NCBI RefSeq assembly: GCF_030127125.1 | Contig: NZ_CP126156.1 | Span: 1,984,001-2,048,000, forward strand | DNA: 64,000 nt | Origin: Halobaculum litoreum | GTDB taxonomy: Archaea; Halobacteriota; Halobacteria; Halobacteriales; Haloferacaceae | Reading direction: 5' to 3' | Shown: piece after piece, positions 1 through 64,000 of the stretch | How positions within the stretch are numbered: position 1 is the stretch's first letter | How the letters are laid out: each line of letters begins with the position of its first letter | Position numbers and translations under genes: made by a program | Notes under the pieces: generated by a model | Told to the model about the DNA's origin: nothing | The model's database searches: none | Seen by the model: only the letters and a program-made list of their open reading frames with translations

Positions 1-1
1 G

Positions 2-166
2 CCGTTCTACGCGACGTACGCCGACCGCGAGCGCACCGAGCGCATGGGGTACATCTGCGGCAACTGCGAGGGCGTCCACGTCACGGTCGACACGATGGAC
101 CGCGTGCAGTGCAACGACTGCGGCAACAAGCGGAAGGCGAGCCGCTGGGACGCGGCGTACCTGTAA
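2..166 (+). CDS. C-terminal part of a small zinc-ribbon protein (DUF5816-like), cut by window edge
   Basis: Only the last 54 codons are present; the start lies outside the window. The visible part carries two CxxC pairs (C19-x2-C22 and C37-x2-C40 of the visible fragment) spaced as in a zinc ribbon, followed by a short basic/aromatic tail ending in AAYL. This resembles the short haloarchaeal DUF5816 proteins, whose function is unknown. The family assignment is from memory of the motif layout and is tentative; the zinc-ribbon reading is directly supported by the cysteines. Confidence 0.7.
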   Translation, partial: PFYATYADRERTERMGYICGNCEGVHVTVDTMDRVQCNDCGNKRKASRWDAAYL

Positions 167-220
167 CGACGGCGCCGCCGTCGGCCCGAGGGCGGTCTCA
201 CGCGCGATACTGCGAGGGCC

Positions 221-231
221 GCAGTTAAGTC
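221..231 (+). promoter_or_regulatory. TATA-like element of the MinD/ParA gene
   Basis: GCAGTTAAGTC lies about 27 bp upstream of the ATG at 254, the usual haloarchaeal spacing for a leaderless transcript. Position only; no transcription data. Confidence 0.4.
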
Positions 232-253
232 GGGGGCCCGGCGTGACTCACAC

Positions 254-1108
254 ATGGACGGACGCGTGCTCGCCGTCGTCGGCGCGAAGGGGGGCGTCGG
301 CAAGACGACGACGAGCCTCAACCTCGCCGCCGCGCTCGCCGAGGACGGCCGCGCCGTCGCGGTCGTCGAGGCGGACCTGGCGATGGCGAACGCGGTGGAC
401 TTCCTCGACATCCGCGTCAACGGCGGCCGGACCCTCCACGACGTGCTGGCCGGCGGCGCGGGCGTCTCGGACGCCACCTACCCCGCCCCCGGCGGCTTCG
501 ACGTGGTGCCCAGCGGCGTCGACCTCGACGGGTTCGTGCAGTCGGACCTCGACCGCTTCCCGTCGGCCATGGAGGCGCTGAAGGCACGCTACGACGCCGT
601 GCTGGTCGACACCGCCGCCGGCGTCAGCCGCGAGACGGTGGTGCCGATGTCGGGCGCGGACGCCTCGGTGTTGGTGTCGACCCCGCGGGTCGCCTCCATC
701 CGCGACGCCTCGAAGACGATGACCGTCGCCGACCGCGCCGACGCCCCCGTCGGCGGCGTCGTCCTCACGAAGTCCGGCACCGGGCGGTCGCCGCCGGCGG
801 ACCGCATCGCGGGGTTCCTCGACACCGAGTTGTTGGGGCACGTCCCCCACGACGAGGCCATCCCGAAGGCACAGGACGCCGGCCAGGCGGCCGTCTCCTA
901 CCGCCCGCACAGCGACGCCGCGACCGCGTACCGCGAGGTCGCGGCGGCCCTGCGCAAGCGCCCGGACATGCTCGGGATGACCGTCACCGCCGACACCGGC
1001 GGGTTCCGCTTCGGCGGCGACGACGACGCCGGCGCGTTCGCCGACGGCGGGAGCGGACGCGGGGCGGACGGCGCGGGCGCCGACGGCTTCACCAACCCGT
1101 TCGGCTGA
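254..1108 (+). CDS. MinD/ParA-family P-loop ATPase
   Basis: A 284-residue protein with the deviant Walker A of the MinD/ParA/Mrp class (KGGVGKTT, residues 12-19), a switch I-type acidic segment near residues 39-49 (EADLAMANAVD) and a Walker B-type strand ending at D119. Family members dimerise on ATP and position cell-division, motility or plasmid machinery. The ATPase core ends near residue 245 and is followed by an Asp/Gly-rich low-complexity tail ending in NPFG. I see no basic amphipathic helix of the kind that anchors bacterial MinD to membranes. Haloarchaea carry several MinD paralogues and I cannot say which one this is; no MinE or ParB partner is adjacent. The start is ATG with a TATA-like element 27 bp upstream. 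Confidence 0.9.
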   Translation: MDGRVLAVVGAKGGVGKTTTSLNLAAALAEDGRAVAVVEADLAMANAVDFLDIRVNGGRTLHDVLAGGAGVSDATYPAPGGFDVVPSGVDLDGFVQSDLDRFPSAMEALKARYDAVLVDTAAGVSRETVVPMSGADASVLVSTPRVASIRDASKTMTVADRADAPVGGVVLTKSGTGRSPPADRIAGFLDTELLGHVPHDEAIPKAQDAGQAAVSYRPHSDAATAYREVAAALRKRPDMLGMTVTADTGGFRFGGDDDAGAFADGGSGRGADGAGADGFTNPFG

Positions 1109-1172
1109 CGCGCGCGCTCGCGCCGTCCGGCCGACCGCAACGACTACCGTCGAGCGACCGCCCCACGTTCGC

Positions 1173-2024
1173 ATGGACGAGGCGACGCGAGCGACCGTCG
1201 AGGCGTGGGCCGGCCGTGCCGTCGCGGGCGCGACACCCCTCGACGGCGGCGAGGTCGGCACGGTCCACCGCGTGACCCTCGCGGACGGCCGCCGGGTCGT
1301 CGTCAAGACGGGGCCGACCGAGCCGGCGGTCGAGGCCGGGATGCTCCGCCACCTCGCCGACGAGGTCGGGCTCCGGGTGCCCGACGTGTTGCACGCGGGC
1401 GACGGCGTCCTCGTGGTGGCGTACGTCGACGGGGACGACGACGCCGAGGTGACGCCCGCGGTCGAGCGCGACCTCGCCGACCGCCTCGCGGCGCTCCACG
1501 CCACGACCGCCGACGCGTTCGGCTTCCCGTTCGACACGCTCACCGGCCCGTACGCGCAGCCGAACCCGTGGACCGACGCGTGGCCCGCGTTCTTCGCCGA
1601 CCACCGACTCGCGCACGCCGCCGAGCGCGCCCGCGACGAGGGCGTGTTGCCCGGGGCGGACCGCGAGCGGGTGCGAGCGCTCGTCGAAGACCTGCCCGCG
1701 CTGTTGGACCACGACCCGACCCCCGCGCTGGTCCACGGCGACGTGTGGGCGGGGAACGTCCTCGTCGACGACGACCGCGTCGCGGCGTTCGTCGACCCGG
1801 CGTGCTACTACGCCGACCCGGAGGTGGAACTGGCGTACGTCGCGTGGACGGAGACGGGCGGCGACGCGTTCCGCGAGCGCTACGCGGCGGTCGCCGGCCT
1901 CGCCGACGGCCACGACGAGCGCGCGCCGGCGTACCGGCTGTACCCGCTGCTCACGCACCTGCGCTACTTCGGCGACGAGTACCTCGCCGAGGTCCGGGCG
2001 ACGCTGACGGAACTGGGGTACTGA
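1173..2024 (+). CDS. Fructosamine/ketosamine-3-kinase family protein
   Basis: A 283-residue protein kinase-like fold enzyme. It has the ATP-site lysine in VVVK (K45), the catalytic-loop motif HGDVWAGN (H188-N195, D190 as base) and the metal-binding FVDPA (D208). HGDxWxGN is diagnostic of the fructosamine kinase family, which phosphorylates ketoamine adducts on protein amines and so promotes deglycation. Length is normal for the family. The gene stands alone after the MinD gene, separated by 64 bp, and faces a convergent acyl-CoA synthetase. Substrate is inferred only from family; aminoglycoside phosphotransferases share the fold but lack this exact loop. Confidence 0.88.
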   Translation: MDEATRATVEAWAGRAVAGATPLDGGEVGTVHRVTLADGRRVVVKTGPTEPAVEAGMLRHLADEVGLRVPDVLHAGDGVLVVAYVDGDDDAEVTPAVERDLADRLAALHATTADAFGFPFDTLTGPYAQPNPWTDAWPAFFADHRLAHAAERARDEGVLPGADRERVRALVEDLPALLDHDPTPALVHGDVWAGNVLVDDDRVAAFVDPACYYADPEVELAYVAWTETGGDAFRERYAAVAGLADGHDERAPAYRLYPLLTHLRYFGDEYLAEVRATLTELGY

Positions 2025-2112
2025 GGCGCGGAGACGGAGGGCGCGACGGCGAGTGGAGGGACGGGGAACGCGGGTGGTCGAGGGGCGATGCGGTCGACGG
2101 CGCCGGCGCGGG

Positions 2113-3723
2113 TTATCCCTCGCCGACCATCCGCTCCTCGTCGGCCCACTCCTCCTGTCGGAGCTCGTACTTCTGGACCTTGCCGGTGGAGGTCTTCGGG
2201 AGCTGTTTGACGAACTCGATCCGGGTGGGCGCCTTGTAGTGGGCCATCTGCTCGCGGGCGTACTCGATCAGTTCCTCGGGGGTGACGCCCGGGTCGTCCG
2301 GGTCGCCGCTCGTCGGCACGACGTACGCCTTCGGCGTCTCGCCCCAGTCATCGTGGGGCGAGGGGATGACCGCCACGTCGTCGACCATCTCGTGGCTGAA
2401 CAGCGTGTCCTCCACCTCGATGGAGGAGATGTTCTCCCCGCCGGAGATGATGATGTCCTTCTTGCGGTCCTGGATGGAGATCATCCCGTTGTCGTCGACG
2501 ACCGCGAGGTCGCCCATGTGGTAGTACCCCTCGACGCGCTCGGAGAACGCCTCCTCGGTCGCTTCGGGCTTCTCCCAGTACCCCTCCATCACCGCGTTGC
2601 CGCGGACGACCACCTCGCCGATGGTCTCGCCGTCCTGGGCGACGTCGTTCCCGTCGTCGTCGACGACGCGGATCTCCGTGCCGAGGTAGCCGAACCCCTG
2701 CGTCTTCTTCACCGCGAAGCGGTCGTCGGAGTCGTCGTCGAAGTAGCGGCGGGCGTCGGAGGTGGTGATGAGCGGCCCGGTCTCGGTCGCGCCGTACACG
2801 TGCTTGAGGTACCAGCCGAACTCGTCCTCGACGGTCCGGATCGTCGCCTCCGGCGGCGCGGCGCCCGCGGTGGCGACGCGGACGTCCTGCCCGGCGTCCG
2901 GCTCGCCGCCGTGCTCGTCGATGTAGTCGCCGAGCATCTTCAGGACGGTCGGCGCCGCACAGAAGTACGTCACGTCCTCGGTGCGGAGTTTGTCGAACAC
3001 GTACGCCTGGTCGACGCCGCGGGTGCAGACGTGGCGCGCGCCCAGCCCCGTGACGGCGTAGATGTGGCCCCAGCCGTTCACGTGGAACATCGGCAGCGTC
3101 CAGAGGTAGGTGTCGTCGTCGCGGATCTCCTGGTGGATCGCGACCTGGTAGGCGTGGACCGTCTCCGTCCGGTGGGTGCGGCACACGCCCTTCGGGTCGC
3201 CGGTGGTGCCGGAGGTGTAGTTGATCGTCACGATCTCGTCCTCGTGCATCTCCGGCCGGTCGTAGTCGGTCGACTCGGCGACGATCTCGTCGAACGACTC
3301 CCAGTCGCCCTCGACGGCGTCGACGTCGTTCGTGATGAACGTCTCCGTCGGCACGTCGTCGCGGATCGCCTCGATCTTGTCGGCGTACGCGTAGTCGGCG
3401 TAGACGGCGTCGACGCCCGCGTCGTTGAGGATGTACTCGAAGTCGGACTCGACGAGCCGGTAGTTCAGCGGCGTGTGGACCGCGCCGGCCTGGAAGCTCC
3501 CGTAGGCCGCCTCCAGGTGGTAGTGGGTGTTCGGGTCGAGCACCGCCACCCGGTCGCCCTTCTCGATCCCCCGGGCCTGCAGGGCGGCGGCGAACCCGTC
3601 GGCGCGCTCGCCCAACTCGTCGTACGTGTAGCGGTCGCCGTCCACCCCGAGGACGGCCTCGTGTCCCCCGTAGTTGCGTCGGGCGCGGTCGAGGAAATCC
3701 GTCACCAGCAGCGGTATCTCCAT
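2113..3723 (-). CDS. AMP-forming acyl-CoA synthetase (fatty-acid--CoA ligase family)
   Basis: A 536-residue ANL-superfamily enzyme that activates a carboxylic acid as acyl-AMP and transfers it to CoA. The phosphate-binding loop YTSGTTGDPKG is at residues 169-179. The adenylate motif YGATETGP is in the middle, and the C-terminal catalytic-lysine motif STGKVQKYELR is intact. The ATG at 3723 is chosen because a TATA-like GATAATC lies 29 bp upstream (3752-3758); upstream in-frame codons would give an arginine-rich, atypical N-terminus. Substrate chain length cannot be read from sequence; the medium/long-chain class is likely. Monocistronic, convergent with the kinase gene. Confidence 0.92.
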   Translation of the reverse strand: MEIPLLVTDFLDRARRNYGGHEAVLGVDGDRYTYDELGERADGFAAALQARGIEKGDRVAVLDPNTHYHLEAAYGSFQAGAVHTPLNYRLVESDFEYILNDAGVDAVYADYAYADKIEAIRDDVPTETFITNDVDAVEGDWESFDEIVAESTDYDRPEMHEDEIVTINYTSGTTGDPKGVCRTHRTETVHAYQVAIHQEIRDDDTYLWTLPMFHVNGWGHIYAVTGLGARHVCTRGVDQAYVFDKLRTEDVTYFCAAPTVLKMLGDYIDEHGGEPDAGQDVRVATAGAAPPEATIRTVEDEFGWYLKHVYGATETGPLITTSDARRYFDDDSDDRFAVKKTQGFGYLGTEIRVVDDDGNDVAQDGETIGEVVVRGNAVMEGYWEKPEATEEAFSERVEGYYHMGDLAVVDDNGMISIQDRKKDIIISGGENISSIEVEDTLFSHEMVDDVAVIPSPHDDWGETPKAYVVPTSGDPDDPGVTPEELIEYAREQMAHYKAPTRIEFVKQLPKTSTGKVQKYELRQEEWADEERMVGEG

Positions 3724-3751
3724 GGTCGGCCGGAACTTCAGGCACGTTCGT

Positions 3752-3758
3752 GATAATC
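3752..3758 (-). promoter_or_regulatory. TATA-like element of the acyl-CoA synthetase gene
   Basis: GATAATC on the + strand (GATTATC on the coding strand) is 29 bp upstream of the ATG at 3723, consistent with a leaderless mRNA. Confidence 0.45.
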
Positions 3759-3900
3759 GTTGTGGGGACGGTACCACCCGACAGGGATCGATCCCGGCGA
3801 TGGCGAGGGGACGCCCGCGCGGCCCGTCGCGTCTCACGAGCGCTCCCCACCGCTCCGATCCGGTGGTGAGGAACGGATTCCCACACCCGAAACTATACAG

Positions 3901-3912
3901 ATAATTGATAAG
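3901..3912 (+). promoter_or_regulatory. TATA region of the small zinc-binding protein gene
   Basis: ATAATTGATAAG is AT-rich against a very GC-rich background and is centred about 30 bp before the ATG at 3937. Confidence 0.45.
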
Positions 3913-3936
3913 TCACTCCCGCACGCAGGGGACGAC

Positions 3937-4179
3937 ATGACGCTCAGCGAGTTCGTGGGACGCCCGCACCCCGACGGCAGCGCGACCGTCGCCCACGCGG
4001 CGACGCACTACCGATGGCGACCCGGCGGGAACGCGCGGGGGCGGTGTCCCCAGTGCGACACGGAGTTGGAACTGTCCGAGCGACACGTCCTGATCACGCT
4101 GTCGCGGGAGATCGGCGGCGACGACCGCCACCACCTCTGCGACGAGGCGTGTGTGGCGGCGTGGCTCGGCGGCGAGTAG
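3937..4179 (+). CDS. Small zinc-binding protein of unknown function
   Basis: An 80-residue protein with a CPQC knuckle near residue 37 and a second C-x3-C pair (CDEAC) near the C-terminus, with histidines (DDRHHLC) beside it, so one zinc site is likely. Haloarchaea encode many such short zinc-finger proteins, some regulatory, but nothing here identifies a target. The ATG is placed by the AT-rich promoter element 25-36 bp upstream. It is divergent from the acyl-CoA synthetase and convergent with acs. Confidence 0.75.
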   Translation: MTLSEFVGRPHPDGSATVAHAATHYRWRPGGNARGRCPQCDTELELSERHVLITLSREIGGDDRHHLCDEACVAAWLGGE

Positions 4180-4225
4180 CGCGAAAGAACCGAGAACCGG
4201 GAGTCGGGGGCGGTACGGCCGGCGG

Positions 4226-6220
4226 TCAGTCGCCCTGGACGACCCGGCGGATGTCCTCGACGACCTCGGGGTTGCGCAGCGTCGAGGTGTCGCCCAGTTC
4301 CTCGTCGTTGGCAATGTCCTCCAGCAGACGCCGCATGATCTTCCCGGAGCGGGTCTTCGGGAGCGCCGGCGTGAAGATCACCTGCTCGGGCCGCGCGATC
4401 GGCCCGATGGCGTCCTCGACGCCCTTGACGATCTCTTGGCGGAACGCCTCGGACTCCTCCTGCCCCTCTTCGACGATGACGTACGCGTAGACGGCCTCGC
4501 CTTTCACCTCGTGGTCGCCGCCGACGACGGCGGCCTCGGCGACGCCCTCGACGCCGACGATCGCCGACTCGATCTCCATCGTGCCGAGCCGGTGGCCGGA
4601 GACGTTGATCACGTCGTCGACGCGGCCCAGCACCGTGATGTAGCCGTCCTCGTCGATCTTCGCGCCGTCCTCGGGGAAGTACACCCAGTCGTCGGGGTCG
4701 TCCGAGTCGACGTCGGAGTACTCGCGCCAGTACTCCTCGATGAAGCGCTCGTCGTTCTTGTACAGCGTGCGGAGCATCCCCGGCCACGGCTTGTTCACCG
4801 TGAGGTAGCCGGCCCGGCCGGGTTCGACCTCGTCGCCGTTCGTGTCGACGATCCGGATGTCCATCCCGGGCAGCGGCGGCCCGGCGGAGCCGGGCTTCAT
4901 GTCCTTCACGCCGGGCAGCGTCGTCACCATCATGCCGCCGGTCTCGGTCTGCCACCACGTGTCGACGACCGGGCACTCCTCGTCGCCGATGTTGGAGTAG
5001 TACCACTTCCACGCGCGGGGGTTGATCGGCTCGCCGACCGTCCCCAGCAGGCGCAGGCTCGAGAGGTCGTGCCGTTCGGGGTACTGCTTGCCCCACTTCA
5101 TGAACGCGCGGATTGCGGTGGGGGCGGTGTACAGCTGGGTCGCCCCGTACTCCTCGACGATCTCCCACAGGCGGTCGCGGTCGGGGTGGTCGGGCGTTCC
5201 CTCGTACATCATCGTCGTCGTGCCGAGCGCGAGCGGCCCGTACACGATGTACGAGTGTCCCGTGATCCAGCCGATGTCGGCCGAGCAGAAGTACGTGTCC
5301 TCGGGCTTGATGTCGAGCACCGCCTGCGAGGTCCACGTCACCCACGAGAGGTAGCCGCCGGTGGTGTGTTTCACCCCCTTCGGCTGGCCGGTGGTGCCGG
5401 AGGTGTACATGAGGAACAGCATGTCCTCGGCGTCGCGGTCGACGGGCTCGACGGTCGCGCCCTCGTTGGCGGCCATCAGCTCGCCCCAGTCGTGCTGGTC
5501 GGCGGCCAGGTCGTGGCCGAAGTCGTCGCCGTTCGGGCCGAGCCGGTCGACGACCACGGTTTCGGTATCGTGGTCGACGCCCGCGAGCCCCTCGTTGGCC
5601 TTGTCGAGGTGGTCGAGCGGGTCGCCGCGGCGGTAGTAGCCGTCACACGTGACGAGGTACTCGGAGTCGGCGGCGTTCATCCTGGTCGCCAGCGCGTCCG
5701 CCGAGAAGCCGGCGAACACGACCGAGTGGGGCGCGCCGATGCGGGCGCACGCGAGCATGGCGACGGGGAGCTCCGGGATCATCGGCATGTACATCGTGAC
5801 GACGTCGTCCTCGCCGACGCCCAGATCCCGCAGGGCCGCCGCGGCCTCGTTCACCTTCTCGTGCAGTTGGCTGTAGGTCAGCGTGACGTTGTCCTCGTCG
5901 ACCGGCTCGCCGACCCACTCGATGGCGGCCTCGTCGCCGCGCTCGTCGAGGTGGCGGTCGAGGCAGTTCGTGGAGGCGTTGATCGTGCCGTCGGTGAACC
6001 ACTCGTAGAACGGCGGGTTCGAGTCGTCGAGCACCCGGTCGTACTCCTCCTCCCAGTCGAGGAGGGCCGCGGCCTGCTCCCAACACTCCGGCCAGTTCTC
6101 GTCGAACTCCTCGTAGATCCCCGCGTCCGAGACGTTCGCTTGCGAGACGAACTCCTCGGACGGCTCGAACACCTCCTGTTCTTCGAGCCGGGCCTCGAGT
6201 TCCACGTCATCGTCTGACAT
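4226..6220 (-). CDS. acs: Acetate--CoA ligase (AMP-forming acetyl-CoA synthetase)
   Basis: A 664-residue enzyme of the Acs type, making acetyl-CoA from acetate, ATP and CoA. The N-terminal Acs domain is followed by the phosphate loop YTSGTTGQPKG (272-282), the WWQTETGG adenylate motif and the C-terminal RSGKIMRR motif with the catalytic lysine. Length and motifs match Acs rather than medium-chain ligases. The MSDDD start at 6220 is chosen over an ATG two codons upstream because TATA-like GATAAAAC (6249-6256) sits 29 bp before it; both are possible. The N-terminus is strongly acidic, as expected for a halophile. Confidence 0.95.
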   Translation of the reverse strand: MSDDDVELEARLEEQEVFEPSEEFVSQANVSDAGIYEEFDENWPECWEQAAALLDWEEEYDRVLDDSNPPFYEWFTDGTINASTNCLDRHLDERGDEAAIEWVGEPVDEDNVTLTYSQLHEKVNEAAAALRDLGVGEDDVVTMYMPMIPELPVAMLACARIGAPHSVVFAGFSADALATRMNAADSEYLVTCDGYYRRGDPLDHLDKANEGLAGVDHDTETVVVDRLGPNGDDFGHDLAADQHDWGELMAANEGATVEPVDRDAEDMLFLMYTSGTTGQPKGVKHTTGGYLSWVTWTSQAVLDIKPEDTYFCSADIGWITGHSYIVYGPLALGTTTMMYEGTPDHPDRDRLWEIVEEYGATQLYTAPTAIRAFMKWGKQYPERHDLSSLRLLGTVGEPINPRAWKWYYSNIGDEECPVVDTWWQTETGGMMVTTLPGVKDMKPGSAGPPLPGMDIRIVDTNGDEVEPGRAGYLTVNKPWPGMLRTLYKNDERFIEEYWREYSDVDSDDPDDWVYFPEDGAKIDEDGYITVLGRVDDVINVSGHRLGTMEIESAIVGVEGVAEAAVVGGDHEVKGEAVYAYVIVEEGQEESEAFRQEIVKGVEDAIGPIARPEQVIFTPALPKTRSGKIMRRLLEDIANDEELGDTSTLRNPEVVEDIRRVVQGD

Positions 6221-6248
6221 AGTCACGCGATACGTCGGAATCGACCGT

Positions 6249-6256
6249 GATAAAAC
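6249..6256 (-). promoter_or_regulatory. TATA-like element of acs
   Basis: GATAAAAC on the + strand reads GTTTTATC on the coding strand, 29 bp from the acs ATG. Confidence 0.5.
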
Positions 6257-6395
6257 TGCCTCACCGCGTCGATTTCGCCGCGTCGTCGCGCGGTTTTTCC
6301 AGACGCACGATCCGGCGGATCCGGGGGTCTAGGGCGGGATTATCGCGAAGATTCGCCGACAGAATGGGCGGAGCGGCGACGGGCGCGCGACCGGG

Positions 6396-6698
6396 TCAGT
6401 CCCAGGTCGTCCACGCGAGAAACGCGATGGCGACGAGTTCGAGCAGGCGGAGGCCGCCGACCGCGAGGTGGGCGATGGGGGCCTGCGCGGCGATCCACGC
6501 GCTGATCTGCGGGTGGAAGTAGAACAGGTACAGCGCCGTGGCGTTCTCCGCGAGCAGGACGAACCCGAACGCCGCCAGCCCGAGCGTGTGCTTCGACCGG
6601 AACTGGCTGTAGTTGCGGGCCCAGACGGAGCTCAACCCGAGGAGGAGGACGACGTTGAGGGCGGCGGCGACCCAGATCACCTGCAACCAGAGACTCAT
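6396..6698 (-). CDS. Small four-helix membrane protein (DUF7521-like), partner of the adjacent HTH gene
   Basis: A 100-residue protein with about four hydrophobic segments (roughly residues 4-26, 38-60, 64-80 and 82-97) separated by a basic loop (RNYSQFRSK). The layout matches the second small membrane protein at 62106-62411, which also follows a winged-helix gene. Function is unknown; a membrane sensor or effector controlled by the HTH protein is an inference. A TATA-like stretch (TTTATACT, 6729-6736) lies about 31 bp before its ATG, so it may also have its own promoter despite being only 70 bp from the HTH gene. Confidence 0.8.
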   Translation of the reverse strand: MSLWLQVIWVAAALNVVLLLGLSSVWARNYSQFRSKHTLGLAAFGFVLLAENATALYLFYFHPQISAWIAAQAPIAHLAVGGLRLLELVAIAFLAWTTWD

Positions 6699-6768
6699 CG
6701 GCTCGTCCTCCAGTAGCGCGGTGCTGCGTTTATACTCTTTCCAAAATTCGACCGGAATGGTGTCGCCG

Positions 6769-7044
6769 TCATTCGACCTTCTCCATGATCTGTTCGACCG
6801 TGTCCCAGTGCTGGCGGGCGCGGTCCGTCGGGAGGTAGATGGCGCCGTAGTCGCCCCCCTGTTTCCGCAGGACGTCGTTGTCGCACAGGACGTCGAGGTG
6901 GTGGCGGACCGTGGTGTAGTCCACCTCCAGCGCCTCGGCGAGCTTGTTGGCGTTCCGCGGGCGCTCGTCGAGCGCCTTGAGGATCCGCACCCGGTTCGCC
7001 CCGCCCCGGGTGCCGGTGAGCACGTACCACAGAACGCCGTCCAT
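6769..7044 (-). CDS. Winged helix-turn-helix transcriptional regulator (ArsR-like)
   Basis: A 91-residue single-domain DNA-binding protein. Residues 10-75 form a winged helix, with the recognition region around NANKLAEALEVDYTTVRHHL and a wing following. The TVRHHLDVL core is typical of haloarchaeal ArsR-like regulators. No metal-binding cysteine motif is present, so metal sensing is not suggested. It lies directly upstream of the small membrane protein gene on the same strand and probably acts with or on it. Confidence 0.87.
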   Translation of the reverse strand: MDGVLWYVLTGTRGGANRVRILKALDERPRNANKLAEALEVDYTTVRHHLDVLCDNDVLRKQGGDYGAIYLPTDRARQHWDTVEQIMEKVE

Positions 7045-7129
7045 CGTCCCTGTTCACGCCGACCATGGAAGTAAGTCCACCGAAGCGAAAGAAACCGTAC
7101 CGTGTGGCGATCGGCCGCGTGCGGCGCGC

Positions 7130-8833
<1,704 letters not shown>

Positions 8834-8856
8834 GGTCGCAACAACTGCCGGAAGGA

Positions 8857-8865
8857 CCATTAACG
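8857..8865 (-). promoter_or_regulatory. TATA-like element of the mutase gene
   Basis: CCATTAACG (coding strand CGTTAATGG), 24-32 bp upstream of the ATG at 8833. Confidence 0.4.
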
Positions 8866-8951
8866 ATTCGGGTGGCGGGGATCGGCGGTCGGGGACCGAC
8901 CACGAGCGAAACACGAAACACGTCGGCGGCCCTACTGTCGTCGACCCCACC

Positions 8952-9395
8952 GTGCAGGAGTACCAGCGCAAACAGCTCCTCGAGCGCGTCAACAAGGAGA
9001 GCGCGACCATCGGCGCGGACATCCCCGACCGCATCGAGGTGCAAGGCGAGGAGATCGACCTGCGGACGTTCGTCTTCGAGATCAAACGCCGCGACACGAT
9101 CCCCGAGGGCGAGCGCGAGCGCGTCGAGCGGGCCAAGCGGAACCTCCGGCGCGAGCGCCTCGAACGCCTCGCGGAGATCGAGGAGAACCGCGTCGACTTC
9201 GCGACGGGCGAGGAGATCGCCGCGAGCATCATCGGCATCGACCGCGCGCTGGAGGCGCTCGACAACCTCCGCCCCGCCGACGTGGAGGGGGAGGCGCGCC
9301 GGCAGGAGGCGATGGACCAGAAACGGTGGATGAACTTCCTGAAGAAGGCGCTCGGCCGCGACGACGGGAGCGCCGGGAAACGCGGCGGCTACTGA
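8952..9395 (+). CDS. DUF5788 family protein
   Basis: A 147-residue, strongly charged, helix-rich protein. The GTG start at 8952 is preferred because it begins QEYQRKQLLERV, the conserved N-terminus I recall for haloarchaeal DUF5788 proteins; upstream in-frame codons run into the promoter region of the divergent mutase gene. There is a long Arg/Glu-rich helix at about residues 50-85 and a C-terminal WMNFLKKALGRD segment. No catalytic motif is visible and the function is unknown. Confidence 0.82.
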   Translation: MQEYQRKQLLERVNKESATIGADIPDRIEVQGEEIDLRTFVFEIKRRDTIPEGERERVERAKRNLRRERLERLAEIEENRVDFATGEEIAASIIGIDRALEALDNLRPADVEGEARRQEAMDQKRWMNFLKKALGRDDGSAGKRGGY

Positions 9396-9472
9396 CTCGC
9401 CGACGCCCCGTCGGGCGACGCCCCCAGCGGCGGCCCGTCGTTCTAAGTCCCAGCCACGCCCAACGACACAGT

Positions 9473-11218
9473 ATGCGCAACGCCGAGGTCGCCGCCCTCT
9501 TCGAGGAGTTCGCGGACCTGTTGGAGGCGCAGGGCGTCGAGTACAAGCCCAACGCCTACCGCCGCGCCGCCGAGAACATCCGCGACCACCCCCGGGCCGT
9601 CGAGGACATGGCCGCCGCGGGCGGGGCCGACGCCGTCGCGGAGATCGACCGCGTCGGCGACGCCATCGCGTCGAAGGTCGTCGAGTACCTCGACAGCGGC
9701 GCGATCGAGGAGTTGGAGGAACTGCGTGCGGACCTGCCCGTCGACATGGCGGCGCTCACCCGCGTCGAGGGCGTCGGCCCGAAGACCGTCGGGACGCTGT
9801 ACGAGGAACTGGGGATCGCCACGCTCGACGAGTTGGAGGCGGCGGCCGAGGCCGGCGAGATACGGGCGATCAAGGGGTTCGGCGCCAAGACCGAACAGAA
9901 CATCCTCGACAACGTCGGGTTCGCCAAGGAGGCGGGGAAGCGCCAGCGCCTCGGCGACGCGCGGCCCCTCGCCGACGACGTGGTCGGCCACCTCGACCAC
10001 GAGTCGTTCGTCGAGCGTATCGACGTCGCCGGCTCGATCCGGCGGTGGAAGGCCACCATCGGCGACGTGGACGTGCTCGTCGCCAGCGACGACGGCGCGG
10101 CGGTCGTCGACGCGTTCGTCGACTGGGACGGCGCCGACGACGTCATCGAGGCCGGCGAGCAGAAGGCCAGCGTCCGCGCCGAGGGCGTCCGGATCGACCT
10201 CCGGGTCGTCGTCCCCGAGGAGTTCGGGGCGGCGCTGCAGTACTTCACCGGCTCGAAGGCCCACAACGTCACGCTCCGCAACCTCGCCATCGACCGCGGG
10301 CTGAAGCTCAACGAGTACGGCGTGTTCGACGTGCGCGACGTCGACGACGCCGACGCGGGCCAGCGCGTCGGCGAGCGCCTCGGCGGCGCCGACGAGGCGG
10401 AGATGTACGGCGCGCTCGACCTGCCGGTGATCCCGCCGGAGCTGCGCGAGGACACCGGCGAGATACGGGCCGCCCTCGACGGCGACCTCCCGGACCCCGT
10501 CACGGAGGGGGCGATCCGCGGCGACCTCCACACGCACACGAACTGGTCGGACGGCGGCACCACCGTCGCCGAGATGGTGCGGGCCGCGGCCGACCGCGGC
10601 TACGACTACCACTGCGTCACCGACCACGCCGCGGGGCCGGGCGTGTTCGGCGACGCCGGGCTCTCCGACGCCGACGTTCGCGAGCAGGCCGACGAGGTCG
10701 CGGCCGTCCGCGAGGACGCCGACGTCGAGGTGTTCCACGGCGTGGAGGCGAACATCGACGCCGACGGCGACGTGACGACGAGCGACGACCTCCTCGCCGA
10801 CCTCGACATCGTCGTCGCCTCCCCGCACGCCGCGCTCGACAGCGGGGAGGCGACCGACCGGCTGATCCGCGCGGTCGAACACCCCCACGTCGACGTGCTC
10901 GGCCACCCGACGGGGCGACTGATCAACCGCCGGGAGGGGCTGGAGGTTGACTTCGAGCGGCTGGCCGAGGCGGCCGCGGCCGCCGGGACGGCGCTGGAGG
11001 TGAACGCCAACCCCGCGCGCCTCGACTGCGACGGCGACGCGGTGCGCGCGGCCGTCGAGGCGGGCGCGCCCGTCGCGGTGAACACCGACGCCCACTCGCC
11101 GTCGGAGTTCGACAACGTCCGCTACGGCGTCCACACCGCGCGGCGCGGGTGGGCGACGGCGGCGGACGTGGTGAACACGCGCGACGCCGCGGGGCTGCGC
11201 GACTTCCTCGAGGGATGA
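9473..11218 (+). CDS. polX: PolX-type DNA polymerase/3'-5' exonuclease (Pol beta-like fused to PHP domain)
   Basis: A 581-residue two-domain repair protein. Residues 1-150 hold the HhH-containing 8-kDa-like and fingers regions (VGPKTVGTLYEELG near 101-114). The family-X palm follows: GSIRR (187-191), metal-binding D198 and D200 in GDVDVLV, and D242 in RIDLRV. The PHP phosphoesterase domain starts near 345 with the HTH metal motif (H353, H355) and later ENTDAHS-type residues (VNTDAHSPSEF). All expected catalytic residues are present, so both gap-filling polymerase and exonuclease activity are plausible in base-excision or gap repair. Its stop codon overlaps the next start (ATGA). Confidence 0.95.
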   Translation: MRNAEVAALFEEFADLLEAQGVEYKPNAYRRAAENIRDHPRAVEDMAAAGGADAVAEIDRVGDAIASKVVEYLDSGAIEELEELRADLPVDMAALTRVEGVGPKTVGTLYEELGIATLDELEAAAEAGEIRAIKGFGAKTEQNILDNVGFAKEAGKRQRLGDARPLADDVVGHLDHESFVERIDVAGSIRRWKATIGDVDVLVASDDGAAVVDAFVDWDGADDVIEAGEQKASVRAEGVRIDLRVVVPEEFGAALQYFTGSKAHNVTLRNLAIDRGLKLNEYGVFDVRDVDDADAGQRVGERLGGADEAEMYGALDLPVIPPELREDTGEIRAALDGDLPDPVTEGAIRGDLHTHTNWSDGGTTVAEMVRAAADRGYDYHCVTDHAAGPGVFGDAGLSDADVREQADEVAAVREDADVEVFHGVEANIDADGDVTTSDDLLADLDIVVASPHAALDSGEATDRLIRAVEHPHVDVLGHPTGRLINRREGLEVDFERLAEAAAAAGTALEVNANPARLDCDGDAVRAAVEAGAPVAVNTDAHSPSEFDNVRYGVHTARRGWATAADVVNTRDAAGLRDFLEG

Positions 11219-11751
11219 GCCGCGACGACCGGACGGGAGCCGACGGCGCTGCCGGCGCCGACGACGACCGCGATCCGAGCGCCGACGACCCGGCGGCGAT
11301 CACGCCCGAGCGGGACGCGCTCCTCCTCGACGCGATGCTCGGGGGGCTGGCGAGCTACCTCCGGATGTGCGGGTACGACGCGGCGTACGCGCTCGACGAG
11401 GGGGTCGAGGCCGACGACGCCGTCCGCGAGCGCGCCGTCGCCGGGGGCCGGCGACTGCTCACCCGCGACCGCGACCTCGCCGCGGCGACCCCGGGGGCGC
11501 TGCTGCTCCGCGAGCGCGACGTCGTCGACCAACTGCGGGAGCTCCGCGAGGCGGGTGTCCGCCTCCGGCTCGACGAGCGGCCGGCACGGTGCGGCGGGTG
11601 CAACGGACCGGTCGAGCGCGTCGGCGACGGCGAGCGGCGACCCGACTACGCGCCCGAGGACCGACCCGTCTGGCGGTGCGTCGACTGCGGCCAACACTTC
11701 TGGAAGGGGAGCCACTGGGCCGACGTCCGCGAGACCCTCGCGTCGCTGTGA
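11215..11751 (+). CDS. Mut7-C RNase-domain protein
   Basis: A 178-residue protein. After a low-complexity Asp/Ala N-terminus (1-35), the Mut7-C fold begins with LLLDAMLGGLASYLRMCGYDAAY, a PIN-related putative RNase. It then has LLTRDRDL and a C-terminal zinc ribbon (CGGC near 124-127, CVDCGQ near 162-167) ending in the family-typical FWKGSHW. The family is predicted to be an RNase from similarity to the C-terminal domain of C. elegans MUT-7; biochemical role in archaea is unproven. The gene overlaps polX by four bases, so the two are translationally coupled. Confidence 0.88.
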   Translation: MSRDDRTGADGAAGADDDRDPSADDPAAITPERDALLLDAMLGGLASYLRMCGYDAAYALDEGVEADDAVRERAVAGGRRLLTRDRDLAAATPGALLLRERDVVDQLRELREAGVRLRLDERPARCGGCNGPVERVGDGERRPDYAPEDRPVWRCVDCGQHFWKGSHWADVRETLASL

Positions 11752-11824
11752 GGCGACGACGACGGACGGTGGGTCGTGATGCGGGTGCCGCGGGACCCGC
11801 GACCCGGGAGCGGGAGCGACCGAC

Positions 11825-12802
11825 TCAGCGCGGGCTCCAGTCGTCGCACGCCTCCATGTCGTCCATGAGGTCGTCGTGGAGGCCGCAGTACGGCTGCATC
11901 CCCTGGTCGGTGCGGACGTACTGGAAGTGCCCGCACGAGCCGCAGTAGGAGTCGCCCGGCGACTGCGACCGCTCGGTCGGACGGTCGCCGGCGGCGGGGC
12001 CGGACGGCGCCGTGGACGACGCCGCGGACGGCCCGTCGTCGGCCAACGGCGTGATGTCGGCGGTCGAGGCGCCGCCGTCGCTGGCCGTGCTCGAGGCGCC
12101 GGCGGACCCCGCGGTCGCCGCCTGTGCCCGTTCGGTCGCACGCCGCTGTTTCATCTCGGGGCGGTTGGTCTGCGTCTCGACGCTGCCGTCCGGCGTCGAC
12201 CCGAGGAGGCCGACGCCGCCGACGCTGCCGGTGACGCCCTTGGCGCCGCGGATCTCCTCGGCGGTCGCCTTCGGCACCTCGATCACCTTCGTCTCGCCCT
12301 CGCGAGTCACCTCCAGCGACACCGTGCCGCCGGGGTTGTTCCGGGCCTTGAAGTTCGCGACGCCGGTGAACAGACACCAGAACGTCGTGAACGCGCCGAG
12401 GAAGTACACGCCGGCGGTCGGGAGCGTGAGGTCGGCGTACGTGCCGGCGCACCGCGCCCCCGACCAGTGGCAGGGGTAGGCGTGGGCGAACAGGGCGACG
12501 CCCAGCACCGCGACGCCGGCGCCGACGACCGCCGCCGCCTGCGTTCGCGGGCTCGTCGGCATGACCACGAGGACGCCGAGGAACGTCGCGGGGATGCCGA
12601 GTCCGGCGAGGATCCCCGCCGTCTCGCGCGCCTGTCCGAGGTTCCACCCCAACGCCGCCGTCGTGAGGTCCGTCGCCGCGACGACGATGCCCGCGACGAC
12701 GAGGAGGGCACCGACCGAGAACGCCGCGACGCCGAGATACAGGCGGCGGAGGCTGGCGTACTCGCCGACTTGGCCCTCGTACACCTCGGCGAGACTGCTC
12801 AT
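11825..12802 (-). CDS. Membrane protein with C-terminal zinc-ribbon tail (DUF7139-like)
   Basis: A 325-residue protein. There are four hydrophobic segments at about 20-45, 62-82, 88-108 and 128-148, then a cytoplasmic-looking region with EVTREGETKVIEV, a long Ser/Ala/Asp-rich linker (about 215-280) and a Cys-rich end (YCGSCGHF, PYCGLH, EACDDW) likely to bind zinc. I know it only as a conserved haloarchaeal hypothetical; the family number is tentative. The ATG at 12802 has a TATA-like CTTAAAAC at 12825-12832. It is convergent with the Mut7-C gene. Confidence 0.8.
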   Translation of the reverse strand: MSSLAEVYEGQVGEYASLRRLYLGVAAFSVGALLVVAGIVVAATDLTTAALGWNLGQARETAGILAGLGIPATFLGVLVVMPTSPRTQAAAVVGAGVAVLGVALFAHAYPCHWSGARCAGTYADLTLPTAGVYFLGAFTTFWCLFTGVANFKARNNPGGTVSLEVTREGETKVIEVPKATAEEIRGAKGVTGSVGGVGLLGSTPDGSVETQTNRPEMKQRRATERAQAATAGSAGASSTASDGGASTADITPLADDGPSAASSTAPSGPAAGDRPTERSQSPGDSYCGSCGHFQYVRTDQGMQPYCGLHDDLMDDMEACDDWSPR

Positions 12803-12824
12803 ACACGGTGTTATACCATCATCA

Positions 12825-12832
12825 CTTAAAAC
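12825..12832 (-). promoter_or_regulatory. TATA-like element of the DUF7139-like gene
   Basis: CTTAAAAC on the + strand (GTTTTAAG on the coding strand), 23-30 bp from the ATG at 12802. Confidence 0.45.
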
Positions 12833-13011
12833 GGTACGTCAGACGCCGGCATGACGATCCGCGGCCGTGCCGTGGGGCGGTCGCGGCCCCGTGGGCGCCG
12901 GCGTGTCGCCCGCGGTCGCCGCCGCACGCCGGGGGCGACCGGGGCGCGCTCCCGAGCGCGCCCCAGCGGCGCTCCGAAAGGGTTAGGCGGACCCTGATCG
13001 AATCCGGTGAC

Positions 13012-13302
13012 ATGGCCGACGACGACGAACCCGAGGAGGAGGAGCCGGCCGTCGAGCTCGGCGAGGGCCCCGCGGTCGACGGTGCGCCGCTGGCCCGCGT
13101 CGCCTCGCGGCTCACCTGGCCCCAGGAGAAGTCCCGCGTCCTCGACAAGGAGGGCGACGCCGTCATCCGAACCCCCGACGGCCCCCGCGACCTCGCCGAC
13201 GTGCTCGCGGAGGTCGACGACACGTACTTCGACCGACGCCAGACGTTCGTCGACGCCGTCGAGGACGTGATCGGTCGCGGTCCCGTGCGGACGGCCGAGT
13301 AA
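13012..13302 (+). CDS. DUF5789 family protein
   Basis: A 96-residue acidic protein that begins with a run of Asp/Glu and then has the conserved-looking LARVASRLTWPQEKSRVL followed by a TPDGPRDLADVL segment and DRRQTFVDAVEDVIG. These match my recollection of the haloarchaeal DUF5789 family (function unknown, no enzymatic motif). The ATG is preceded by GGGTTAGGCGG (TATA-like TTAGG, 12982-12986). Confidence 0.75.
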   Translation: MADDDEPEEEEPAVELGEGPAVDGAPLARVASRLTWPQEKSRVLDKEGDAVIRTPDGPRDLADVLAEVDDTYFDRRQTFVDAVEDVIGRGPVRTAE

Positions 13303-13375
13303 TCGACCGACGGCGGACGGGCGCGGCCCGCGCACCGGCGCCACCTTTTCCACCGATCCGAGCGAACGCCGAGCC

Positions 13376-13825
13376 GTGCAGTTACCCATCGATCCCGGGG
13401 CGATCCGCGGCGAGGACTACGGCGAGAAGCGCGCGACCCTCGAGATGACGCACGAGGAGGCGATCGACCACGTCCGCGAGGTGTTCGCCGACCACGGCTT
13501 CGGGGTGCCCGTCGAGTTCTCGCCGTCGGAGCTGTTGAACGAGAAGGTCGACGCCGACCGCGACCCCTACTACGTGCTCGGCGCGTGCAACCCCGCCATC
13601 GCCGACCGCGCGCTCGACGCGACGGACAACACGCTCGGCGCGCTCATGCCGTGCAACGTCGTGATCTGGGAGGAGGAGCCCGGCGTCCAGACCGTCTACC
13701 ACGTCTCGATCATGCGGGTCGCGAAGCTGCTGGGCCTCGACTCGGACGGCGAGGCGATGGACGACATCATCGCCGACACCGGCGAGATGGTGACCGCCGC
13801 CTACGACGACCTCGACTCGTCGTAG
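13376..13825 (+). CDS. DUF302 domain-containing protein
   Basis: A 149-residue single-domain protein beginning at GTG 13376. The DUF302 pattern is visible: EMTHEEAIDHVREVFADHGFG, then YYVLGACNPAIADRAL (ligand pocket with Cys), then LMPCNVVIWEE. DUF302 folds as a ferredoxin-like sandwich and occurs widely; no activity is established. The 3' end overlaps the convergent membrane-protein gene by 25 bp. Confidence 0.9.
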   Translation: MQLPIDPGAIRGEDYGEKRATLEMTHEEAIDHVREVFADHGFGVPVEFSPSELLNEKVDADRDPYYVLGACNPAIADRALDATDNTLGALMPCNVVIWEEEPGVQTVYHVSIMRVAKLLGLDSDGEAMDDIIADTGEMVTAAYDDLDSS

Positions 13826-14115
13826 TCCGGCTCGTGGTCGCCGTCGGCGTCGCTCGGACCGTCGCCGGCGCGGTCGTCCGGCCCGCTCCCCCGTTCGTCG
13901 CGCAGTTCCGCCAGTTCGGCGCGCGTCTCCGCGAGTTCGCGTTCGACCGCCGCGAGGCGCTCGTCGTCGTCCCCGCCCGCGCCGCCGAGGAGCTTGAGGC
14001 CGCCGACGCCGAGGAACAGCACCAGCACGGCCGACCCGCCGAACAGGAGCAGCAGGACGAGGAGGATGATCAACAGCTCCGGACCGCCGGGGACCGTGCC
14101 GAACAGGGGGGACAT
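13801..14115 (-). CDS. Small single-span membrane protein with TatA-like N-terminus
   Basis: A 104-residue protein: a hydrophobic helix (LLIILLVLLLLFGGSAVLVL, about 14-33) preceded by GTVPGGPE, then a Gly-rich hinge, a coiled-coil-like acidic helix (about 52-72, ERLAAVERELAETRAEL) and a disordered Asp-rich tail. The start resembles archaeal TatA (short periplasmic end plus helix). The amphipathic helix with the FGxxKLPEL-type hinge of true TatA is missing, so I do not call it TatA. Convergent overlap of 25 bp with the DUF302 gene. Confidence 0.72.
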   Translation of the reverse strand: MSPLFGTVPGGPELLIILLVLLLLFGGSAVLVLFLGVGGLKLLGGAGGDDDERLAAVERELAETRAELAELRDERGSGPDDRAGDGPSDADGDHEPDYDESRSS

Positions 14116-14185
14116 GCTCGGGGCGTCGCGATCGGGCGTTGTAACTCTGGTGTCCGGGGTCGCCGGCCGCGCGGTCGGCGCCGCG

Positions 14186-15490
14186 CTACGTCGTCCAGTC
14201 GGCGAGGCTCGACTGGAGCCCCGCGACCATCGTCGACTTCTGCCGGAGGCGCGCCAGCGACACCGGCAACTGGTCGCTGACGCCGCGGACGGCGTCCTCG
14301 AACGTCTCCGCCTCGCCGTGTTCCCCCTCGAAGGCGTTGCGGACGCTCTCGCGCACCTGCCACACGCCGACCGGCCCCCAGTAGTCGTCGGAGACGTGCC
14401 GGATGACGAGCACCTTCGCCTGCCGCCCGCGGTCGGCGAGGTGTTCGAGCACGCCGAACCGGGAGGCGTAGTACGCGCCCGCCGTCTCGTCGACGTACTT
14501 CGTCCGCCCCTCGCGGTTCTCGTGGGCCGACGAGAGGTACGTGTCGCCCGCGGGGTCCGGGTGCCAGATGCTCCCCGGGGACTTGATCTCGACCAGCTCG
14601 AACTCCCAGTCGCCGGGGGCGAGGACCACCCAGAAGGCGTTGCCGAGGTACTCGTTGCGCCACACCTGCACGGTGTCGACGCTCCGGCGGTCGCGGATCG
14701 TCCCGCGGAGGTACTTCCCGACCGTGTCGTCGACGGCGGTGATCGACCACCGCGTCGGCACGAGTCGGCGGTTCTCCCCCCGCCCGAGCGCGCCCGCCGA
14801 GAGGACCGTGTTGATGTCGTACACGTCGAACCCCCGGCGGTAGAGGTAGTTCATCGCCCCCTCGGCGCGCCAGTCGTCGTCCTCCAGCGTCTTCTTCACC
14901 GGCCGGGGGACGTGCGGGTTCTCGGTGAGGTCCGCGTCGGCGGCGCGGGCGCGCGGCCCCGTCGGCGTCGCGATGTCGTCGGGCGACACGTCGTAGTCGA
15001 TGGCCGGCCCGTCGTCGAGGAACACCTCCACGTCGACCGGCCGGTCGGCGATGGCGACCTCCCGCTGCACCCCGAGGAAGCCGTCCCACGCGTCGTGGAC
15101 GTCCGCGGCGTCGCGCGCGTCGACGCCCTTGTTCGAGTTCAGCAGCGAGGTGCGCCGCTCGAACACGTCCGAGATGGAGACGCCCTCCTCGTACCACGCG
15201 CCGCTCGTCTCGTACGCCGCGGCGTCGTCCTCGTGGCCGACGGGCGACAGCAGGCCCGTCGAGAGGTTCGGGTAGTTGCTGGAACCGACGAAGATGGAGG
15301 GGGAGACGGAGCCGAACACGGAGTCGCCGCCGGTCGCCTCGTCGAAGCGGTGCTGGAACGACTCGAGGTGGTCCATCAGCTCGTACGACTTCTCCTGCGC
15401 GAGCCGCCGCCGCTCGGCGCGCTCGTTCTCCTCGAACTCGACGTAGTCGTCCAGCTTCACGTCGCTTCGGGCTAGCCGCTCGGCGGACAT
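14186..15490 (-). CDS. nreA: NreA-type archaeal DNA repair protein
   Basis: A 434-residue Nre-family protein. Conserved-looking blocks include SVSPSIFVGSSNYPNLS near 62-78, the LLNSNKGVDAR region and WRNEYLGNAFWVVLAPG. It ends in QSSLADWTT, matching a PCNA-interacting peptide (Q-x2-hydrophobic-x2-aromatic). NreA was shown in Haloferax volcanii to act in repair of mitomycin C damage and to carry such a PIP motif; that is established for the family, and this gene's role is by homology. Divergent from rnhA. Confidence 0.92.
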   Translation of the reverse strand: MSAERLARSDVKLDDYVEFEENERAERRRLAQEKSYELMDHLESFQHRFDEATGGDSVFGSVSPSIFVGSSNYPNLSTGLLSPVGHEDDAAAYETSGAWYEEGVSISDVFERRTSLLNSNKGVDARDAADVHDAWDGFLGVQREVAIADRPVDVEVFLDDGPAIDYDVSPDDIATPTGPRARAADADLTENPHVPRPVKKTLEDDDWRAEGAMNYLYRRGFDVYDINTVLSAGALGRGENRRLVPTRWSITAVDDTVGKYLRGTIRDRRSVDTVQVWRNEYLGNAFWVVLAPGDWEFELVEIKSPGSIWHPDPAGDTYLSSAHENREGRTKYVDETAGAYYASRFGVLEHLADRGRQAKVLVIRHVSDDYWGPVGVWQVRESVRNAFEGEHGEAETFEDAVRGVSDQLPVSLARLRQKSTMVAGLQSSLADWTT

Positions 15491-15567
15491 GAACGTTCCC
15501 CGCGCGGGTCGTCCGCCGACGCCACCGGGATGACAACCCTTTCGCCCCGGCGGCGGCGAGCGGAGGT

Positions 15568-16158
15568 ATGCCGGTCATCGAGTGCGACCCCGAGGCGGCC
15601 CGCGAGCGGCTGGCGGACGCCGGCGTCGAGGCGGTCGCGGGGAACACGGACCACGAGCGCTGGCGTGCCGAGCGGGACGGCGCGACCGCGGTCGCGTACG
15701 ACGACAAGGTGGTGGTGCAGGGGAGCGACCCCCAGCGACTCGCCGCGCTCGTGCGCGACGGCGGCGGCCGCGGCCACGTCTACTTCGACGGCGCCTCGCG
15801 TGGCAACCCCGGGCCCGCGGCGATCGGGTGGGCCATCGTCACGGGCGACGGCATCGTCGCCGAGGGGAGCGACCGCATCCCCGACACGACGAACAACAAG
15901 GCGGAGTACGCGGCGCTGATCCGGGCGCTTGAGGCCGCCGTCGACTACGGCCTCGACGAGGCCGACGTGCGCGGCGACTCCCAGTTGATCGTCAAACAGG
16001 TCCGCGGGGAGTGGAACGCCAACGACCCCGGGCTCCGCGAGAAACGGGTCCGGGTGCGGGAGCTGTTGGAGCGGTTCGACCGCTGGAGCCTCGAACACGT
16101 CCCGAGAGAGCTAAACGAACGCGCCGACGAACTGGCGAACGAGGCGTTCGAGGGTTGA
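15568..16158 (+). CDS. rnhA: Ribonuclease HI with N-terminal extension
   Basis: A 196-residue protein whose C-terminal part (about 69-196) is an archaeal-type RNase H domain. The four catalytic acids are visible: D74 in YFDGASRG, E113 in NNKAEYAAL, D137 in RGDSQLIVKQ and D187 in NERADELANEA. It cleaves the RNA strand of RNA/DNA hybrids (R-loops, primers). The first 67 residues form a small domain found in haloarchaeal RNase HI and distinct from the eukaryotic hybrid-binding domain. The next gene starts 2 bp after its stop, so they form an operon. Confidence 0.95.
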   Translation: MPVIECDPEAARERLADAGVEAVAGNTDHERWRAERDGATAVAYDDKVVVQGSDPQRLAALVRDGGGRGHVYFDGASRGNPGPAAIGWAIVTGDGIVAEGSDRIPDTTNNKAEYAALIRALEAAVDYGLDEADVRGDSQLIVKQVRGEWNANDPGLREKRVRVRELLERFDRWSLEHVPRELNERADELANEAFEG

Positions 16159-16160
16159 CG

Positions 16161-16775
16161 ATGGAGGAACGACACGACAGCGAGGGGACGGACGACGTGG
16201 CACCGACCGAGGACCGACCCGACGATCGGGACGAGGAACTCCCGGAGCCGACGGTCGACGCCGCCGAGCGGCTCACCCGGCTCGCCCGGGAGGCGGTCGA
16301 CGCGGCGGAAGCAGACGCCTACCGCGAGGACCGCGGCGACAGGCTGGCCGAACACGACTTCACCGCCCGCGTCCGCGAGGAGGACGACACGCTGGTCCTG
16401 TACCCCGAGGAGTGGATCGAGGACGGCACCGTCCGGATCGACCGGATCGACGACACCGGCCGCGCGGTCGAGGTGCCGCTGTCGGGCCCGGGCGACCCCG
16501 ACGACTGGCAGGCCGTCGAGGACCACAACACGGAGTTGGTCGAGGCGGTAGCCGCCGACTACGACGACGTCCACGCGGCCAACGCCCGCGCGTTCGCGGA
16601 CTTCATGGGGAACCACTACGCGAAGCCGATGGACGCGGCGACGGCCGACGAGGTGTCGGAGTTCCTCGCGGAGTACTTCCCACGCAACGCGTGGCCGTCG
16701 GAAGAACAGCGCGACGCCGTCGAGGCGTCGGTGCGGTACGTCTTCGAGGCCGCGGACGAGCCGACTCCCTTGTGA
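16161..16775 (+). CDS. rnhA-operon protein (DUF7108-like), function unknown
   Basis: A 204-residue acidic protein directly downstream of rnhA with a 2-bp gap. After a disordered acidic start (1-40) it has a conserved-looking helix-rich core (ERLTRLAREAVDAAEADAYR, TLVLYPEEWIEDGTVRID) and a C-terminal half ending FPRNAWPSEEQR. In haloarchaea it is usually named after its position beside rnhA. No catalytic motif is visible; co-translation suggests a role linked to RNA/DNA hybrids, but that is inference. Confidence 0.8.
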   Translation: MEERHDSEGTDDVAPTEDRPDDRDEELPEPTVDAAERLTRLAREAVDAAEADAYREDRGDRLAEHDFTARVREEDDTLVLYPEEWIEDGTVRIDRIDDTGRAVEVPLSGPGDPDDWQAVEDHNTELVEAVAADYDDVHAANARAFADFMGNHYAKPMDAATADEVSEFLAEYFPRNAWPSEEQRDAVEASVRYVFEAADEPTPL

Positions 16776-16817
16776 GCCCGCCGCGGCGACGTGCCGCCGG
16801 TGTCGAGACGCCTCGGT

Positions 16818-17183
16818 TTACGCGTCGAGCGCGTCGTCGACGAGCCCGCGCACGTCCGCGGCGCGCTCGTCGTCGGTGACGTACTTGCCGACGACCCAGT
16901 TCAGGCGGTCGAGGACGGCCTTGCGACCGGTCTCGGTGAGCGCGTACTGGTTCGTCCGCTTGTCGAGTTCGCTCTTCTCCACGAGGTCCATCTCGACGAG
17001 GTCGTCGAGGTTGGGGTACAGCCGCCCGTGGTTGACTTCGGCGTCGTAGTAGCTCTCGAGTTCGCGCTTGATCGCGAGCCCGTACATCGCCTCCTCCGAG
17101 AGGATGACGAGAATGTTCTGTTGGAACGCGGTGAGATCCCGCGCGATACTGACCACTTCGGTTTCTGCCTGTGCCTCTGACAT
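16818..17183 (-). CDS. PadR-family winged-helix transcriptional regulator
   Basis: A 121-residue protein with the PadR winged helix at residues 15-90: ILVILSEEAMYGLAIKREL, then EVNHGRLYPNLDDLVEMDLVEK with the GRLYPxL signature, then the wing DKRTNQYALTETG. The C-terminal helix (VGKYVTDDERAADVRGLVDD) probably dimerises. The MSEAQ start at 17183 is chosen because TATATAAT lies 27-34 bp upstream. An inverted repeat flanks that TATA box, suggesting autoregulation. Divergent from ppa. The ligand is unknown. Confidence 0.9.
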   Translation of the reverse strand: MSEAQAETEVVSIARDLTAFQQNILVILSEEAMYGLAIKRELESYYDAEVNHGRLYPNLDDLVEMDLVEKSELDKRTNQYALTETGRKAVLDRLNWVVGKYVTDDERAADVRGLVDDALDA

Positions 17184-17190
17184 GGTCACC

Positions 17191-17228
17191 GGTTGGAAGG
17201 TCACGGGAGTATATAATTGTTCCCAACC
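17191..17228. promoter_or_regulatory. Inverted repeat flanking the padR TATA box: candidate operator
   Basis: Arms GGTTGGAA (17191-17198) and TTCCCAACC (17220-17228) are complementary apart from one bulged base and enclose TATATAAT (17210-17217), the padR TATA box. A dimeric regulator bound here would block promoter access. That PadR itself binds is an inference. Confidence 0.5.
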
Positions 17229-17422
17229 GAACAACGGATTCGGCCGTTACAAGAGTCGAGAAGCCACTATTCGTGCGATGGTCGGGGCGCCCCCCAGCGT
17301 CGACCGGTTCGTGTCTAGTCGGTATGGTAATCATTTACTTAAACCCACAGGCGACAATATTCGGGTGGTAGTCCCACCATACTCTCACGGGAACACCGCG
17401 GAGACCGGGAGCGACCCGCCAC

Positions 17423-17436
17423 ATGCCGAAAGGCAT
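17423..17436. promoter_or_regulatory. ATGCC-GAAA-GGCAT inverted repeat upstream of ppa
   Basis: A perfect 5-bp dyad with a GAAA centre, 30-43 bp before the ppa ATG, directly abutting where the TATA box should lie (the following TTTGC is a weak candidate). It could be an operator or chance. Confidence 0.3.
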
Positions 17437-17465
17437 TTGCTCGCGTTGGCGGAACCGTCGGGCGC

Positions 17466-17999
17466 ATGACGAACCTCTGGGAAGACCTCGAGACGGGCCC
17501 GAACGCCCCCGAGGAGATCTACGCCGTCGTCGAGTGTCTGAAGGGCGAGCGGAACAAGTACGAGTACGACAAGGACATCCCCGGCGTCGTCCTCGACCGC
17601 GTCCTCCACTCGAACGTCCACTACCCCTCGGACTACGGCTTCATCCCGCAGTCGTACTACGACGACGAGGACCCCTTCGACGTGCTCGTGCTCGTCGAGG
17701 ACCAGACGTTCCCCGGCTGCGTGATCGAGGCCCGGCCGGTCGCGCTCATGAAGATGGACGACGACGGCGAGCAGGACGACAAGGTGATCGCCGTCCCGAC
17801 CGAGGACCCGCGCTTCGACCACATCGAGGACCTCGACGACATCCCGCAACAGCAGCTCGACGAGATCGACGAGTTCTTCCAGACCTACAAGAACCTCGAG
17901 GCCGGCAAGGAAGTCGAGACGCTCGGCTGGGAGGACAAGCGGGCCGCGATGGACGCCATCGAACACGCGCAGGACCTCTACGACGAGCACTTCGCGTAG
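17466..17999 (+). CDS. ppa: Inorganic pyrophosphatase (family I)
   Basis: A 177-residue soluble family I pyrophosphatase hydrolysing PPi to 2 Pi with Mg2+. The signature DEDPFDVLVL (residues 66-75) holds the metal-binding aspartates, preceded by the KYEYDKD and YPSDYGFIP motifs. The length is standard for archaeal and bacterial hexameric enzymes. It drives biosynthetic reactions that release PPi, including those of the AMP-forming ligases and PRPP-using enzymes in this window. Confidence 0.97.
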   Translation: MTNLWEDLETGPNAPEEIYAVVECLKGERNKYEYDKDIPGVVLDRVLHSNVHYPSDYGFIPQSYYDDEDPFDVLVLVEDQTFPGCVIEARPVALMKMDDDGEQDDKVIAVPTEDPRFDHIEDLDDIPQQQLDEIDEFFQTYKNLEAGKEVETLGWEDKRAAMDAIEHAQDLYDEHFA

Positions 18000-18131
18000 T
18001 CGGACCGCAGTCCGCCGGTTTCTCGCTTCTCCCCGCCGCCGCCGATTAGCCGTGAACATGCCCGGCCGCCGCCGGATGCGTTATGCGTATGAGTAATTTC
18101 TTGTGCGTGTGGCGGGTACTCGGAGACGACC
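18000..18131. other. Non-coding stretch after ppa
   Basis: About 130 bp with no convincing gene. TTATGCGTATGAGTAATTTC (18080-18099) is the only AT-richer patch and could be the promoter of the very small reading frame that starts at 18132. The whole 18000-18337 interval holds only that small frame and the rhomboid promoter. Confidence 0.4.
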
Positions 18132-18251
18132 ATGGCCGCGAAACAGCCCGCCGTCGGCATCGACCACGTGACCGTCGTGCCGACCGAGCCGGTGTGTGTT
18201 AGCGACGCGGACGACGACGACGAGGAGGCCGAGGCGGCCGCCGACGCCTGA
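18132..18251 (+). CDS. Possible 39-residue small protein
   Basis: ATG-started frame beginning MAAKQPAVGIDHVTVVPT, with CVSDADDDDEE and an acidic Ala/Glu tail. An AT-richer patch lies 33-52 bp upstream. The acidic composition suits a haloarchaeal protein, and GIDHVTVV resembles the first strand of vicinal-oxygen-chelate domains, but nothing else of that fold is present. No homolog is recognised; a real micro-protein and chance are both open. Confidence 0.35.
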   Translation: MAAKQPAVGIDHVTVVPTEPVCVSDADDDDEEAEAAADA

Positions 18252-18307
18252 CGGAGCCACCCACCACCCCGGGGCCGTCGTGCGTCGCGACTCCCGTGAG
18301 GGGCAGG

Positions 18308-18335
18308 CATATAACCCGCCCGCGGCTAAAGCGGG
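18308..18335 (+). promoter_or_regulatory. TATA box and CCCGC/GCGGG inverted repeat of the rhomboid gene
   Basis: CATATAAC (18308-18315) is 23-30 bp before the ATG at 18338. Between it and the start codon CCCGC (18316-18320) and GCGGG (18331-18335) form a 5-bp dyad over the expected transcription start, a possible operator. Confidence 0.45.
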
Positions 18336-18337
18336 TA

Positions 18338-19258
18338 ATGGCGGAGTGCTCCCAGTGCGGCGAGTACGAGAACCTCCCGTACCAGTGCAGACGGTGCGGC
18401 CAGTCCTTCTGTGCGGAACATCGCCTCCCCGAGAACCACGACTGTCCCGGCCTGAACGAGTGGAACGACCCGGGGGGCGTGTTCGACTCCGGGTACGACG
18501 ACGGCGTCGGCGGCGGCGGTTCCGCCGGTTCCGGCGGCGTCACGGGTCGCGTGAAGTCGCGTATCGACCGCGAGACGGGCACCGGCGGCATCGCGGGTGC
18601 GTTCCGGGGCAACATGACGTACGTGTTCCTCGCGCTGATGTGGGTGACGTTCGGCGCGCAGTTGCTGTTGAGCGTCGGACTCGGCGCGGGCGGCCTCGCG
18701 ACGGACCTGTTCGTGTTGACCTCGGCGAACCCGCAGTACGTCTGGACGTGGGTCACCTCGGTGTTCGCCCACGGCGGCTTCTACCACATCGCCGGCAACT
18801 CCATCGCGCTGTACTTCTTCGGCCCGCTCGTGGAGCGCTACCTCGGGAGCAAGCGCTTCACGGTGATGTTCCTCGCGACCGGCGCGGTGGCGGGGCTCTC
18901 ACAGATCGGGCTCGGGTTCCTGCTCGGCGACCCGATCAACGGCGTCGTGGGGGCGTCGGGCGCGATCATGGCGATCATGGGGTTCCTCTCGGTGGTGAAC
19001 CCCAACCTGCGCGTGATGCTGCTCATCCCCCCGATCCCGCTGTCGATCCGGACGATCACGCTCCTGTACGCCGCCCTCTCGCTGGTCGGCGTCCTCGCGA
19101 GCGGCGGGATCCTCGGCAACATCGCCCACGGCGCCCACCTCGCCGGCCTCCTGCTCGGCGTCCTGTACGCGAACGTCGCCGACGGTCGGCGGAACGTTCC
19201 GAACCAGATCGGCAGCGGCGGCGGCGGCCTCGGCGGGCCCGGTCGCGGCCGCTTCTGA
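18338..19258 (+). CDS. Rhomboid-family intramembrane serine protease with N-terminal AN1-type zinc finger
   Basis: A 306-residue protein. Residues 1-36 form an AN1-type zinc finger (C4, C7, C17, C20, C25, H28, H34, C36). After a Gly-rich linker the rhomboid core has about six membrane helices (95-280) with HIAGN (H150, N154), the serine motif GASG (S207) and the catalytic histidine in AHGAHLAG (H267 most likely). It cleaves transmembrane segments within the bilayer. The substrate is unknown; the zinc finger could recruit ubiquitin-like or other protein partners (inference). Followed after 6 bp by the endonuclease V gene. Confidence 0.92.
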   Translation: MAECSQCGEYENLPYQCRRCGQSFCAEHRLPENHDCPGLNEWNDPGGVFDSGYDDGVGGGGSAGSGGVTGRVKSRIDRETGTGGIAGAFRGNMTYVFLALMWVTFGAQLLLSVGLGAGGLATDLFVLTSANPQYVWTWVTSVFAHGGFYHIAGNSIALYFFGPLVERYLGSKRFTVMFLATGAVAGLSQIGLGFLLGDPINGVVGASGAIMAIMGFLSVVNPNLRVMLLIPPIPLSIRTITLLYAALSLVGVLASGGILGNIAHGAHLAGLLLGVLYANVADGRRNVPNQIGSGGGGLGGPGRGRF

Positions 19259-19264
19259 CCGGCG

Positions 19265-20049
19265 ATGCCGACGCCGGTCCGCCCGGAGTTCCTCCCCGAC
19301 CCCGCGCTCGACCGCGAGGGGATGGCGGCGCTCCAGCGCGACATCGCCGCCGCCGCGACGTTCTCGGACGAGCGTCCTTCGACCCCGCGAGCGTCGGGCT
19401 CGCCCCCGACCCGCCCGCGGACGCGCCGCTCGTCGCCGGCGTCGACCAGGCGTTCCTCGACGACCGCGCGGTCTCGGCGGTCGTCGTCCTCCGCGGGGGC
19501 GAGGTGGTCGAACGCGCGTACGCCGTGACCGACCTGTCGATCCCGTACGTCCCCGGACTGCTCGCGTTCCGCGAGGGCGGCCCCATCGTCGACGCGCTGG
19601 CGACGCTGGAGACCGAGCCCGACCTGTACGTCCTCGACGGGAGCGGCCGGATCCACTTCCGACAGGCCGGCATCGCGACCCACGTCGGCGTCCTGTTCGA
19701 CGCGCCGGCGGTCGGCGTCGCGAAGTCGTTGCTGTGCGGGACGCCCGACGAGGGGACCGACGGCCGGCCGGCGGGCTGGCGGACGCCGATCCGGGCCGAC
19801 GACCGCGTCGACGCCCCCGCGGGCACCGTGATCGGGCACGCGCTCCAGTCGCGCCAGTACGACGCCTCGCCCGTGATCAACCCCCTGTACGTGAGCCCGG
19901 GCCACCGCGTGAGCGCCGACACCGCGACGGCTCTCGTCGCGGCGCTCGGCGGCGAGTACAAAATCCCCGAGCCGACCCGGCTCGCCGACGCCTACGCCGA
20001 CGAGGCGAAAGGGGAGGTCGCGGCCGCGGGAGTGCCCGAGGAGGATTGA
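19265..20049 (+). pseudogene. nfi: Endonuclease V, reading frame broken by one missing base near 19371
   Basis: The first part reads MPTPVRPEFLPDPALDREGMAALQRDIAAAATFSDE in one frame and then, after about 19370, the homologous sequence continues one base out of register (SFDPASVGLAPD, AGVDQAFLDD, VVLRGGEVVERAYAV, YVPGLLAFREG, VLDGSGRIHFRQAG, GVAKSLLCG). Joined, it makes a normal-length (about 261-residue) endonuclease V, which nicks DNA one phosphodiester 3' of deoxyinosine. The metal-binding Asp in AGVDQAF and Asp in VLDGSG are kept. One added base near GAGCG-TCC restores the frame, so this is either a consensus error or a young null allele; I favour error. Confidence 0.85.
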
Positions 20050-20130
20050 CCGGCGACCGGCCGTCCCGGGCGCGGATCGACCGGCGTCGAGACGGCGGGA
20101 GTTAACTGCGGGGCTGTCGTGGACGCCGAC

Positions 20131-20958
20131 ATGACCAGGACGGTTCTCATCACGGGGTGTTCCTCCGGGATCGGCCGGGCGAGCGCCGAGGCGTTCCTCG
20201 ACGAGGAGTGGACGGTGTACGCGACGGCGCGCAACCCCGCCGACATCGAGACGCTCGGCGAGCACGACGACTGCCGGATCGCCACGCTCGACGTGACCGA
20301 CGCCGCCGACGTCGAGCGCGTCGTCGACCGCGTCCTCGACGAGGAGGGGCGCATCGACGCGCTCGTCAACAACGCGGGCTACGCGCAACTGGGGCCGATC
20401 GAGGAGGTGCCGACCGACGCGGTCGCCGACCAGTTCGACGTGAACGTGTACGGTCCGCACCGCCTGATCCGCGAGGTGCTGCCCGCGATGCGCCGGCGCG
20501 AGGACGGCGCCATCGTCAACGTCTCCTCGGCGGTCGGCCGGATGTCGTTCCCCGGCGGCGGCGTGTACGCGGGGTCGAAGTACGCGCTGGAGGCGATGAG
20601 CGACGCGCTCCGCAACGAGGTCCGCGAGTACGGCATCTCCGTCTCGCTGATCGAGCCGGGGCCCGTCGACACCGGGTTCGACGAGCGGGCGGAGTCCGAG
20701 GTCGACGGCCTCGACCGGACCGGGGCGTACGACTTCTTCTACGACCTGTTCGAGGACTACGACGCCGTCGGCGGCGGCGGGGGGTTCCTCTCGGTGACGC
20801 CCGAGCGCGTCGCCGAGGACGTCGTCGACGCCGCGAGTTCGACGAAGCCGCCCGCGCGGTACCCGGTCGGGCCGATGGCGACCGTCGCGGAGGTGGGTCG
20901 GCTGCTCCCGACGCGCGTGACCGACGCGCTGTGGGGACTGGCCGCGAAGTTCACCTGA
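20131..20958 (+). CDS. Short-chain dehydrogenase/reductase (SDR)
   Basis: A 275-residue classical SDR. NAD(P)-binding TGCSSGIG (8-15), NNAG (80-83), and the catalytic set S132/S133, Y146 and K150 (YAGSK) are all present. The C-terminal region with a Gly-rich loop (VGGGGGFLSV) probably covers the active site. An in-frame GTG 12 bp upstream is possible, but the ATG has the standard start of the fold. Substrate cannot be assigned. The next gene begins 4 bp after its stop and is probably co-transcribed. Confidence 0.9.
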   Translation: MTRTVLITGCSSGIGRASAEAFLDEEWTVYATARNPADIETLGEHDDCRIATLDVTDAADVERVVDRVLDEEGRIDALVNNAGYAQLGPIEEVPTDAVADQFDVNVYGPHRLIREVLPAMRRREDGAIVNVSSAVGRMSFPGGGVYAGSKYALEAMSDALRNEVREYGISVSLIEPGPVDTGFDERAESEVDGLDRTGAYDFFYDLFEDYDAVGGGGGFLSVTPERVAEDVVDAASSTKPPARYPVGPMATVAEVGRLLPTRVTDALWGLAAKFT

Positions 20959-20961
20959 CCC

Positions 20962-21255
20962 GTGAGCGACGACCGCGTCGAGGCGATGCACGAGCACCTC
21001 GCGGCGACCGCCGAGCGGCCCGTGGCCCGGAGCGCGAGCGCACACCTCGGCGAGGCGGAGGCGGTCGCCCGCGACCTCGCACAGCGTCCCGCCGACCCGG
21101 CGACCGTCCGCGAGCGCGCCGGTCACGTCGTGCGCCTGCTCCGCGAGGCCGGCGACACCGAGGACGCGGTCGCCGACGAGCACGTCGCGGCGGCGCTGGC
21201 GCTCGCGGAGGCGCTCGCGGCCGGCGACGGCGACGACCCGCGGGCCGACGAGTGA
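20962..21255 (+). CDS. Small helical protein of unknown function
   Basis: A 97-residue GTG-started protein almost entirely predicted helical and rich in Ala, Glu and Asp (MHEHLAATAERP, GEAEAVARDLAQRP, VVRLLREAGDTEDAVADEHV). No metal or nucleotide motif. It follows the SDR gene by 3 bp and is likely translated with it. I do not recognise a family with confidence. Confidence 0.7.
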   Translation: MSDDRVEAMHEHLAATAERPVARSASAHLGEAEAVARDLAQRPADPATVRERAGHVVRLLREAGDTEDAVADEHVAAALALAEALAAGDGDDPRADE

Positions 21256-21265
21256 CGAACCGCCC

Positions 21266-22438
21266 TCAGGCGAGGCAGGCGGCGACGACCCGCAGCGCCG
21301 CCTCCCCGCGCACCTCGTCGGCCAGCAGGGGGACGCGCTTCACGTCGCGGCCGCGGTAGAGGTCGGACGCCTTCGCGAGGCTGTTCTGTTGGACCTGCCA
21401 CCGGCGCTGGCAGAACTCGCAGTCCTCCAGGTTCGGCGTCACGATCCACGACGGGTCGACGTCGTCGCCGAACGCGGCGACCTCGCGGGGGTCCTCCATC
21501 ACGCGGTTGACGACGAGGGTGTTCACCGGGATGGAGAACTCCCCGAGCCGCTCGACGAGCCGTTCGGACTCGACGACGCTCATCTCCTCGGGCACCATCA
21601 CCACCCGGAAGTCCGTCTTCGACGGGTCCTGGAGCGTCTCGCGCAGCCGGGTGATCCGCTCGCGCAGCTCGTCGAGGTCCGGCTCGTCGCCCGCGCCGTC
21701 GCCCATCCCGAACAGCCCCTTCATGCCGTCCATCATCCCGGAGAACTGCTGGCGGAGCTTCATCATCCGCCCGACCATCGAGTCGAGCATCTCCGGGAGC
21801 TGGAGCAGCCGGAGCGTGTGGCCCGTCGGCGCCGTGTCGACGACGACGCGGTCGAAGCGCGGGTCGTCGAGGTGGTCGAGCAGCTGGCGCATCGCCGCGG
21901 CCTCGTCGGCGCCGGGCATCGTCCCCCCGAGCATCCCGCCGAGCGGGGAGTCGCCCATCGCCTCGCCCATCTCGCCGAGGCCGCCGAGCGGACTCGCGTC
22001 GGGGCCGGCGTCCGCGCCCGGACCCGCGGCACCGTCTCCCGCGCCGCCGCCCATCCCGAACAGCCCCTCCTCCATCGCGGCGTCGGGGTCGATCTCGGCG
22101 GCGTACAGCGGCACGTCCTCGCGGATGCGCGAGGGCCGAGCGGGGATCTCGGTGTCGAGCGTGTCCGACAGCGAGTGGGCCGGGTCCGTCGAGACGACGA
22201 GCGTGGCGACGCCGTCGTGGGCGCTCGCGAGCGCCGTGGCGGCCGCACACGTCGTCTTCCCGACGCCGCCCTTCCCCCCGTAGAGGACGTACTCGGGGGC
22301 GCCCGGGTCCGACAGTCCGGCGGCGCCCTGCATGTCGATCGTCGCCCCCATCCGGGAGGGGTCCTCGGCGGCCGGAGCGTCGGCGTCGTCCGGCTCCTCG
22401 TCGATCTCGTCGACCGGCTCCACGTCGATGTCGCTCAT
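21266..22438 (-). CDS. Get3/ArsA-family ATPase
   Basis: A 390-residue single-domain ArsA/Get3 ATPase. It has the P-loop GGKGGVGKT (54-62), STDPAHSLSDTL after it, and the switch II-type DTAPTGHTLRLLQLP (201-215). A CxxC zinc motif (CEFCQ, near 355) is the dimer-bridging site of Get3-type targeting factors. Two Met/Gly-rich stretches (about 122-176 and 217-248) interrupt the core where Get3 proteins carry their hydrophobic client-binding helices. Arsenite-pump ATPases have two such domains and no arsenic genes are near, so tail-anchored-protein targeting is the better inference. Confidence 0.88.
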   Translation of the reverse strand: MSDIDVEPVDEIDEEPDDADAPAAEDPSRMGATIDMQGAAGLSDPGAPEYVLYGGKGGVGKTTCAAATALASAHDGVATLVVSTDPAHSLSDTLDTEIPARPSRIREDVPLYAAEIDPDAAMEEGLFGMGGGAGDGAAGPGADAGPDASPLGGLGEMGEAMGDSPLGGMLGGTMPGADEAAAMRQLLDHLDDPRFDRVVVDTAPTGHTLRLLQLPEMLDSMVGRMMKLRQQFSGMMDGMKGLFGMGDGAGDEPDLDELRERITRLRETLQDPSKTDFRVVMVPEEMSVVESERLVERLGEFSIPVNTLVVNRVMEDPREVAAFGDDVDPSWIVTPNLEDCEFCQRRWQVQQNSLAKASDLYRGRDVKRVPLLADEVRGEAALRVVAACLA

Positions 22439-22499
22439 TGCCCGGCGGTCGGTCGCGGACGCTTGTCTATCCGTCGCTCGGGGAGCGCCGCGGTCCACC

Positions 22500-24290
22500 C
22501 TACGCCGACGCGTCGATGGCGCCGAGGAGGCGGTCCACCCGGTCGGCGTACGCCCGCACGCCCCGCTCCGTGGTCGCCTCGTCCGCGAAGTCCAGCGCCG
22601 GCGCGAACGCCTCGTTGGGGCGGACGCTCCGCCCGCGGGCGAGCATCGACCGGTACTCCGCCGCGTCGAGGGCGCCCTCGCGCAGCGCACGGGCCAGACT
22701 CAGCGCGCCGACGGAGCCGACGGCGTACAGGTACGCGTGGTACGGGTCCCGCGAGAGGTCGATCTCCAGCCAGCCCGCCCCCGCGCGGTCCCCGAGCGCG
22801 ACGGGCGCGCGGAACTCCCCGAGCAGGTCCCGGTGGCGGTCGTCGATCGCGTCGGGACCGGGGTCGCCGCCCGCCGCCACCGTCTCGTGGAGCCCGCGGA
22901 CGAACCGCCCGCCGCGGGCCGCCCGGTACAGCGGCAGCTTGTCGAGGAAGACGGCCTCGGCGTGGCGGCCCCGGTCGCCGTCCCAGACGTCGGCGAGGTG
23001 GTCCGCGAGCAGGACCTCGTGGACGAACGACGGCACCTCCGCGACGTGGTCGGGGATCCCCTGATCGACCGCCCGTTGGTCGTCGCTCGCGAGCAGTCGG
23101 TGCATCGCGTGGCCGAGCTCGTGGGCGAACAGGTACAGCGCCCGGAGGTCGCCGTCGTACCGCAGCGCGAGGAACGGGCCGTCGGCGACGGAGGTGAGCG
23201 CCATCGCCTTCGGGCCGCGGCGCTTGTTCGCCGTCGGGCGGACGTCGACGCGGCGTTCGGCCAGGATCGACCGGAGCCGGTCGACGTACGCCTCACCGAG
23301 GGGGGCGAGCGCGTCGCAGATCAGCTCCGTCGCCTCCCCGTACGGTACCGTCGGGGGGTCGCCGTCGACGAGCGGGACGTGGACGTCCCACTCGCGCAGC
23401 TCGTCGCCCGCCGTGACGGCGCTCCGGGCGGCGAGCAGCCGGTGGTACGGGTCGAGCCGGTCGGCGATCCCGTCGATCACCGTGTCGTACGCCGCGACGG
23501 GGAACCGTCCCTCCAGCCGTCGGTGGAGCGCCGAGTCGAACCCGCGGAGGCGGGCGAGCCGGACGTCCGCGCGGATCCGCTCGACGTAGGCGGCGGCCAT
23601 CCCGTGGCGGTGGGCCGCGAGCGCGTCGCGGCGGCGCTCGAACACCGTCTCGCGGAACGCGCGGTCGCGCGACCGGAGCAGCCGCGCCGTCGCGGTGCCC
23701 GTGACCGTCTCCGTCCCGCCGTCGGGCGCCTCGACGGTCGGCGTCTCGACGTCGCCCTCTGCGATGGCGCGACCGGCGCCGGAGCCGGCCTCGAGCGTCG
23801 GGCCGAGCTCCCCGAGGGCCGACTCCGTCGCCGGCGAGAGGGCGTGGTCGGCGCCCGCGAGCAGGCGGTCGAGGTGTGCCCGGTGGCCGTCCAGCTCGGG
23901 CGTCTCGTCGACGAGCGCCGCGACGCGGTCGCGCCCCGCTTCCCGGAGTTCGGGAGTTAGGAAGCCCACGGCCGCATCCAGCTCCGCCTTGAGGTCGCGG
24001 TAGCGGGCCACGCGGTCGCGGGCCGCCTCGTCGGTCGTGTCGACGGAGGAGGTGAGAAGCGCGTACAGCCACAGCGACCCCAGCCGGCGGACCCGCAGCT
24101 CCTCGACGAGGTCGAGCAGCTCGCGGAGGGTCTCGCCGTCGGCGGTCGCGCGGTCCTCGTACGCGCGGAGCTCGTCGAGGCGGTCGGCGAACGCGTCGGC
24201 GGCCGCCTCCCAGTCGGCGGGCGTCTCGAAGACGAGCGAGGGGTCCCACTTCTCGGCGTCGGGGACCGCCTCGCGGTCGGGGAGCGACAT
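22500..24290 (-). CDS. pepF: M3-family oligoendopeptidase F
   Basis: A 596-residue zinc metallopeptidase. The HELGH motif (390-394, within YLFAHELGHAMH) gives two zinc histidines and the catalytic glutamate. The third ligand is E418 in AEVPSFVHE. The C-terminal substrate-closing region (DPYHAYLYAVGSVGALSLA) is typical of PepF. It degrades short peptides in the cytoplasm. Length and the N-terminal helical lobe are normal. It lies between the Get3-like gene and an aminotransferase gene on the same strand. Confidence 0.94.
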   Translation of the reverse strand: MSLPDREAVPDAEKWDPSLVFETPADWEAAADAFADRLDELRAYEDRATADGETLRELLDLVEELRVRRLGSLWLYALLTSSVDTTDEAARDRVARYRDLKAELDAAVGFLTPELREAGRDRVAALVDETPELDGHRAHLDRLLAGADHALSPATESALGELGPTLEAGSGAGRAIAEGDVETPTVEAPDGGTETVTGTATARLLRSRDRAFRETVFERRRDALAAHRHGMAAAYVERIRADVRLARLRGFDSALHRRLEGRFPVAAYDTVIDGIADRLDPYHRLLAARSAVTAGDELREWDVHVPLVDGDPPTVPYGEATELICDALAPLGEAYVDRLRSILAERRVDVRPTANKRRGPKAMALTSVADGPFLALRYDGDLRALYLFAHELGHAMHRLLASDDQRAVDQGIPDHVAEVPSFVHEVLLADHLADVWDGDRGRHAEAVFLDKLPLYRAARGGRFVRGLHETVAAGGDPGPDAIDDRHRDLLGEFRAPVALGDRAGAGWLEIDLSRDPYHAYLYAVGSVGALSLARALREGALDAAEYRSMLARGRSVRPNEAFAPALDFADEATTERGVRAYADRVDRLLGAIDASA

Positions 24291-24338
24291 CGCCGGGCCC
24301 GTTCTCCCGTCCGCCCCAAAAGTCCTCGCCGCGGCGCG

Positions 24339-25439
24339 TCAGCCGAAGTAGTCCGCCAGCCGCCCGGCCGCCTCGTCGACCCGTGGCGTCACCAACGCGA
24401 ACCGGAGCCACTCGTCGCGCGCGGAGCCGAACGTCTCCCCCGGCATCCCCGCGACGCCCGCCTCGTCGATCAGCCGCTTCGCGTTCGCCATCGTCCCCGA
24501 GAAGTCGTCGAACCGAGCGAGGACGTAGAACGCGCCCGCGGGGGTGGTGTACTCGGCGCCCGCGGCGTCGAGCGCGTCCGTGAACGTCTCCACCCGCTCG
24601 CGGAGCATCGCCCGGACGTCGGCGTAGTAGTCGGCGTCGGTCTCCCGCAGGGCTTCGAGCACGGCCACCTGCGGGGGCCGGGAGGTGGCGACGTTGACGA
24701 GCATGTGGCGCGTCTTCGCCGTGTCGACGAGGTGGTCGGGGAGCACGACGTAGCCGACGCGGAAGCCGGTGATCGCCATCGACTTCGAGTAGCCGGTGGT
24801 GACGACCACCCGGTCCGAGTCGAGCGTCAGCGCCGACTCGAACTCCCCCGTGAAGTCGAAGTGGTCGTACACCTCGTCGACGACGAGCGTCGCGTCCACC
24901 TCGGCCGCGAGGTCGGCGAGCGCGCGGAGCGACTCCCGCGAGTACACCGCGCCGGTCGGGTTGTTCGGCGTGTTCACGAGGATCAGCGACGTCTCCTCGC
25001 CGGCCGCCTCGCGGAAGCGCGCGGGGTCGAGCGAGCCGTCGCGCTCGGTCGCCACGAGCGTCGGCTCGGCGTCGAGCAGTTCGGCCTTGCCGGGGTAGTA
25101 CGGGTAGACGGGATCGGTGAGAAGCACCTCGGAGCCGGCGTCGCGGTCGAGCGCCGCGGCCATCGCGAGGTAGTTCGCCTCGCCGGTGCCGTTGGTGACG
25201 ACGACCCGGTCGGCGTCGACGTTCCGTCTGGCGGCGATCTCCTCGCGAAGGTCGAGCAGTCCCTCGCTGGGCGGGTACTGGAACGCGTCCGGGTCGGCGT
25301 CGGCGTACTCGCGCAGGCCCGAGCGCAGGGCCGCGGGCGGCTCCCAGTCGGGATTCCCCGACACCATGTCCACCACGTCGCGGTCGGCGGACTGGGCGTA
25401 CTGCATCACGTGGAAGAACTGCGGGCGGTCGTAGCGCAC
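24339..25439 (-). CDS. PLP-dependent class I/II aminotransferase (aspartate aminotransferase type)
   Basis: A 366-residue fold-type I aminotransferase. NTPNNPTGAVYS gives the substrate-binding Asn, VVDEVYDHF the PLP-ring Asp/Tyr, and GYSKSMAITGFRVGY the Schiff-base lysine near residue 230, with a C-terminal substrate-binding Arg region (LRFALVT). It transfers amino groups between an amino acid and 2-oxoglutarate; the actual substrate is not fixed by sequence. The ATG at 25439 begins MRYDRPQFFHVMQYA; it is divergent from the CinA gene. Confidence 0.92.
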   Translation of the reverse strand: MRYDRPQFFHVMQYAQSADRDVVDMVSGNPDWEPPAALRSGLREYADADPDAFQYPPSEGLLDLREEIAARRNVDADRVVVTNGTGEANYLAMAAALDRDAGSEVLLTDPVYPYYPGKAELLDAEPTLVATERDGSLDPARFREAAGEETSLILVNTPNNPTGAVYSRESLRALADLAAEVDATLVVDEVYDHFDFTGEFESALTLDSDRVVVTTGYSKSMAITGFRVGYVVLPDHLVDTAKTRHMLVNVATSRPPQVAVLEALRETDADYYADVRAMLRERVETFTDALDAAGAEYTTPAGAFYVLARFDDFSGTMANAKRLIDEAGVAGMPGETFGSARDEWLRFALVTPRVDEAAGRLADYFG

Positions 25440-25514
25440 GGTGTGTCGCCGGAACTGCGTGCGCTCGCCCCTTCACTCCCGCGGTCTTATGCCGGCGCCG
25501 GCTGTGGGGCCCGT

Positions 25515-26033
25515 ATGCGCGAGTTCGCAGCCGAGCCGCCCGTCGAGGCGCGCGTCGGCGACGCCCTCCGGGACGCCGGCGAGACGGTCGCGACCGCCGA
25601 GTCGTGCACCGGGGGCCTGATCGGGTCGCTCCTCACCGACGTCGCCGGCTCCAGCGACTACTTCGACCGCTCGGTCGTCACCTACAGCTACGACGCGAAA
25701 CTGGAGGAGTTGGCGGTGCCGCGCGAACACCTCGACGCCGAGGGGGCGGTGTCGGCGCCGGTCGCGCGGGCGATGGCCCGCGGCGTGCGCGACACCGCCG
25801 CCGTCGACTGGGGTGTCGCGACCACCGGGATCGCCGGCCCCGGCGGCGGGACCGACGAGAAGCCCGTCGGCACCGTCTACGTCGGCGTCGCGTACGCCGG
25901 CGAGTGGGGGACGGGCGACAGCGGGGCGACGGTCGAGCGCTACGAGTTCGACGGGAGCCGGACGCAGATCAAAGAGCGGATCGCACGGCGGGCGCTGTCG
26001 GACCTGCTCGCCGCGGTCGGGACGCGCGGGTAG
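25515..26033 (+). CDS. CinA family protein (nicotinamide-nucleotide amidohydrolase)
   Basis: A 172-residue stand-alone C-terminal CinA domain. It carries TAESCTGGLIGSLLTDVAGSS with the active-site serine region, VTYSYDAKLEEL, ATTGIAGPGGGTDEKPVGTVYVG and a C-terminal helix. The family deamidates NMN to nicotinate mononucleotide in pyridine nucleotide salvage (PncC activity). The N-terminal molybdopterin-binding-like domain of longer CinA proteins is absent, as in PncC proteins. Divergent from the aminotransferase gene. Confidence 0.92.
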   Translation: MREFAAEPPVEARVGDALRDAGETVATAESCTGGLIGSLLTDVAGSSDYFDRSVVTYSYDAKLEELAVPREHLDAEGAVSAPVARAMARGVRDTAAVDWGVATTGIAGPGGGTDEKPVGTVYVGVAYAGEWGTGDSGATVERYEFDGSRTQIKERIARRALSDLLAAVGTRG

Positions 26034-26126
26034 CCGACGGGGAGGGGGCGACGGCCCCGGCGTCACGCGACCGTCCGACGCGGCGATGCCGAAACGGTTT
26101 GGTCGCTCCCGCGAACAGGGAGGGGC

Positions 26127-26633
26127 GTGAACAAGAAGGGCCACGTGTTGAACGCCATCCTGCTGGCGATCGGACTGGGGTACGTCCTCCAGCCCTCCGG
26201 CGACGTGGAGACGTTCGTCACCATCGCCGAACTGTTCGTCCCGCTCGTGCTCGGGGCGCTGTTCCCCGACGTCGACACCGCCTTCGGCAAACACCGCAAG
26301 ACGCTCCACAACCTCCCCGTCCTCGCGGTGTTCCTCGCGTACCCGCTGTACTTCGGGAACCTCCGGTTCGTCTGGATCGGGGTGGTCACCCACTACGTCC
26401 TCGACGTCGTCGGCAGCAGGCGCGGTATCGCGCTGTTCTATCCGCTGCTCAAGACCGAGTACGGGCTCCCCATCGGCGTCACCACGTCGAGCAAGCACGC
26501 CGACGCGGTGACCGTGGTCATCACCCTCGCCGAGTTGGCGGTGCTGGCGGTCGTCCAGTTCTTCGTCGTCGACCTGAGCACCGGGACTCCGCGGGAGCAG
26601 GTGGCAGCGCTGCTCGCCGGGCTGCCGATCTGA
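26127..26633 (+). CDS. Membrane-bound metal-dependent hydrolase-like protein (YdjM/DUF457 type)
   Basis: A 168-residue GTG-started membrane protein with about four hydrophobic segments (8-24, 34-50, 66-85 and 130-150). It has family-like polar residues: H6 in NKKGHVLN, PDVDT near 48, KHRKTLHN near 56 and THYVLDVVGS near 92. These histidines and aspartates match the YdjM/DUF457 pattern annotated as membrane metal-dependent hydrolases; no reaction is established. Confidence 0.85.
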   Translation: MNKKGHVLNAILLAIGLGYVLQPSGDVETFVTIAELFVPLVLGALFPDVDTAFGKHRKTLHNLPVLAVFLAYPLYFGNLRFVWIGVVTHYVLDVVGSRRGIALFYPLLKTEYGLPIGVTTSSKHADAVTVVITLAELAVLAVVQFFVVDLSTGTPREQVAALLAGLPI

Positions 26634-26684
26634 GGGAGGTCCCGCCGGCGTCCCCGACGCCGGCGCGCGGCCGTCCGAGCCGTC

Positions 26685-27446
26685 TCAGTACACCGCGACG
26701 TCGTCGAAGCGGCCGTCGTAGGCGATGTGTCTCGGGTGGGTCGCCTCCATCCCCGAGAGGAACAGTCGGTCGAGCTTCCCGTAGGAGTTCTCGTAGCCGA
26801 GGTGGGCGAACTCGACGAGCCGCCGCAGCCGCGTGGCGGGGTCCGTCCGCCTGACGACCGTCCGCGGCGTCCCCGTCCTGAACGCCTCGACGAGGGCGTC
26901 CTCACCCCGGACGTCGCCCTCGAACTCGGTCCACGCCGCGCCGACGGTGCCGCGGCGGTGGGCGTACGACGAGCCGAAGCCCGGCAGGTCGAACGCCGCG
27001 GCGATCCGCGCGCCGCGGTCGTTGTGGTGGTCGAACAGCTTCGCGTTGTACGTCTCGACGGCGTCGACGCGGTCGCGGTACGCCCCCACCTCCGCCCGCG
27101 TGAGGCTCACGTTCATGAACTCCGGGTGCGGGACGAGCACGGCGGCGCCCTGCCGGTCGAACTCCGCCAGCGCCGCCTCGAAGGTGATGAAGTCGGGGAC
27201 GGGCTCGGAGAGCCCGAGCGCGAGCAGGTGGCGACGGTTCCCCCAGTCGCCGGTGAACACCTCGCGGGCGGGGACGACCGTCACCGCGTCGGTCGAGTGG
27301 CGCTCGGCGCGCGCGCGGATCTCCGGGAGCCGCGTGAAGTGCGGGGCGTACACCAGCGTGTCGATGCCGGCCTCGCGCGCCCGCTCGACGACGCGCTCGT
27401 CGAGCACCTTCACGTGCGGGTCGACCCGGGTCCGTGCTCCGGTCAC
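26685..27446 (-). CDS. PHP-domain metal-dependent phosphoesterase-like protein
   Basis: A 253-residue protein starting at GTG 27446. PHP-type elements include RVDPHVKVLDE at the N-terminus, LVYAPHFTRLPE, VVPAREVFTGDWGNRRHLLALG, VLVPHPEFMN and GSSYAHRRG. The first motif of true PHP enzymes (HxHT) is not intact here, so catalysis is uncertain; it resembles the haloarchaeal PHP-associated proteins. Convergent with the membrane hydrolase-like gene, divergent from the zinc-finger gene. Confidence 0.82.
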   Translation of the reverse strand: MTGARTRVDPHVKVLDERVVERAREAGIDTLVYAPHFTRLPEIRARAERHSTDAVTVVPAREVFTGDWGNRRHLLALGLSEPVPDFITFEAALAEFDRQGAAVLVPHPEFMNVSLTRAEVGAYRDRVDAVETYNAKLFDHHNDRGARIAAAFDLPGFGSSYAHRRGTVGAAWTEFEGDVRGEDALVEAFRTGTPRTVVRRTDPATRLRRLVEFAHLGYENSYGKLDRLFLSGMEATHPRHIAYDGRFDDVAVY

Positions 27447-27542
27447 AGGCGGACGTCGACCGGCCCGGCGGTAACGATTCCGTTTCCGGGTCGCGGTCTC
27501 GTCACGGGAACGCTTAAGCGGGCACCTCCTGTGTGGTCCGGT

Positions 27543-27842
27543 ATGTCCTCCCGGTGGGCCTGTGGCCTCGACGGGTGCGACGCGGCGTTCGACACGGTCG
27601 AGGACGCCGTCGTCCACCAGACGACCGCACACGAGCGACACGAGTGTCGGGTGTGCGGCACCGTCGTCCCCGACGGCTACTTCGCCATCCGCCACGCGTT
27701 CGACGAGCACACCCGCGCGGAGTTCGTCCGCGCGTACGAGGCCGACTCCGACGACGTGCGCGAGCGCGAGGAGATCAAAGCCGAGATCGAGGAGACCGCC
27801 GACCTCCAAGAGATCGTCGACCGGATCGACGGCTCGGTGTAG
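27543..27842 (+). CDS. Small C2H2-type zinc-finger protein (DUF7565-like)
   Basis: A 99-residue protein with two successive zinc-binding modules: C7-x4-C12 with H25/H30 (CGLDGCDAAF then VHQTTAHERHEC), and C36-x2-C39 with H50/H56 (CRVCGT then IRHAFDEH). A charged helix (DVREREEIKAEIEET) follows. Such paired C2H2 fingers are common in haloarchaea and may bind DNA or protein. The upstream AACGCTTAAGCGG (27509-27521) is a TATA-like element with dyad symmetry (GCTTAAGC). Confidence 0.8.
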   Translation: MSSRWACGLDGCDAAFDTVEDAVVHQTTAHERHECRVCGTVVPDGYFAIRHAFDEHTRAEFVRAYEADSDDVREREEIKAEIEETADLQEIVDRIDGSV

Positions 27843-27963
27843 GGGCGGCGCCGGCGCTTCTCGCGGGACGCCGCACGAACCGTACAGAAGAACCGACCGA
27901 CCGCGAGCCTACCGCTCGCCGGAGTTCCCGCGAGCAGGAGCGAACGGGAGCACGACGAGCGCG

Positions 27964-28419
27964 TCAGCGCTCGTCGGAGTCGAGCACGCGGATCTGGTCG
28001 CCGCGCACCGTCACGGGGATCGGCACCGTCGCCTCGTACAGTTCGACGGTCACCTGGTCTTTCCCCTCGTCGATGCGCTGGACCTGCGCCTTCTCGCCCT
28101 TGAACGGGCCGGCGATCAGCTCGACGATGTCGCCCTCGGCGATCCCCTCGACGTCGGGGGTCGGCGAGAGGAAGTGCTCGACCTCCGACATCGACGACTG
28201 GCCGGCCACGCCGCCGGGCCCCTCGACGAGCCCGCGGGCGTGGGGCACCTCCTCCAGCACGCGGCGGATCACGGCGTCGTCGTCGGCCTCGACCATCACG
28301 TAGCTGGTGAGCTGGTCGGGCGCGAGGACGGCGTGGATCTCGGCCATCTCCTTGCTGGCGATCATGTCGGCGACGGTGCGCTCCTGGCTCGCCGTCGTCT
28401 TCACCGAGTAGATGGGCAC
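27964..28419 (-). CDS. spt5: Transcription elongation factor Spt5 (NusG-like)
   Basis: A 151-residue archaeal Spt5: a NusG N-terminal (NGN) domain (1-85, MPIYSVKTTASQE, LAPDQLTSYVMVEAD, VPHARGLV) and a KOW domain (about 92-150, EGDIVELIAGPFKGEKAQV). It binds the RNA polymerase clamp and raises processivity. The GTG start at 28419 lies two bases from the secE stop codon. The secE-spt5 order is widely conserved in archaea and supports the call. Confidence 0.95.
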   Translation of the reverse strand: MPIYSVKTTASQERTVADMIASKEMAEIHAVLAPDQLTSYVMVEADDDAVIRRVLEEVPHARGLVEGPGGVAGQSSMSEVEHFLSPTPDVEGIAEGDIVELIAGPFKGEKAQVQRIDEGKDQVTVELYEATVPIPVTVRGDQIRVLDSDER

Positions 28420-28421
28420 CG

Positions 28422-28595
28422 TCAGATCCCTCCGGTGAACACGGACATGACCGCGAAGATGACGAACCCGAGGAAGCCCACGAGGAAGATGCCCGCGCCG
28501 GCGATCTTCGAGATCTGGGAGAACTCCTCCCAGGAGGGCGTGCTCGCCAGCTTGAGCACCCTGACGTAGCTTGTCAGGTCGTACTTGACATCCAT
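28422..28595 (-). CDS. secE: Protein translocase subunit SecE (Sec61 gamma)
   Basis: A 57-residue protein, MDVKYDLTSYVRVLKLASTP at the start, then SWEEFSQISKIAG amphipathic helix and one transmembrane helix (about 32-52, GAGIFLVGFLGFVIFAVM). This is the standard SecE/Sec61-gamma architecture, clamping SecY in the membrane. The start at 28595 has a TATA-like CTATATC (28624-28630) at 29 bp. It is followed by spt5 after 2 bp. Confidence 0.95.
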   Translation of the reverse strand: MDVKYDLTSYVRVLKLASTPSWEEFSQISKIAGAGIFLVGFLGFVIFAVMSVFTGGI

Positions 28596-28623
28596 GGTTA
28601 TCGGGCGTACTGCGCCGCTCCTT

Positions 28624-28630
28624 CTATATC
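28624..28630 (-). promoter_or_regulatory. TATA box of the secE-spt5 unit
   Basis: CTATATC (coding strand GATATAG), 29-35 bp upstream of the secE ATG, indicates that secE-spt5 can be transcribed separately from ftsZ1. Confidence 0.5.
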
Positions 28631-28792
28631 TGTTGCTCCGGCGCCGAGCGCCCCGCGCGGCCGGGAGCGGCGGGACGTGCCGTCGGCTGGCGGCGGAGGT
28701 GACGAACGGAGGGCGCTCGCCGGCGGGGCGGGGAGTCGTGGACTCCGTGGACGGACGGCCGTCGGGCGGGACCGCGACGGCGGCGGACTCGA

Positions 28793-29980
28793 CTACTCGA
28801 CGTAGTCGATGTCCTCGAGGTTGTCGCCGGCGGCCGCCTGCGCGGCCTCGTTGCGGCCGTAGATCTGCGGGGAGTCGACGCCCGTGACGACGATCATCGT
28901 GCGCATCGAGCCGTCGAGCTCCTCGTCGATGGAGGTGCCCCAGATGATCCGCGCGTCGGGGTCGATCCGGTCGTAGATCTCCTCGACGACGCCCTCGGCC
29001 TCCTCGATGCTCATGTCGGAGCCGCCGGTGACGTTGACGAGCGCGGAGTTGGCGCCGGAGATGTCGACGTCGAGCAGGGGCGACCGGAGCGCCGACTGCA
29101 CCGACTCCTGCGCCTTCGTGTCGGAGTCGGACTCGCCGAGCCCGATCATCGCGACGCCGCCCTTCTCCATGACGGTGCGGACGTCGGCGAAGTCGAGGTT
29201 GACGAGGCCGGGCTTGGTGATCAGCTCCGTGATGCCCTTCACCGAGCGCATCAGCACCTCGTCGCTGATCTTGAACGCCTGGCGGACGGGGAGCTTCCCG
29301 ACGGCGTCGAGCAGGCGGTCGTTCGGCACGACGATCACGGTGTCGGCGACGTCGCGGAGGCGCTCGAGGCCGGCCTCGGCGTTCGTGCGCCGCACCTCGC
29401 CCTCCGCCGTGAACGGCGTCGTGACGATGGCGATGGTGAGCGCGCCGATCTCGCGGGCCGCCTTCGCGACGACGGGCGCCGAGCCGGTGCCGGTGCCGCC
29501 GCCCAGCCCGGCGGTGACGAACACCATGTCCGACCCGTCGAGCGACTCGCGGATCTCCGACTGGGACTCGATGGCGGCCTCCTCGCCGACCTGCGGGAGC
29601 GACCCGGCACCGCGCCCCTGGGTCTTCTCCTGGCCCATCAGGATCTTCGTGTCCGCCTCGATGTTGACGAGGTGCTGGACGTCGGTGTTGGCGGCGACGA
29701 GCGTCGCGCCGTGGATACCCTCCTCGGCCATCCGGTTCACCGTGTTGCCGCCGGCGCCCCCGCAGCCGACGACGGTGATGTTCGTCTGGAGGTCCTTCAG
29801 GACGTCCTGCAGTTCCTCGTCGGTCATCTTGCCCGTTCGCGGGGCGTCCCCCGAGCCCGACGACCCCGCCGTGTCGTCGTTCGAGGCCGCGGCGCCGGCG
29901 TCCGCGGGAGCACCGTTGTCCCCCACGTCCCCCGACTCCTCCTCGGCCTCGTTGATCGCGTCCTCAACGATGGAGTCCAT
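28793..29980 (-). CDS. ftsZ1: Cell division GTPase FtsZ1
   Basis: A 395-residue FtsZ. After a disordered Asp/Ser-rich N-terminus (1-50) the GTPase domain has GCGGAGGN (72-79), the tubulin signature [10 protein letters not shown] (160-169) and NDRLLD. The T7-loop region near [11 protein letters not shown] completes the catalytic set. The C-terminus ([10 protein letters not shown]) follows the domain. Haloarchaea have FtsZ1 and FtsZ2. The MDSIV start and location upstream of secE-spt5 match FtsZ1, which scaffolds assembly of the division ring in Haloferax. Confidence 0.95.
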
Positions 29981-30007
29981 AGGTATGCGGGTGCCTTACT
30001 GACGGAG

Positions 30008-30018
30008 AGTTATTATCC
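30008..30018 (-). promoter_or_regulatory. TATA box of ftsZ1
   Basis: AGTTATTATCC on the + strand (GGATAATAACT on the coding strand), 28-38 bp before the ftsZ1 ATG. Confidence 0.5.
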
Positions 30019-30121
30019 TTCCCCCTCACGTCTTGCATCTGTCAGACGCCGTAGCGCGCCCCTACGGCGCCCTCGGAGGCGGAGACGGCGCCGCTGCGAC
30101 GCGGAAACGACGGCGTACCTG

Positions 30122-31507
30122 TCAGACGGGGAACGCCCGTTCGCGCCGCCGGCTGACGGTCTCGGGCCGGATCGTGCGCCCGTTCACCTCGACCGCCTCG
30201 CCCGACGACAGCGCCCCGAACTTCGGGCCCTCGGGAACCCCGAGCGTCGCCGCGCGCTCGGGGTCGAACGACTCCACCCGCGCGACGACCGCGTCCCCCT
30301 CGCGGGCCACCTCGTCGTACTTGCCGCGCAACACGCCCGCGAGAGCGTCCACGAGCGCGTCGTACGGGTCGGCGTCGGCGACCGGCAACACGACCCGCCC
30401 GGCCGCGCGGGTCCCCGCCTGCTCCGTCTCGAACGCGACCGCGTGCGTCTCGACGGCCGCCCGCGTCGCGTCGGCGTCGATCCCCTGCGCCTCCGCGAGC
30501 AGCTCGGCCGGGAGGTCGTCGACGCGGTAGCCGTCCGTCGGGTCCACGTCGTCGGCCGCGCGCTCGCCGAACCGGAGGCCGTCCGCGACCGGGACGAGGG
30601 CCGCCTCCAGCGCGTCGACCAGCGCCAGCGGCGTGTCGTCGACCGCGCGCACCCACGACTCGCCGACGACGCGCACGCCCCGGTCGGCCAGCGCCTCGCG
30701 CAGCACCGGGCGCTCGCCCTCGACGAGCGCGTAGTCGGCGTCGCTGGCGCGGATCGCGGCGTCGAGCACGGCCGGGTGCTCGCCGGGGTGGCCCAACTCG
30801 TCCAGTTGCCAGTCGATGCCGACGTGGCCCACGCCCCACGCCGTCTCGCGGAGCACCCGCTCGAACCGCGGGGCGTAGTGGCCGCCGCCGAAGCCGACGA
30901 CGTGCCGGGGGCGCTCGGGGTCGCCGACGGCGACGGTCGCGCCGCGCTCGGGGCCCAGCACCGCGCGGGCGACGGCGCCCGCGCCCGCCGGGTCGTCCCA
31001 CTGCGCCTCGTCGCTGCCGACCTCCGCGAACACCGCCGGCACCGCGAGGTCGGTCGGCCCGTGGTGGGTGCCCTCGATGGCGACGCCGTACCCGTCGGGC
31101 GCGTGTTCGTCGAAGCCCGCCACGAGCGCGCGCTGCACGCCCGGGCACGCGGGCGCGAACGACCCCGCCTCGCCGCCGTACTCCGCGGCGCCGAAGTTGC
31201 CCGTGAAGTGGCACGTGAGCAACGGTCCGGTGTCGCCCGCGTGCCGGGAGACGAACACGAGGTAGTCGGGCCGTCGCGAGAAGGCGGGCGTCGGGTCGTC
31301 CAGCCGGATGTGGAGGTCGTCGAACGAGCGGAGTTCGAGCCGCTCGTCCCCGTCGGCGCCCGCCCGGCCGAGGACGTGGTACGTGCCGCCGCCGTCGGCG
31401 TCGGCGCGCGAGCCGTCGGTCCGTTCGGTCCAGTCGGCCAGATCGAGCAGCCGCTCGGCGATGTGGGTGGAGGCGCGGTCCGCCCGGGAGACGACGATAC
31501 CGATCAC
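30122..31507 (-). CDS. dtdA: Archaeal D-aminoacyl-tRNA deacylase
   Basis: A 461-residue DtdA/GEK1-type enzyme that removes D-amino acids from tRNA. The N-terminal MIGIVVSRADRAS, then LVFVSRHAGDTGPLLTCH, EGTHHGPTDL and GFGGGHYAPRFERV are the zinc/substrate motifs of the archaeal deacylase. The haloarchaeal version has an extra C-terminal region of about 170 residues (FGERAADDVDPTDGYRVDD onwards), as known for this lineage. The GTG at 31507 gives the conserved start. It is the last gene downstream of the antiporter series on the same strand. Confidence 0.92.
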   Translation of the reverse strand: MIGIVVSRADRASTHIAERLLDLADWTERTDGSRADADGGGTYHVLGRAGADGDERLELRSFDDLHIRLDDPTPAFSRRPDYLVFVSRHAGDTGPLLTCHFTGNFGAAEYGGEAGSFAPACPGVQRALVAGFDEHAPDGYGVAIEGTHHGPTDLAVPAVFAEVGSDEAQWDDPAGAGAVARAVLGPERGATVAVGDPERPRHVVGFGGGHYAPRFERVLRETAWGVGHVGIDWQLDELGHPGEHPAVLDAAIRASDADYALVEGERPVLREALADRGVRVVGESWVRAVDDTPLALVDALEAALVPVADGLRFGERAADDVDPTDGYRVDDLPAELLAEAQGIDADATRAAVETHAVAFETEQAGTRAAGRVVLPVADADPYDALVDALAGVLRGKYDEVAREGDAVVARVESFDPERAATLGVPEGPKFGALSSGEAVEVNGRTIRPETVSRRRERAFPV

Positions 31508-31623
31508 TGCGCGGGTGTAGCGGACAGGCGGTGGAATACGCGTCGGTTCCGGCGGACGGGCGGCGACAGGGGACCGGGGGCGGGAGCGGGAGGGAGAACG
31601 GGAACGGAAACGGGACGGGAGCG

Positions 31624-32811
31624 TCAGTCGGCCGGCTGTTCGGAGCCGCCGCCGACCGCGTCGCTGACGGTCGAGCGGGTGAGCGAGGCGACCTGCCGGA
31701 TCTCGTCGCGGCGGGCGGCGAGGAGGCCGACGCCGAGCACCATGTACACGACGGTGAACGCCTGCAGGAGCAGGATGGAGTTGGCCTCGGCGGCCGCCTC
31801 GGTCATCGTCCGGATGAAGTAGAACTCCACGAGCACCTGCGAGAGGAACAGCGTCAACAACAGCAGCGACTCGCGGACGGAGATGTTGAAGTTGATCAGG
31901 ATCCCGAGCGCGAAGAAGCTCTGGGCGGCGGTGATCCAGATCTCGGCGGCCTGCTTCTCGTCGAACATCAACACGCCGTACTGGCCGGCGGAGATGGAGT
32001 AGACGACGACGAGCGTCCCGATGAGCAGCGTCCACTGGTTGAGCTTCGAGGAGATGAGCGCGTTGAACGCGGCCGTCGAGCGCGCCTTGTTCACGAGGTA
32101 GGCGGTGACGATCAGTTCGGGGCTCTCGGAGGCCAGCGGCGCGATCCACTGGATCATGAAGAACTCGGGGATGCCGAACTGGAGCCCCAGCGCCTCCAGC
32201 CCGTGGGCGAACGGCTCGACGGCGGTGAAGATGAGCAGGCCGGAGTAGGCGAACAGCGACAGCACCGACACGGCCCGGACGGGGAACGGCTTCGACTGGA
32301 GGTAGGCCGGCACGCCGACCTGTTCTTCGACCTCCTCGACGTCGCCGCGGACGATGACGAGGATGTACGCGACGTACAGGCCGACGAGGAACAGGGTGTC
32401 GACGGCGCCGATGCCGCCGCCCAGCGGCACGAAGAACGCGTACACCGTCGCGAGGAACAGGAACGCCACCTCCAGCGAGATGTCGCGGTCGAGCGAGACG
32501 TAGTCGCCGAGGAACTTCTCGTTGGTGACGACGTTGGCGTCGCCGCTGCCGCCGTACGCCTGGTAGACGGAGAACAGCGCGATGCCGGACCAGCCGAGCC
32601 CGATGAGGATGCGGTTGGCGCCGGTCATGTTCGCCACCGCGAGGTTGCCCGCGGCGGCGTCGCCCTGCCCCGCCTGCCACGCGTACAGCGCGTCGACGGC
32701 GTACTCGGGGGCGACCGCCAGCACCGCGAGGACGGCGATGGCGAACGCGCGCGGCACGTCCTTCTCGGCGGTCTCGGCGCCCCACGCGAGGAGGAACGAG
32801 GCGCCGAGCAC
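31624..32811 (-). CDS. Sodium/calcium exchanger-family membrane protein 1, 5' end frame-damaged
   Basis: A CaCA-superfamily antiporter of about ten helices. The two alpha-repeat motifs are VAPEYAVDALYAW...GANRILIGLG near the N-terminus and LASESPELIVTAYLVN later. The first start codon in this frame is GTG 32811, which would lose the first helix. Upstream, ATG 32951 reads MSSRLRHP and the helix ILLTLPWVLSWLTG continues the protein only if one base is added in the run of seven Cs (+ strand, 32905-32911), or if two bases are removed. I list the open part and regard the true gene as reaching 32951. Ion specificity is unknown. Confidence 0.82.
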   Translation of the reverse strand: MLGASFLLAWGAETAEKDVPRAFAIAVLAVLAVAPEYAVDALYAWQAGQGDAAAGNLAVANMTGANRILIGLGWSGIALFSVYQAYGGSGDANVVTNEKFLGDYVSLDRDISLEVAFLFLATVYAFFVPLGGGIGAVDTLFLVGLYVAYILVIVRGDVEEVEEQVGVPAYLQSKPFPVRAVSVLSLFAYSGLLIFTAVEPFAHGLEALGLQFGIPEFFMIQWIAPLASESPELIVTAYLVNKARSTAAFNALISSKLNQWTLLIGTLVVVYSISAGQYGVLMFDEKQAAEIWITAAQSFFALGILINFNISVRESLLLLTLFLSQVLVEFYFIRTMTEAAAEANSILLLQAFTVVYMVLGVGLLAARRDEIRQVASLTRSTVSDAVGGGSEQPAD

Positions 32812-33049
32812 CGCGACGCCGGCGACCCCGACGGTCGTCAGCGTCGAGAACGACTCGTTCAGCCCGGTCAGCCACGACAGGACCCACGGGAGGGTGAGCA
32901 GGATCCCCCCCGAACAGCCCCGTCAGGGGGGTGGCGAAGGCGCGAACTCATTACCCTGACGGTGCCCGCGGCGACGCCTTACTCTTGCGCTTCACCTCGA
33001 CCGCCCCGAAGCGGCGATTCCGGGCGCGTCGCCGCCGATCTCGGGTCTC

Positions 33050-34051
33050 CTACGGGACCAGCAGCCAGAAGAACACGAGGTACCCGCCCACCAGAACGGC
33101 GCCGTCGATGCGTCCGACCTCGCCGCCGCGCAGCATCACCGCGACAGCGGCCACGGTGAACGCGACGAGCGCGGGGAAGTCGAACGACTCGACGCTGACG
33201 GGGACGAACACGGGGACGACGACCGCGACCAGGCCGAGGACGGCGAGGACGTTGTAGATGTTCGACCCGACGACGTTCCCCACCGCGAACTCCGCCTGAC
33301 CACGGACGGCCGCGACGACGCTGGCGGCGAACTCCGGCAGCGACGTGCCGAACGCCAGCACCGTCAGCCCGACGAGCCGCTGGGAGAAGCCGAACTGGTA
33401 CAGGATCGACCGCCCGCCGTCCATGAGCCAGCGCGACCCGAAGAACAGCAGCGCCAGCCCGACGACGAGGAACGCGACGTGGCGCACGTCGACGCCGTCG
33501 GGGTCGACGTCGGGCATCTCCTCGACGACGCCGCCGTCGGCGACGGCGCCCGACTCGTCGACCGCGTTCGCCGCGACCCCGCCGGTCGCGCCCCGGTACA
33601 GCACGAACGTGAAGGCCGCGAGCACGAGCAGGAACACGGCGCCCTCGCCGCGCCCGATGATCCCGTCGCGGCCGAAGACGACGAGCAGCCCCGCCGCCAG
33701 CGCCATGAACGGGACGTGGCGTCGCACGACCGTCGACGACACCGACAGCGGCCGCACCAGCGCGGCGACGCCGAGCACGAGCCCGATGTTGGCGATGTTC
33801 GAGCCGATGATCGCGCCCAGCCCGAGCTGGGAGTCGCCGTCGACGCCGGAGATGACGCCGATGAACAGCTCCGGCGCCGTCGTCGCGAACGCCACGACCG
33901 TCACGCCCACCAGCGCGGCGTGGAGCCCGATCCCGAGCGCGAGCCCGGCCGCCCCCTTCACCAGCGACTCGGCACCCAGATAGAGGAAGACGACACCCAA
34001 CAGCAAGAACAGGCCGTGTTCCGTCAGAAGCACGTCGGCCAACTGTAACAT
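33050..34051 (-). CDS. Sodium/calcium exchanger-family antiporter 2
   Basis: A 333-residue protein with about ten helices and two clear alpha-repeats: TTAPELF...GSNIANIGLVLG and GTSLPEFAAS...GNVVGSNIYNVLAVLG. A short acidic loop (about 165-190) separates the halves. This is the prokaryotic YrbG/CaX-like branch of the CaCA superfamily, expected to exchange Na+ or H+ against Ca2+. It is closely similar to the next gene, indicating tandem duplication. Confidence 0.93.
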   Translation of the reverse strand: MLQLADVLLTEHGLFLLLGVVFLYLGAESLVKGAAGLALGIGLHAALVGVTVVAFATTAPELFIGVISGVDGDSQLGLGAIIGSNIANIGLVLGVAALVRPLSVSSTVVRRHVPFMALAAGLLVVFGRDGIIGRGEGAVFLLVLAAFTFVLYRGATGGVAANAVDESGAVADGGVVEEMPDVDPDGVDVRHVAFLVVGLALLFFGSRWLMDGGRSILYQFGFSQRLVGLTVLAFGTSLPEFAASVVAAVRGQAEFAVGNVVGSNIYNVLAVLGLVAVVVPVFVPVSVESFDFPALVAFTVAAVAVMLRGGEVGRIDGAVLVGGYLVFFWLLVP

Positions 34052-34150
34052 ACCTGCGACGGTTCGACCTCCCCTACTTAACGTCGCGCACCTACGTATC
34101 GATATTGAGACTATAGAGCCGGGGACCGACGGTGACGGCCGGCGGCGCGG

Positions 34151-35221
34151 TCACACGAGCAGCGAGACGTAGCCGGCGTAGCCCGCGAGGAGTCCCGCCC
34201 CCGCGACCCTGCCGACGCGCCCCCGGACCGCGAGCAGCAGGGCACAGCACGCCGTCGCCGCCAGCAACACCGGGAAGTCCGTCCCGACCACCGAGGCGGG
34301 CACGCGGATCGGCGACAGCAGCGTCAACACCCCGAGGACGGCGAGGACGTTGTAGATGTTCGACCCGACGACGTTCCCCACGGAGAAGTCGGCCTCGCCG
34401 CGGAGCGCCGAGACGAGGCTGGCCGCGAGTTCGGGGAGCGACGTCCCCAGCGCGAGGACGGTGACGCCGACGAGGCGGTCGGAGCCGCCCAGCAGGTACA
34501 GCGCCGCGGTGCCGCCCTCGACGAGCCGCCGGGCGCCGACGAGCAGGAGCGCGAGGCCGGCGCCGAGGAAGAGGAGGTCGCGCGGGTCGACCCGGGCGAG
34601 GCGACCCAGCGGCGCCGCGACGGCGGTACCCCCGTCGGCGACGACCGCCCCGGTGTCGGCGCCGTCGCCCGCGGCGGCGTCCGCGGCGTCGGGGTCGGGA
34701 TCGGAGACCCCGCGCAGCAGGACCACGGTGAACCCGGCGAGCACGAGCAGGAACACGGCGCCGTCGAGCGTGCTCAGGGTGCCGTCGGCCCCGAGCGCGA
34801 CGAGCAACACGGCGGCCGCGACCATGAACGGGAGGTGCCGGCGAACCGTCTCGCGGGAGACGGCCATCGGCCGGACGAGCGCCGACAGCCCGAGCACGAG
34901 GCAGATGTTCGCGACGTTCGACCCGACGACCGCCCCCAGCCCGATGGTGGTCGTCTTCTCGAGTTTCCCGACGACGGCGACGAACAGTTCCGGCGCCGTC
35001 GTCGCGAACGCCACGACCGTCACGCCGGCGACCGCCGCGCGGACGCCGACGTCCGTCGCCAGCCCCTTGGCCCCCGTCACGAGCGACTCCGCCCCGAGGT
35101 ACAACAGCACCACCCCGAGCAGCAGCGACACCCCGGCGCCGTCCGTCGTCAGCGCCATCCAGATCCACCGCGGGCTGGTCCGAATCTCCAACGGGGGGAG
35201 CGCCCCCGCGAGTTCCAACAT
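34151..35221 (-). CDS. Sodium/calcium exchanger-family antiporter 3
   Basis: A 356-residue paralogue of the preceding antiporter, with TTAPELF...GSNVANICLVLG and GTSLPELAAS...GNVVGSNIYNVLAVLG repeats and a long Asp/Ala-rich central loop (about 172-205). The N-terminus (MLELAGALPPLEIRTSP) precedes the first helix; an internal ATG (MALTTDGAG) is possible. It heads the same-strand series antiporter 3 - antiporter 2 - antiporter 1 - dtdA, with gaps of about 100 bp. Confidence 0.92.
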   Translation of the reverse strand: MLELAGALPPLEIRTSPRWIWMALTTDGAGVSLLLGVVLLYLGAESLVTGAKGLATDVGVRAAVAGVTVVAFATTAPELFVAVVGKLEKTTTIGLGAVVGSNVANICLVLGLSALVRPMAVSRETVRRHLPFMVAAAVLLVALGADGTLSTLDGAVFLLVLAGFTVVLLRGVSDPDPDAADAAAGDGADTGAVVADGGTAVAAPLGRLARVDPRDLLFLGAGLALLLVGARRLVEGGTAALYLLGGSDRLVGVTVLALGTSLPELAASLVSALRGEADFSVGNVVGSNIYNVLAVLGVLTLLSPIRVPASVVGTDFPVLLAATACCALLLAVRGRVGRVAGAGLLAGYAGYVSLLV

Positions 35222-35400
35222 ACCCGCCGGTGGCGGAGTCCGGTAGATAACGCTGCCCCGCCGGCTCTCAGCGCGGATATCCTCAGTCAGTAGACACGTG
35301 TGGGGTACATACCCGTCCGGAGCCGTCGCGCCGAGCCGACGATCGGCGGACCGCCGCGGCGCACGCCGTGTTTTATCGGGCGCCGCGACCGACGTAGCCC

Positions 35401-36236
35401 ATGGACGTGTACGGACTGATCGGGAACCCGGTCGGGCACTCGCTGTCGCCGCCGATGCACGAGGCCGCCTACGACGCGCTCGGGCTCGACGCGCGGTACG
35501 TCACCTTCGAGCCCGACGAGGGGGACGGCGCCGCCGCGGTCGAGGCCGCGACGACCCTCGGCGTCGCCGGCCTGAACGTGACAGTGCCGTTCAAACGGGA
35601 CGTGCTCGACGCCGTCGAGCCGGACCCCTCGCCGCGGCGGTGGGCGCGGTCAACACCGTCGACTGCACGACCGACCCGCCGCGGGGGTACAACACCGACG
35701 TGGCCGGGGTCCGACGGGCGCTCGCCCGCCACGACGCCGAGCGCGAGGGCGCCGCCGCGGTGGTCGTCGGCGCGGGCGGGGCGGGACGAGCCGCCGCGTT
35801 CGCGCTCGCGGAGGACGCCGTCACGCTCCACGTCGCGAACCGGACGGCCGAGCGAGCCGAGTCGCTCGCCGCCGAGGTGCGGACGGCCCTCCCGGACGAC
35901 CTCGACACGCCGACGACGGTGACGGCCGGCGGACTCGACAGCCTCGCCGACACGGTGCCGAACGCGGACCTGCTGGTGAACGCCACGACCGTGGGGATGG
36001 AGGCCGACGAGACGCCGGTGCCCGCCGACCTGCTCCACGCCGACCTCGCGGTGTTGGACGCGGTGTACGCCCCGCTCGACACCCGCCTGCTGCGCGACGC
36101 CCGCGCGGCCGGCGCCGTCACCGTCGACGGCGCGTGGATGCTGCTGTTCCAGGGGGTGGAGGCGTTCGAGCGGTGGACCGGCGAGGACGCGCCCGTCGCG
36201 GCGATGAACGAGGCGCTGCGCGCGGAACTGCCGTAA
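35401..36236 (+). pseudogene. aroE: Shikimate dehydrogenase, frame broken by one missing base near 35628
   Basis: The first frame gives [17 protein letters not shown] (shikimate-binding SLSP), [11 protein letters not shown] (catalytic K65) and DAVEPDP. The second frame then gives [20 protein letters not shown] (catalytic Asp), the NADP motif [15 protein letters not shown] and a normal C-terminus [15 protein letters not shown] single extra C after the CCCC at 35625-35628 restores [12 protein letters not shown] and a 278-residue protein. The enzyme reduces 3-dehydroshikimate. The break at a C run and the intact flanks favour a consensus error over decay. Confidence 0.88.
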
Positions 36237-36285
36237 CGGACACGCGTCGCCCTCACGCCGTCCGGTTTTCCCGAGTCCCGCCGCT

Positions 36286-36299
36286 GGTTTTTTAAAAGG
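36286..36299 (+). promoter_or_regulatory. T-run/TATA element between aroE and the HHH gene
   Basis: GGTTTTTTAAAAGG is 21-34 bp before the ATG at 36320. TTTAAAA is a good haloarchaeal TATA box, and the six Ts could also end transcripts from aroE. Confidence 0.5.
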
Positions 36300-36319
36300 C
36301 GCCGGCGTCGTTTCGCCAA

Positions 36320-37140
36320 ATGGGAATCATTCAGCAGATCAAGCGACTGCTCGGACTGGGGGGGCGCGAGTCGAACGGGTCGCGGTCGGGCGAGACGGCC
36401 GTGACCGTCGAGCGCGAGCGTGACACGGCGAGCGAGGCGGCCGACGCGGAGACGGAGGCGGCCGTGAAGGGCACCGACGACGCCGACGAGGCCGCCGCCG
36501 CGGAGACGGACGCCGCCGCCTCCACGGGGAGCGCCGTCGACGAGGACGAGGGCGCCGCCGAGCCCGCGGAGGCCGCCGAGGGCGCCGACGCCGGCGCGGC
36601 CGAGGAGGGGAGGTCGACGCCGAGGTGCCCGCCGAGGACGGCGACGAGGCGGCCGACGACGACGGGACCGACGAAGCCGCGGAGGACGACGACGAGGCCG
36701 ACGAGGAAGCCGAGCCGGTGGCCGCCGGCACCGACGCGGACGCGTCGACGGAGTCGCTCGTCGACGAGGCCGAGGCCACGGCGGACGCCGCGGCCGCCGC
36801 CGAGCCCGCGGAGGCCGCCGGTCCGGGGGCCGACGACGTGACGACCGACGCCGACGACGCCGATGTCGACGCCGAGGAGGCAGAGGAGGCCGAGGAGGAC
36901 GAGGCCGACCCCGACGACGAGGAAGAGACGGCCGACGACGAGGCCGACGACGACGACGGCGTCCCGGTCGACGAGATCAAGGGGATCGGGCCGGCGTACG
37001 CCGAGCGACTGGCGGAGTTGGGCATCCACACCGTCGCGGATCTGGCGGCCGCCGACGCCGCCGCGGTCGCCGAGGGGACCACCGTCTCCGAGAAGCGCGT
37101 GAACCGCTGGATCGACCGCGCGACCGACTACGACGCGTAG
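36320..37140 (+). pseudogene. Acidic helix-hairpin-helix protein, frame broken by one missing base near 36610
   Basis: MGIIQQIKRLLGLGG at the start is followed by a very acidic, low-complexity region. Near 36607-36610 (GGGG) the acidic reading continues in another frame (EVDAEVPAEDGDEAADDD). It ends in a helix-hairpin-helix module VDEIKGIGPAYAERLAELGIHTVADLAAAD plus a basic end (EKRVNRWIDRATDYDA). With one G added the protein is about 273 residues. The HhH module resembles DNA-binding or ribosomal-L21-like domains fused to disordered acidic tails in haloarchaea. Function unknown. Confidence 0.75.
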
Positions 37141-37158
37141 CGCCGGAACCGAACCCGC

Positions 37159-37163
37159 TTTTT
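37159..37163 (+). terminator. Possible T-tract terminator after the HHH gene
   Basis: TTTTT 19-23 bp after the stop codon at 37140, in a GC-rich context (CCGCTTTTTCCC). Archaeal termination often uses T-runs without hairpins. It also lies where the pabB promoter should be, so the call is weak. Confidence 0.25.
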
Positions 37164-37186
37164 CCCTGCCGGGAGGAGTCCCGTGC

Positions 37187-38742
37187 ATGCACACGGTCAC
37201 GGACCGCGAGTCGTTCCGCCGACTCGCGGCCGACGCCCCCGCCGACGCCCGGATCCCCGTCGAGGGCCGGGTGACCGTCGGGGACCCGTTCGAGGCGTAC
37301 CGCCGCGCCCGGACGGCCGCCCGGCCCGGCGTGTTCTACGAGACGACCGGCGGCCAGCCCGGACGCGGCTACTTCGGCGTCGACCCGGCGGAGACGCTCA
37401 CCGTCGCTCCCGAGGCGAGCGTCCGCGACCCCGACCACCCGGGACACGGCGACTACGCCGACCCGTCGCCGACGCTGGAGGCGCTCGCCGGGCTGCTCGA
37501 CACGGCGACGCTGGTGCGCGGCGACTGCGCGGTGCCGTACCCCTGCGGGGTCTTCGGCTGGCTCTCGTACGACACGGCCCGGGAGCTGGAGTCGTTCCCC
37601 CCGGACGGCGCGGTCGACGACCGCGGCCTCCCGCGCCTCCAGGCGGGCCTGTACACGACGCTGGCGTCGTGGAGCGAACCCCGCGACGACGGCGCGGTGA
37701 CGCTCCGGGTCACGTCGTGTCCGCGCGTCGCCGACCACGCGGACGCCGACGCGGCCTACGACGCCGGGGTCGCGGCCGCGCGCGACCTCGCCGAGCGCGC
37801 CGTCGACGGCGACCCGTCCGTCGGGTCCGCGCCCGCCGCCGCCGCCGACGCCGTCAGCTTCGAGAGCGACTGCGGCCGCGACGCCTACGCCGAGCGCGTC
37901 CGCCGCGTCAAGGAGGCGATCCGGGCCGGGGACACCTTCCAGGCGAACGTGAGCCAGCGGCTCGTCGCCCCGGCGGCGGTCCACCCCGTCGTCGCCTACG
38001 CCGCCCTGCGCGCCCGGAACCCGGCGCCGTACTCCGGGCTCGTGGAGTTCCCGGGCGTCGACCTCGTGAGCGCGAGCCCCGAACTCCTCCTGCGGCGCGA
38101 GCCCGGCGAGGCGACCGACCGGGGGACGCGGGCGGCGACGCGGGCGCTCGACTCGAAACCGAGCCCATCGCCGGCACCCGCCCGCGCGACGCGGACCCGG
38201 AGACGGACGCCGCGCTGGAGGCCGAGCTCGCGGGCGACGAGAAGGAGCGCGCCGAACACGCGATGCTCGTCGACCTCGAACGCAACGACCTGGGGAAGGT
38301 GAGCGCGTACGGCACCGTCTCGGTGCCGGAGTACCGCCGGGTCGACCGCTACTCGGAGGTGATGCACCTCGTCTCGCTCGTCGAGGGGGAGGAGCGCCCG
38401 GACCGCTCGCTGGCGGACACGCTCGCGGCGGTGGTCCCCGGCGGCACCATCACCGGCGCCCCGAAGCCGGAGACCATGGCGATCATCGACCGGCTCGAGG
38501 GCACCCGCCGGGGGCCGTACACGGGGTCGATGTTCGCGGCCGGCTTCGACGGCCGCCTCGTCGCCAACATCGTCATCCGGACGCTCGTGCGCACGGGCGA
38601 CCGCTACCACCTCCGCGTCGGCGCCGGCATCGTCCACGACTCCGACCCGGAGGCCGAGTACGAGGAGACGCTGGCGAAGGCCCGCGCGCTCGTCCGCTCG
38701 GTGGACGACGCGCTCGACGGGCGCATGGAGGTGGACGAGTGA
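37187..38742 (+). pseudogene. pabB: Chorismate-utilising synthase component I (PabB/TrpE type), frame broken near 38121-38125
   Basis: The first frame gives the N-terminal half ([48 protein letters not shown]). After GGGGG at 38121-38125 the second frame gives [39 protein letters not shown] and a complete C-terminus. One added G yields about 518 residues. The tryptophan-binding LLES motif of anthranilate synthase is absent (FYETTGG instead), and pabA and pabC follow with overlaps, so aminodeoxychorismate synthase is favoured. Against this, the PIAGT motif is TrpE-like (E. coli PabB has PIKGT). Confidence 0.82.
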
Positions 38743-39386
38743 GCCGCGACGCCGGCGCCGACCGCGGGGAGCCGGACCCGGCCGCCGACGCCGTCGGCGG
38801 ACGGATCCTCGTCGTCGACAACTACGACTCGTTCGCGTACAACCTCGTCCAGTACGTCGGCGAGCTGGCCGACGAGGTGCTCGTCCGCCGCAACGACCGC
38901 GTCGACGTCGACGGGATCCGCGCGCTCGACCCCGACGGCGTCGTCGTCTCGCCCGGCCCCGGGACGCCCGAGGAGGCGGGCGTCTCCGTCCCCGTGTTCG
39001 CCGAGTTGGACCGCCCGGCGCTCGGGGTCTGCCTGGGCCACCAGGCGCTGTGTGCGGCCAACGGCGCCGCCGTGACGCTCGCGCCGGAGGTCGTCCACGG
39101 GAAGCCCTCCGACGTGCGCCACGACGGCCGCGGCGTGTTCGCCGGCCTGCCCGACCGCCTCGAGGTGGGGCGCTACCACTCGCTGTGTGTCGAACACGAC
39201 GCGATCCCCGACACGCTCGCCGAGACGGCGTGGACCGACGACGAGCGCGAGGTGGTGATGGGCGTGCGCCACACCGAGCGCCCGCACGTCGGCGTGCAGT
39301 TCCACCCCGAGAGCATCCTCACGCCCGACGGGAAGGCGATGGTCCGGGCGTTCCTCCGGGTCTGCGAGCGGGGTGGGTTCGCGTGA
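38739..39386 (+). CDS. pabA: Aminodeoxychorismate/anthranilate synthase glutamine amidotransferase subunit
   Basis: A 215-residue class I glutamine amidotransferase. After a short acidic N-terminus, [17 protein letters not shown], then [11 protein letters not shown], the nucleophile motif [10 protein letters not shown], and the catalytic HPES (in [10 protein letters not shown]) are intact. It supplies ammonia to the component I encoded just upstream. The GTG start overlaps the component I stop by four bases (GTGA), so expression is coupled. Confidence 0.93.
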
Positions 39387-40369
39387 ACGACCGCGGGGCG
39401 GACAGCGACGACCGCCTGTACCACGTCGACGGCGACCTCGTGCCCGCCAGCGAGGCGTCCGTGTCGGTGCGCGACCGCGGCTTCCAGTACGGCGACGCCG
39501 CCTTCGAGACGGTGCGCGCGTACGGCGGGACGCTGTGGCGCTGGGACGCCCACGCCGACCGCCTGTTCGGGAGCCTCGACGCGCTCGGGATGCCCGCCGA
39601 CGAGGTGGGGCTGTCGAAACTGGACCTCCGAGCACGTGTCCGCGACACGCTCCGCGCGAACGACCTCGCGGACGCGTACGTCCGGCTGTCGGTGACGCGC
39701 GGGGAGACGCCCGGGTTCGCGCCGCCCGAGCCCGCCGACACGGCGCCGACGGTCGTGGTGCTCGTGAAGCCCCTCCCGCGCGGCGGGCGCGAGGACCGCG
39801 GCGGCGAGTCGACGTGGGACGGGCCCGCGACGATCCAGACGGTGAAGACCCGCCGGGTGGCCGACCGCGCGATCCCGAGCGAGGCGAAGACGCACAACTA
39901 CCTCAATAACGTGCTCGCCCGCGTCGAGACGCGGGTGACGGGCGCCGACGAGGCGGTGTTGCTCGACGACGAGGGGCACGTGGCGGAGTGTGCGACGGCG
40001 AACCTGTTCTTCGTCGCCGACGACGCCATCCGCACGCCGTCGCTTGACGGGCCGGTGCTCCCGGGCGTCACCCGCGCCGAGGTGCTCGACATCGCCCGCG
40101 AGGAGGGGTTCCCCGTCGAGGAGGGCCGCTACACGCCCGACGACGTGCGCGGCGCCGACGAGGCGTTCCTCGCGTCCTCGATCCGCGAACTCCGGCCCGT
40201 CGGGACGTACGACGGCGTCGCCATCGGCGGCGGACCGGTCACGACGCTGCTCTCGCGGCTGTACGACGAGCGCGTGGAGCGCGCGTGTTACGCGGCGGAC
40301 GGCGCCGATGACGCCGGGGTCGCCGGCGGCGACGACGACTCGGTCCCCGGCGAGGACCGCCGGGAATAG
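39383..40369 (+). CDS. pabC: Class IV aminotransferase (aminodeoxychorismate lyase type)
   Basis: A 328-residue fold-type IV PLP enzyme. DRGFQYGDAAFETVRAYGG near 33-51, the PLP lysine in SEAKTHNYLNN near 170, CATANLFFV and LPGVTRAEVLDIA are the family motifs. In a pabB-pabA-pabC series it should cleave aminodeoxychorismate to p-aminobenzoate and pyruvate; branched-chain aminotransferases share the fold, so assignment leans on context. GTG start overlapping the pabA stop by four bases. Acidic C-terminal tail. Confidence 0.88.
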   Translation: MNDRGADSDDRLYHVDGDLVPASEASVSVRDRGFQYGDAAFETVRAYGGTLWRWDAHADRLFGSLDALGMPADEVGLSKLDLRARVRDTLRANDLADAYVRLSVTRGETPGFAPPEPADTAPTVVVLVKPLPRGGREDRGGESTWDGPATIQTVKTRRVADRAIPSEAKTHNYLNNVLARVETRVTGADEAVLLDDEGHVAECATANLFFVADDAIRTPSLDGPVLPGVTRAEVLDIAREEGFPVEEGRYTPDDVRGADEAFLASSIRELRPVGTYDGVAIGGGPVTTLLSRLYDERVERACYAADGADDAGVAGGDDDSVPGEDRRE

Positions 40370-40404
40370 GGAGGCATACAAACGCGGCGTCCCTCCGCCG
40401 GCGT

Positions 40405-40827
40405 ATGGACGAGGACGCCCGCGTCGCCGACGTCGAGGAGGTGCCCGCGGACGGGACGCTGCTGTTCACCGTCCGGACCGCCGACGGCGAGCCGGCGGAG
40501 GCGATCTGTAGCCGGCTGTCGGACGGGACGGTCGTCGCGTACCGCAACTACTGCCAACACTGGACGGACGTCCGCCTCGACAAGGGCGACGGCGCGCGCG
40601 TCACGAACGGCGAGGTGTGGTGCAACAAGCACGGCGCGACGTTCCAACTCGACACCGGCTACTGCGACTTCGGGCCCTGCGAGGGCTCCGTGTTGGAGAC
40701 GGTCGACGTGACGGTCGTCGACGGCGCGGTGTACGTCGACGACGACGACTACGCCTTCGCACACCGCGGGCCCAGCGGCGTCGACCGCGAGGAGGGCGGC
40801 AGCCGGATCGACTTCACCGGCAACTGA
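40405..40827 (+). CDS. Rieske-type [2Fe-2S] protein
   Basis: A 140-residue soluble Rieske domain. The cluster ligands are C50-x-H52 (NYCQHW) and C73-x2-H76 (WCNKHGATF), with a FGPCEGS segment between strands. No transmembrane helix, so it is a soluble ferredoxin-like electron carrier (as in oxygenases or nitrite reductase small subunits) rather than a cytochrome bc Rieske protein. No oxygenase is adjacent; partner unknown. Confidence 0.9.
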   Translation: MDEDARVADVEEVPADGTLLFTVRTADGEPAEAICSRLSDGTVVAYRNYCQHWTDVRLDKGDGARVTNGEVWCNKHGATFQLDTGYCDFGPCEGSVLETVDVTVVDGAVYVDDDDYAFAHRGPSGVDREEGGSRIDFTGN

Positions 40828-40858
40828 CTCGCCCCGCCGGCGCGACACCGCCGGCGAC

Positions 40859-41311
40859 TCAGAACGTCGCCGCGCCGAGGCTGTCGCCGGCGGAGCCGAG
40901 GTCGGCGTCGAGGGCGGCGTCGACCGCGTCGACGACCCGTGCCACGTCCGCGTCGGGGTCCAGCGACAGCAACAGCCCCTCGTCGCCGAGGAACACCCGC
41001 ACGACCGTGAGGTAGTCCATCCCGGTCGCGAGGTACTCGACGCCCTCGGCGGCCGGGAACAGGTCGTCGACGAACAGCCCGATCTCCGAGAAGTCGATCC
41101 CCGCGTACTGGTGGATCCGGTCGAAGTGGGCCGCCATCTCCGCGTCGTCGTCGTACGCCGCGCGCGTCGGGTCGTCGACGTACACGATCTCGTACGTCTC
41201 CGGCGTGAACGCGGCGAAGACGCGGAGCGACGTCCCCTCGTCCAGCGCGGCCTCGATCCCCCCCACCGCCGCGTCCACGTCGAAGGACACGGTCCCGTCG
41301 GTCACGGCCAT
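40859..41311 (-). CDS. Conserved haloarchaeal protein of unknown function
   Basis: A 150-residue acidic alpha/beta protein with motifs EIVYVDDPTRAAYDDDAEM, AAHFDRIHQYAGIDF and YLATGMDYLTVVRVFLGDEGLLLSLD. No Cys, Lys-loop or metal motif that suggests catalysis. The FxxIHxYxxxDF pattern looks like proteins found only in haloarchaea; I do not recognise an assigned function. Convergent with the Rieske gene. Confidence 0.78.
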   Translation of the reverse strand: MAVTDGTVSFDVDAAVGGIEAALDEGTSLRVFAAFTPETYEIVYVDDPTRAAYDDDAEMAAHFDRIHQYAGIDFSEIGLFVDDLFPAAEGVEYLATGMDYLTVVRVFLGDEGLLLSLDPDADVARVVDAVDAALDADLGSAGDSLGAATF

Positions 41312-41442
41312 GTGTGACCGGTCACGGCCGCTGCGACAAATACCCAGCGTCGTCGACGGCGCCGCGTCGCGACCGGCGAGGAGCGCCCTCGTCGGGGCGA
41401 CGGACGACGGCGAGCCGGTCGTGTCGACCGGTCGGCCAGAAG

Positions 41443-41517
41443 TAGCGGGAGGTAGATTTGAACTACCGATCTCCGGGTTATGAGCCCGGCGGAATCTCCT
41501 GGCTATCCCATCCCGCT
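41443..41517 (-). tRNA. Initiator tRNA-Met (anticodon CAU)
   Basis: On the minus strand AGCGGGA pairs with TCCCGCT in the acceptor stem. The D-arm (GATAGCCAGGAGATTCC), anticodon loop CTCATAA with a stem ending in three G-C pairs (GGG/CCC, an initiator hallmark) and T-arm GGTAGTTCAAATCTACC complete the cloverleaf in 75 nt, with A as discriminator. CCA is not encoded. The whole sequence closely resembles the haloarchaeal initiator tRNA, which supports initiator over elongator. Confidence 0.95.
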
Positions 41518-41591
41518 ACCATATCGAACTGGACCTGCACTTGTAAGGGTTGTGTTTCGTATCCCGCCGCCGTGTGCGACTTTCACCCACA

Positions 41592-42044
41592 TCACTCCAG
41601 CACGCGCCAGGTGAACACGCTCTCGGCGACGTAGTTGACGACCATCCCCGCGCCGATGCCGCCGGCGCGGGAGACGACGAACCACAGGTCGACGTCCCAC
41701 AGGGACAGCGGGAGCGCGACCACCCGGAACAGCACGGTGAACACGACCAACTGGACCGCGATGCCGCCCGCGCGGACGACGTTCGACTTCGCCAGCCGGC
41801 GCAGCGTCGGCGCGAGCCCCGCCAGCCCCTCCTCGGCGAACGTCACGCGGTCGTTGAGCAGGAACATCACGACGACCGCCACCTCGATGCCGATGAACGC
41901 CGCCAGCTCCGGGAACACCCCCGCCTCGCGCAGGGCCGTCGAGGTGGCGATGTCGAAGACGAACCCGACCACCCCGACCGAGACGAACTGCCCGATGCGC
42001 GTCCCCGAGGCGAGCGTCCCGACGGCGCCGGCGTCGTCGCTCAT
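41592..42044 (-). CDS. GtrA-family membrane protein
   Basis: A 150-residue protein with four helices (about 18-38, 48-66, 90-110 and 122-142) and the GtrA-like ends FVSVGVVGFVFDIATSTAL and MVVNYVAESVFTWR. GtrA proteins are thought to flip polyprenol-linked sugars. It overlaps the glycosyltransferase gene by four bases (ATGA), so the two are co-translated, as in GtrA/GtrB-type systems. Confidence 0.92.
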   Translation of the reverse strand: MSDDAGAVGTLASGTRIGQFVSVGVVGFVFDIATSTALREAGVFPELAAFIGIEVAVVVMFLLNDRVTFAEEGLAGLAPTLRRLAKSNVVRAGGIAVQLVVFTVLFRVVALPLSLWDVDLWFVVSRAGGIGAGMVVNYVAESVFTWRVLE

Positions 42045-42904
42045 TCCGGGTCGCTCCCCGCGGCGTCGCGCCCGCCCGTCGGTCGGTCGGCGTCGCCGGG
42101 GCGCCCGCCGTCGGCCTCGGCGCCGTCGCCGCGGCGGTCGACCAGCGCGACGCCCTCCTCGCGGTCGAGCAGGCCGTGCAGGCGGTCGTCGCGGATGAGC
42201 CGGGCGCGGTGGCGCGCGACGAGCAGGCCGCGCCCCATGTCGAGGGCGTCCCGCACCGGCGAGACGGTCGAGCCGGGCTGGTCCTCCCACGTCACCGGCA
42301 CCTCGGCGATCCGGTAGTCGAGCGCCGCGGCGACCGCGACGAGTTCGATGTCCCACGCGAACCCCGGTTCGTACAGGTGGTCGCGGACCGCCGCCCAAGC
42401 GTCGGCCGTGAGCGCCTTCGCGCCGCACTGGTAGTCGTACAGCTGTGCGTCGAGCAGGCGGCGGGCGATCCACGCGAAACCGTCGCCGAGGAACCGCCGC
42501 GCGAACGTCTGGTGGGAGCGCACGTCCGCCGCCGGGTGGCGGCGCGAGCCGGTCGCCAGCGCCGCCTCGCCGTCGACGACCGGGGCGATCACGGACGCGA
42601 CCGACGCGGCGGGCGTGGCGCCGTCGGCGTCGGCGAACGCGTACACGTCCGTCGAGAGCGCCTCGAACCCGGCGGTGACGGCCGCGCCCTTCCCGCGTCG
42701 GCGGCGGACGACGCGGCAGTCGACGGCGTCCGGCAGGCCGAGGGCGGCGGCGTCGGTCGCCACGCCGCCGCGCCCCGGCGGGGCGTCGAGTTCCACGCGG
42801 AGTTCGTCGGGGTCGACCGCCTCGCGGAGCGCCCGGAGGTACGTCCGGAGCCGACCGGGGTCCGGCCGGTAGGCGGGGACGACGATCCCGACGGTCGGCT
42901 GCAT
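42041..42904 (-). CDS. Family 2 glycosyltransferase (dolichyl-phosphate sugar synthase-like)
   Basis: A 287-residue GT-A enzyme: GIVVPAYRPD at the N-terminus, RRRRGKGAAVTAGF, the metal-binding DAD (D92-D94 in FADADG), YDYQCGAKALT and EVPVTWEDQPGSTVSP. This resembles DPM1/AglJ-like transferases that load a sugar onto polyprenyl phosphate. A disordered Asp/Gly tail ends the protein and no membrane helix is present. Coupled to the GtrA gene downstream. Confidence 0.92.
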   Translation of the reverse strand: MQPTVGIVVPAYRPDPGRLRTYLRALREAVDPDELRVELDAPPGRGGVATDAAALGLPDAVDCRVVRRRRGKGAAVTAGFEALSTDVYAFADADGATPAASVASVIAPVVDGEAALATGSRRHPAADVRSHQTFARRFLGDGFAWIARRLLDAQLYDYQCGAKALTADAWAAVRDHLYEPGFAWDIELVAVAAALDYRIAEVPVTWEDQPGSTVSPVRDALDMGRGLLVARHRARLIRDDRLHGLLDREEGVALVDRRGDGAEADGGRPGDADRPTGGRDAAGSDPE

Positions 42905-42988
42905 ACCACCTGCTTCCCTGTCGGCGAGTAAAAGCGGTGCGGAACGGTCAGCGACCGGGGACCCGGCCGCTCGGGGCGCGCCGCCCGG

Positions 42989-43225
42989 CTACCGGACCAG
43001 GAACGACGCGACGAACAGCACGAAGCCGACGACGCCGAGCAGGCCGAACACGGGGAGCGCGAGCACCTCGGCGCGCCCCGCGAGCGACCCCGCCGCGACC
43101 AGCCCGCGCACCGCGAGGTAGCCGAGCACCGCCGCGATGAGTGCGAAGCCGCCGGCGAACACCAGCCGTCTGTCGCCGCGTGGCCCCCCGTCGACGGGGG
43201 TCGCGACGTCGTCGTCCGTGGACAC
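42989..43225 (-). CDS. Small two-helix membrane protein (DUF7536-like)
   Basis: A 78-residue protein with hydrophobic segments at about 22-44 and 56-77 (LVFAGGFALIAAVLGYLAVRG, VFGLLGVVGFVLFVASFLV). It lies between the glycosyltransferase and the divergent DUF2298 gene. Function unknown; its position suggests a part in the same membrane process. Confidence 0.72.
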   Translation of the reverse strand: MSTDDDVATPVDGGPRGDRRLVFAGGFALIAAVLGYLAVRGLVAAGSLAGRAEVLALPVFGLLGVVGFVLFVASFLVR

Positions 43226-43332
43226 GTGCGTTCGACCGGCGGGCGCGGCCTTAGTCGTTGGCCCGGCGGCGGCGCCCCGGGACGGGGAAACAAGGGAAAG
43301 GGACTTACCGCGGCGGCGACCCCCACAGATCG

Positions 43333-45770
43333 ATGGAGTACGGTCTCGTCGTCCGCTGGCTCGTCGCGCTGCTCGCGCTCGGGGCCGTCGGCGTCCCCGT
43401 CGCCGCGCGGCTGTTCCCGCGCTCCGCGACCCGCGGCGTCGGGTTCGCGCTGCCCCTCTCGGCGCTGACGCTCGGCGTCGTCGCCTTCTGGGTCGGCCGC
43501 GTCGCGTTCGGCCCCGTCGCGCTCGCGGTCGCCCTCCTCGTCGTCCTCGCGCTCGCCGCCCTCGCGCTCGTCGACCGCGACGCCCTCCGCGACGGCGACC
43601 TCGCCGTCGACGACGACGCCCTCGCCGCCCTCCCCGACCGCACCGTCGCCGCCGAGACCGCCGCCGTGTTCGTCGCCGGCTTCCTCTTCGTCGTCCTGAT
43701 CCGGGCGCACGACCCCGGAGTCGACCCCGGCGCCGGCGAGAAGTTCCTCGACTACGGCATCCTCAAGTCGCTGCTGCGGGCGAGCGCGCTCCCGCCCGAG
43801 GACATGTGGTTCGCCGGCGAGGGGGTGCGCTACTACTACGGCGGCCACCTGCTGGCCGCGCTGTGGGCGCTGTTGACCGCGACGCCCGCGCGGTTCGCCT
43901 ACAACCTCGCGCTCGCGGGCGTGTTCGGCATGCTCGTCGCCGCCGTCTACGATCTGGCCGGTTCGGTCGCCGCCGCCCGCGACCGGTCGCGCCGGACCGC
44001 CGGGCTGCTCGCGGCGTTCCTCGTCGGCGTCGCCGCGAACCTCCACACCGCCGGCTGGGTGTTCCTCCGGACGCTCCCGCCGGGGGCGCGGTCGTCGCTC
44101 GCGGGTCTCCTCGGGGTCGACGCCCGCGAAGTGGTCGCCCGCGACTTCTCCTACTGGACCGCCAGCCGGGTCATCCCGGGCACGATCAACGAGTTCCCGC
44201 TGTTCGCGTGGCTCAACGGCGACCTCCACGCGCACATGACGATGACGCCGTTCCTCCTGTTGGGGGCGGCGCTCGCGTTCGCGCTCTACCGCACCCCGGC
44301 GTCGGCGACGCGCCGCCGCCGCCTCCTCCTGTTCGGCGTCGTCCCCGTCGTCGGCGGCTTCCAAGCCGTCCTCGACACGTGGAGTTTCCCGAGCGTGTTC
44401 GGGCTGGCGTGGCTCGCGCTCGCGGCCGCGCCCGCCGCGCCCCGGACGCTCCTGCCGGCCCCGCTCGCGGCTCGCGTGGACGGCGCGCTCGACCGACTGG
44501 GCGGCCGCGGCGCCGCGGACGACCCCGCGGCGACGGACGGCGGCCACGGCGGCCGCCGCCTCGCGGACGAACTCGCCCGGCCCGTCGTCGCGGCGGGCCT
44601 CGTCGCCGCCGCGGGCGTGCTCGCGCTCGCCGTCGCCTCGCCGTTCCTGCTCGGGGCGGTCACCGGGAGCGGGAGCGAGCGGACGCTCGCCGTGTTGCCC
44701 GTCGAGATGCGCTCGTCGCTGGGCGGCCTCCTCGTCGTCCACGGGGCGTTCCTCGCGACGTTCGTCGCGGGACTGCTCGCGGCCGTCGGGCGCGGGCGCC
44801 CCTCGCGGTGGTGGCCGGCCTCGTGGGACTGACGCTCGCGGGGCTTGCCGTCGGCCTGCCCGCGCTCGGCCCGTTCGGCTTCCTGCTCGTCGCCGGCTGG
44901 GTCGCGCTGCGGACCGACCGCGCCGGCTTCGAGACCGTGTTGATCGTCGGCGGCGCGGGGCTCGCGCTGCTCGTCGAGGCGGTGTTCCTGAACGAGCAGG
45001 CCGGGCCGGGGCGGATGAACACCGTGTTCAAGACGTACGCGCAGGTGTGGCCGCTGTGGGCCGCCGCCGCCGGCGTCGTCCTCGCGGGGCTGCTGGAGGC
45101 GCGCCCGCGGCCCGACGCCTCGTGGCTGTGGCCCGGCCCGGGGACGCGGGACGTGCTGGCGTCGGTGTTCGTCGCCGGCCTCCTCGTGTCGACCGGGCTG
45201 TACGGCGCGTTCGCGCTCCCGGCGCACGTCGGCGAGGGGTATCCCGAGGAGCCGACGCTCGACGGGACGGACTTCGTCGCGGTGTACCACCCCAGCGAGG
45301 AACGCGCCATCGACTGGCTCGACGCCCGCGAGGGCCAGCCCGCCATCCTCTCGGCGCCCGCGACCGGCGTCTACCCCGGCGCCGACGACCGCTACGGCCA
45401 CTCGCCGCGGATGTACCGCTGGGACGCCAGCCCCGCCGCCAGCCTCACCGGGCTGCCGACGGTCGCCGGGTGGCACCACGAGGTCGGCTACCGCGGGCCG
45501 GAGGCGTACTTCGCCCGCGTCCGCGCCGTCGACGACGCGTACACCTCCGAGGCTGCCGCCGTCGAGGTGTTCCGCGAGTACGACGTGCGCTACGTGTGGG
45601 TCGGCCCCGCCGAGCGCACGCGCTACGAACAGTTCGGCATGATCGACTTCGGCGGGATCCCGGGCGTCGATGAGGTCGACGACGCCTCGACGCAGACGGT
45701 GACGGTGTACCGGGTGACGGAGGCGGAGCTACCGGCGGCCGCCGAACTGCGGGACGGAGAAGACGAGTAG
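43333..45770 (+). pseudogene. DUF2298 polytopic membrane protein (GT-C-like), frame broken near 44799-44802
   Basis: A very large membrane protein (about 812 residues when repaired). The N-terminal frame has many helices and DUF2298 motifs such as AHDPGVDPGAGEKFLDYGIL, YYYGGHLLAALWALL and NEFPLFAWLNGDLHAHM. Near CCCC 44799-44802 the reading moves to another frame (LAVVAGLVGLTLAG, NEQAGPGRMNTVFKTYAQVW). It ends in a soluble domain (WHHEVGYRGPEAYF, VRYVWVGPAER) ahead of the stop at 45770. One added C restores GRGRPLAVVAG. DUF2298 proteins resemble GT-C glycosyltransferases using lipid-linked sugars; no activity is proven. Confidence 0.85.
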
Positions 45771-45789
45771 AACGCGGCGGCGGCCCGTC

Positions 45790-46056
45790 TCAGACCGTGA
45801 GGTCGCCGCCCTTCTTCACGATGTCGAGCGCCTCGGCGTCGATGGTGTCGACGTCGAGCCAGTGGGGGACGTACTCCTTCTTCTCGAACGTCTCGCGCTC
45901 GTCGTCGGTGCCGACGGTGCACCACAGCTGGGGCTCGTCGGGCCCGTGGTACTCGCCCTGCCGCTGCACGGAGAAGACGCGCAGTTCCCGCCCGTCGTAG
46001 TTGATGACGCCGTCCTTGCGCAGGCCGGGGTCGCCGTGGACGATGAGCTTCTGCAT
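45790..46056 (-). CDS. HAH_0734 family protein
   Basis: An 88-residue protein starting MQKLIVHGDPGLRKDGVINYDG and containing GEYHGPDEPQLWCTVG and VPHWLDVDTIDAEALDIV, which match a family I recall as HAH_0734, restricted to haloarchaea and of unknown function. The ATG at 46056 is preferred over an upstream ATG because it begins at the conserved strand. Convergent with the DUF2298 gene. Confidence 0.85.
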   Translation of the reverse strand: MQKLIVHGDPGLRKDGVINYDGRELRVFSVQRQGEYHGPDEPQLWCTVGTDDERETFEKKEYVPHWLDVDTIDAEALDIVKKGGDLTV

Positions 46057-46204
46057 ACCGCCGGCTTGGCGGGTTCGTACACTAAGGGTTTCGATGCCGC
46101 GTGTGGCGGCGGATCGCACCGACGCAGGCCCGAGACGGTCACACGATCCACGGCTGGAACGACCGAGTCAGTCGAGCCAGCGTCACCACCGGTCACCGGC
46201 GCTG

Positions 46205-46912
46205 TCACGCCTCGTGCCGCAACGCCAGTGAGTACATCCGACCCGTCGGGTCTGCACCCTCCGCAGCCAGTCGTTCGGCCCGGCGCAGGAGTGGGTCGGC
46301 GACCTCGTCCGGGACCCCCGTCGCGGCTCGCCGTGCCGCGTCGACGTGTGCATCCATATGCCCCTGCGTCCACGGCACCGGGTCGAGGAGCGTCGTCGTC
46401 CGCTCGTGGGTCCACCCGTGGCCCTCGAACAGGGTTCGGAGTTCGTCCGCCGGGTAGAACACGTAGGCCGGTCGCGCCGCGGCGAGTTCTGCGAGCGCGT
46501 TCTCGACGGCGAAGAGCCGCCTGATACGGGAGTCGGATGGGTGGGGACCGTAGTCGTCGATCACGAGCCAGCCACCGGGAGCGGCGACCCGCGTTAGCTC
46601 GGCGGCGACGGCCGCAGCCGTCTCGTTCGGCAAGACGTTGAACAGTCCGTGCGCCACCACCACGTCGACAGTGTCGTCCGGGAGTGGGATCGCACCGAGA
46701 TCCGCTTGGAGGACCGTCGCCGCCGGACAGCGCTCGCGTACCGTCTCAGCGTGGTCGACCTCGTCCGTCACCGAATACACCGTCTCCGCGTCGGCCGCGA
46801 GGAGTCCCGCGGTCCCGTTGCCGACTCCGGCACCGGCTTCCAGTGCCGTCGCGTCCTCGACGGGCACCGCTTCGAGTGCGTTCGTCACGGTGTCTGGGAT
46901 GGAATCGGTCAC
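46205..46912 (-). CDS. Class I SAM-dependent methyltransferase
   Basis: A 235-residue Rossmann methyltransferase. The SAM motif EAGAGVGNGTAG (25-36), LQADLGAIPLPDDTVDVVVAHG and GGWLVIDDYGPH are motifs I, II/III and post-III. The C-terminal part with RTLFEGHGWTH probably shapes the substrate pocket. The GTG start at 46912 begins TDSIPDTVTNALEAV. Base composition is slightly less GC-rich than neighbours. The substrate is not indicated by the surrounding genes. Confidence 0.88.
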   Translation of the reverse strand: MTDSIPDTVTNALEAVPVEDATALEAGAGVGNGTAGLLAADAETVYSVTDEVDHAETVRERCPAATVLQADLGAIPLPDDTVDVVVAHGLFNVLPNETAAAVAAELTRVAAPGGWLVIDDYGPHPSDSRIRRLFAVENALAELAAARPAYVFYPADELRTLFEGHGWTHERTTTLLDPVPWTQGHMDAHVDAARRAATGVPDEVADPLLRRAERLAAEGADPTGRMYSLALRHEA

Positions 46913-47121
46913 GTGTCGTTCGTACCGACCGCGTGCCGAAAAGTGTCAGTTAAAACGACGCAGGGCAGATGTCTTCGAGAGACTGCTGGGGAACGTTGTA
47001 CAGTGGACGGTAGCCGGGCGTCGTGACGACTGGTCGGTCTGCGCTCCGAGTCGCTCCGTGACGGGAGTCGCTGTGTGTCGGTTAGAAGAGATCCAGACGG
47101 GGTCGGGCGCGGTCCGCCCGT

Positions 47122-47946
47122 CTACCCGCCGAGGTACAGCCGCGACACCTCGGGGTTGTCGAGCAGGCCGTCGGCGTCGTCGGCGTACGCGACGCTCCCC
47201 TGGTCGAGCACGTAGCCCGTGTCGGAGATGGCCAGTCCCTTGCGGGCGTTCTGCTCGACCATCAGGATCGCCGTCCCGAGGTCGTTCACCGCCTGCACGT
47301 CGGCGAACACCTCGTCGGCGGTGTTGGGCGCGAGCCCGGCCGACGGCTCGTCGATGAGCAGCACGTCCGGCTCCATCACGAGCGCCCGGGCGAACGCCAG
47401 CACCTGCCGCTGGCCGCCCGAGAGGGTGCGCGCCTTCGCCGCGCGCTTCTCCTCGAGGATCGGGAAGCGGTCGTACAGCTGTTCGATCACCGGTTCGAGG
47501 TCGTCGTCGCGGGCGACGCCGCCCATCCGGAGGTTCTCCTCGATGGTGAGGCTCGCGAACACGTTGTCCGTCTGCGGGACGTAGCCGATCCCGATGCGGA
47601 CGATGTCCTCGGGCGCCATCCCGCCGATGTCGTCGCCGCGGTAGCGGACGTGGCCCTCCCACGGCGTGAGCAGGCCGAACACCGTCTTCAGGACGGTCGA
47701 CTTGCCGGCGCCGTTGGGGCCGACGAGACACGCGATCTCCTCTTGCTCGAGGGTCAACGACAGGTCGTCGAGCACCTGCACGTCGCCGTAGCCGCTGTCG
47801 ACGCCCTCGACCGAGAGGACGGGGTCCGCGGCCGTCTCCGCGGGCGACGCCTCCGCGACGCCGCCGTCCGGGAGCGCTCGCCGGTCGCCGCGCGCCCCGC
47901 CCGCGCGTCCGAGCCGGGCGCCCCGTCCGCGACCCGCGTCGCTCAT
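47122..47946 (-). CDS. livF: Branched-chain amino acid ABC transporter ATP-binding protein LivF
   Basis: A 274-residue ABC ATPase: Walker A GPNGAGKS, signature LSGGQRQ, Walker B VLLIDEP and a final MVEQNA segment typical of LivF. About 45 extra Arg/Gly/Asp residues precede the domain, unusual for LivF; a later start cannot be excluded. It is the last gene of the livJHMGF operon, overlapping livG by four bases. Confidence 0.93.
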   Translation of the reverse strand: MSDAGRGRGARLGRAGGARGDRRALPDGGVAEASPAETAADPVLSVEGVDSGYGDVQVLDDLSLTLEQEEIACLVGPNGAGKSTVLKTVFGLLTPWEGHVRYRGDDIGGMAPEDIVRIGIGYVPQTDNVFASLTIEENLRMGGVARDDDLEPVIEQLYDRFPILEEKRAAKARTLSGGQRQVLAFARALVMEPDVLLIDEPSAGLAPNTADEVFADVQAVNDLGTAILMVEQNARKGLAISDTGYVLDQGSVAYADDADGLLDNPEVSRLYLGG

Positions 47947-48818
47947 TCGCCACCCCCGAGGTACGCGTCGATGACGCGGTCGTCCGCGCGCACGGCGTCG
48001 GGCGTCCCCTCGACGAGGACGCTGCCGCGGTCGAGGACGACGATCGGGTCGGCGAGGTTCATGATGAACTCCATGTCGTGTTCGATGATCAGGAAGGTGA
48101 CGCCCTGCTCGTTGAGCCGGGCGATCTGGTCGCGCAGTTTGTTCGCCAGCGTCGGGTTCACCCCGGCGACCGGCTCGTCGAGCAGCAGCACCTCCGGCTC
48201 GGCGAGCATCGCCCGCGCCAACTCGACGAGCTTCATCTGCCCGCCCGAGAGGTCGGTCGCCGCCTGCGTCGCGAGGTGACCGATCTCGAACTCCTCGAGG
48301 ATGCGCTGGGCGTCCTCGAGGTTGGCGCGCTCCTCCTCGCGCACGGTGTCGCCCGCGGTCAACAGCGACAGGAACGACTCGCCCGTCTGGCTTTGCGGCC
48401 CGACGAGCATCGCCTCGCGGACGGTCATCCCCTCCAGTTTGCGCGGCGTCTGGAACGTCCGGATCAGGCCGTGCTCGGCGATCCGGTGGGGCGTGGCGTC
48501 GGTCACGTCGGCGCCGTTGACGGTGACGGTGCCGGCGTCCTCCTCGTAGAACCCCGAGATGAGGTTGAACAGGGTGGACTTGCCGGCGCCGTTCGGGCCG
48601 ATGAGCCCGGTGACCGTGCCGCGCTCGACCTGGAAGGAGGCGTCGTCGGTGGCGACGAGGCCGCCGAACGTCTTCACGAGGCCGTCGACCTCGAGGACGA
48701 CGTCCTCCTTGTCGAGGTTGGCGCCCTCGTACACGGAGCCGGTCGACTCGGCGTCCGCGTCGGGCGCGGCGCCGTCGGCCGCCGGGTCCGGGTCGCCGGC
48801 GGACTCGGTGTCGCTCAC
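47943..48818 (-). CDS. livG: Branched-chain amino acid ABC transporter ATP-binding protein LivG
   Basis: A 291-residue ABC ATPase with Walker A GPNGAGKS, the Q-loop region LIRTFQTPRKL, signature LSGGQMK, Walker B LLLDEPVAGVNP and the LivG-type C-terminus (EHDMEFIMNLADPIVVLDRG, VIDAYLGGG). An acidic N-terminal extension (about 1-35) precedes the domain. GTG start overlapping the livM stop by four bases. It pairs with LivF to power the permease. Confidence 0.94.
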   Translation of the reverse strand: MSDTESAGDPDPAADGAAPDADAESTGSVYEGANLDKEDVVLEVDGLVKTFGGLVATDDASFQVERGTVTGLIGPNGAGKSTLFNLISGFYEEDAGTVTVNGADVTDATPHRIAEHGLIRTFQTPRKLEGMTVREAMLVGPQSQTGESFLSLLTAGDTVREEERANLEDAQRILEEFEIGHLATQAATDLSGGQMKLVELARAMLAEPEVLLLDEPVAGVNPTLANKLRDQIARLNEQGVTFLIIEHDMEFIMNLADPIVVLDRGSVLVEGTPDAVRADDRVIDAYLGGGE

Positions 48819-50023
48819 GACTGCTCACCCCCGTCGGTCGCGTGCGGGCGCTGTGTCTCCCCGGGACCGGGGACGTCGGCGTCGTCGAGCGCCGACGGCC
48901 AGATCAGTTCGCGCTGGGGCGGCAACACGCCCTCCGGCCGGAAGCGCATCACGAGGATGATGAGCACCCCGACCGCCAGCAGGCGCAGCGGCCCGATGTC
49001 GAACGCGATGAACTCGATCCCGTTGAGGAACCGGGTCCCCTCGCGGATCGCGATGACGACGAAGCCGCCGAACATCGCGCCGCGGTTCGAGCCGCTCCCG
49101 CCGAGGATCACCGCGATCCACACGTAGAACGTGTTGATCGGCTCGAAGTCGCCCGGGCTCACGAACAGGTTCAGGTGCGCGTAGAACACGCCCGCCAGCG
49201 CCATGATGACGCTGCCGAGCACGAACGACTGCATCTTGAACGCGTACGTGTTCTTCCCCAGCGCCTCCGCCAGGTCCTCGTCGCCGCGGATCGTCCGCAG
49301 CACCCGCCCCCACGGCGAGCGGTGGACCCGCCGCAACAGGAGGAAGGTGATCGCGACGAACACGAACACCAGCCCGACGTTGAGCAGCGCCTGGTAGAAC
49401 GGCTGTTGCAGCACGATCGGGCTCCCCGGAACGATCTCGATCCGGAGCCCCGGCATCGCCTGCGGGAACGTCGACAGCACGGGCCACCCCTCGAAGAAGC
49501 CGGGGATGCCGCGCAGGCCGGCGCTCCCGTTGGTGTACTCGCGCTCGTTGAGCACGATCAGGCGGACGACCTCCGCCAGCCCCAGCGAGGCGATGGCGAG
49601 GTAGTCGGCCCGCAGGCGCAGCGTCGGGATCCCGATGATCACCGCCAACACCGCGGCCAGCAGCAGGCCGACGAACAGCCCGAGCACCGGCGAGATCCCC
49701 CCGGCGATCGGGGAGTTGTCGGCCGTCAGAATCGCGGTGCCGTACGCGCCGAGGCCGAAGAACGCCGCGACGGAGAAGTTGATCAGTCCGGTGTACCCCC
49801 ACTGGGCGTTCAGCCCGAACGACAGCAGGACGTACATCCCGACGAGCCCGATGAGGTACATGAAGTACGTCGGGCCGAGCCCGCCGGTGACGAGGCCGAG
49901 CGCGAGCAGCGCGAGCAGCCCCGCGACGAACACGAGGACGCCCTGCTCGGTCGGCGTGAGGTCGCCGAAGCGGCCGGCGCTGGCGGCGTCCGCGTCCGCG
50001 TCGGGCCCCGGCGACTCGCTCAT
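48815..50023 (-). CDS. livM: Branched-chain amino acid ABC transporter permease LivM
   Basis: A 402-residue permease with about ten helices. LivM hallmarks are GLNAQWGYTGLINFSVAAFFGLGAY, RLRADYLAIASLGLAEV and the EAA-like loop IRGDEDLAEALGKNTYAFKM, ending in an acidic, soluble tail. Together with LivH it forms the membrane channel. Overlaps livH and livG by four bases at each end. Confidence 0.94.
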   Translation of the reverse strand: MSESPGPDADADAASAGRFGDLTPTEQGVLVFVAGLLALLALGLVTGGLGPTYFMYLIGLVGMYVLLSFGLNAQWGYTGLINFSVAAFFGLGAYGTAILTADNSPIAGGISPVLGLFVGLLLAAVLAVIIGIPTLRLRADYLAIASLGLAEVVRLIVLNEREYTNGSAGLRGIPGFFEGWPVLSTFPQAMPGLRIEIVPGSPIVLQQPFYQALLNVGLVFVFVAITFLLLRRVHRSPWGRVLRTIRGDEDLAEALGKNTYAFKMQSFVLGSVIMALAGVFYAHLNLFVSPGDFEPINTFYVWIAVILGGSGSNRGAMFGGFVVIAIREGTRFLNGIEFIAFDIGPLRLLAVGVLIILVMRFRPEGVLPPQRELIWPSALDDADVPGPGETQRPHATDGGEQS

Positions 50024-50940
50024 GTCCCGGCCCCCTGGCCGCCGGCGATGCCGTTCGGCCGCACGAGCAGCACCGCGACCATGATCACGAACGCGATGGC
50101 GTTCGCGTACTCGATGCCGATGGGGATGCCCACGTCGGTCAGGATCGGGGTGAGCTGGTTGATCATCCCGATGAGGAAGCCGCCCAGCATCGCGCCGTAG
50201 ACGGAGCCGATGCCGCCGAGGATCACCGCGGCGAACACGACCAGCAGGATGTTGAACCCCATCCGCGGGGAGATCTGGTTGTACAGGCCGAGGAACACGC
50301 CCCCGGCGCCGGCCAGCCCCGCGCCGATGACCCACGTCCACAGGGTGATGCGGTCGACGCGGATGCCGCTCACCCGCGCGAGCGAGGGGTTGTCGGCGGT
50401 CGCGCGCATCTTCCGGCCGAGGTCGGTGTACTGCAACAGCGTGTGCAGGCCGGCGACGAGGATCGCCGCCGACACGATGATCGCCACGTCGTGCAGCGTC
50501 ATCCGGACGCCGAACGGGATCAGGAACTCGATCGGGCGCAGCACCTGGATGCCGAACTCGACGAAGTCGGAGCCGAACTGGAACTGGATGAGCGCGCGAT
50601 ACACGAACGCGACTCCGATGCTCGTGATGAGCATCCCGATGGAGTCGACGTCCATGGCGTCGTAGAGGAACCGCTGGGTGATAACCGCCACGAGCGCCGC
50701 GACGGCGACGCCGACCGCCAGCGCGACGAAGAACCCGAGCGGGAGCCCGAGGAACCGCGCGCCGAGGCCGCCGACGAACCCGAAGGTGACCAGCGCCGAG
50801 TACGCCCCGACGGTCATCGTGTCGCCGTGGGCGAAGTTCGCGAAGTCGGCGATGCTGTACACGAGCGACAGGCCGATGCTCGCCAGTACGATGATGCTAC
50901 TGAACACCAGTCCGTTCGCCAAATATTCGAGGACGGACAT
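50020..50940 (-). CDS. livH: Branched-chain amino acid ABC transporter permease LivH
   Basis: A 306-residue permease with about eight helices: SIIVLASIGLSLVYSIADFANFAHGDTM at the N-terminus, RKMRATADNPSLARVSGI as the ATPase-contacting loop and GLYNQISPRMGFN, then ILGGIGSVYGAMLGGFLIG. These are LivH hallmarks. It starts 6 bp downstream of the livJ stop and overlaps livM by four bases. Confidence 0.94.
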   Translation of the reverse strand: MSVLEYLANGLVFSSIIVLASIGLSLVYSIADFANFAHGDTMTVGAYSALVTFGFVGGLGARFLGLPLGFFVALAVGVAVAALVAVITQRFLYDAMDVDSIGMLITSIGVAFVYRALIQFQFGSDFVEFGIQVLRPIEFLIPFGVRMTLHDVAIIVSAAILVAGLHTLLQYTDLGRKMRATADNPSLARVSGIRVDRITLWTWVIGAGLAGAGGVFLGLYNQISPRMGFNILLVVFAAVILGGIGSVYGAMLGGFLIGMINQLTPILTDVGIPIGIEYANAIAFVIMVAVLLVRPNGIAGGQGAGT

Positions 50941-50946
50941 CCTCGC

Positions 50947-52269
50947 TTAGCCTTCGATCGTGCCCGTCTGGGTGTACTCGTGGTTCTCGACCGTCAGGAT
51001 CTGCAGGAACCCGACCGGGTCGCCGTTCTCGTCGAAGTCGATGGGACCCGACACGCCCTGGTAGTCGATGTCCGAGGGCGTGCCGTCGTCGCCGAGCACG
51101 TCCATCGCCTCGGCGAAGGTGAACACCTCCTCGCCCTCGGGACGGGTCACGTCGCGGACGGTCTCCTGCAGCGCCGCCCCGGTGAACTCGTCGGCCGTCG
51201 CGATCGACAGCGCCGCCGTGATCACGCAGTCGTACGCGAACGCCGACCACGAGGTGGGCGCCTCGCCGTACTCGCTCTCGAACTCGCTGGCGAAGTTCTG
51301 GTAGTTCTCCTGGTCGATGGCGGCCGACGGCGTCACGATCTTCATGCCGTCGAGGCTCCCCTCGGGCGTGTTGCCGAGGACGTCCGGCCCGGCGACGGAG
51401 TCGGCGCCGTAGAACTGCGCCTCGTACCCGTTGGAGTACGCCTCCTGGGCCATCGTCGTGAACTCGGGCTGGTAGGTGATGAACAGCCACGCGTCGGCGC
51501 CGGAGTTGGCCATCCCGGAGACGGTCGAGGAGTACGACGACTGCCCCTGGTCGTGGGGCTGGTCGTACGCGATCTCGCCGTCGAACGCCTCGCGGAACGT
51601 CTCGGCGAGCCCCTGCCCGTAGTCGTTGTTCACCCACGCCAGCGCGACGGAGTCGTAGCCGTCCTCGCCGATGATGTTCGCCAGCGCCGTCGACTGGGTC
51701 GACCCGGTCGGCGACATCCGGAGCAGCCCGGGGAAGTTCGTGAGGTCCGGGCTGGTGGAGTTCTGGCTCAACTGGACCACGTCGGTGCCCTGGATGACCG
51801 ACTGGTAGATAGCCAGCGAGACGCCCGACCCCACCGCGCCGATGAGGAACGGGACGCCGTCCTGGTTCACCAGCTTCTGGGCCGCCGAGACGCCCGCCTG
51901 CGACTCGGACTGGGAGTCCTCGACGATGATCTCCATGTCGCGCCCGCCGATGCCGACGTCGTTGACGGCCGCCAGCGCGAGGTCCTTCCCGCGTTCGTTG
52001 CGCTGCCCGAACGCCGACAGCGAGCCGGTGAGGGAGTTCACCATCCCGATGGTGTACGGTCCGGAGTCGCCCCCGTCGCCCCCGGAGTCGCCCCCGTCGC
52101 TGTCCGAGCCGCCGCCGCCGTCGCCGGAGGCTTCGGTGTCGGTCTCTGTCGCTTCGTTGTCGGTCGTGCTCACACAGCCGGCGAGACCCGCGAGCCCTCC
52201 GAGGCCCGCGAGTCCCGACGCCCGCAGGACGTCGCGCCGGTTCGGTCCGGTCTCGTCATTCGGTACCAT
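50947..52269 (-). CDS. livJ: Branched-chain amino acid ABC transporter substrate-binding lipoprotein (LivJ/K type)
   Basis: A 440-residue type I periplasmic-binding protein with a Tat lipoprotein signal: twin Arg at 11-12 (NRRDVLRASG) and lipobox LAGC with C32, followed by a Thr/Glu/Ser/Gly/Asp-rich linker to about 70. The mature domain has YTIGMVNSLTGSLSAFGQ, IGAVGSGVSLAIYQ and ITYQPEFTTMAQE, the Leu/Ile/Val-binding layout. The ligand is uncertain: branched-chain amino acids by family, possibly other amino acids. First gene of livJHMGF; a 14-bp palindrome lies upstream of its promoter. Confidence 0.93.
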   Translation of the reverse strand: MVPNDETGPNRRDVLRASGLAGLGGLAGLAGCVSTTDNEATETDTEASGDGGGGSDSDGGDSGGDGGDSGPYTIGMVNSLTGSLSAFGQRNERGKDLALAAVNDVGIGGRDMEIIVEDSQSESQAGVSAAQKLVNQDGVPFLIGAVGSGVSLAIYQSVIQGTDVVQLSQNSTSPDLTNFPGLLRMSPTGSTQSTALANIIGEDGYDSVALAWVNNDYGQGLAETFREAFDGEIAYDQPHDQGQSSYSSTVSGMANSGADAWLFITYQPEFTTMAQEAYSNGYEAQFYGADSVAGPDVLGNTPEGSLDGMKIVTPSAAIDQENYQNFASEFESEYGEAPTSWSAFAYDCVITAALSIATADEFTGAALQETVRDVTRPEGEEVFTFAEAMDVLGDDGTPSDIDYQGVSGPIDFDENGDPVGFLQILTVENHEYTQTGTIEG

Positions 52270-52294
52270 GACTAACAGTGTTTTCCGTGCACAA

Positions 52295-52309
52295 CCTTAG
52301 CCCTATACC
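52295..52309 (-). promoter_or_regulatory. TATA region of the liv operon
   Basis: CCTTAGCCCTATACC holds two overlapping TATA candidates (coding strand GGTATAGG and GCTAAGG) 26-40 bp before the livJ start at 52269. Confidence 0.4.
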
Positions 52310-52314
52310 CCGCC

Positions 52315-52328
52315 CCGACCATGGTCGG
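52315..52328. promoter_or_regulatory. 14-bp perfect palindrome CCGACCATGGTCGG, copy 1 (livJ/proline dehydrogenase intergenic)
   Basis: A perfect palindrome just upstream of the livJ TATA region. The same 14 bases recur at 54064-54077 and with one mismatch at 54089-54102. Placement beside promoters of metabolically related genes suggests an operator for a dimeric activator or repressor. Confidence 0.6.
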
Positions 52329-52463
52329 AATCGGCGGTCGATCGCCGATCCGCGCCCCGATCGTCGCACCGTTCGGGGCGCCGGCGGACATTCGTTCAGC
52401 GAACGCCGGATGAAACGTTTGGTCGGGTGGCGACTTAGGGGGGATCGATCCGGATCGCACGGT

Positions 52464-53291
52464 ATGATCCCGCCGATCGCGAACAACTTCGTCGCCGGGG
52501 AGGACTCCGACACGGCGCTCGCGCACGTCGAGGAGCTGAACCGGCAGGGGATAGGCGCCATCCTCAACCTCCTCGGCGAGCACTACGAGGAGCGCGCCGG
52601 CGCCGACGCCGACGCCGACGCGTACGTCGAGTTGGTCGAGGAGCTCGCGGGGCGCGACCTCGACGCCTGCGTCTCCGTGAAGCCGTCACAGATCGGGCTG
52701 GACGTCTCCGCGGCGGTGTTCGAGGAGAACCTCGCCCGGATCGTCGACGCCGCCGACTGCTTCGTGTGGATCGACATGGAGGACCACGAGACGACCGACG
52801 TGACGCTCGACGCCTACGAGCGCCACGCCGTCGAGACCGACGGCCGGGTGGGGCTGTGCACGCAGGCGAACCTGAAGCGCACGCCCGACGACCTCGAACG
52901 GCTCGCCCCGCTCCCGGGGAAGGTCCGGCTGGTGAAGGGCGCCTACGACGAGCCGAAGGCGATCGCCCACAAGCAGAAGGCCCGCGTCGACGAGGCGTAC
53001 CGCGACTGTCTCCGCTACATGTTCGAGGCGTTCGAGGGCGGCGTCGCCGTCGGGAGCCACGACCCGGCGATGATCGACCTCGCGGCCGACCTCCACGCCG
53101 AACACGGCACCGACTACGAGGTGCAGATGCTCATGGGCGTGCGCGAGGACGCGCAGGCGGAGCTGGCGGCGTCGGGCGTCGAGGTGAACCAGTACATCCC
53201 GTACGGCTCGAAGTGGTTCCAGTACTTCTACCGTCGCGTGCGCGAGCGCAAGGAGAACGCGCTGTTCGCGCTGCGGGCGGTGTTGAGCTAA
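52464..53291 (+). CDS. Proline dehydrogenase
   Basis: A 275-residue monofunctional FAD-dependent proline dehydrogenase (PutA-barrel type) oxidising proline to pyrroline-5-carboxylate. FAD/substrate motifs include DMEDHE near 104-109, LCTQANLKRT, LVKGAYDEP (156-164) and the C-terminal YIPYGSKWFQYFYRRVRER with the proline-carboxylate-binding arginines. The ATG at 52464 has a TATA-like ACTTAGGG 25-32 bp upstream (52432-52439). A dehydrogenase for the next step and a regulator follow. Confidence 0.93.
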   Translation: MIPPIANNFVAGEDSDTALAHVEELNRQGIGAILNLLGEHYEERAGADADADAYVELVEELAGRDLDACVSVKPSQIGLDVSAAVFEENLARIVDAADCFVWIDMEDHETTDVTLDAYERHAVETDGRVGLCTQANLKRTPDDLERLAPLPGKVRLVKGAYDEPKAIAHKQKARVDEAYRDCLRYMFEAFEGGVAVGSHDPAMIDLAADLHAEHGTDYEVQMLMGVREDAQAELAASGVEVNQYIPYGSKWFQYFYRRVRERKENALFALRAVLS

Positions 53292-53297
53292 ACGCGG

Positions 53298-54011
53298 CTA
53301 CGGGTCGAGCAGCTTCGACTCGGCCTTGCGCAGGTGCTCCAGCAGCGTCGTCTTCGAGATGTCGACCCGGTCGGCCAACTCGCGGGTCGAACAGCCGCGG
53401 GGCCACTCGTAGTACCCCGCCGCGCGCGCCTCCTCGAACACCTCGCGCTGGGTGGGAGTGAGCGTGTCGAGGCGCTGGTCGCGCTCGGAGCGGGCCGCCG
53501 AGCCGTCCGCGGCGGTGATCGAGACGACCGACACCTCCGCGCCGGCGTCGGCGCGGACGCCGTCGAGCGCCGCCTCGATCTCCGGGCGCTCGCCGGTGAA
53601 ACACAGCTGCCACTCCTCGCGGCCGCCCTCGATCCGGACGGGGGCGCTGTGGACGAAGCCGTGGCGCAGCAGCGTCGGGCACACCATGTCGTCGGGGTCG
53701 TACTCGAGGAAGAACTCCCGGACGACGTTGCCCGGCGCGTCGCGCGCGCGGCCGAACCGCTCCTGCAGTTCCAGCACCTCCCCCGCGTGGTCGGACGCGC
53801 GGATCTCGTCGAGCAGCTCCTCGACCTCCGCGGTCGTCTCGCCGAACGCCGTGAACAGGCCGTTGACCGACTCCGGGGCGGCCCGCGGCGTGTCGTAGAT
53901 GGCGTGAGCCAACACCCCGCCGCCCGTTCGCTCGGTCGCCTCGATCGCCCAACAGTTCGGATGCCACAGATCGAGCGTCAACCGGGTTCCGGCGTTCAGG
54001 ACTTGACTCAT
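53298..54011 (-). CDS. HTH_10 (bacterio-opsin activator-type) transcriptional regulator
   Basis: A 237-residue regulator. An N-terminal sensory domain (1-175, with WHPNCWAIEATERT and a ligand-type core) is followed by the HTH_10 DNA-binding domain (about 180-235): LTPTQREVFEEARAAGYYEWPR, STRELADRVDISKTTLLEHLRKAE. Located between proline dehydrogenase and a P5C-dehydrogenase-type gene, it is the likely regulator of proline catabolism (inference). The ATG at 54011 has CTATATAT (54034-54041) at the right distance, and a 14-bp palindrome lies 23 bp further upstream. Confidence 0.9.
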   Translation of the reverse strand: MSQVLNAGTRLTLDLWHPNCWAIEATERTGGGVLAHAIYDTPRAAPESVNGLFTAFGETTAEVEELLDEIRASDHAGEVLELQERFGRARDAPGNVVREFFLEYDPDDMVCPTLLRHGFVHSAPVRIEGGREEWQLCFTGERPEIEAALDGVRADAGAEVSVVSITAADGSAARSERDQRLDTLTPTQREVFEEARAAGYYEWPRGCSTRELADRVDISKTTLLEHLRKAESKLLDP

Positions 54012-54033
54012 CGTGTGTATAGTCCGTCCGGAA

Positions 54034-54041
54034 CTATATAT
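54034..54041 (-). promoter_or_regulatory. TATA box of the HTH_10 regulator
   Basis: CTATATAT (coding strand ATATATAG), 23-30 bp before the ATG at 54011. Confidence 0.55.
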
Positions 54042-54063
54042 GCGAATAGGTACCAGTAGCCGG

Positions 54064-54077
54064 CCGACCATGGTCGG
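54064..54077. promoter_or_regulatory. 14-bp palindrome CCGACCATGGTCGG, copy 2
   Basis: Identical to the copy at 52315-52328. It lies upstream of the TATA box of the HTH_10 gene in the divergent regulator/aldehyde dehydrogenase intergenic region. Confidence 0.6.
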
Positions 54078-54088
54078 GTGGGCGTCGA

Positions 54089-54102
54089 CCGACCATGGAC
54101 GG
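54089..54102. promoter_or_regulatory. Near-copy of the palindrome (CCGACCATGGACGG), copy 3
   Basis: Matches the 14-bp palindrome at 13 positions; 25 bp centre-to-centre from copy 2, about two and a half helical turns. It lies just upstream of the TATA-like AGTTACCC (54109-54116) of the aldehyde dehydrogenase gene. Confidence 0.5.
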
Positions 54103-54139
54103 TTCGGGAGTTACCCTCCGAGGTGACGGACACCGACCC

Positions 54140-55660
54140 ATGTCGGATGCGTATCAGCACTACATCGACGGCGAGTGGACCGACGGGACGGGCGACGAGA
54201 CGTTCGTCTCGGAGAACCCGGCCGACGGCGACGAACTGGGCGAGTTCCGCCGCGGCACCGAGGCCGACGTCGACCGCGCGGTCGCCGCCGCCGACGACGC
54301 CTTCGAAGAGTGGAAGCAGCTCTCGCACATCGACCGCGCGGAGTACCTCTGGGACATCTACCACGAGCTGAAAGAGCGTCACCAAGAGTTGGGAGAGATC
54401 GTCACGATGGAGTGCGGCAAGGAGATCTCCGAAGGCAAAGCCGACGTGACGGAGGCGTGGCACATGGTGGAGTGGGCCGCCGGCGACGCCCGCCACCCCA
54501 AGGGCGACGTGATCCCCTCCGAAATCCCCAGCAAGGACGCGTACATGCGGCGGAAACCGCGGGGTGTGGTGGGCTGCATCACGCCGTGGAACTTCCCGGT
54601 CGCCATCCCGTTTTGGCACATGGCCGTCGCGCTGGTGGAAGGAAACACGGTCGTGTTCAAGCCGGCCGAGCAGACGCCGTGGTGCGCGCAGATCCTCGCG
54701 GAGATGTTCGAGGACGCCGGCGTGCCCGACGGCGTGTTCAACATGGTCCAGGGCTTCGGCGACGCCGGTAACGCCATCGTCGAGGACGACCGCGTCGACA
54801 CCGTCCTGTTCACCGGTAGCGCGGAGGTCGGCCACAAGATCGCCAGCAAGGTCGGCGGCGAGCCGGGCAAACTCGTCGCGGCCGAGATGGGCGGCAAGAA
54901 CAACATCGTCGTGACCGAGAAGGCGGATCTGGACACGGCCGTCCACTCCGCGACGATGTCCTCGTTCAAGACGACCGGCCAGCGATGTGTGTCGAGCGAG
55001 CGCATCGTCGTCCACGAGGACGTGTACGACGAGTTCAAGGAGCGGTTCGTCGCGAACGCCGAGAACGTCGCCGTGGGCGACCCGCTCGACGAGAACACGT
55101 TCATGGGCCCGCTCATCGAGGCCGAGCACAAGGAGAAGGTCTCGCAGTACAACCAACTCGCGAAAGACGAGGGCGTGAACGTGCTCGTCGACCGCGAGGA
55201 ACTGGACGACTCGGAGATCCCGGACGGCCACGAGGACGGCCACTGGGTGGGCCCGTTCGTGTACGAAGCCGACCCCAACGAGGACCTGCGCTGCACCCAC
55301 GAGGAGGTGTTCGGCCCGCACGTGGCGCTGTTGAAGTACAGCGGCGACATCGAGGACGCCGTCGAGATCCACAACGACACGGATTACGGCCTCGCGGGCG
55401 CGATCATCTCCGAGGACTACCGCCAGATCAACTACTTCCGCGACAACGCGGAAATCGGGCTGGCGTACGGGAACCTGCCCTGTATCGGCGCCGAAGTCCA
55501 CCTCCCGTTCGGCGGCGTCAAGAAGTCCGGCAACGGCTACCCCAGCGCCCGCGAGGTGATCGAGGCGGTGACCGAGCGGACGGCGTGGACCCTGAACAAC
55601 TCGAAGGACATCGAGATGGCACAGGGCCTCTCGGCCGACATCAAGACGAAGGAGGACTGA
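54140..55660 (+). CDS. NAD(P)-dependent aldehyde dehydrogenase, probable pyrroline-5-carboxylate dehydrogenase
   Basis: A 506-residue ALDH with TPWNFP (148-153, oxyanion N151), FKPAEQTP (K174), catalytic E249 in AAEMGGKN and nucleophile C283 in GQRCVSSER; the C-terminal PFGGVKKSGNG is also typical. It oxidises an aldehyde to an acid. Neighbouring proline dehydrogenase and the shared palindrome point to glutamate semialdehyde (P5C) as substrate; succinate semialdehyde or betaine aldehyde are alternatives by family. ATG 54140 begins at the family's usual N-terminus. Confidence 0.9.
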   Translation: MSDAYQHYIDGEWTDGTGDETFVSENPADGDELGEFRRGTEADVDRAVAAADDAFEEWKQLSHIDRAEYLWDIYHELKERHQELGEIVTMECGKEISEGKADVTEAWHMVEWAAGDARHPKGDVIPSEIPSKDAYMRRKPRGVVGCITPWNFPVAIPFWHMAVALVEGNTVVFKPAEQTPWCAQILAEMFEDAGVPDGVFNMVQGFGDAGNAIVEDDRVDTVLFTGSAEVGHKIASKVGGEPGKLVAAEMGGKNNIVVTEKADLDTAVHSATMSSFKTTGQRCVSSERIVVHEDVYDEFKERFVANAENVAVGDPLDENTFMGPLIEAEHKEKVSQYNQLAKDEGVNVLVDREELDDSEIPDGHEDGHWVGPFVYEADPNEDLRCTHEEVFGPHVALLKYSGDIEDAVEIHNDTDYGLAGAIISEDYRQINYFRDNAEIGLAYGNLPCIGAEVHLPFGGVKKSGNGYPSAREVIEAVTERTAWTLNNSKDIEMAQGLSADIKTKED

Positions 55661-55804
55661 GCGACCGCCGAGACCGCACCTCCGCGGTCACGGATTCCCA
55701 TATCACCCCTCTTGTGCCCGTTCGACCGAGGAGCGTCGGCCGAGCGCCGTCGGTCGCCGACCACCGTGAGGAACAGCGACTCCGGCGTGACGCCGGGAGG
55801 CCAC

Positions 55805-56236
55805 TCAGCGCGGTTCGAACACGTGGACCGGCCAGTCTTCCTCGTAGTCGAGCGCGATCTCCCGTTCGTCGGCCGTCGGCTCCCGCACCGCGAGTTCGAC
55901 CGGGTCGCCGATCGACACGTCGTCGTAGTCGGCGTCGACGCGCCCGAGGAGACGACCGCCGTCCGCGAGTTCCACGACCGCGACCGTGTACGGCGCGTCC
56001 GCCGCGAACGCCGGTGGCGGCGTGTGGACCGCGGTGTAGGTGAAGATCTCGCCCCGCGGCGACTGGGGTTCGACGGCGACCGCGCGGCTGCCGCAGGCGT
56101 AGCAGGTCGGTCGCGGCGGCAACAGCACCTGTCCGCAGTCGCCACAGACGCCGCCCAGCAGGTCGCCGTCCGCGAGGGCGTCGAAGAAGCCCGGGAGCGT
56201 CCGCGGGTCGGACGCGTCGAGGTCGGCGTCGGTCAT
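55805..56236 (-). CDS. DUF35 Zn-ribbon/OB-fold acyl-CoA-associated protein
   Basis: A 143-residue protein with a zinc ribbon (CGDCG then CYACG) followed by an OB-fold (FTYTAVHTPPPAFAADAPYTVAVVEL). DUF35 proteins bind CoA and act as scaffold subunits of archaeal thiolases. The ATG overlaps the upstream thiolase gene's stop by four bases, so the two are co-produced and probably form a complex. Confidence 0.92.
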   Translation of the reverse strand: MTDADLDASDPRTLPGFFDALADGDLLGGVCGDCGQVLLPPRPTCYACGSRAVAVEPQSPRGEIFTYTAVHTPPPAFAADAPYTVAVVELADGGRLLGRVDADYDDVSIGDPVELAVREPTADEREIALDYEEDWPVHVFEPR

Positions 56237-57402
56237 GGTGCCTCCGCCGTCGTGAGGACGTGCCCGACAGTCACGGCGTCCGCGACGCCACCCTCGTTCA
56301 ACAGGAGGGCCGTCTCGGCCCCGTCGACCGCGCGGTCGCCCGCCGCGCCGGTGAGCTGTTCGTACGCCTCCAGCGCCTGCAGGAGTCCGGTCGCACCGAT
56401 GGGGTGGCCCCGGGCCTTCAGCCCGCCGCTGGGGCTCACTCGGACGTCGGTCCAGCCGTCGGCCCGCTCCTCGGGCGGCAGGTAGCTCTGGTAGCCCAGT
56501 CCCTCGGGCGCGAAGCCGACGGCCTCCGACAGCAGCGCCTCACAGACGGTGAACGCGTCGTGGACCTCCGCGATGTCGACGTCCGCGGCGTCGACGCCCG
56601 CCTCCTCGTAGGCCGTCTCGGCGGCGATGCGGGCGCCCGCGATGTCGGTCATGTCGCGTTCGGCGACCGCGATGTTGTTCGCGGAGGCGCCGCTGCCGGC
56701 GACGCGCACCTGTGGGCCGTCGAGCTCGGCCGCCAGCTCCGCGCTCGTCACGAGGACGGCGGCGGCGCCGTCGCCCACCGGCGCGCAGTCGTACAGCTTC
56801 AGCGGCGGGGCGACGGGGGTCGAGTCCAACACGGTGTCGACGTCGATCTCCTTGGGGAACTGCGCCCGGGGGTTGCGCGCGGCGTTGGCGTGGTTCTTCA
56901 CCGCGATCTCCGCGAGGTCGCGCTCGGTGGCGTCCGTCTCGTGGAGGTAGCGCTGCGCGAGCAGGGCGTACTGGCTGGGCGCGGTGACGCCGGAGCGCTG
57001 CTCGATGGCGCGGTCGAACGCCGCCGACAGCGCGTCCGTCGCGCCGGCGGTGCCCGCCGAGGTCATCTTCTCGACGCCACAGGCGAGCACGGCGTCGTGC
57101 TCGCCGTTGCGGACGTCCTTCACGGCGTGCCGGAGGGCGAGCGCACCGGCGGCGGCACACCCCTCGACGCGTTCGGCGGGGACGTGCCGGAGGCCGGCCC
57201 ACTCCGCCAGCAGCGTCCCGGTCATGATCTGGTGTTCGTACGTCTCCGACTGGTTGCCGACGTACACCGCCTCGACGACGTCGGCCGGGTCGGGGAGGCC
57301 GTCGAACGCCTCCGCGAGCGCGACCGAGAACAGGTCCCGACCCGGTAACTCCGTCCGGCCCAGCGGCGAGGCGCCGACCGACGCGATCACTGGCTCTGGC
57401 AT
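56233..57402 (-). CDS. Thiolase-family acetyl-CoA acyltransferase (SCP2-like type)
   Basis: A 389-residue thiolase. The nucleophile is the Cys in RVEGCAAAGALA; HDAF and ARGHPIGATGL give the two catalytic histidines. The C-terminal CxG motif of classical thiolases is replaced by NEGG, as in SCP2-type and archaeal thiolases that work with DUF35 subunits. It condenses or cleaves acyl-CoA. No HMG-CoA synthase is adjacent, so a beta-oxidation role is as likely as mevalonate synthesis. A TTCGTTC/GAACGAA dyad lies upstream. Confidence 0.9.
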   Translation of the reverse strand: MPEPVIASVGASPLGRTELPGRDLFSVALAEAFDGLPDPADVVEAVYVGNQSETYEHQIMTGTLLAEWAGLRHVPAERVEGCAAAGALALRHAVKDVRNGEHDAVLACGVEKMTSAGTAGATDALSAAFDRAIEQRSGVTAPSQYALLAQRYLHETDATERDLAEIAVKNHANAARNPRAQFPKEIDVDTVLDSTPVAPPLKLYDCAPVGDGAAAVLVTSAELAAELDGPQVRVAGSGASANNIAVAERDMTDIAGARIAAETAYEEAGVDAADVDIAEVHDAFTVCEALLSEAVGFAPEGLGYQSYLPPEERADGWTDVRVSPSGGLKARGHPIGATGLLQALEAYEQLTGAAGDRAVDGAETALLLNEGGVADAVTVGHVLTTAEAP

Positions 57403-57445
57403 GCGTACCCCGTCGGTTCTCGATGTCGCGTGTTAGCTATTGTCA

Positions 57446-57461
57446 TTCGTTCGGGAACGAA
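57446..57461. promoter_or_regulatory. TTCGTTC-GG-GAACGAA dyad upstream of the thiolase gene
   Basis: Seven-base arms, spacer of two, about 15 bp upstream of the probable thiolase TATA (TTAGCTATTG, 57433-57442). Candidate operator; a similar shorter dyad lies at 52391-52405. Confidence 0.4.
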
Positions 57462-57564
57462 CAAGTCCGGACCGGGTCGTTCCCGAGGGGACGCCGGACC
57501 GCCTGCGGGCGTCGCCCTCGCGCGGTCCGCGGCACTTATTCGCCGCGCCGTCGGACGCCCGCGT

Positions 57565-58404
57565 ATGCCGACTATCGCCGAGAAGCGCGTGTTCACGCAG
57601 CGCGACGACGTCGCTCGGGTGTTCGTCGCCTCCTCGATGGGGGTCGCGAGCGTCTCGCTGTCGGGCGACATCGTCGGGGAGTTCGGGATCGAACACCGCT
57701 GTGACGCCCGCGACGTGGCCGCCCGCGGCGGCGCGCTCGCGGTCGCCACCGACGAGGACGTGCTCGTGGGGGACTTCGCCCCGACGGGCCACGGGCCCGC
57801 GGTCGCCGTGGGCGTCGCCGGCGACGGCGTGCTCGCGGCCGCGCCCGACGGCACCGTCTCGCTGTTGGCGGGCGACGCCGAGGGCGACGCCCCCGACGCG
57901 GAACCGACCGGCGACGCGTGGGTCGCGGTCGGGTCGGTCGACGACCCCCGGCGCATGGACGGTCGCCTCGTCGCCGCCGGGGACGGCGTCCACCGCCTCC
58001 GCGACGGCGGGATGGAGTACGCCGGCCTCGACGACGCCCGCGACGTGAGCGACCGGGGCGTCCCGCTGGCGGTCACCGCCGAGACGCTGTACACCCTCGG
58101 CAACGGCTGGATGGCGGATCTGGACGCCGGCGCCGACGGGTCGTTCCGCTGTGTCGTCGCCGACGAGGAGGGCGAGCGCGCGGTCGCCGCGACCGACGCC
58201 GCGGCGTACGAGCGCGCCGACGCGACGGCGACCGAGTGGACCGAGCACGACGAGGCCGGGATCGTCGACGCGGCGTTCGCGGGCCGTCACCTCGTCGCGG
58301 TCACCGAGGCCGGGGAGGCCCGGGTGTTCGCCGACGGCGGCTGGCGCGGGCGCACGCTCGGCCTCCCGGACGTGCGGGCGGTCGCGGTGCCGCGGGGCGC
58401 GTAG
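57565..58404 (+). CDS. HVO_0234-family beta-propeller protein
   Basis: A 279-residue protein made of repeated short beta-strand units (GVASVSLSGDIVGEF, GDGVHRLRDGGMEYAGL, ADGGWRGRTLGLPDVRAV), consistent with a beta-propeller. It begins MPTIAEKRVFTQRDDVARVFVAS, which I recall as the HVO_0234 family of haloarchaea. Function unknown; propellers usually mediate binding. TATA-like CACTTATTCG (57534-57543) precedes it. Confidence 0.85.
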   Translation: MPTIAEKRVFTQRDDVARVFVASSMGVASVSLSGDIVGEFGIEHRCDARDVAARGGALAVATDEDVLVGDFAPTGHGPAVAVGVAGDGVLAAAPDGTVSLLAGDAEGDAPDAEPTGDAWVAVGSVDDPRRMDGRLVAAGDGVHRLRDGGMEYAGLDDARDVSDRGVPLAVTAETLYTLGNGWMADLDAGADGSFRCVVADEEGERAVAATDAAAYERADATATEWTEHDEAGIVDAAFAGRHLVAVTEAGEARVFADGGWRGRTLGLPDVRAVAVPRGA

Positions 58405-58428
58405 CCCGCGAGTGCGCCGGCACCCCCG

Positions 58429-59407
58429 TCAGGCGGTCTGCCGGTCCGGGGCGCTCGCGTCGGCCCGCGGCGCGGGGGCCGCTCGGTCGAGTCGCGGGCC
58501 GGCGCGGGTGTCCCGACGACCGTCACGTCGGCGGCGGTCGCGGCGGCCGGGACGTGTACCGAGACGCCGAACGACCGGGACGCGGCCGGGACGAACGTCC
58601 CGAGCGGGACGTACGTGCGGTCGATCCGGCCGCCGTCGGCGCCGCGGAAGCGGACCGCGAGCCGGCGGCGACGGCCTCGCCGTCGTTCGTGACGTACCCC
58701 CGGACGCGGGCGTCGCTCCCCCGCAGCGAGAGCACGTCCGCGGCGACGCCGGCGCTGTCGTGGAACGCGAGGTCGGTCACGCGGAGGTGGTCGGTCGTGT
58801 CGCGGTCGATGTACCGGAACAGCCGGGCGCCGATGTCCTCGACGATCGCCTCGGCCTCCTCGTCGGGCGCGAGCACCGTGACGGGGTTGAGCGCCGCCCG
58901 GAGGTCGCTCGCGACGACCCGGCGGTTGACCGAGGTGGTCTTCAGCCGGCGGTAGCCGTCGAGGAACGGCTCCATCTGCGGGGGGAACTCCCCGCCGAAG
59001 GCGGCCTGCAACGCCGCCAGGTCCTCGTCGAAGTCCAACAGCGGCGGGAGCGGGCGACGGACGCCCGCCGTCGGCACCCACGGCGCGGGGCCGGCGGCGC
59101 GGCGAACCGCGGGGGTCGGCCGGGGCTCGTCGAAGTAGCCCAGGAGGTCGAGCGTGAACCCGATGGCGACGCTGATCACCGTCACCGCGAGGACGGCGAT
59201 GGTCAGCAGTTGGGCGACCGCCGCCGACAGCGTGAACTGGAACACGGCGATGAACATCACCGTCACGCCGGCGACGGTGAGCAGGAACGCGCCGAGTTCG
59301 GGCTCGACGGCCGCCGGGTCGGGACCCGCCCGCTCGGTCGCCGCGACCGGGGCCGGCGGGGACCGGCGGTCGCCGGCGGTCGCTGCCGACTCGTCGGCGG
59401 CGCTCAT
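58429..59407 (-). pseudogene. Two-helix membrane protein with soluble C-terminal domain, apparently two frame breaks
   Basis: From ATG 59407 the frame gives a disordered N-terminus, two helices (about 40-85), then LLDFDEDLAALQAAF, RLFRYIDRDTTDHLRVTDLAFHDSAG and RVRGYVTNDGEAVAAG. Near 58665 homologous-looking sequence continues in a second frame (LAVRFRGADGGRIDRTYVPLGTFVPA, ADVTVVGTPAPA), and the most protein-like end, stopping at 58429, lies in a third frame after about 58500. Two added bases give about 326 residues. Without the second correction the frame would run 118 bp into the neighbouring gene with arginine-rich shadow sequence. No family recognised. Overlaps the next gene by four bases. 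Confidence 0.6.
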
Positions 59408-59622
59408 CGGGCGGCCGCTCTCCGGGCGGCGCCGTCGAGGACCTGCACGAGGTGGGCGATCCACAGGCCCGCCGTGAGCCCGAACGTCGTCGCGACCGCC
59501 GCGACCCGGATCGAGTCGGCCACCGGCGCGACCGCCGCGACCAGACACACGAGGCCGAACGTGAGCATGAGGCCGTACTGGATACGGGTGCGCCTGTCGA
59601 ACGAGCGAATACGTCGAATCAT
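59404..59622 (-). CDS. Small two-helix membrane protein of unknown function
   Basis: A 72-residue protein with a basic start (MIRRIRSFDRRTR) and two hydrophobic segments (about 16-34 and 40-62). Its stop overlaps the start of the following membrane-protein gene (ATGA), so both are translated together and may interact. No family recognised. Confidence 0.75.
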   Translation of the reverse strand: MIRRIRSFDRRTRIQYGLMLTFGLVCLVAAVAPVADSIRVAAVATTFGLTAGLWIAHLVQVLDGAARRAAAR

Positions 59623-59785
59623 ACGGGTAGAGACACGTCAGCTACGGTATTGAACGTCTCTCTCGACACACCGCGACGGGGGGAGCCGGCCGGTGTCGCG
59701 GCGCCGCCCGCCCGGCGTCTGCGACGCCGCCCCACGCGTCGCCCGAGTAGGAACGCGTTTGTATGCGGCCGCGGGAACGACGTGT

Positions 59786-60637
59786 ATGATCGTCCCCGGG
59801 TCCGCCTCGCAGGCGCTGTCGGCAGCGCTGGCCGCCGAGACCGGCCGGTCGCTCGCCACGCCGGAGTACCACTGGTTCCCCGACGGCGAGGAGCGCGCCG
59901 CCGTCCCCGACTTCGCCGGCGACGAGGCCGTCGTCGTCGCCACGACCGACTCGAACGACGCGTTCGTCGAACTGCTCCAACTGCAGGACGCCGTCCGCGA
60001 GGCCGGCGCCGACCGGGTCACGACCGTGCTCCCGTACATGGGGTACGCCCGGCAGGACCGCGCGTTCGAGGCGGGCCAGCCGGTCTCCGCCCGCGCCGTC
60101 GCCCGCGCCGTCTCCACCGGCACCGACCGCGTCGTGCTCGTGACGCCCCACGAGGCCGACGTCGCCGAGTTCTTCGACGTCCCCGTCGACGTGCTCGACG
60201 CCTCGCCGCTGCTCGCCGAGGCGCTGCCCGCGGACCTGACCGAACCGCTGTTCCTCGGCCCCGACGAATCCGCCGAGTCGCTGGCCGTCGCCGTGCGCGA
60301 CGCCTACGGCGCGGGCGAGACGGACTTCTTCGAGAAGGAGCGCGACTACGACACCGGCGAGGTGACCGTGACGCCGAGCGACGCGGCCGTGGCCGGCCGG
60401 GACGTCGTCGTCGTCGACGACATCATCGCCACCGGGTCGACGATGAGCGAGGCGGTCGCCGCGCTCCACGAGCGCGACTGCGATGCCGTCTACACCGCCT
60501 GCGTCCACGGGATGCTCGCGGCCAACGCCCGCACGAAGTTGGCGGCCGCGGGCGTCGAGCGCGTCGTCGCCAGCGACACCATCGAACGCGCCGCCAGCGC
60601 GGTGTCGGTCGCGCCGCTTGTCGCCGACGCGCTGTAG
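59786..60637 (+). CDS. prs: Ribose-phosphate pyrophosphokinase (PRPP synthetase)
   Basis: A 283-residue archaeal PRPP synthetase making PRPP from ribose 5-phosphate and ATP. Motifs: WFPDGEERAAVP, LPYMGYARQDRAFE (flexible ATP loop), VVLVTPHEADV and the PRPP-binding loop VVVVDDIIATGSTM near 206-219. The short length is typical of archaeal type enzymes. The ATG at 59786 begins MIVPGSASQAL; TATA-like GCGTTTGTATG (59755-59765). Confidence 0.95.
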   Translation: MIVPGSASQALSAALAAETGRSLATPEYHWFPDGEERAAVPDFAGDEAVVVATTDSNDAFVELLQLQDAVREAGADRVTTVLPYMGYARQDRAFEAGQPVSARAVARAVSTGTDRVVLVTPHEADVAEFFDVPVDVLDASPLLAEALPADLTEPLFLGPDESAESLAVAVRDAYGAGETDFFEKERDYDTGEVTVTPSDAAVAGRDVVVVDDIIATGSTMSEAVAALHERDCDAVYTACVHGMLAANARTKLAAAGVERVVASDTIERAASAVSVAPLVADAL

Positions 60638-60699
60638 CCGGCGCGGCGACCCGTCAACTACACCACAAGACACTTCGCGGCCGTCGGTCCACGGCCGGT

Positions 60700-61176
60700 G
60701 TGCGCAGACGCCACGTCCTCGCCGCCCTCTCCGCCACCCTCCTGCCCACCGCCGGCTGTGTCGGCTCTCCGTCCGATACCGGCGACGGTGGGCCTACGAC
60801 CGTCAGGTCCGAAGCCGACACCGAGACGTCGCCACCCGCGGCCTCCCCGACGCCGACGGCTTCCCCGACGCCGCGCACGACGACCGAGGCGTGCGGCTGG
60901 CCCACCATGTGCGAGGGCTCGACGCTGCTCGAACTGTTCCTCAGCGTCGACTACGAGCGCGCGGTGACGCTACGGCTCGGCTGTCGGTCCGAGCCGGTGA
61001 CGGTCGACCCCGGTCGCTACCACGAGGTCGTCCGCGAGGAGGACGGCGAGGAGTGTGCGGTGACGGTGGCGGCCGACGGGGAGACGCTGTACGAGACGTC
61101 CGTCTCCGGGTCCGAGCACGTGACCGTCAGGATCGACGAGACCGGCGCGGTCGACGTCGAAACAGTGGTGTTGTAG
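60700..61176 (+). CDS. Small Tat-type secreted lipoprotein of unknown function
   Basis: A 158-residue GTG-started protein with a Tat lipoprotein signal (RRRHVLAALSATLLPTAGC, lipid-carrying C20), a Thr/Pro/Ser/Asp linker (about 25-65) and a compact beta-rich domain with four cysteines (ACGWPTMC, LGC, EC) likely to form disulfides. Ends EHVTVRIDETGAVDVETVVL. An extracytoplasmic, membrane-anchored protein; binding target unknown. Confidence 0.78.
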   Translation: MRRRHVLAALSATLLPTAGCVGSPSDTGDGGPTTVRSEADTETSPPAASPTPTASPTPRTTTEACGWPTMCEGSTLLELFLSVDYERAVTLRLGCRSEPVTVDPGRYHEVVREEDGEECAVTVAADGETLYETSVSGSEHVTVRIDETGAVDVETVVL

Positions 61177-61221
61177 CGGTCGCCCGCCGAACGGCGCGCC
61201 GGACGGCCCCGATCCGGGACG

Positions 61222-61464
61222 CTACTCCCCGGCGATCAGCCGTCGCGTCCGCGGGAGGAACTGCCGGTAGCCGACCAGATACAGCCCCCAGAACAGCGCG
61301 AGCGCGCCGATGACGAAGTCGACGGCCGCCGCCTCCGGCGCAGTTTGTATCGCCACCGCCGCGGCTCGCTCGAAATGCACCCCGATCCCCGTCAACACGA
61401 GCGACGCGAGCGCGACGAACGCGTACTCGGCGACCGCCCACGCGGCGTCGAACATCCCTGACAT
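61222..61464 (-). CDS. Small two-helix membrane protein of unknown function
   Basis: An 80-residue protein, MSGMFDAAWAVAEYAFVALASLV then a second helix (about 46-66, AVDFVIGALALFWGLYLVGY) and a basic tail. TATA-like GGTTTCAATC on the coding strand (61486-61495) is 22-31 bp upstream. Convergent with the lipoprotein gene. I do not recognise a function. Confidence 0.75.
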   Translation of the reverse strand: MSGMFDAAWAVAEYAFVALASLVLTGIGVHFERAAAVAIQTAPEAAAVDFVIGALALFWGLYLVGYRQFLPRTRRLIAGE

Positions 61465-61641
61465 ACCCCGAGAGCGACGACCGTCGATTGAAACCCTTTC
61501 GTTCGGAGCGAAACCGACATCACCGGACGATCGGGTCGAACCGGACGGAGGCGACCGCTCCCGGAGCGGGACGCTCCCGTGCCCCCACAGATGGAAGCGG
61601 CCGCCCGCAGATTGAAGCGGCCGCACGCAGATCGGTCGGGT

Positions 61642-62061
61642 ATGAGCGACGACTGTATCTTCTGTAGCATCATCGCGGGCGACATCCCCGGCCGGATCGT
61701 CGCCGAGACCGACGACGCCGTCGCGTTCCTCGACGCGAACCCGATGAGCCGCGGCCACACCCTCGTGATCCCGAAGGCCCACCGCGAGCGCGTCGCCGAC
61801 CTCTCCCGGGCGGAGTCGCGCGCCGTGTTCGACCTGGTCCACGAACTGACGCCGCGGATCGAGGCCGCCGTCGACGCCGACGCCCACACCGTCGGGATCA
61901 ACGACGGCCCCGACGCGGGGCAGGAGGTGCCCCACGCCCACGTCCACATCATCCCGCGGTTCGAGGGCGACGGCGGCGGGCCGATCCACGTCGCCGCCGG
62001 CGAGCGCCCCGACGTGAGCGACGAGGAGTTGGACGAGATCGCCGCGGCGGTCGCCGAGTAG
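61642..62061 (+). CDS. HIT-family nucleotide hydrolase/transferase
   Basis: A 139-residue histidine-triad protein: zinc-type CIFC (C5, C8), GDIPGRIVAETDD, and the catalytic triad HAHVHIIPR (H98, H100, H102). HIT proteins of this Hint-like branch hydrolyse AMP-lysine or nucleoside phosphoramidates. The ATG at 61642 begins at the conserved DDCIFC; in-frame upstream ATGs fall in a region of short repeats (GGAAGCGGCCGC, TGAAGCGGCCGC) and are less likely. Confidence 0.93.
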   Translation: MSDDCIFCSIIAGDIPGRIVAETDDAVAFLDANPMSRGHTLVIPKAHRERVADLSRAESRAVFDLVHELTPRIEAAVDADAHTVGINDGPDAGQEVPHAHVHIIPRFEGDGGGPIHVAAGERPDVSDEELDEIAAAVAE

Positions 62062-62105
62062 CCGCGGTCGCGCCCGGCGGCCGGACCGCGACGATCCGCG
62101 CGCGG

Positions 62106-62411
62106 CTACTCGCGCCGGGCGAGGACGACCGCGTAGAGGATCGACACCATCCCGACCAGCTCGACCCCGTTGCCGACGAGGGGGAGGACGACCGGCCCGA
62201 CGAGCCACGCCGCGAGGACGGTCGCGACGAAGTCGACGACGGTGAACGAGGCGATGCCGAGGGCGAGGAACAGCATCGGTCGGCTGCGGTTGCGACGGTA
62301 GCCGTACGCCGCGAGCGCGACCACGACGAGGCCGACGGCGGCGGCGGTCCACCACGCGATCGTGCCGAGGAGCCGCCACGTCTCCGGGGCGAACGGCGGG
62401 ATCGTCGTCAC
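62106..62411 (-). CDS. Small four-helix membrane protein (DUF7521-like), second module
   Basis: A 101-residue GTG-started membrane protein with four hydrophobic segments (about 14-37, 46-62, 63-77 and 80-96) and a basic loop YGYRRNRSRP between helices 1 and 2. It resembles the protein at 6396-6698 in size, loop position and final helix (ELVGMVSILY). Its start overlaps the winged-helix gene's stop by four bases, so regulator and membrane protein are made together. Confidence 0.82.
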   Translation of the reverse strand: MTTIPPFAPETWRLLGTIAWWTAAAVGLVVVALAAYGYRRNRSRPMLFLALGIASFTVVDFVATVLAAWLVGPVVLPLVGNGVELVGMVSILYAVVLARRE

Positions 62412-62767
62412 AGTCCCTCCCAGAGGTCGGTGAACGCGTCGACGAACGACTGCGTCGCCGAGCGCGTCTCGATGCGGACCTCGAAGCTGCCGTCGTCGAG
62501 CCGGACGGACAGTCGGTCGAGGTGTGACTCGTACTCCGTCGTGTGGTCGCCGTCGGCGTCCGGTCTGACGCGGGACGCGACGAGGTCGCACGACTCGAGC
62601 GCGTCGAGGCGGCGGTACACCGTCGAGACGGACATCTCGCACTGGTCGCTGAGTTCTGCTGCGGTCATGGGTTGGTGACTGGTGGCCGCGAGGAGCGACC
62701 GCGCGTACTCGTCGTCGAGGAGGGCGAACACGTCGGCGGGGGAGGCTCCGTCGGCCACGTTCGCCAC
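62408..62767 (-). CDS. Winged-helix transcriptional regulator paired with a membrane protein
   Basis: A 119-residue protein with a winged helix at about 10-65 (DVFALLDDEYARSLLAATSHQP, TAAELSDQCEMSVSTVYRRLDAL) and a beta-rich C-terminal half (SHLDRLSVRLDDGSFEVRIE) that may sense a ligand or dimerise. GTG 62767 is chosen because AT-rich GTGAAAAAAC (62781-62790) could serve as its promoter; GTG 62758 is an alternative. Overlaps the membrane gene by four bases. Confidence 0.83.
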   Translation of the reverse strand: MANVADGASPADVFALLDDEYARSLLAATSHQPMTAAELSDQCEMSVSTVYRRLDALESCDLVASRVRPDADGDHTTEYESHLDRLSVRLDDGSFEVRIETRSATQSFVDAFTDLWEGL

Positions 62768-62936
62768 CAGTCCCCGGCGGGTGAAAAAACGGCGACAGGA
62801 GTCGCCGGGCCAGCGAACGGCCGGCCGGCGGCGCCGACGCGCGACGGGACGCCCGGGGCACTCGGCCGACCGACGGTCGCGCACCGGCTCGGGCGCCCGC
62901 CGCTCGCCCGGCCGCACGCGCCCCGCGACCGACCGC

Positions 62937-63968
62937 TCACTCCGCGATCGAGACCATCCCCTTGATCACGTCGGGGTCGCCCGCGCGCTCGAACGCGTCG
63001 GCGACGTCCGTCAGCGGCGCCGCGAAGTCGACGAGCCCCTCGACGTCGACGGCGCCGTCGGCGAGGAGGTCGATCGCCGCGGGGTAGGTGTTGCTGTAGC
63101 GGAACGACCCCCGGACGTCGATCTCGGCGTCGACGAGCGCGAGCGCGTCGAGCGACACCGTCGCCTCGTCCGCGAGGCCGACGAGCACGACCGTCCCGCC
63201 GCGGCGGACGACGGCCGGCATCGACTCGATCGACGCCGCCGCGCCCGACGCCTCGATCGCCACGTCGACGCCGACGCCGTCGGTGGACTCCGCGACCGCG
63301 GTCGCGAGGTCGGTCTCGGTCACGTCGACCGCGCGGTCGGCGCCGCGCTCGCGGGCGAACGCGAGCTTCTCGGCGACGACGTCCGCCACGATCACGTCGG
63401 TCGCGCCCGCCGCGCGGGCGGCCGCCATCGCCAGCAGGCCGATGGGGCCCGCGCCCGCGACGAGCACGGTGTCGCCCGTCGAGACCGCGCCGCGCCGGGC
63501 GACGTGGATCCCGACCGACAGCGGCTCACACAGCGCGCCCGCGGTCGTCGACACCGCGTCGGGGAGGGCGTACGCGAAGTCCGCGGGCCACGCGACGTAC
63601 TCGGCGAGGGCGCCGTCGTGGGGCGGCGTCGCCATGAAGCGCACGTCGGGGCAGAGGTGGTACTCGCCGCGCGAGCAGCGGGCACAGCGGCGACAGGGGA
63701 CGCCCGGTTCGAGCGCGACGCGGTCGCCGACGGCGTGCGAGTCGACGGCGTCGCCGACGGCGACCACCTCGCCGGCGCTCTCGTGGCCGAGCACGAGCGG
63801 CTCCTCGACGACGTAGTCGCCGATCCGGCCGTGTTCGTAGTAGTGGACGTCGGAGCCGCAGATCCCCACCTCGCGGATCGCGACGAGCACCTCGTCGGCG
63901 CCCGGCGAGGGGCGCGGTCGGTCCCGGATCTCGAAGCGTCCCGGTTCGAGGAGTACGGCCGCGTGCAT
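62937..63968 (-). CDS. Zinc-dependent medium-chain dehydrogenase (sorbitol/xylitol dehydrogenase type)
   Basis: A 343-residue MDR enzyme. Catalytic zinc ligands C37 (GICGSDVHYYEHG), H62 and E63 (GHESAG), structural zinc cysteines C92, C95, C98 and C106, and the NAD(P) motif GAGPIGLLAM (about 171-180) are intact. CGSDVHYYxHG and CEPLSVGIH are typical of sorbitol/xylitol/polyol dehydrogenases, so a sugar alcohol or sugar substrate is likely; the exact one is unknown. ATG 63968 begins MHAAVLLEPG. Confidence 0.92.
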   Translation of the reverse strand: MHAAVLLEPGRFEIRDRPRPSPGADEVLVAIREVGICGSDVHYYEHGRIGDYVVEEPLVLGHESAGEVVAVGDAVDSHAVGDRVALEPGVPCRRCARCSRGEYHLCPDVRFMATPPHDGALAEYVAWPADFAYALPDAVSTTAGALCEPLSVGIHVARRGAVSTGDTVLVAGAGPIGLLAMAAARAAGATDVIVADVVAEKLAFARERGADRAVDVTETDLATAVAESTDGVGVDVAIEASGAAASIESMPAVVRRGGTVVLVGLADEATVSLDALALVDAEIDVRGSFRYSNTYPAAIDLLADGAVDVEGLVDFAAPLTDVADAFERAGDPDVIKGMVSIAE

Positions 63969-64000
63969 ACCGGGCGGGACGCGGCGCGGCTACTAATAGC

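What the first reader, a model, noticed from the sequence alone, without database searches (positions are those of the whole stretch)
52315..54102. A repeated 14-bp palindrome links the liv transporter, proline dehydrogenase, an HTH activator and an aldehyde dehydrogenase
CCGACCATGGTCGG occurs exactly at 52315-52328 and 54064-54077 and with one mismatch at 54089-54102. All three lie in the two intergenic regions that separate livJ from proline dehydrogenase and the HTH_10 regulator from the aldehyde dehydrogenase. In each case the site lies roughly 15-30 bp upstream of a TATA-like element (livJ, HTH_10, ALDH), a position typical for activator sites. The simplest model is that the HTH_10 protein binds this dyad, controls itself and couples amino-acid import to proline degradation. 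An exact repeat of a 14-mer in two functionally related promoters is unlikely by chance.
Basis: partly seen in the sequence, partly recalled or inferred. Interest (0 to 1): 0.72.

Follow-up and report, generated by a model that had tools for sequence, protein, structure and literature searches.

The report
Conserved DNA switch for proline use

Summary
CCGACCATGGTCGG occurs exactly twice in the 3.04-Mb genome, both here; a one-mismatch copy lies alongside, and the two other one-mismatch sites are not promoter-like. The motif is conserved across haloarchaeal genera at fixed spacing: strict form at ALDH in 60 of 72 named loci (other 12: 11-13 of 14 letters), livJ 24 of 26, HTH 50 of 75, and nowhere else in 819 kb.

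Who binds: paralogous HTH_10 genes beside other targets (permease, PLP enzyme, probable transporter) show the same frame 36-42 bp before the target's ATG; rhodopsin promoters near Bat-like HTH_10 genes carry ACTAGT-centred versions. The HTH_10 gene is the common factor.

Best reading: a local Bat-type HTH_10 regulator, probably an activator, of amino-acid import and proline oxidation. Binding, sign and ligand are inferred. The kind is known; this regulator-operator pair was not found in the papers searched.

The parts
52315..52328 (.). full dyad CCGACCATGGTCGG at the livJ promoter, 45 bp from the livJ ATG and 7 bp from TATAGG on the - strand
   Evidence: in named loci 21 of 24 strict livJ sites lie 40-46 bp from the ATG
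52302..52307 (-). TATA-like element of livJ (TATAGG)
   Evidence: read from the sequence
52420..52426 (+). half-dyad TGGTCGG at the proline dehydrogenase promoter, 37 bp before the ATG (same spacing as the ALDH dyad)
   Evidence: 49 of 49 named in-cluster loci; 13 of 13 linked against 0 of 17 unlinked ProDH genes; also absent at this genome's second ProDH
52434..52439 (+). TATA-like element of ProDH (CTTAGG)
   Evidence: read from the sequence
54064..54077 (.). full dyad CCGACCATGGTCGG, 52 bp from the HTH ATG and 23 bp from its TATA
54035..54040 (-). TATA box of the HTH_10 gene (TATATA)
   Evidence: read from the sequence
54089..54102 (.). one-mismatch dyad CCGACCATGGACGG, 37 bp before the ALDH ATG
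   Evidence: 60 of 72 named loci strict, 44 of them with a site at 36-38 bp
54111..54115 (+). TATA-like element of ALDH (TTACC)
   Evidence: read from the sequence
53298..54011 (-). HTH_10 (Bat-type) regulator, 237 aa: two beta-alpha-beta-beta-alpha-beta-like N-terminal units plus C-terminal HTH
   Evidence: Pfam PF04967, 3.2e-20; AlphaFold model, mean pLDDT 87.3
52464..53291 (+). proline dehydrogenase (Pro_dh)
   Evidence: Pfam PF01619, 3.1e-30
54140..55660 (+). [quoted passage not shown]
   Evidence: Pfam PF00171, 2.9e-147; no NCBIfam model over its cut-off among the 25 of 44 shown
50947..52269 (-). livJ-type substrate-binding protein
   Evidence: Pfam PF13458, 3.4e-42
50020..50940 (-). livH-type permease
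   Evidence: Pfam PF02653, 3.8e-43
47943..48818 (-). livG-type ATPase
   Evidence: Pfam PF00005 and PF12399

Best explanation
The 14-bp dyad is the operator of the HTH_10 protein encoded between ProDH and ALDH. The protein binds, probably as a dimer, just upstream of the BRE/TATA of livJ (full dyad), ALDH (full dyad) and ProDH (promoter-proximal half-site), and in many lineages also upstream of its own gene. From there it most likely helps recruit TFB/TBP, as Bat is thought to do at the bop UAS. It switches on uptake through the liv-type transporter and proline oxidation (ProDH, then ALDH as presumed P5C dehydrogenase) when an amino-acid-related signal, perhaps proline or P5C, is sensed by the N-terminal domains. 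SHOWN here: the sites, their conservation, spacing and specificity, and that the dyad accompanies HTH_10 genes across different targets. INFERRED: direct binding, dimerisation, activation rather than repression, the ligand, proline as the transporter's substrate.
For: Genome-wide specificity. Conservation and spacing. Half-site in 13 of 13 linked against 0 of 17 unlinked ProDH promoters. In 60 genomes the strict motif occurs in 19 of 19 with an HTH ortholog of at least 61% identity (37 sites; reversed control 8) and in 6 of 41 others (8 sites; control 11). HTH_10 paralogs beside a permease, a PLP enzyme and a probable transporter: 7 of 16 adjacent promoters exact and 12 of 16 within one mismatch; dinucleotide-preserving shuffles 0.017 and 0.28. 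Scan of all 64 palindromic hexamers in a CC..GG frame: CCATGG in 17 of 19 cluster loci, ACTAGT in 5 of 30 rhodopsin loci, TCATGA in 4 of 13 paralog loci. Seven of the nine rhodopsin loci with ACTAGT at this place have a Bat-like gene just upstream, the dyad 39-42 bp from the ATG in those seven. H. volcanii ProDH (HVO_1191) and its neighbour aldH2 (HVO_1189) rise together on alanine versus ammonium (log2 2.9 and 2.1; PMC6801745).
Against: No binding or expression data for this regulator. Five named Haloarcula HTH orthologs (L101, L105-L108) have no dyad near them. Own-promoter sites are missing at the strict level within 120 bp in 25 of 75 loci (5 are near-variants of 11-13/14, 5 have a strict site farther upstream). 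livJ of L095 has no recognisable dyad. Seven Natrialbaceae loci have a changed core (CCATGA) and only between ProDH and ALDH. Of this genome's 20 other HTH_10 matches none shows a CATG-core dyad upstream; four have CC..GG near-palindromes with unrelated cores, untested for conservation, so self-regulation by such dyads is not a family rule. Permease paralogs L277, L284, L285 and L288 have 2-3 mismatches. Four of the nine ACTAGT sites lack part of the outer frame, and one Bat-like gene (L232) precedes a rhodopsin without ACTAGT. The strict pattern and the YCATGR pattern were set after looking at loci. Position alone does not prove activation.
Confidence: 0.74

Rival explanations
1. Same regulator and site, but the protein is a repressor released by its ligand: binding next to the BRE hinders TFB or polymerase until proline or a metabolite appears.
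For: Local, partly autoregulated catabolic regulators are often repressors (general knowledge). In many loci one dyad lies between two divergent promoters.
Against: The dyad edge lies 7-8 bp upstream of the TATA-like element (livJ, ALDH), beside rather than over the core promoter, the same geometry as the Bat/bop-type sites; Bat is described as an activator (abstract start and passages of PMC3184054 and PMC1447603).
Confidence: 0.13
2. Another haloarchaeal factor (for example an Lrp/AsnC-type regulator) binds the dyad, and the HTH_10 gene is a bystander of a conserved cluster.
For: Amino-acid metabolism is commonly under Lrp control; H. volcanii work proposed an Lrp-like factor for alanine-responsive genes (PMC6801745, passages).
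Against: The frame occurs next to HTH_10 paralogs whose adjacent targets differ and where the neighbouring binding protein is only distantly related (L022, L033). The core differs between HTH_10 subgroups with different recognition helices, with exceptions. The motif proposed in PMC6801745 is AT-rich (AAAGACTAART), and the table lines seen for HVO_1191 and HVO_1189 carry no mark for it.
Confidence: 0.1
3. Chance repeat, restriction-type palindrome (CCATGG) or start-codon artefact.
For: CCATGG contains ATG, and some matches in genomes without a close ortholog overlap start codons or coding sequence.
Against: Fixed promoter position in tens of species, 0 strict sites elsewhere in 818,762 bp of the named loci, shuffles near zero.
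Confidence: 0.01

Closest known systems
Bat (bacterio-opsin activator) and the bop upstream activator sequence, Halobacterium
   Same: HTH_10 regulator; 14-bp CC-nn-[hexamer]-nn-GG dyad (full frame in 5 of 30 rhodopsin loci, core ACTAGT in 9) about 38-42 bp before the ATG, just upstream of the TATA; several co-regulated genes including the regulator's own (PMC1885257 passage).
   Different: Core ACTAGT rather than CCATGG; the Bat-like protein of L226 hits Pfam BAT and Bat has GAF/PAS domains (papers), while this 237-aa protein hits none of these; targets are opsin and retinal genes, not proline use.
DmsR and NarO (HTH_10-type regulators of DMSO respiration and denitrification)
   Same: Bat-like regulators without PAS/GAF (PMC11218638 passage).
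   Different: Anaerobic respiration targets; their operators were not available here (NarO paper not held).
Haloferax volcanii HVO_1189/HVO_1191 (P5CDH and ProDH homologs)
   Same: Neighbouring ALDH and ProDH genes, co-induced on alanine (PMC6801745). The 10 named Haloferax loci have ALDH, HTH and ProDH together, 9 with livJ, with ALDH dyads in all 10.
   Different: No regulator was assigned to this pair in the parts I read ('signal ... unclear'). That the gene between them is this HTH_10 ortholog is inferred.
CsmR, Haloferax volcanii
   Same: Semi-palindromic motif directly upstream of BRE/TATA (PMC13286277 passages).
   Different: Different motif (TATCA-N4-TGATA), compared by its authors with Lrp/AsnC motifs; different targets (motility).

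Membership tests
HTH_10 (Pfam PF04967) transcription regulators | C-terminal HTH_10 domain over the gathering score | tested here: met
   72.1 bits against a cut-off of 23.1, residues 184-235
Bat proper | BAT domain (PF15915), GAF and PAS domains | tested here: not met
   none hit in the window protein at E 0.001; the Bat-like protein beside rhodopsin in L226 does hit PF15915. It works like Bat but is not Bat
Bat-type UAS | 14-bp dyad with outer CC..GG immediately upstream of the TATA | tested here: met
Bat-type UAS | core ACTAGT | tested here: not met
   core is CCATGG
Bat-type UAS | regulator binds the site and activates | not testable with these tools
   needs EMSA/ChIP and a deletion mutant
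Proline dehydrogenase | Pfam Pro_dh | tested here: met
   106.1 bits against 27; best NCBIfam model is below its cut-off (205.8 of 500)
P5C dehydrogenase | curated equivalog/subfamily score | tested here: not met
   P5CDH models match (TIGR01237 329 bits, NF002852 340 bits) but lie under their cut-offs; no model over its cut-off among the 25 of 44 shown. The role is inferred from gene context
HAAT (liv) amino-acid ABC transporter | substrate-binding protein, permease and ATPase of the family | tested here: met
   PF13458, PF02653, PF00005 plus PF12399; proline as substrate not tested

The most novel reading that the evidence does not exclude
HTH_10 proteins (21 matches in this genome) share one DNA-reading frame: a 14-bp CC-nn-[6-bp core]-nn-GG dyad adjacent to the BRE/TATA of a neighbouring gene, with the recognition helix setting the core: SKTT..LRK reads CCAT half-sites, SKATLLEH reads TCAT, AKST..LRR reads CCATGA, and Bat's RSTFHQHL reads ACTAGT. 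If so, targets of many uncharacterised HTH_10 regulators could be predicted from sequence, and half-sites at some promoters would set graded responses. Exceptions found on recheck (L298 SKATILEH and L038 SKATVLEH have CCAT) show that the helix rule is at best incomplete, so I lowered the probability from 0.45.
Probability: 0.4. Interest if true: 0.72.

Novelty: new member of a known kind. Interest (0 to 1): 0.56.

Why it matters
It gives a precise, testable operator for a regulator of amino-acid catabolism in haloarchaea and a likely explanation for the co-induction of ProDH and P5CDH homologs in H. volcanii whose signal the authors call unclear. It also suggests a common DNA-binding frame for a large, mostly uncharacterised archaeal regulator family, with a first guess at which helix residues bear on specificity.

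Tried and rejected
Other genome sites: C1:307644 and C1:1676845 rejected as operators (start codon; inside an ORF). Strict sites in genomes without a close ortholog, 6 of 41, examined: G015 inside an ORF; G027 at the start codon of an ORF; G035 two copies in a duplicated stretch, overlapping what I read as a start codon; G040 and G057 lie in an ALDH/ProDH setting, G057 with the 46%-identical HTH beside it, G040 with a 35%-identical HTH on another contig; G051 upstream of another HTH_10 gene. Of the 37 strict sites in the 19 genomes with an ortholog, one (G025:C1:2241015) is away from the cluster and lies inside an ORF. General self-regulation by HTH_10 proteins: not seen among the other matches of this genome; one locus gave no start, and for two the gene start lay beyond the locus. 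Sequence search of solved structures: no relative. Foldseek against PDB: one hit under 0.001, Thermoplasma Ta1207 5m86 (E 2.2e-4, TM 0.43 by query), too weak for a ligand clue.

Literature: the letters CCATGGTCGG occur in 36 papers, of which the 10 listed are not on haloarchaea; HVO_1190 in no held paper; no held paper with both ACTAGTTNG and bacteriorhodopsin. Searches that could have named this regulon; their listings show none, and I did not open most of the listed papers. Recalled, not read: the bop UAS consensus of Baliga and DasSarma 1999 and the NarO paper (not held; only reference entries seen).

Counts and dropped rows: an earlier count said 14/14 and 0/16 for the ProDH half-site; the recount is 13 of 13 and 0 of 17 (30 loci of the 60 rows). 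One search kept 80 of 94 loci. One search counted only loci whose tblastn match began within 10 residues of the query start: ALDH 72 of 72 present, HTH 75 of 80, livJ 26 of 46, ProDH 49 of 55. Of the 20 dropped livJ, two are cut by the locus end, L095 has no site and 17 have one of 11-14/14 within 260 bp upstream. One search used 16 of the 23 paralog loci: L283, L289, L290, L292 and L297 had no adjacent target defined, and L296 and L299 are ALDH/ProDH-type settings. One search used mononucleotide shuffles; dinucleotide-preserving ones.

Full report
1. Observation. In the whole 3.04-Mb genome the 14-mer occurs exactly only at these two places, and of the three one-mismatch sites one is here; the other two overlap a start codon or lie inside an ORF. 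The looser frame CCnnCCATGGnnGG occurs four times in the genome, three of them here; its reversed control also occurs four times. At three mismatches the window is not enriched, so the case rests on the near-exact copies and on conservation.

2. Anatomy. Genes, left to right: liv-type ATPase and permease genes and livJ on the - strand; ProDH (+); the HTH_10 regulator (-); ALDH (+). The dyads lie 7 bp (livJ), 8 bp (ALDH) and 23 bp (HTH) upstream of TATA-like elements (my count). ProDH has no full dyad, but TGGTCGG (52420-52426), the exact right half, ends 37 bp before its ATG, the same distance as the ALDH dyad.

3. Conservation. The search for related loci kept 80 named loci of 94. The gene neighbourhood varies but is widely kept. 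Strict sites (CC[GT][ACT]CCATGG[AGT][AC]GG, a pattern set after looking) in the 120 bp upstream: ALDH 60 of 72, the other 12 at 11-13 of 14 matches; livJ 24 of 26 (26 of 26 at 12 or more); HTH 50 of 75. The ProDH half-site is in 49 of 49. Mononucleotide shuffles gave means of 0.006 or less for the strict motif and 0.39 for the ProDH half-site. No strict site lay outside the 300 bp upstream of these genes in 818,762 bp. ALDH has a site at 36-38 bp in 44 loci. Paralog control: of 30 ProDH loci from this genome and relatives (30 of the 60 rows), 13 of 13 linked to the cluster have the half-site at 37-38 bp and 0 of 17 unlinked ones do; this genome's own second ProDH, fetched later, lacks it too.

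4. Presence with the regulator. In 60 genomes, all 19 with an HTH ortholog of at least 61% identity have the strict motif (37 sites; reversed control 8), against 6 of 41 others (8 sites; control 11). Of the 37 sites, one (in G025) is away from the cluster, inside an ORF. The six other genomes were looked at: three are coding, start-codon or duplicated chance matches by my reading, two are ALDH/ProDH settings with a diverged HTH in the genome, one lies upstream of another HTH_10 gene. In the window's genus, the five relatives without a close ortholog (G002, G007-G010) have none. Species are not independent, so these counts are descriptive. One search scored only part of the candidates in some genomes, so absence there is not certain.

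5. Which protein? The cluster is inherited together, so co-occurrence alone could be hitch-hiking. Three results separate regulator from cluster. (b) HTH_10 paralogs (48-67% identical to L038, itself 43% identical to the window protein) stand beside an amino-acid permease (AA_permease_2), a PLP enzyme (PALP) or a protein without Pfam match that I read as a transporter, with CCnnYCATGRnnGG 36-42 bp before the target ATG: 7 of 16 exact, 12 of 16 within one mismatch; dinucleotide-preserving shuffles 0.017 and 0.28, maxima 1 and 2. This pattern was set after looking. (c) A scan of all 64 palindromic hexamers in a CC..GG frame returned CCATGG for the cluster (17 of 19), ACTAGT for rhodopsin loci (5 of 30) and TCATGA for the permease paralogs (4 of 13). 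ACTAGT stands about 40 bp before the ATG in nine rhodopsin loci; four of these lack part of the outer frame. In seven of the nine a Bat-like gene lies just upstream (tblastn; Pfam-checked for L226 only); L229 and L233 show none within 1.5 kb, and L232 has a Bat-like gene but no ACTAGT. A tree of 44 HTH proteins sets the permease, YkvI-like and PALP groups apart with support, while the cluster-type proteins need five changes of label; the name YkvI-like is my recollection.

6. Specificity residues. Cluster proteins read SKTTLLEHLRKAE in most loci; seven Natrialbaceae read AKSTLLEHLRRAE with CCATGA(T) between ProDH and ALDH, while SKST..LRK proteins (L033, L069, L112) keep CCATGG at a neighbouring gene. 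Of the paralogs, SKATLLEH goes with TCAT in L278-L282, L284, L286 and L288 (L277 and L285 have no clear site), but SKATVLEH (L038) and SKATILEH (L298) go with CCAT; SKTTFLEH (L294, L295) goes with CCAT. Bat-like proteins read RSTFHQHL (RSTYHQHL in L218) with ACTAGT. The correlation is confounded by descent and has these exceptions.

7. Mechanism. The sites adjoin the BRE/TATA rather than cover it, at the spacing of the Bat/bop-type sites, which favours activation. The AlphaFold model (mean pLDDT 87.3, 39 sequences) shows two beta-alpha-beta-beta-alpha-beta-like units and the HTH, compatible with a small-molecule sensor; Foldseek found one weak match. In H. volcanii the ProDH and ALDH homologs HVO_1191 and HVO_1189 rise on alanine versus ammonium; the authors call the signal unclear and suggest ammonium limitation (PMC6801745, passages and section 7). 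A dyad-reading regulator between them would be one explanation.

8. Against. Five Haloarcula orthologs lack the dyad; own-promoter sites are missing within 120 bp in a third of loci (25 of 75; five have one farther upstream); none of the other HTH_10 matches in this genome that could be examined shows a CATG-core dyad upstream, though four have CC..GG near-palindromes with other cores; four permease paralogs have weak sites; no binding or expression data exist here for this protein.

9. Known or new. HTH_10 activators with an upstream activator sequence are known (Bat; passages; the UAS letters are recalled, and the CC..ACTAGT..GG form was checked here). The listings of my searches show no paper on this regulator, its operator or the common frame; the library lacks most subscription journals, so it may be in print elsewhere.

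Noticed in passing
   Followed up: partly
window 52393-52405 and ProDH upstream regions: A TTATTTCA-like stretch lies about 65-90 bp before the ProDH ATG in 16 of 49 named loci within one mismatch (10 exact); in the window this region holds a short inverted repeat CGTTCAGCGAACG. Unexplained, no chance level computed.
   Followed up: partly
G000:C1:1557482-1558309 (L300) and unlinked ProDH loci among L163-L184: Several of these genomes carry a second ProDH (66% identical here) outside the cluster; 17 of 17 examined, and the one of this genome, lack the half-site.
   Followed up: yes
L073, L080, L085, L087, L094, L096, L097: Natrialbaceae have ProDH and ALDH divergently arranged with the altered core CCATGA between them and no site at the HTH gene itself.
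   Followed up: partly
L101, L105-L108; L203: Haloarcula HTH orthologs stand without a dyad; one of these genomes (G054) also has a 49%-identical HTH in an ALDH/ProDH/livJ cluster with a dyad at livJ, so the role may have been handed over.
   Followed up: partly
L202 (G051:C8:81564): A CCTTCCATGGTAGG dyad sits closely upstream of another, distant HTH_10 gene.
   Followed up: no
L196 (G040:C12:347): A CCTTCCATGGTCGG dyad lies about 440 bp before a gene that looks IclR-type (my reading, not scanned); target unclear.
   Followed up: no
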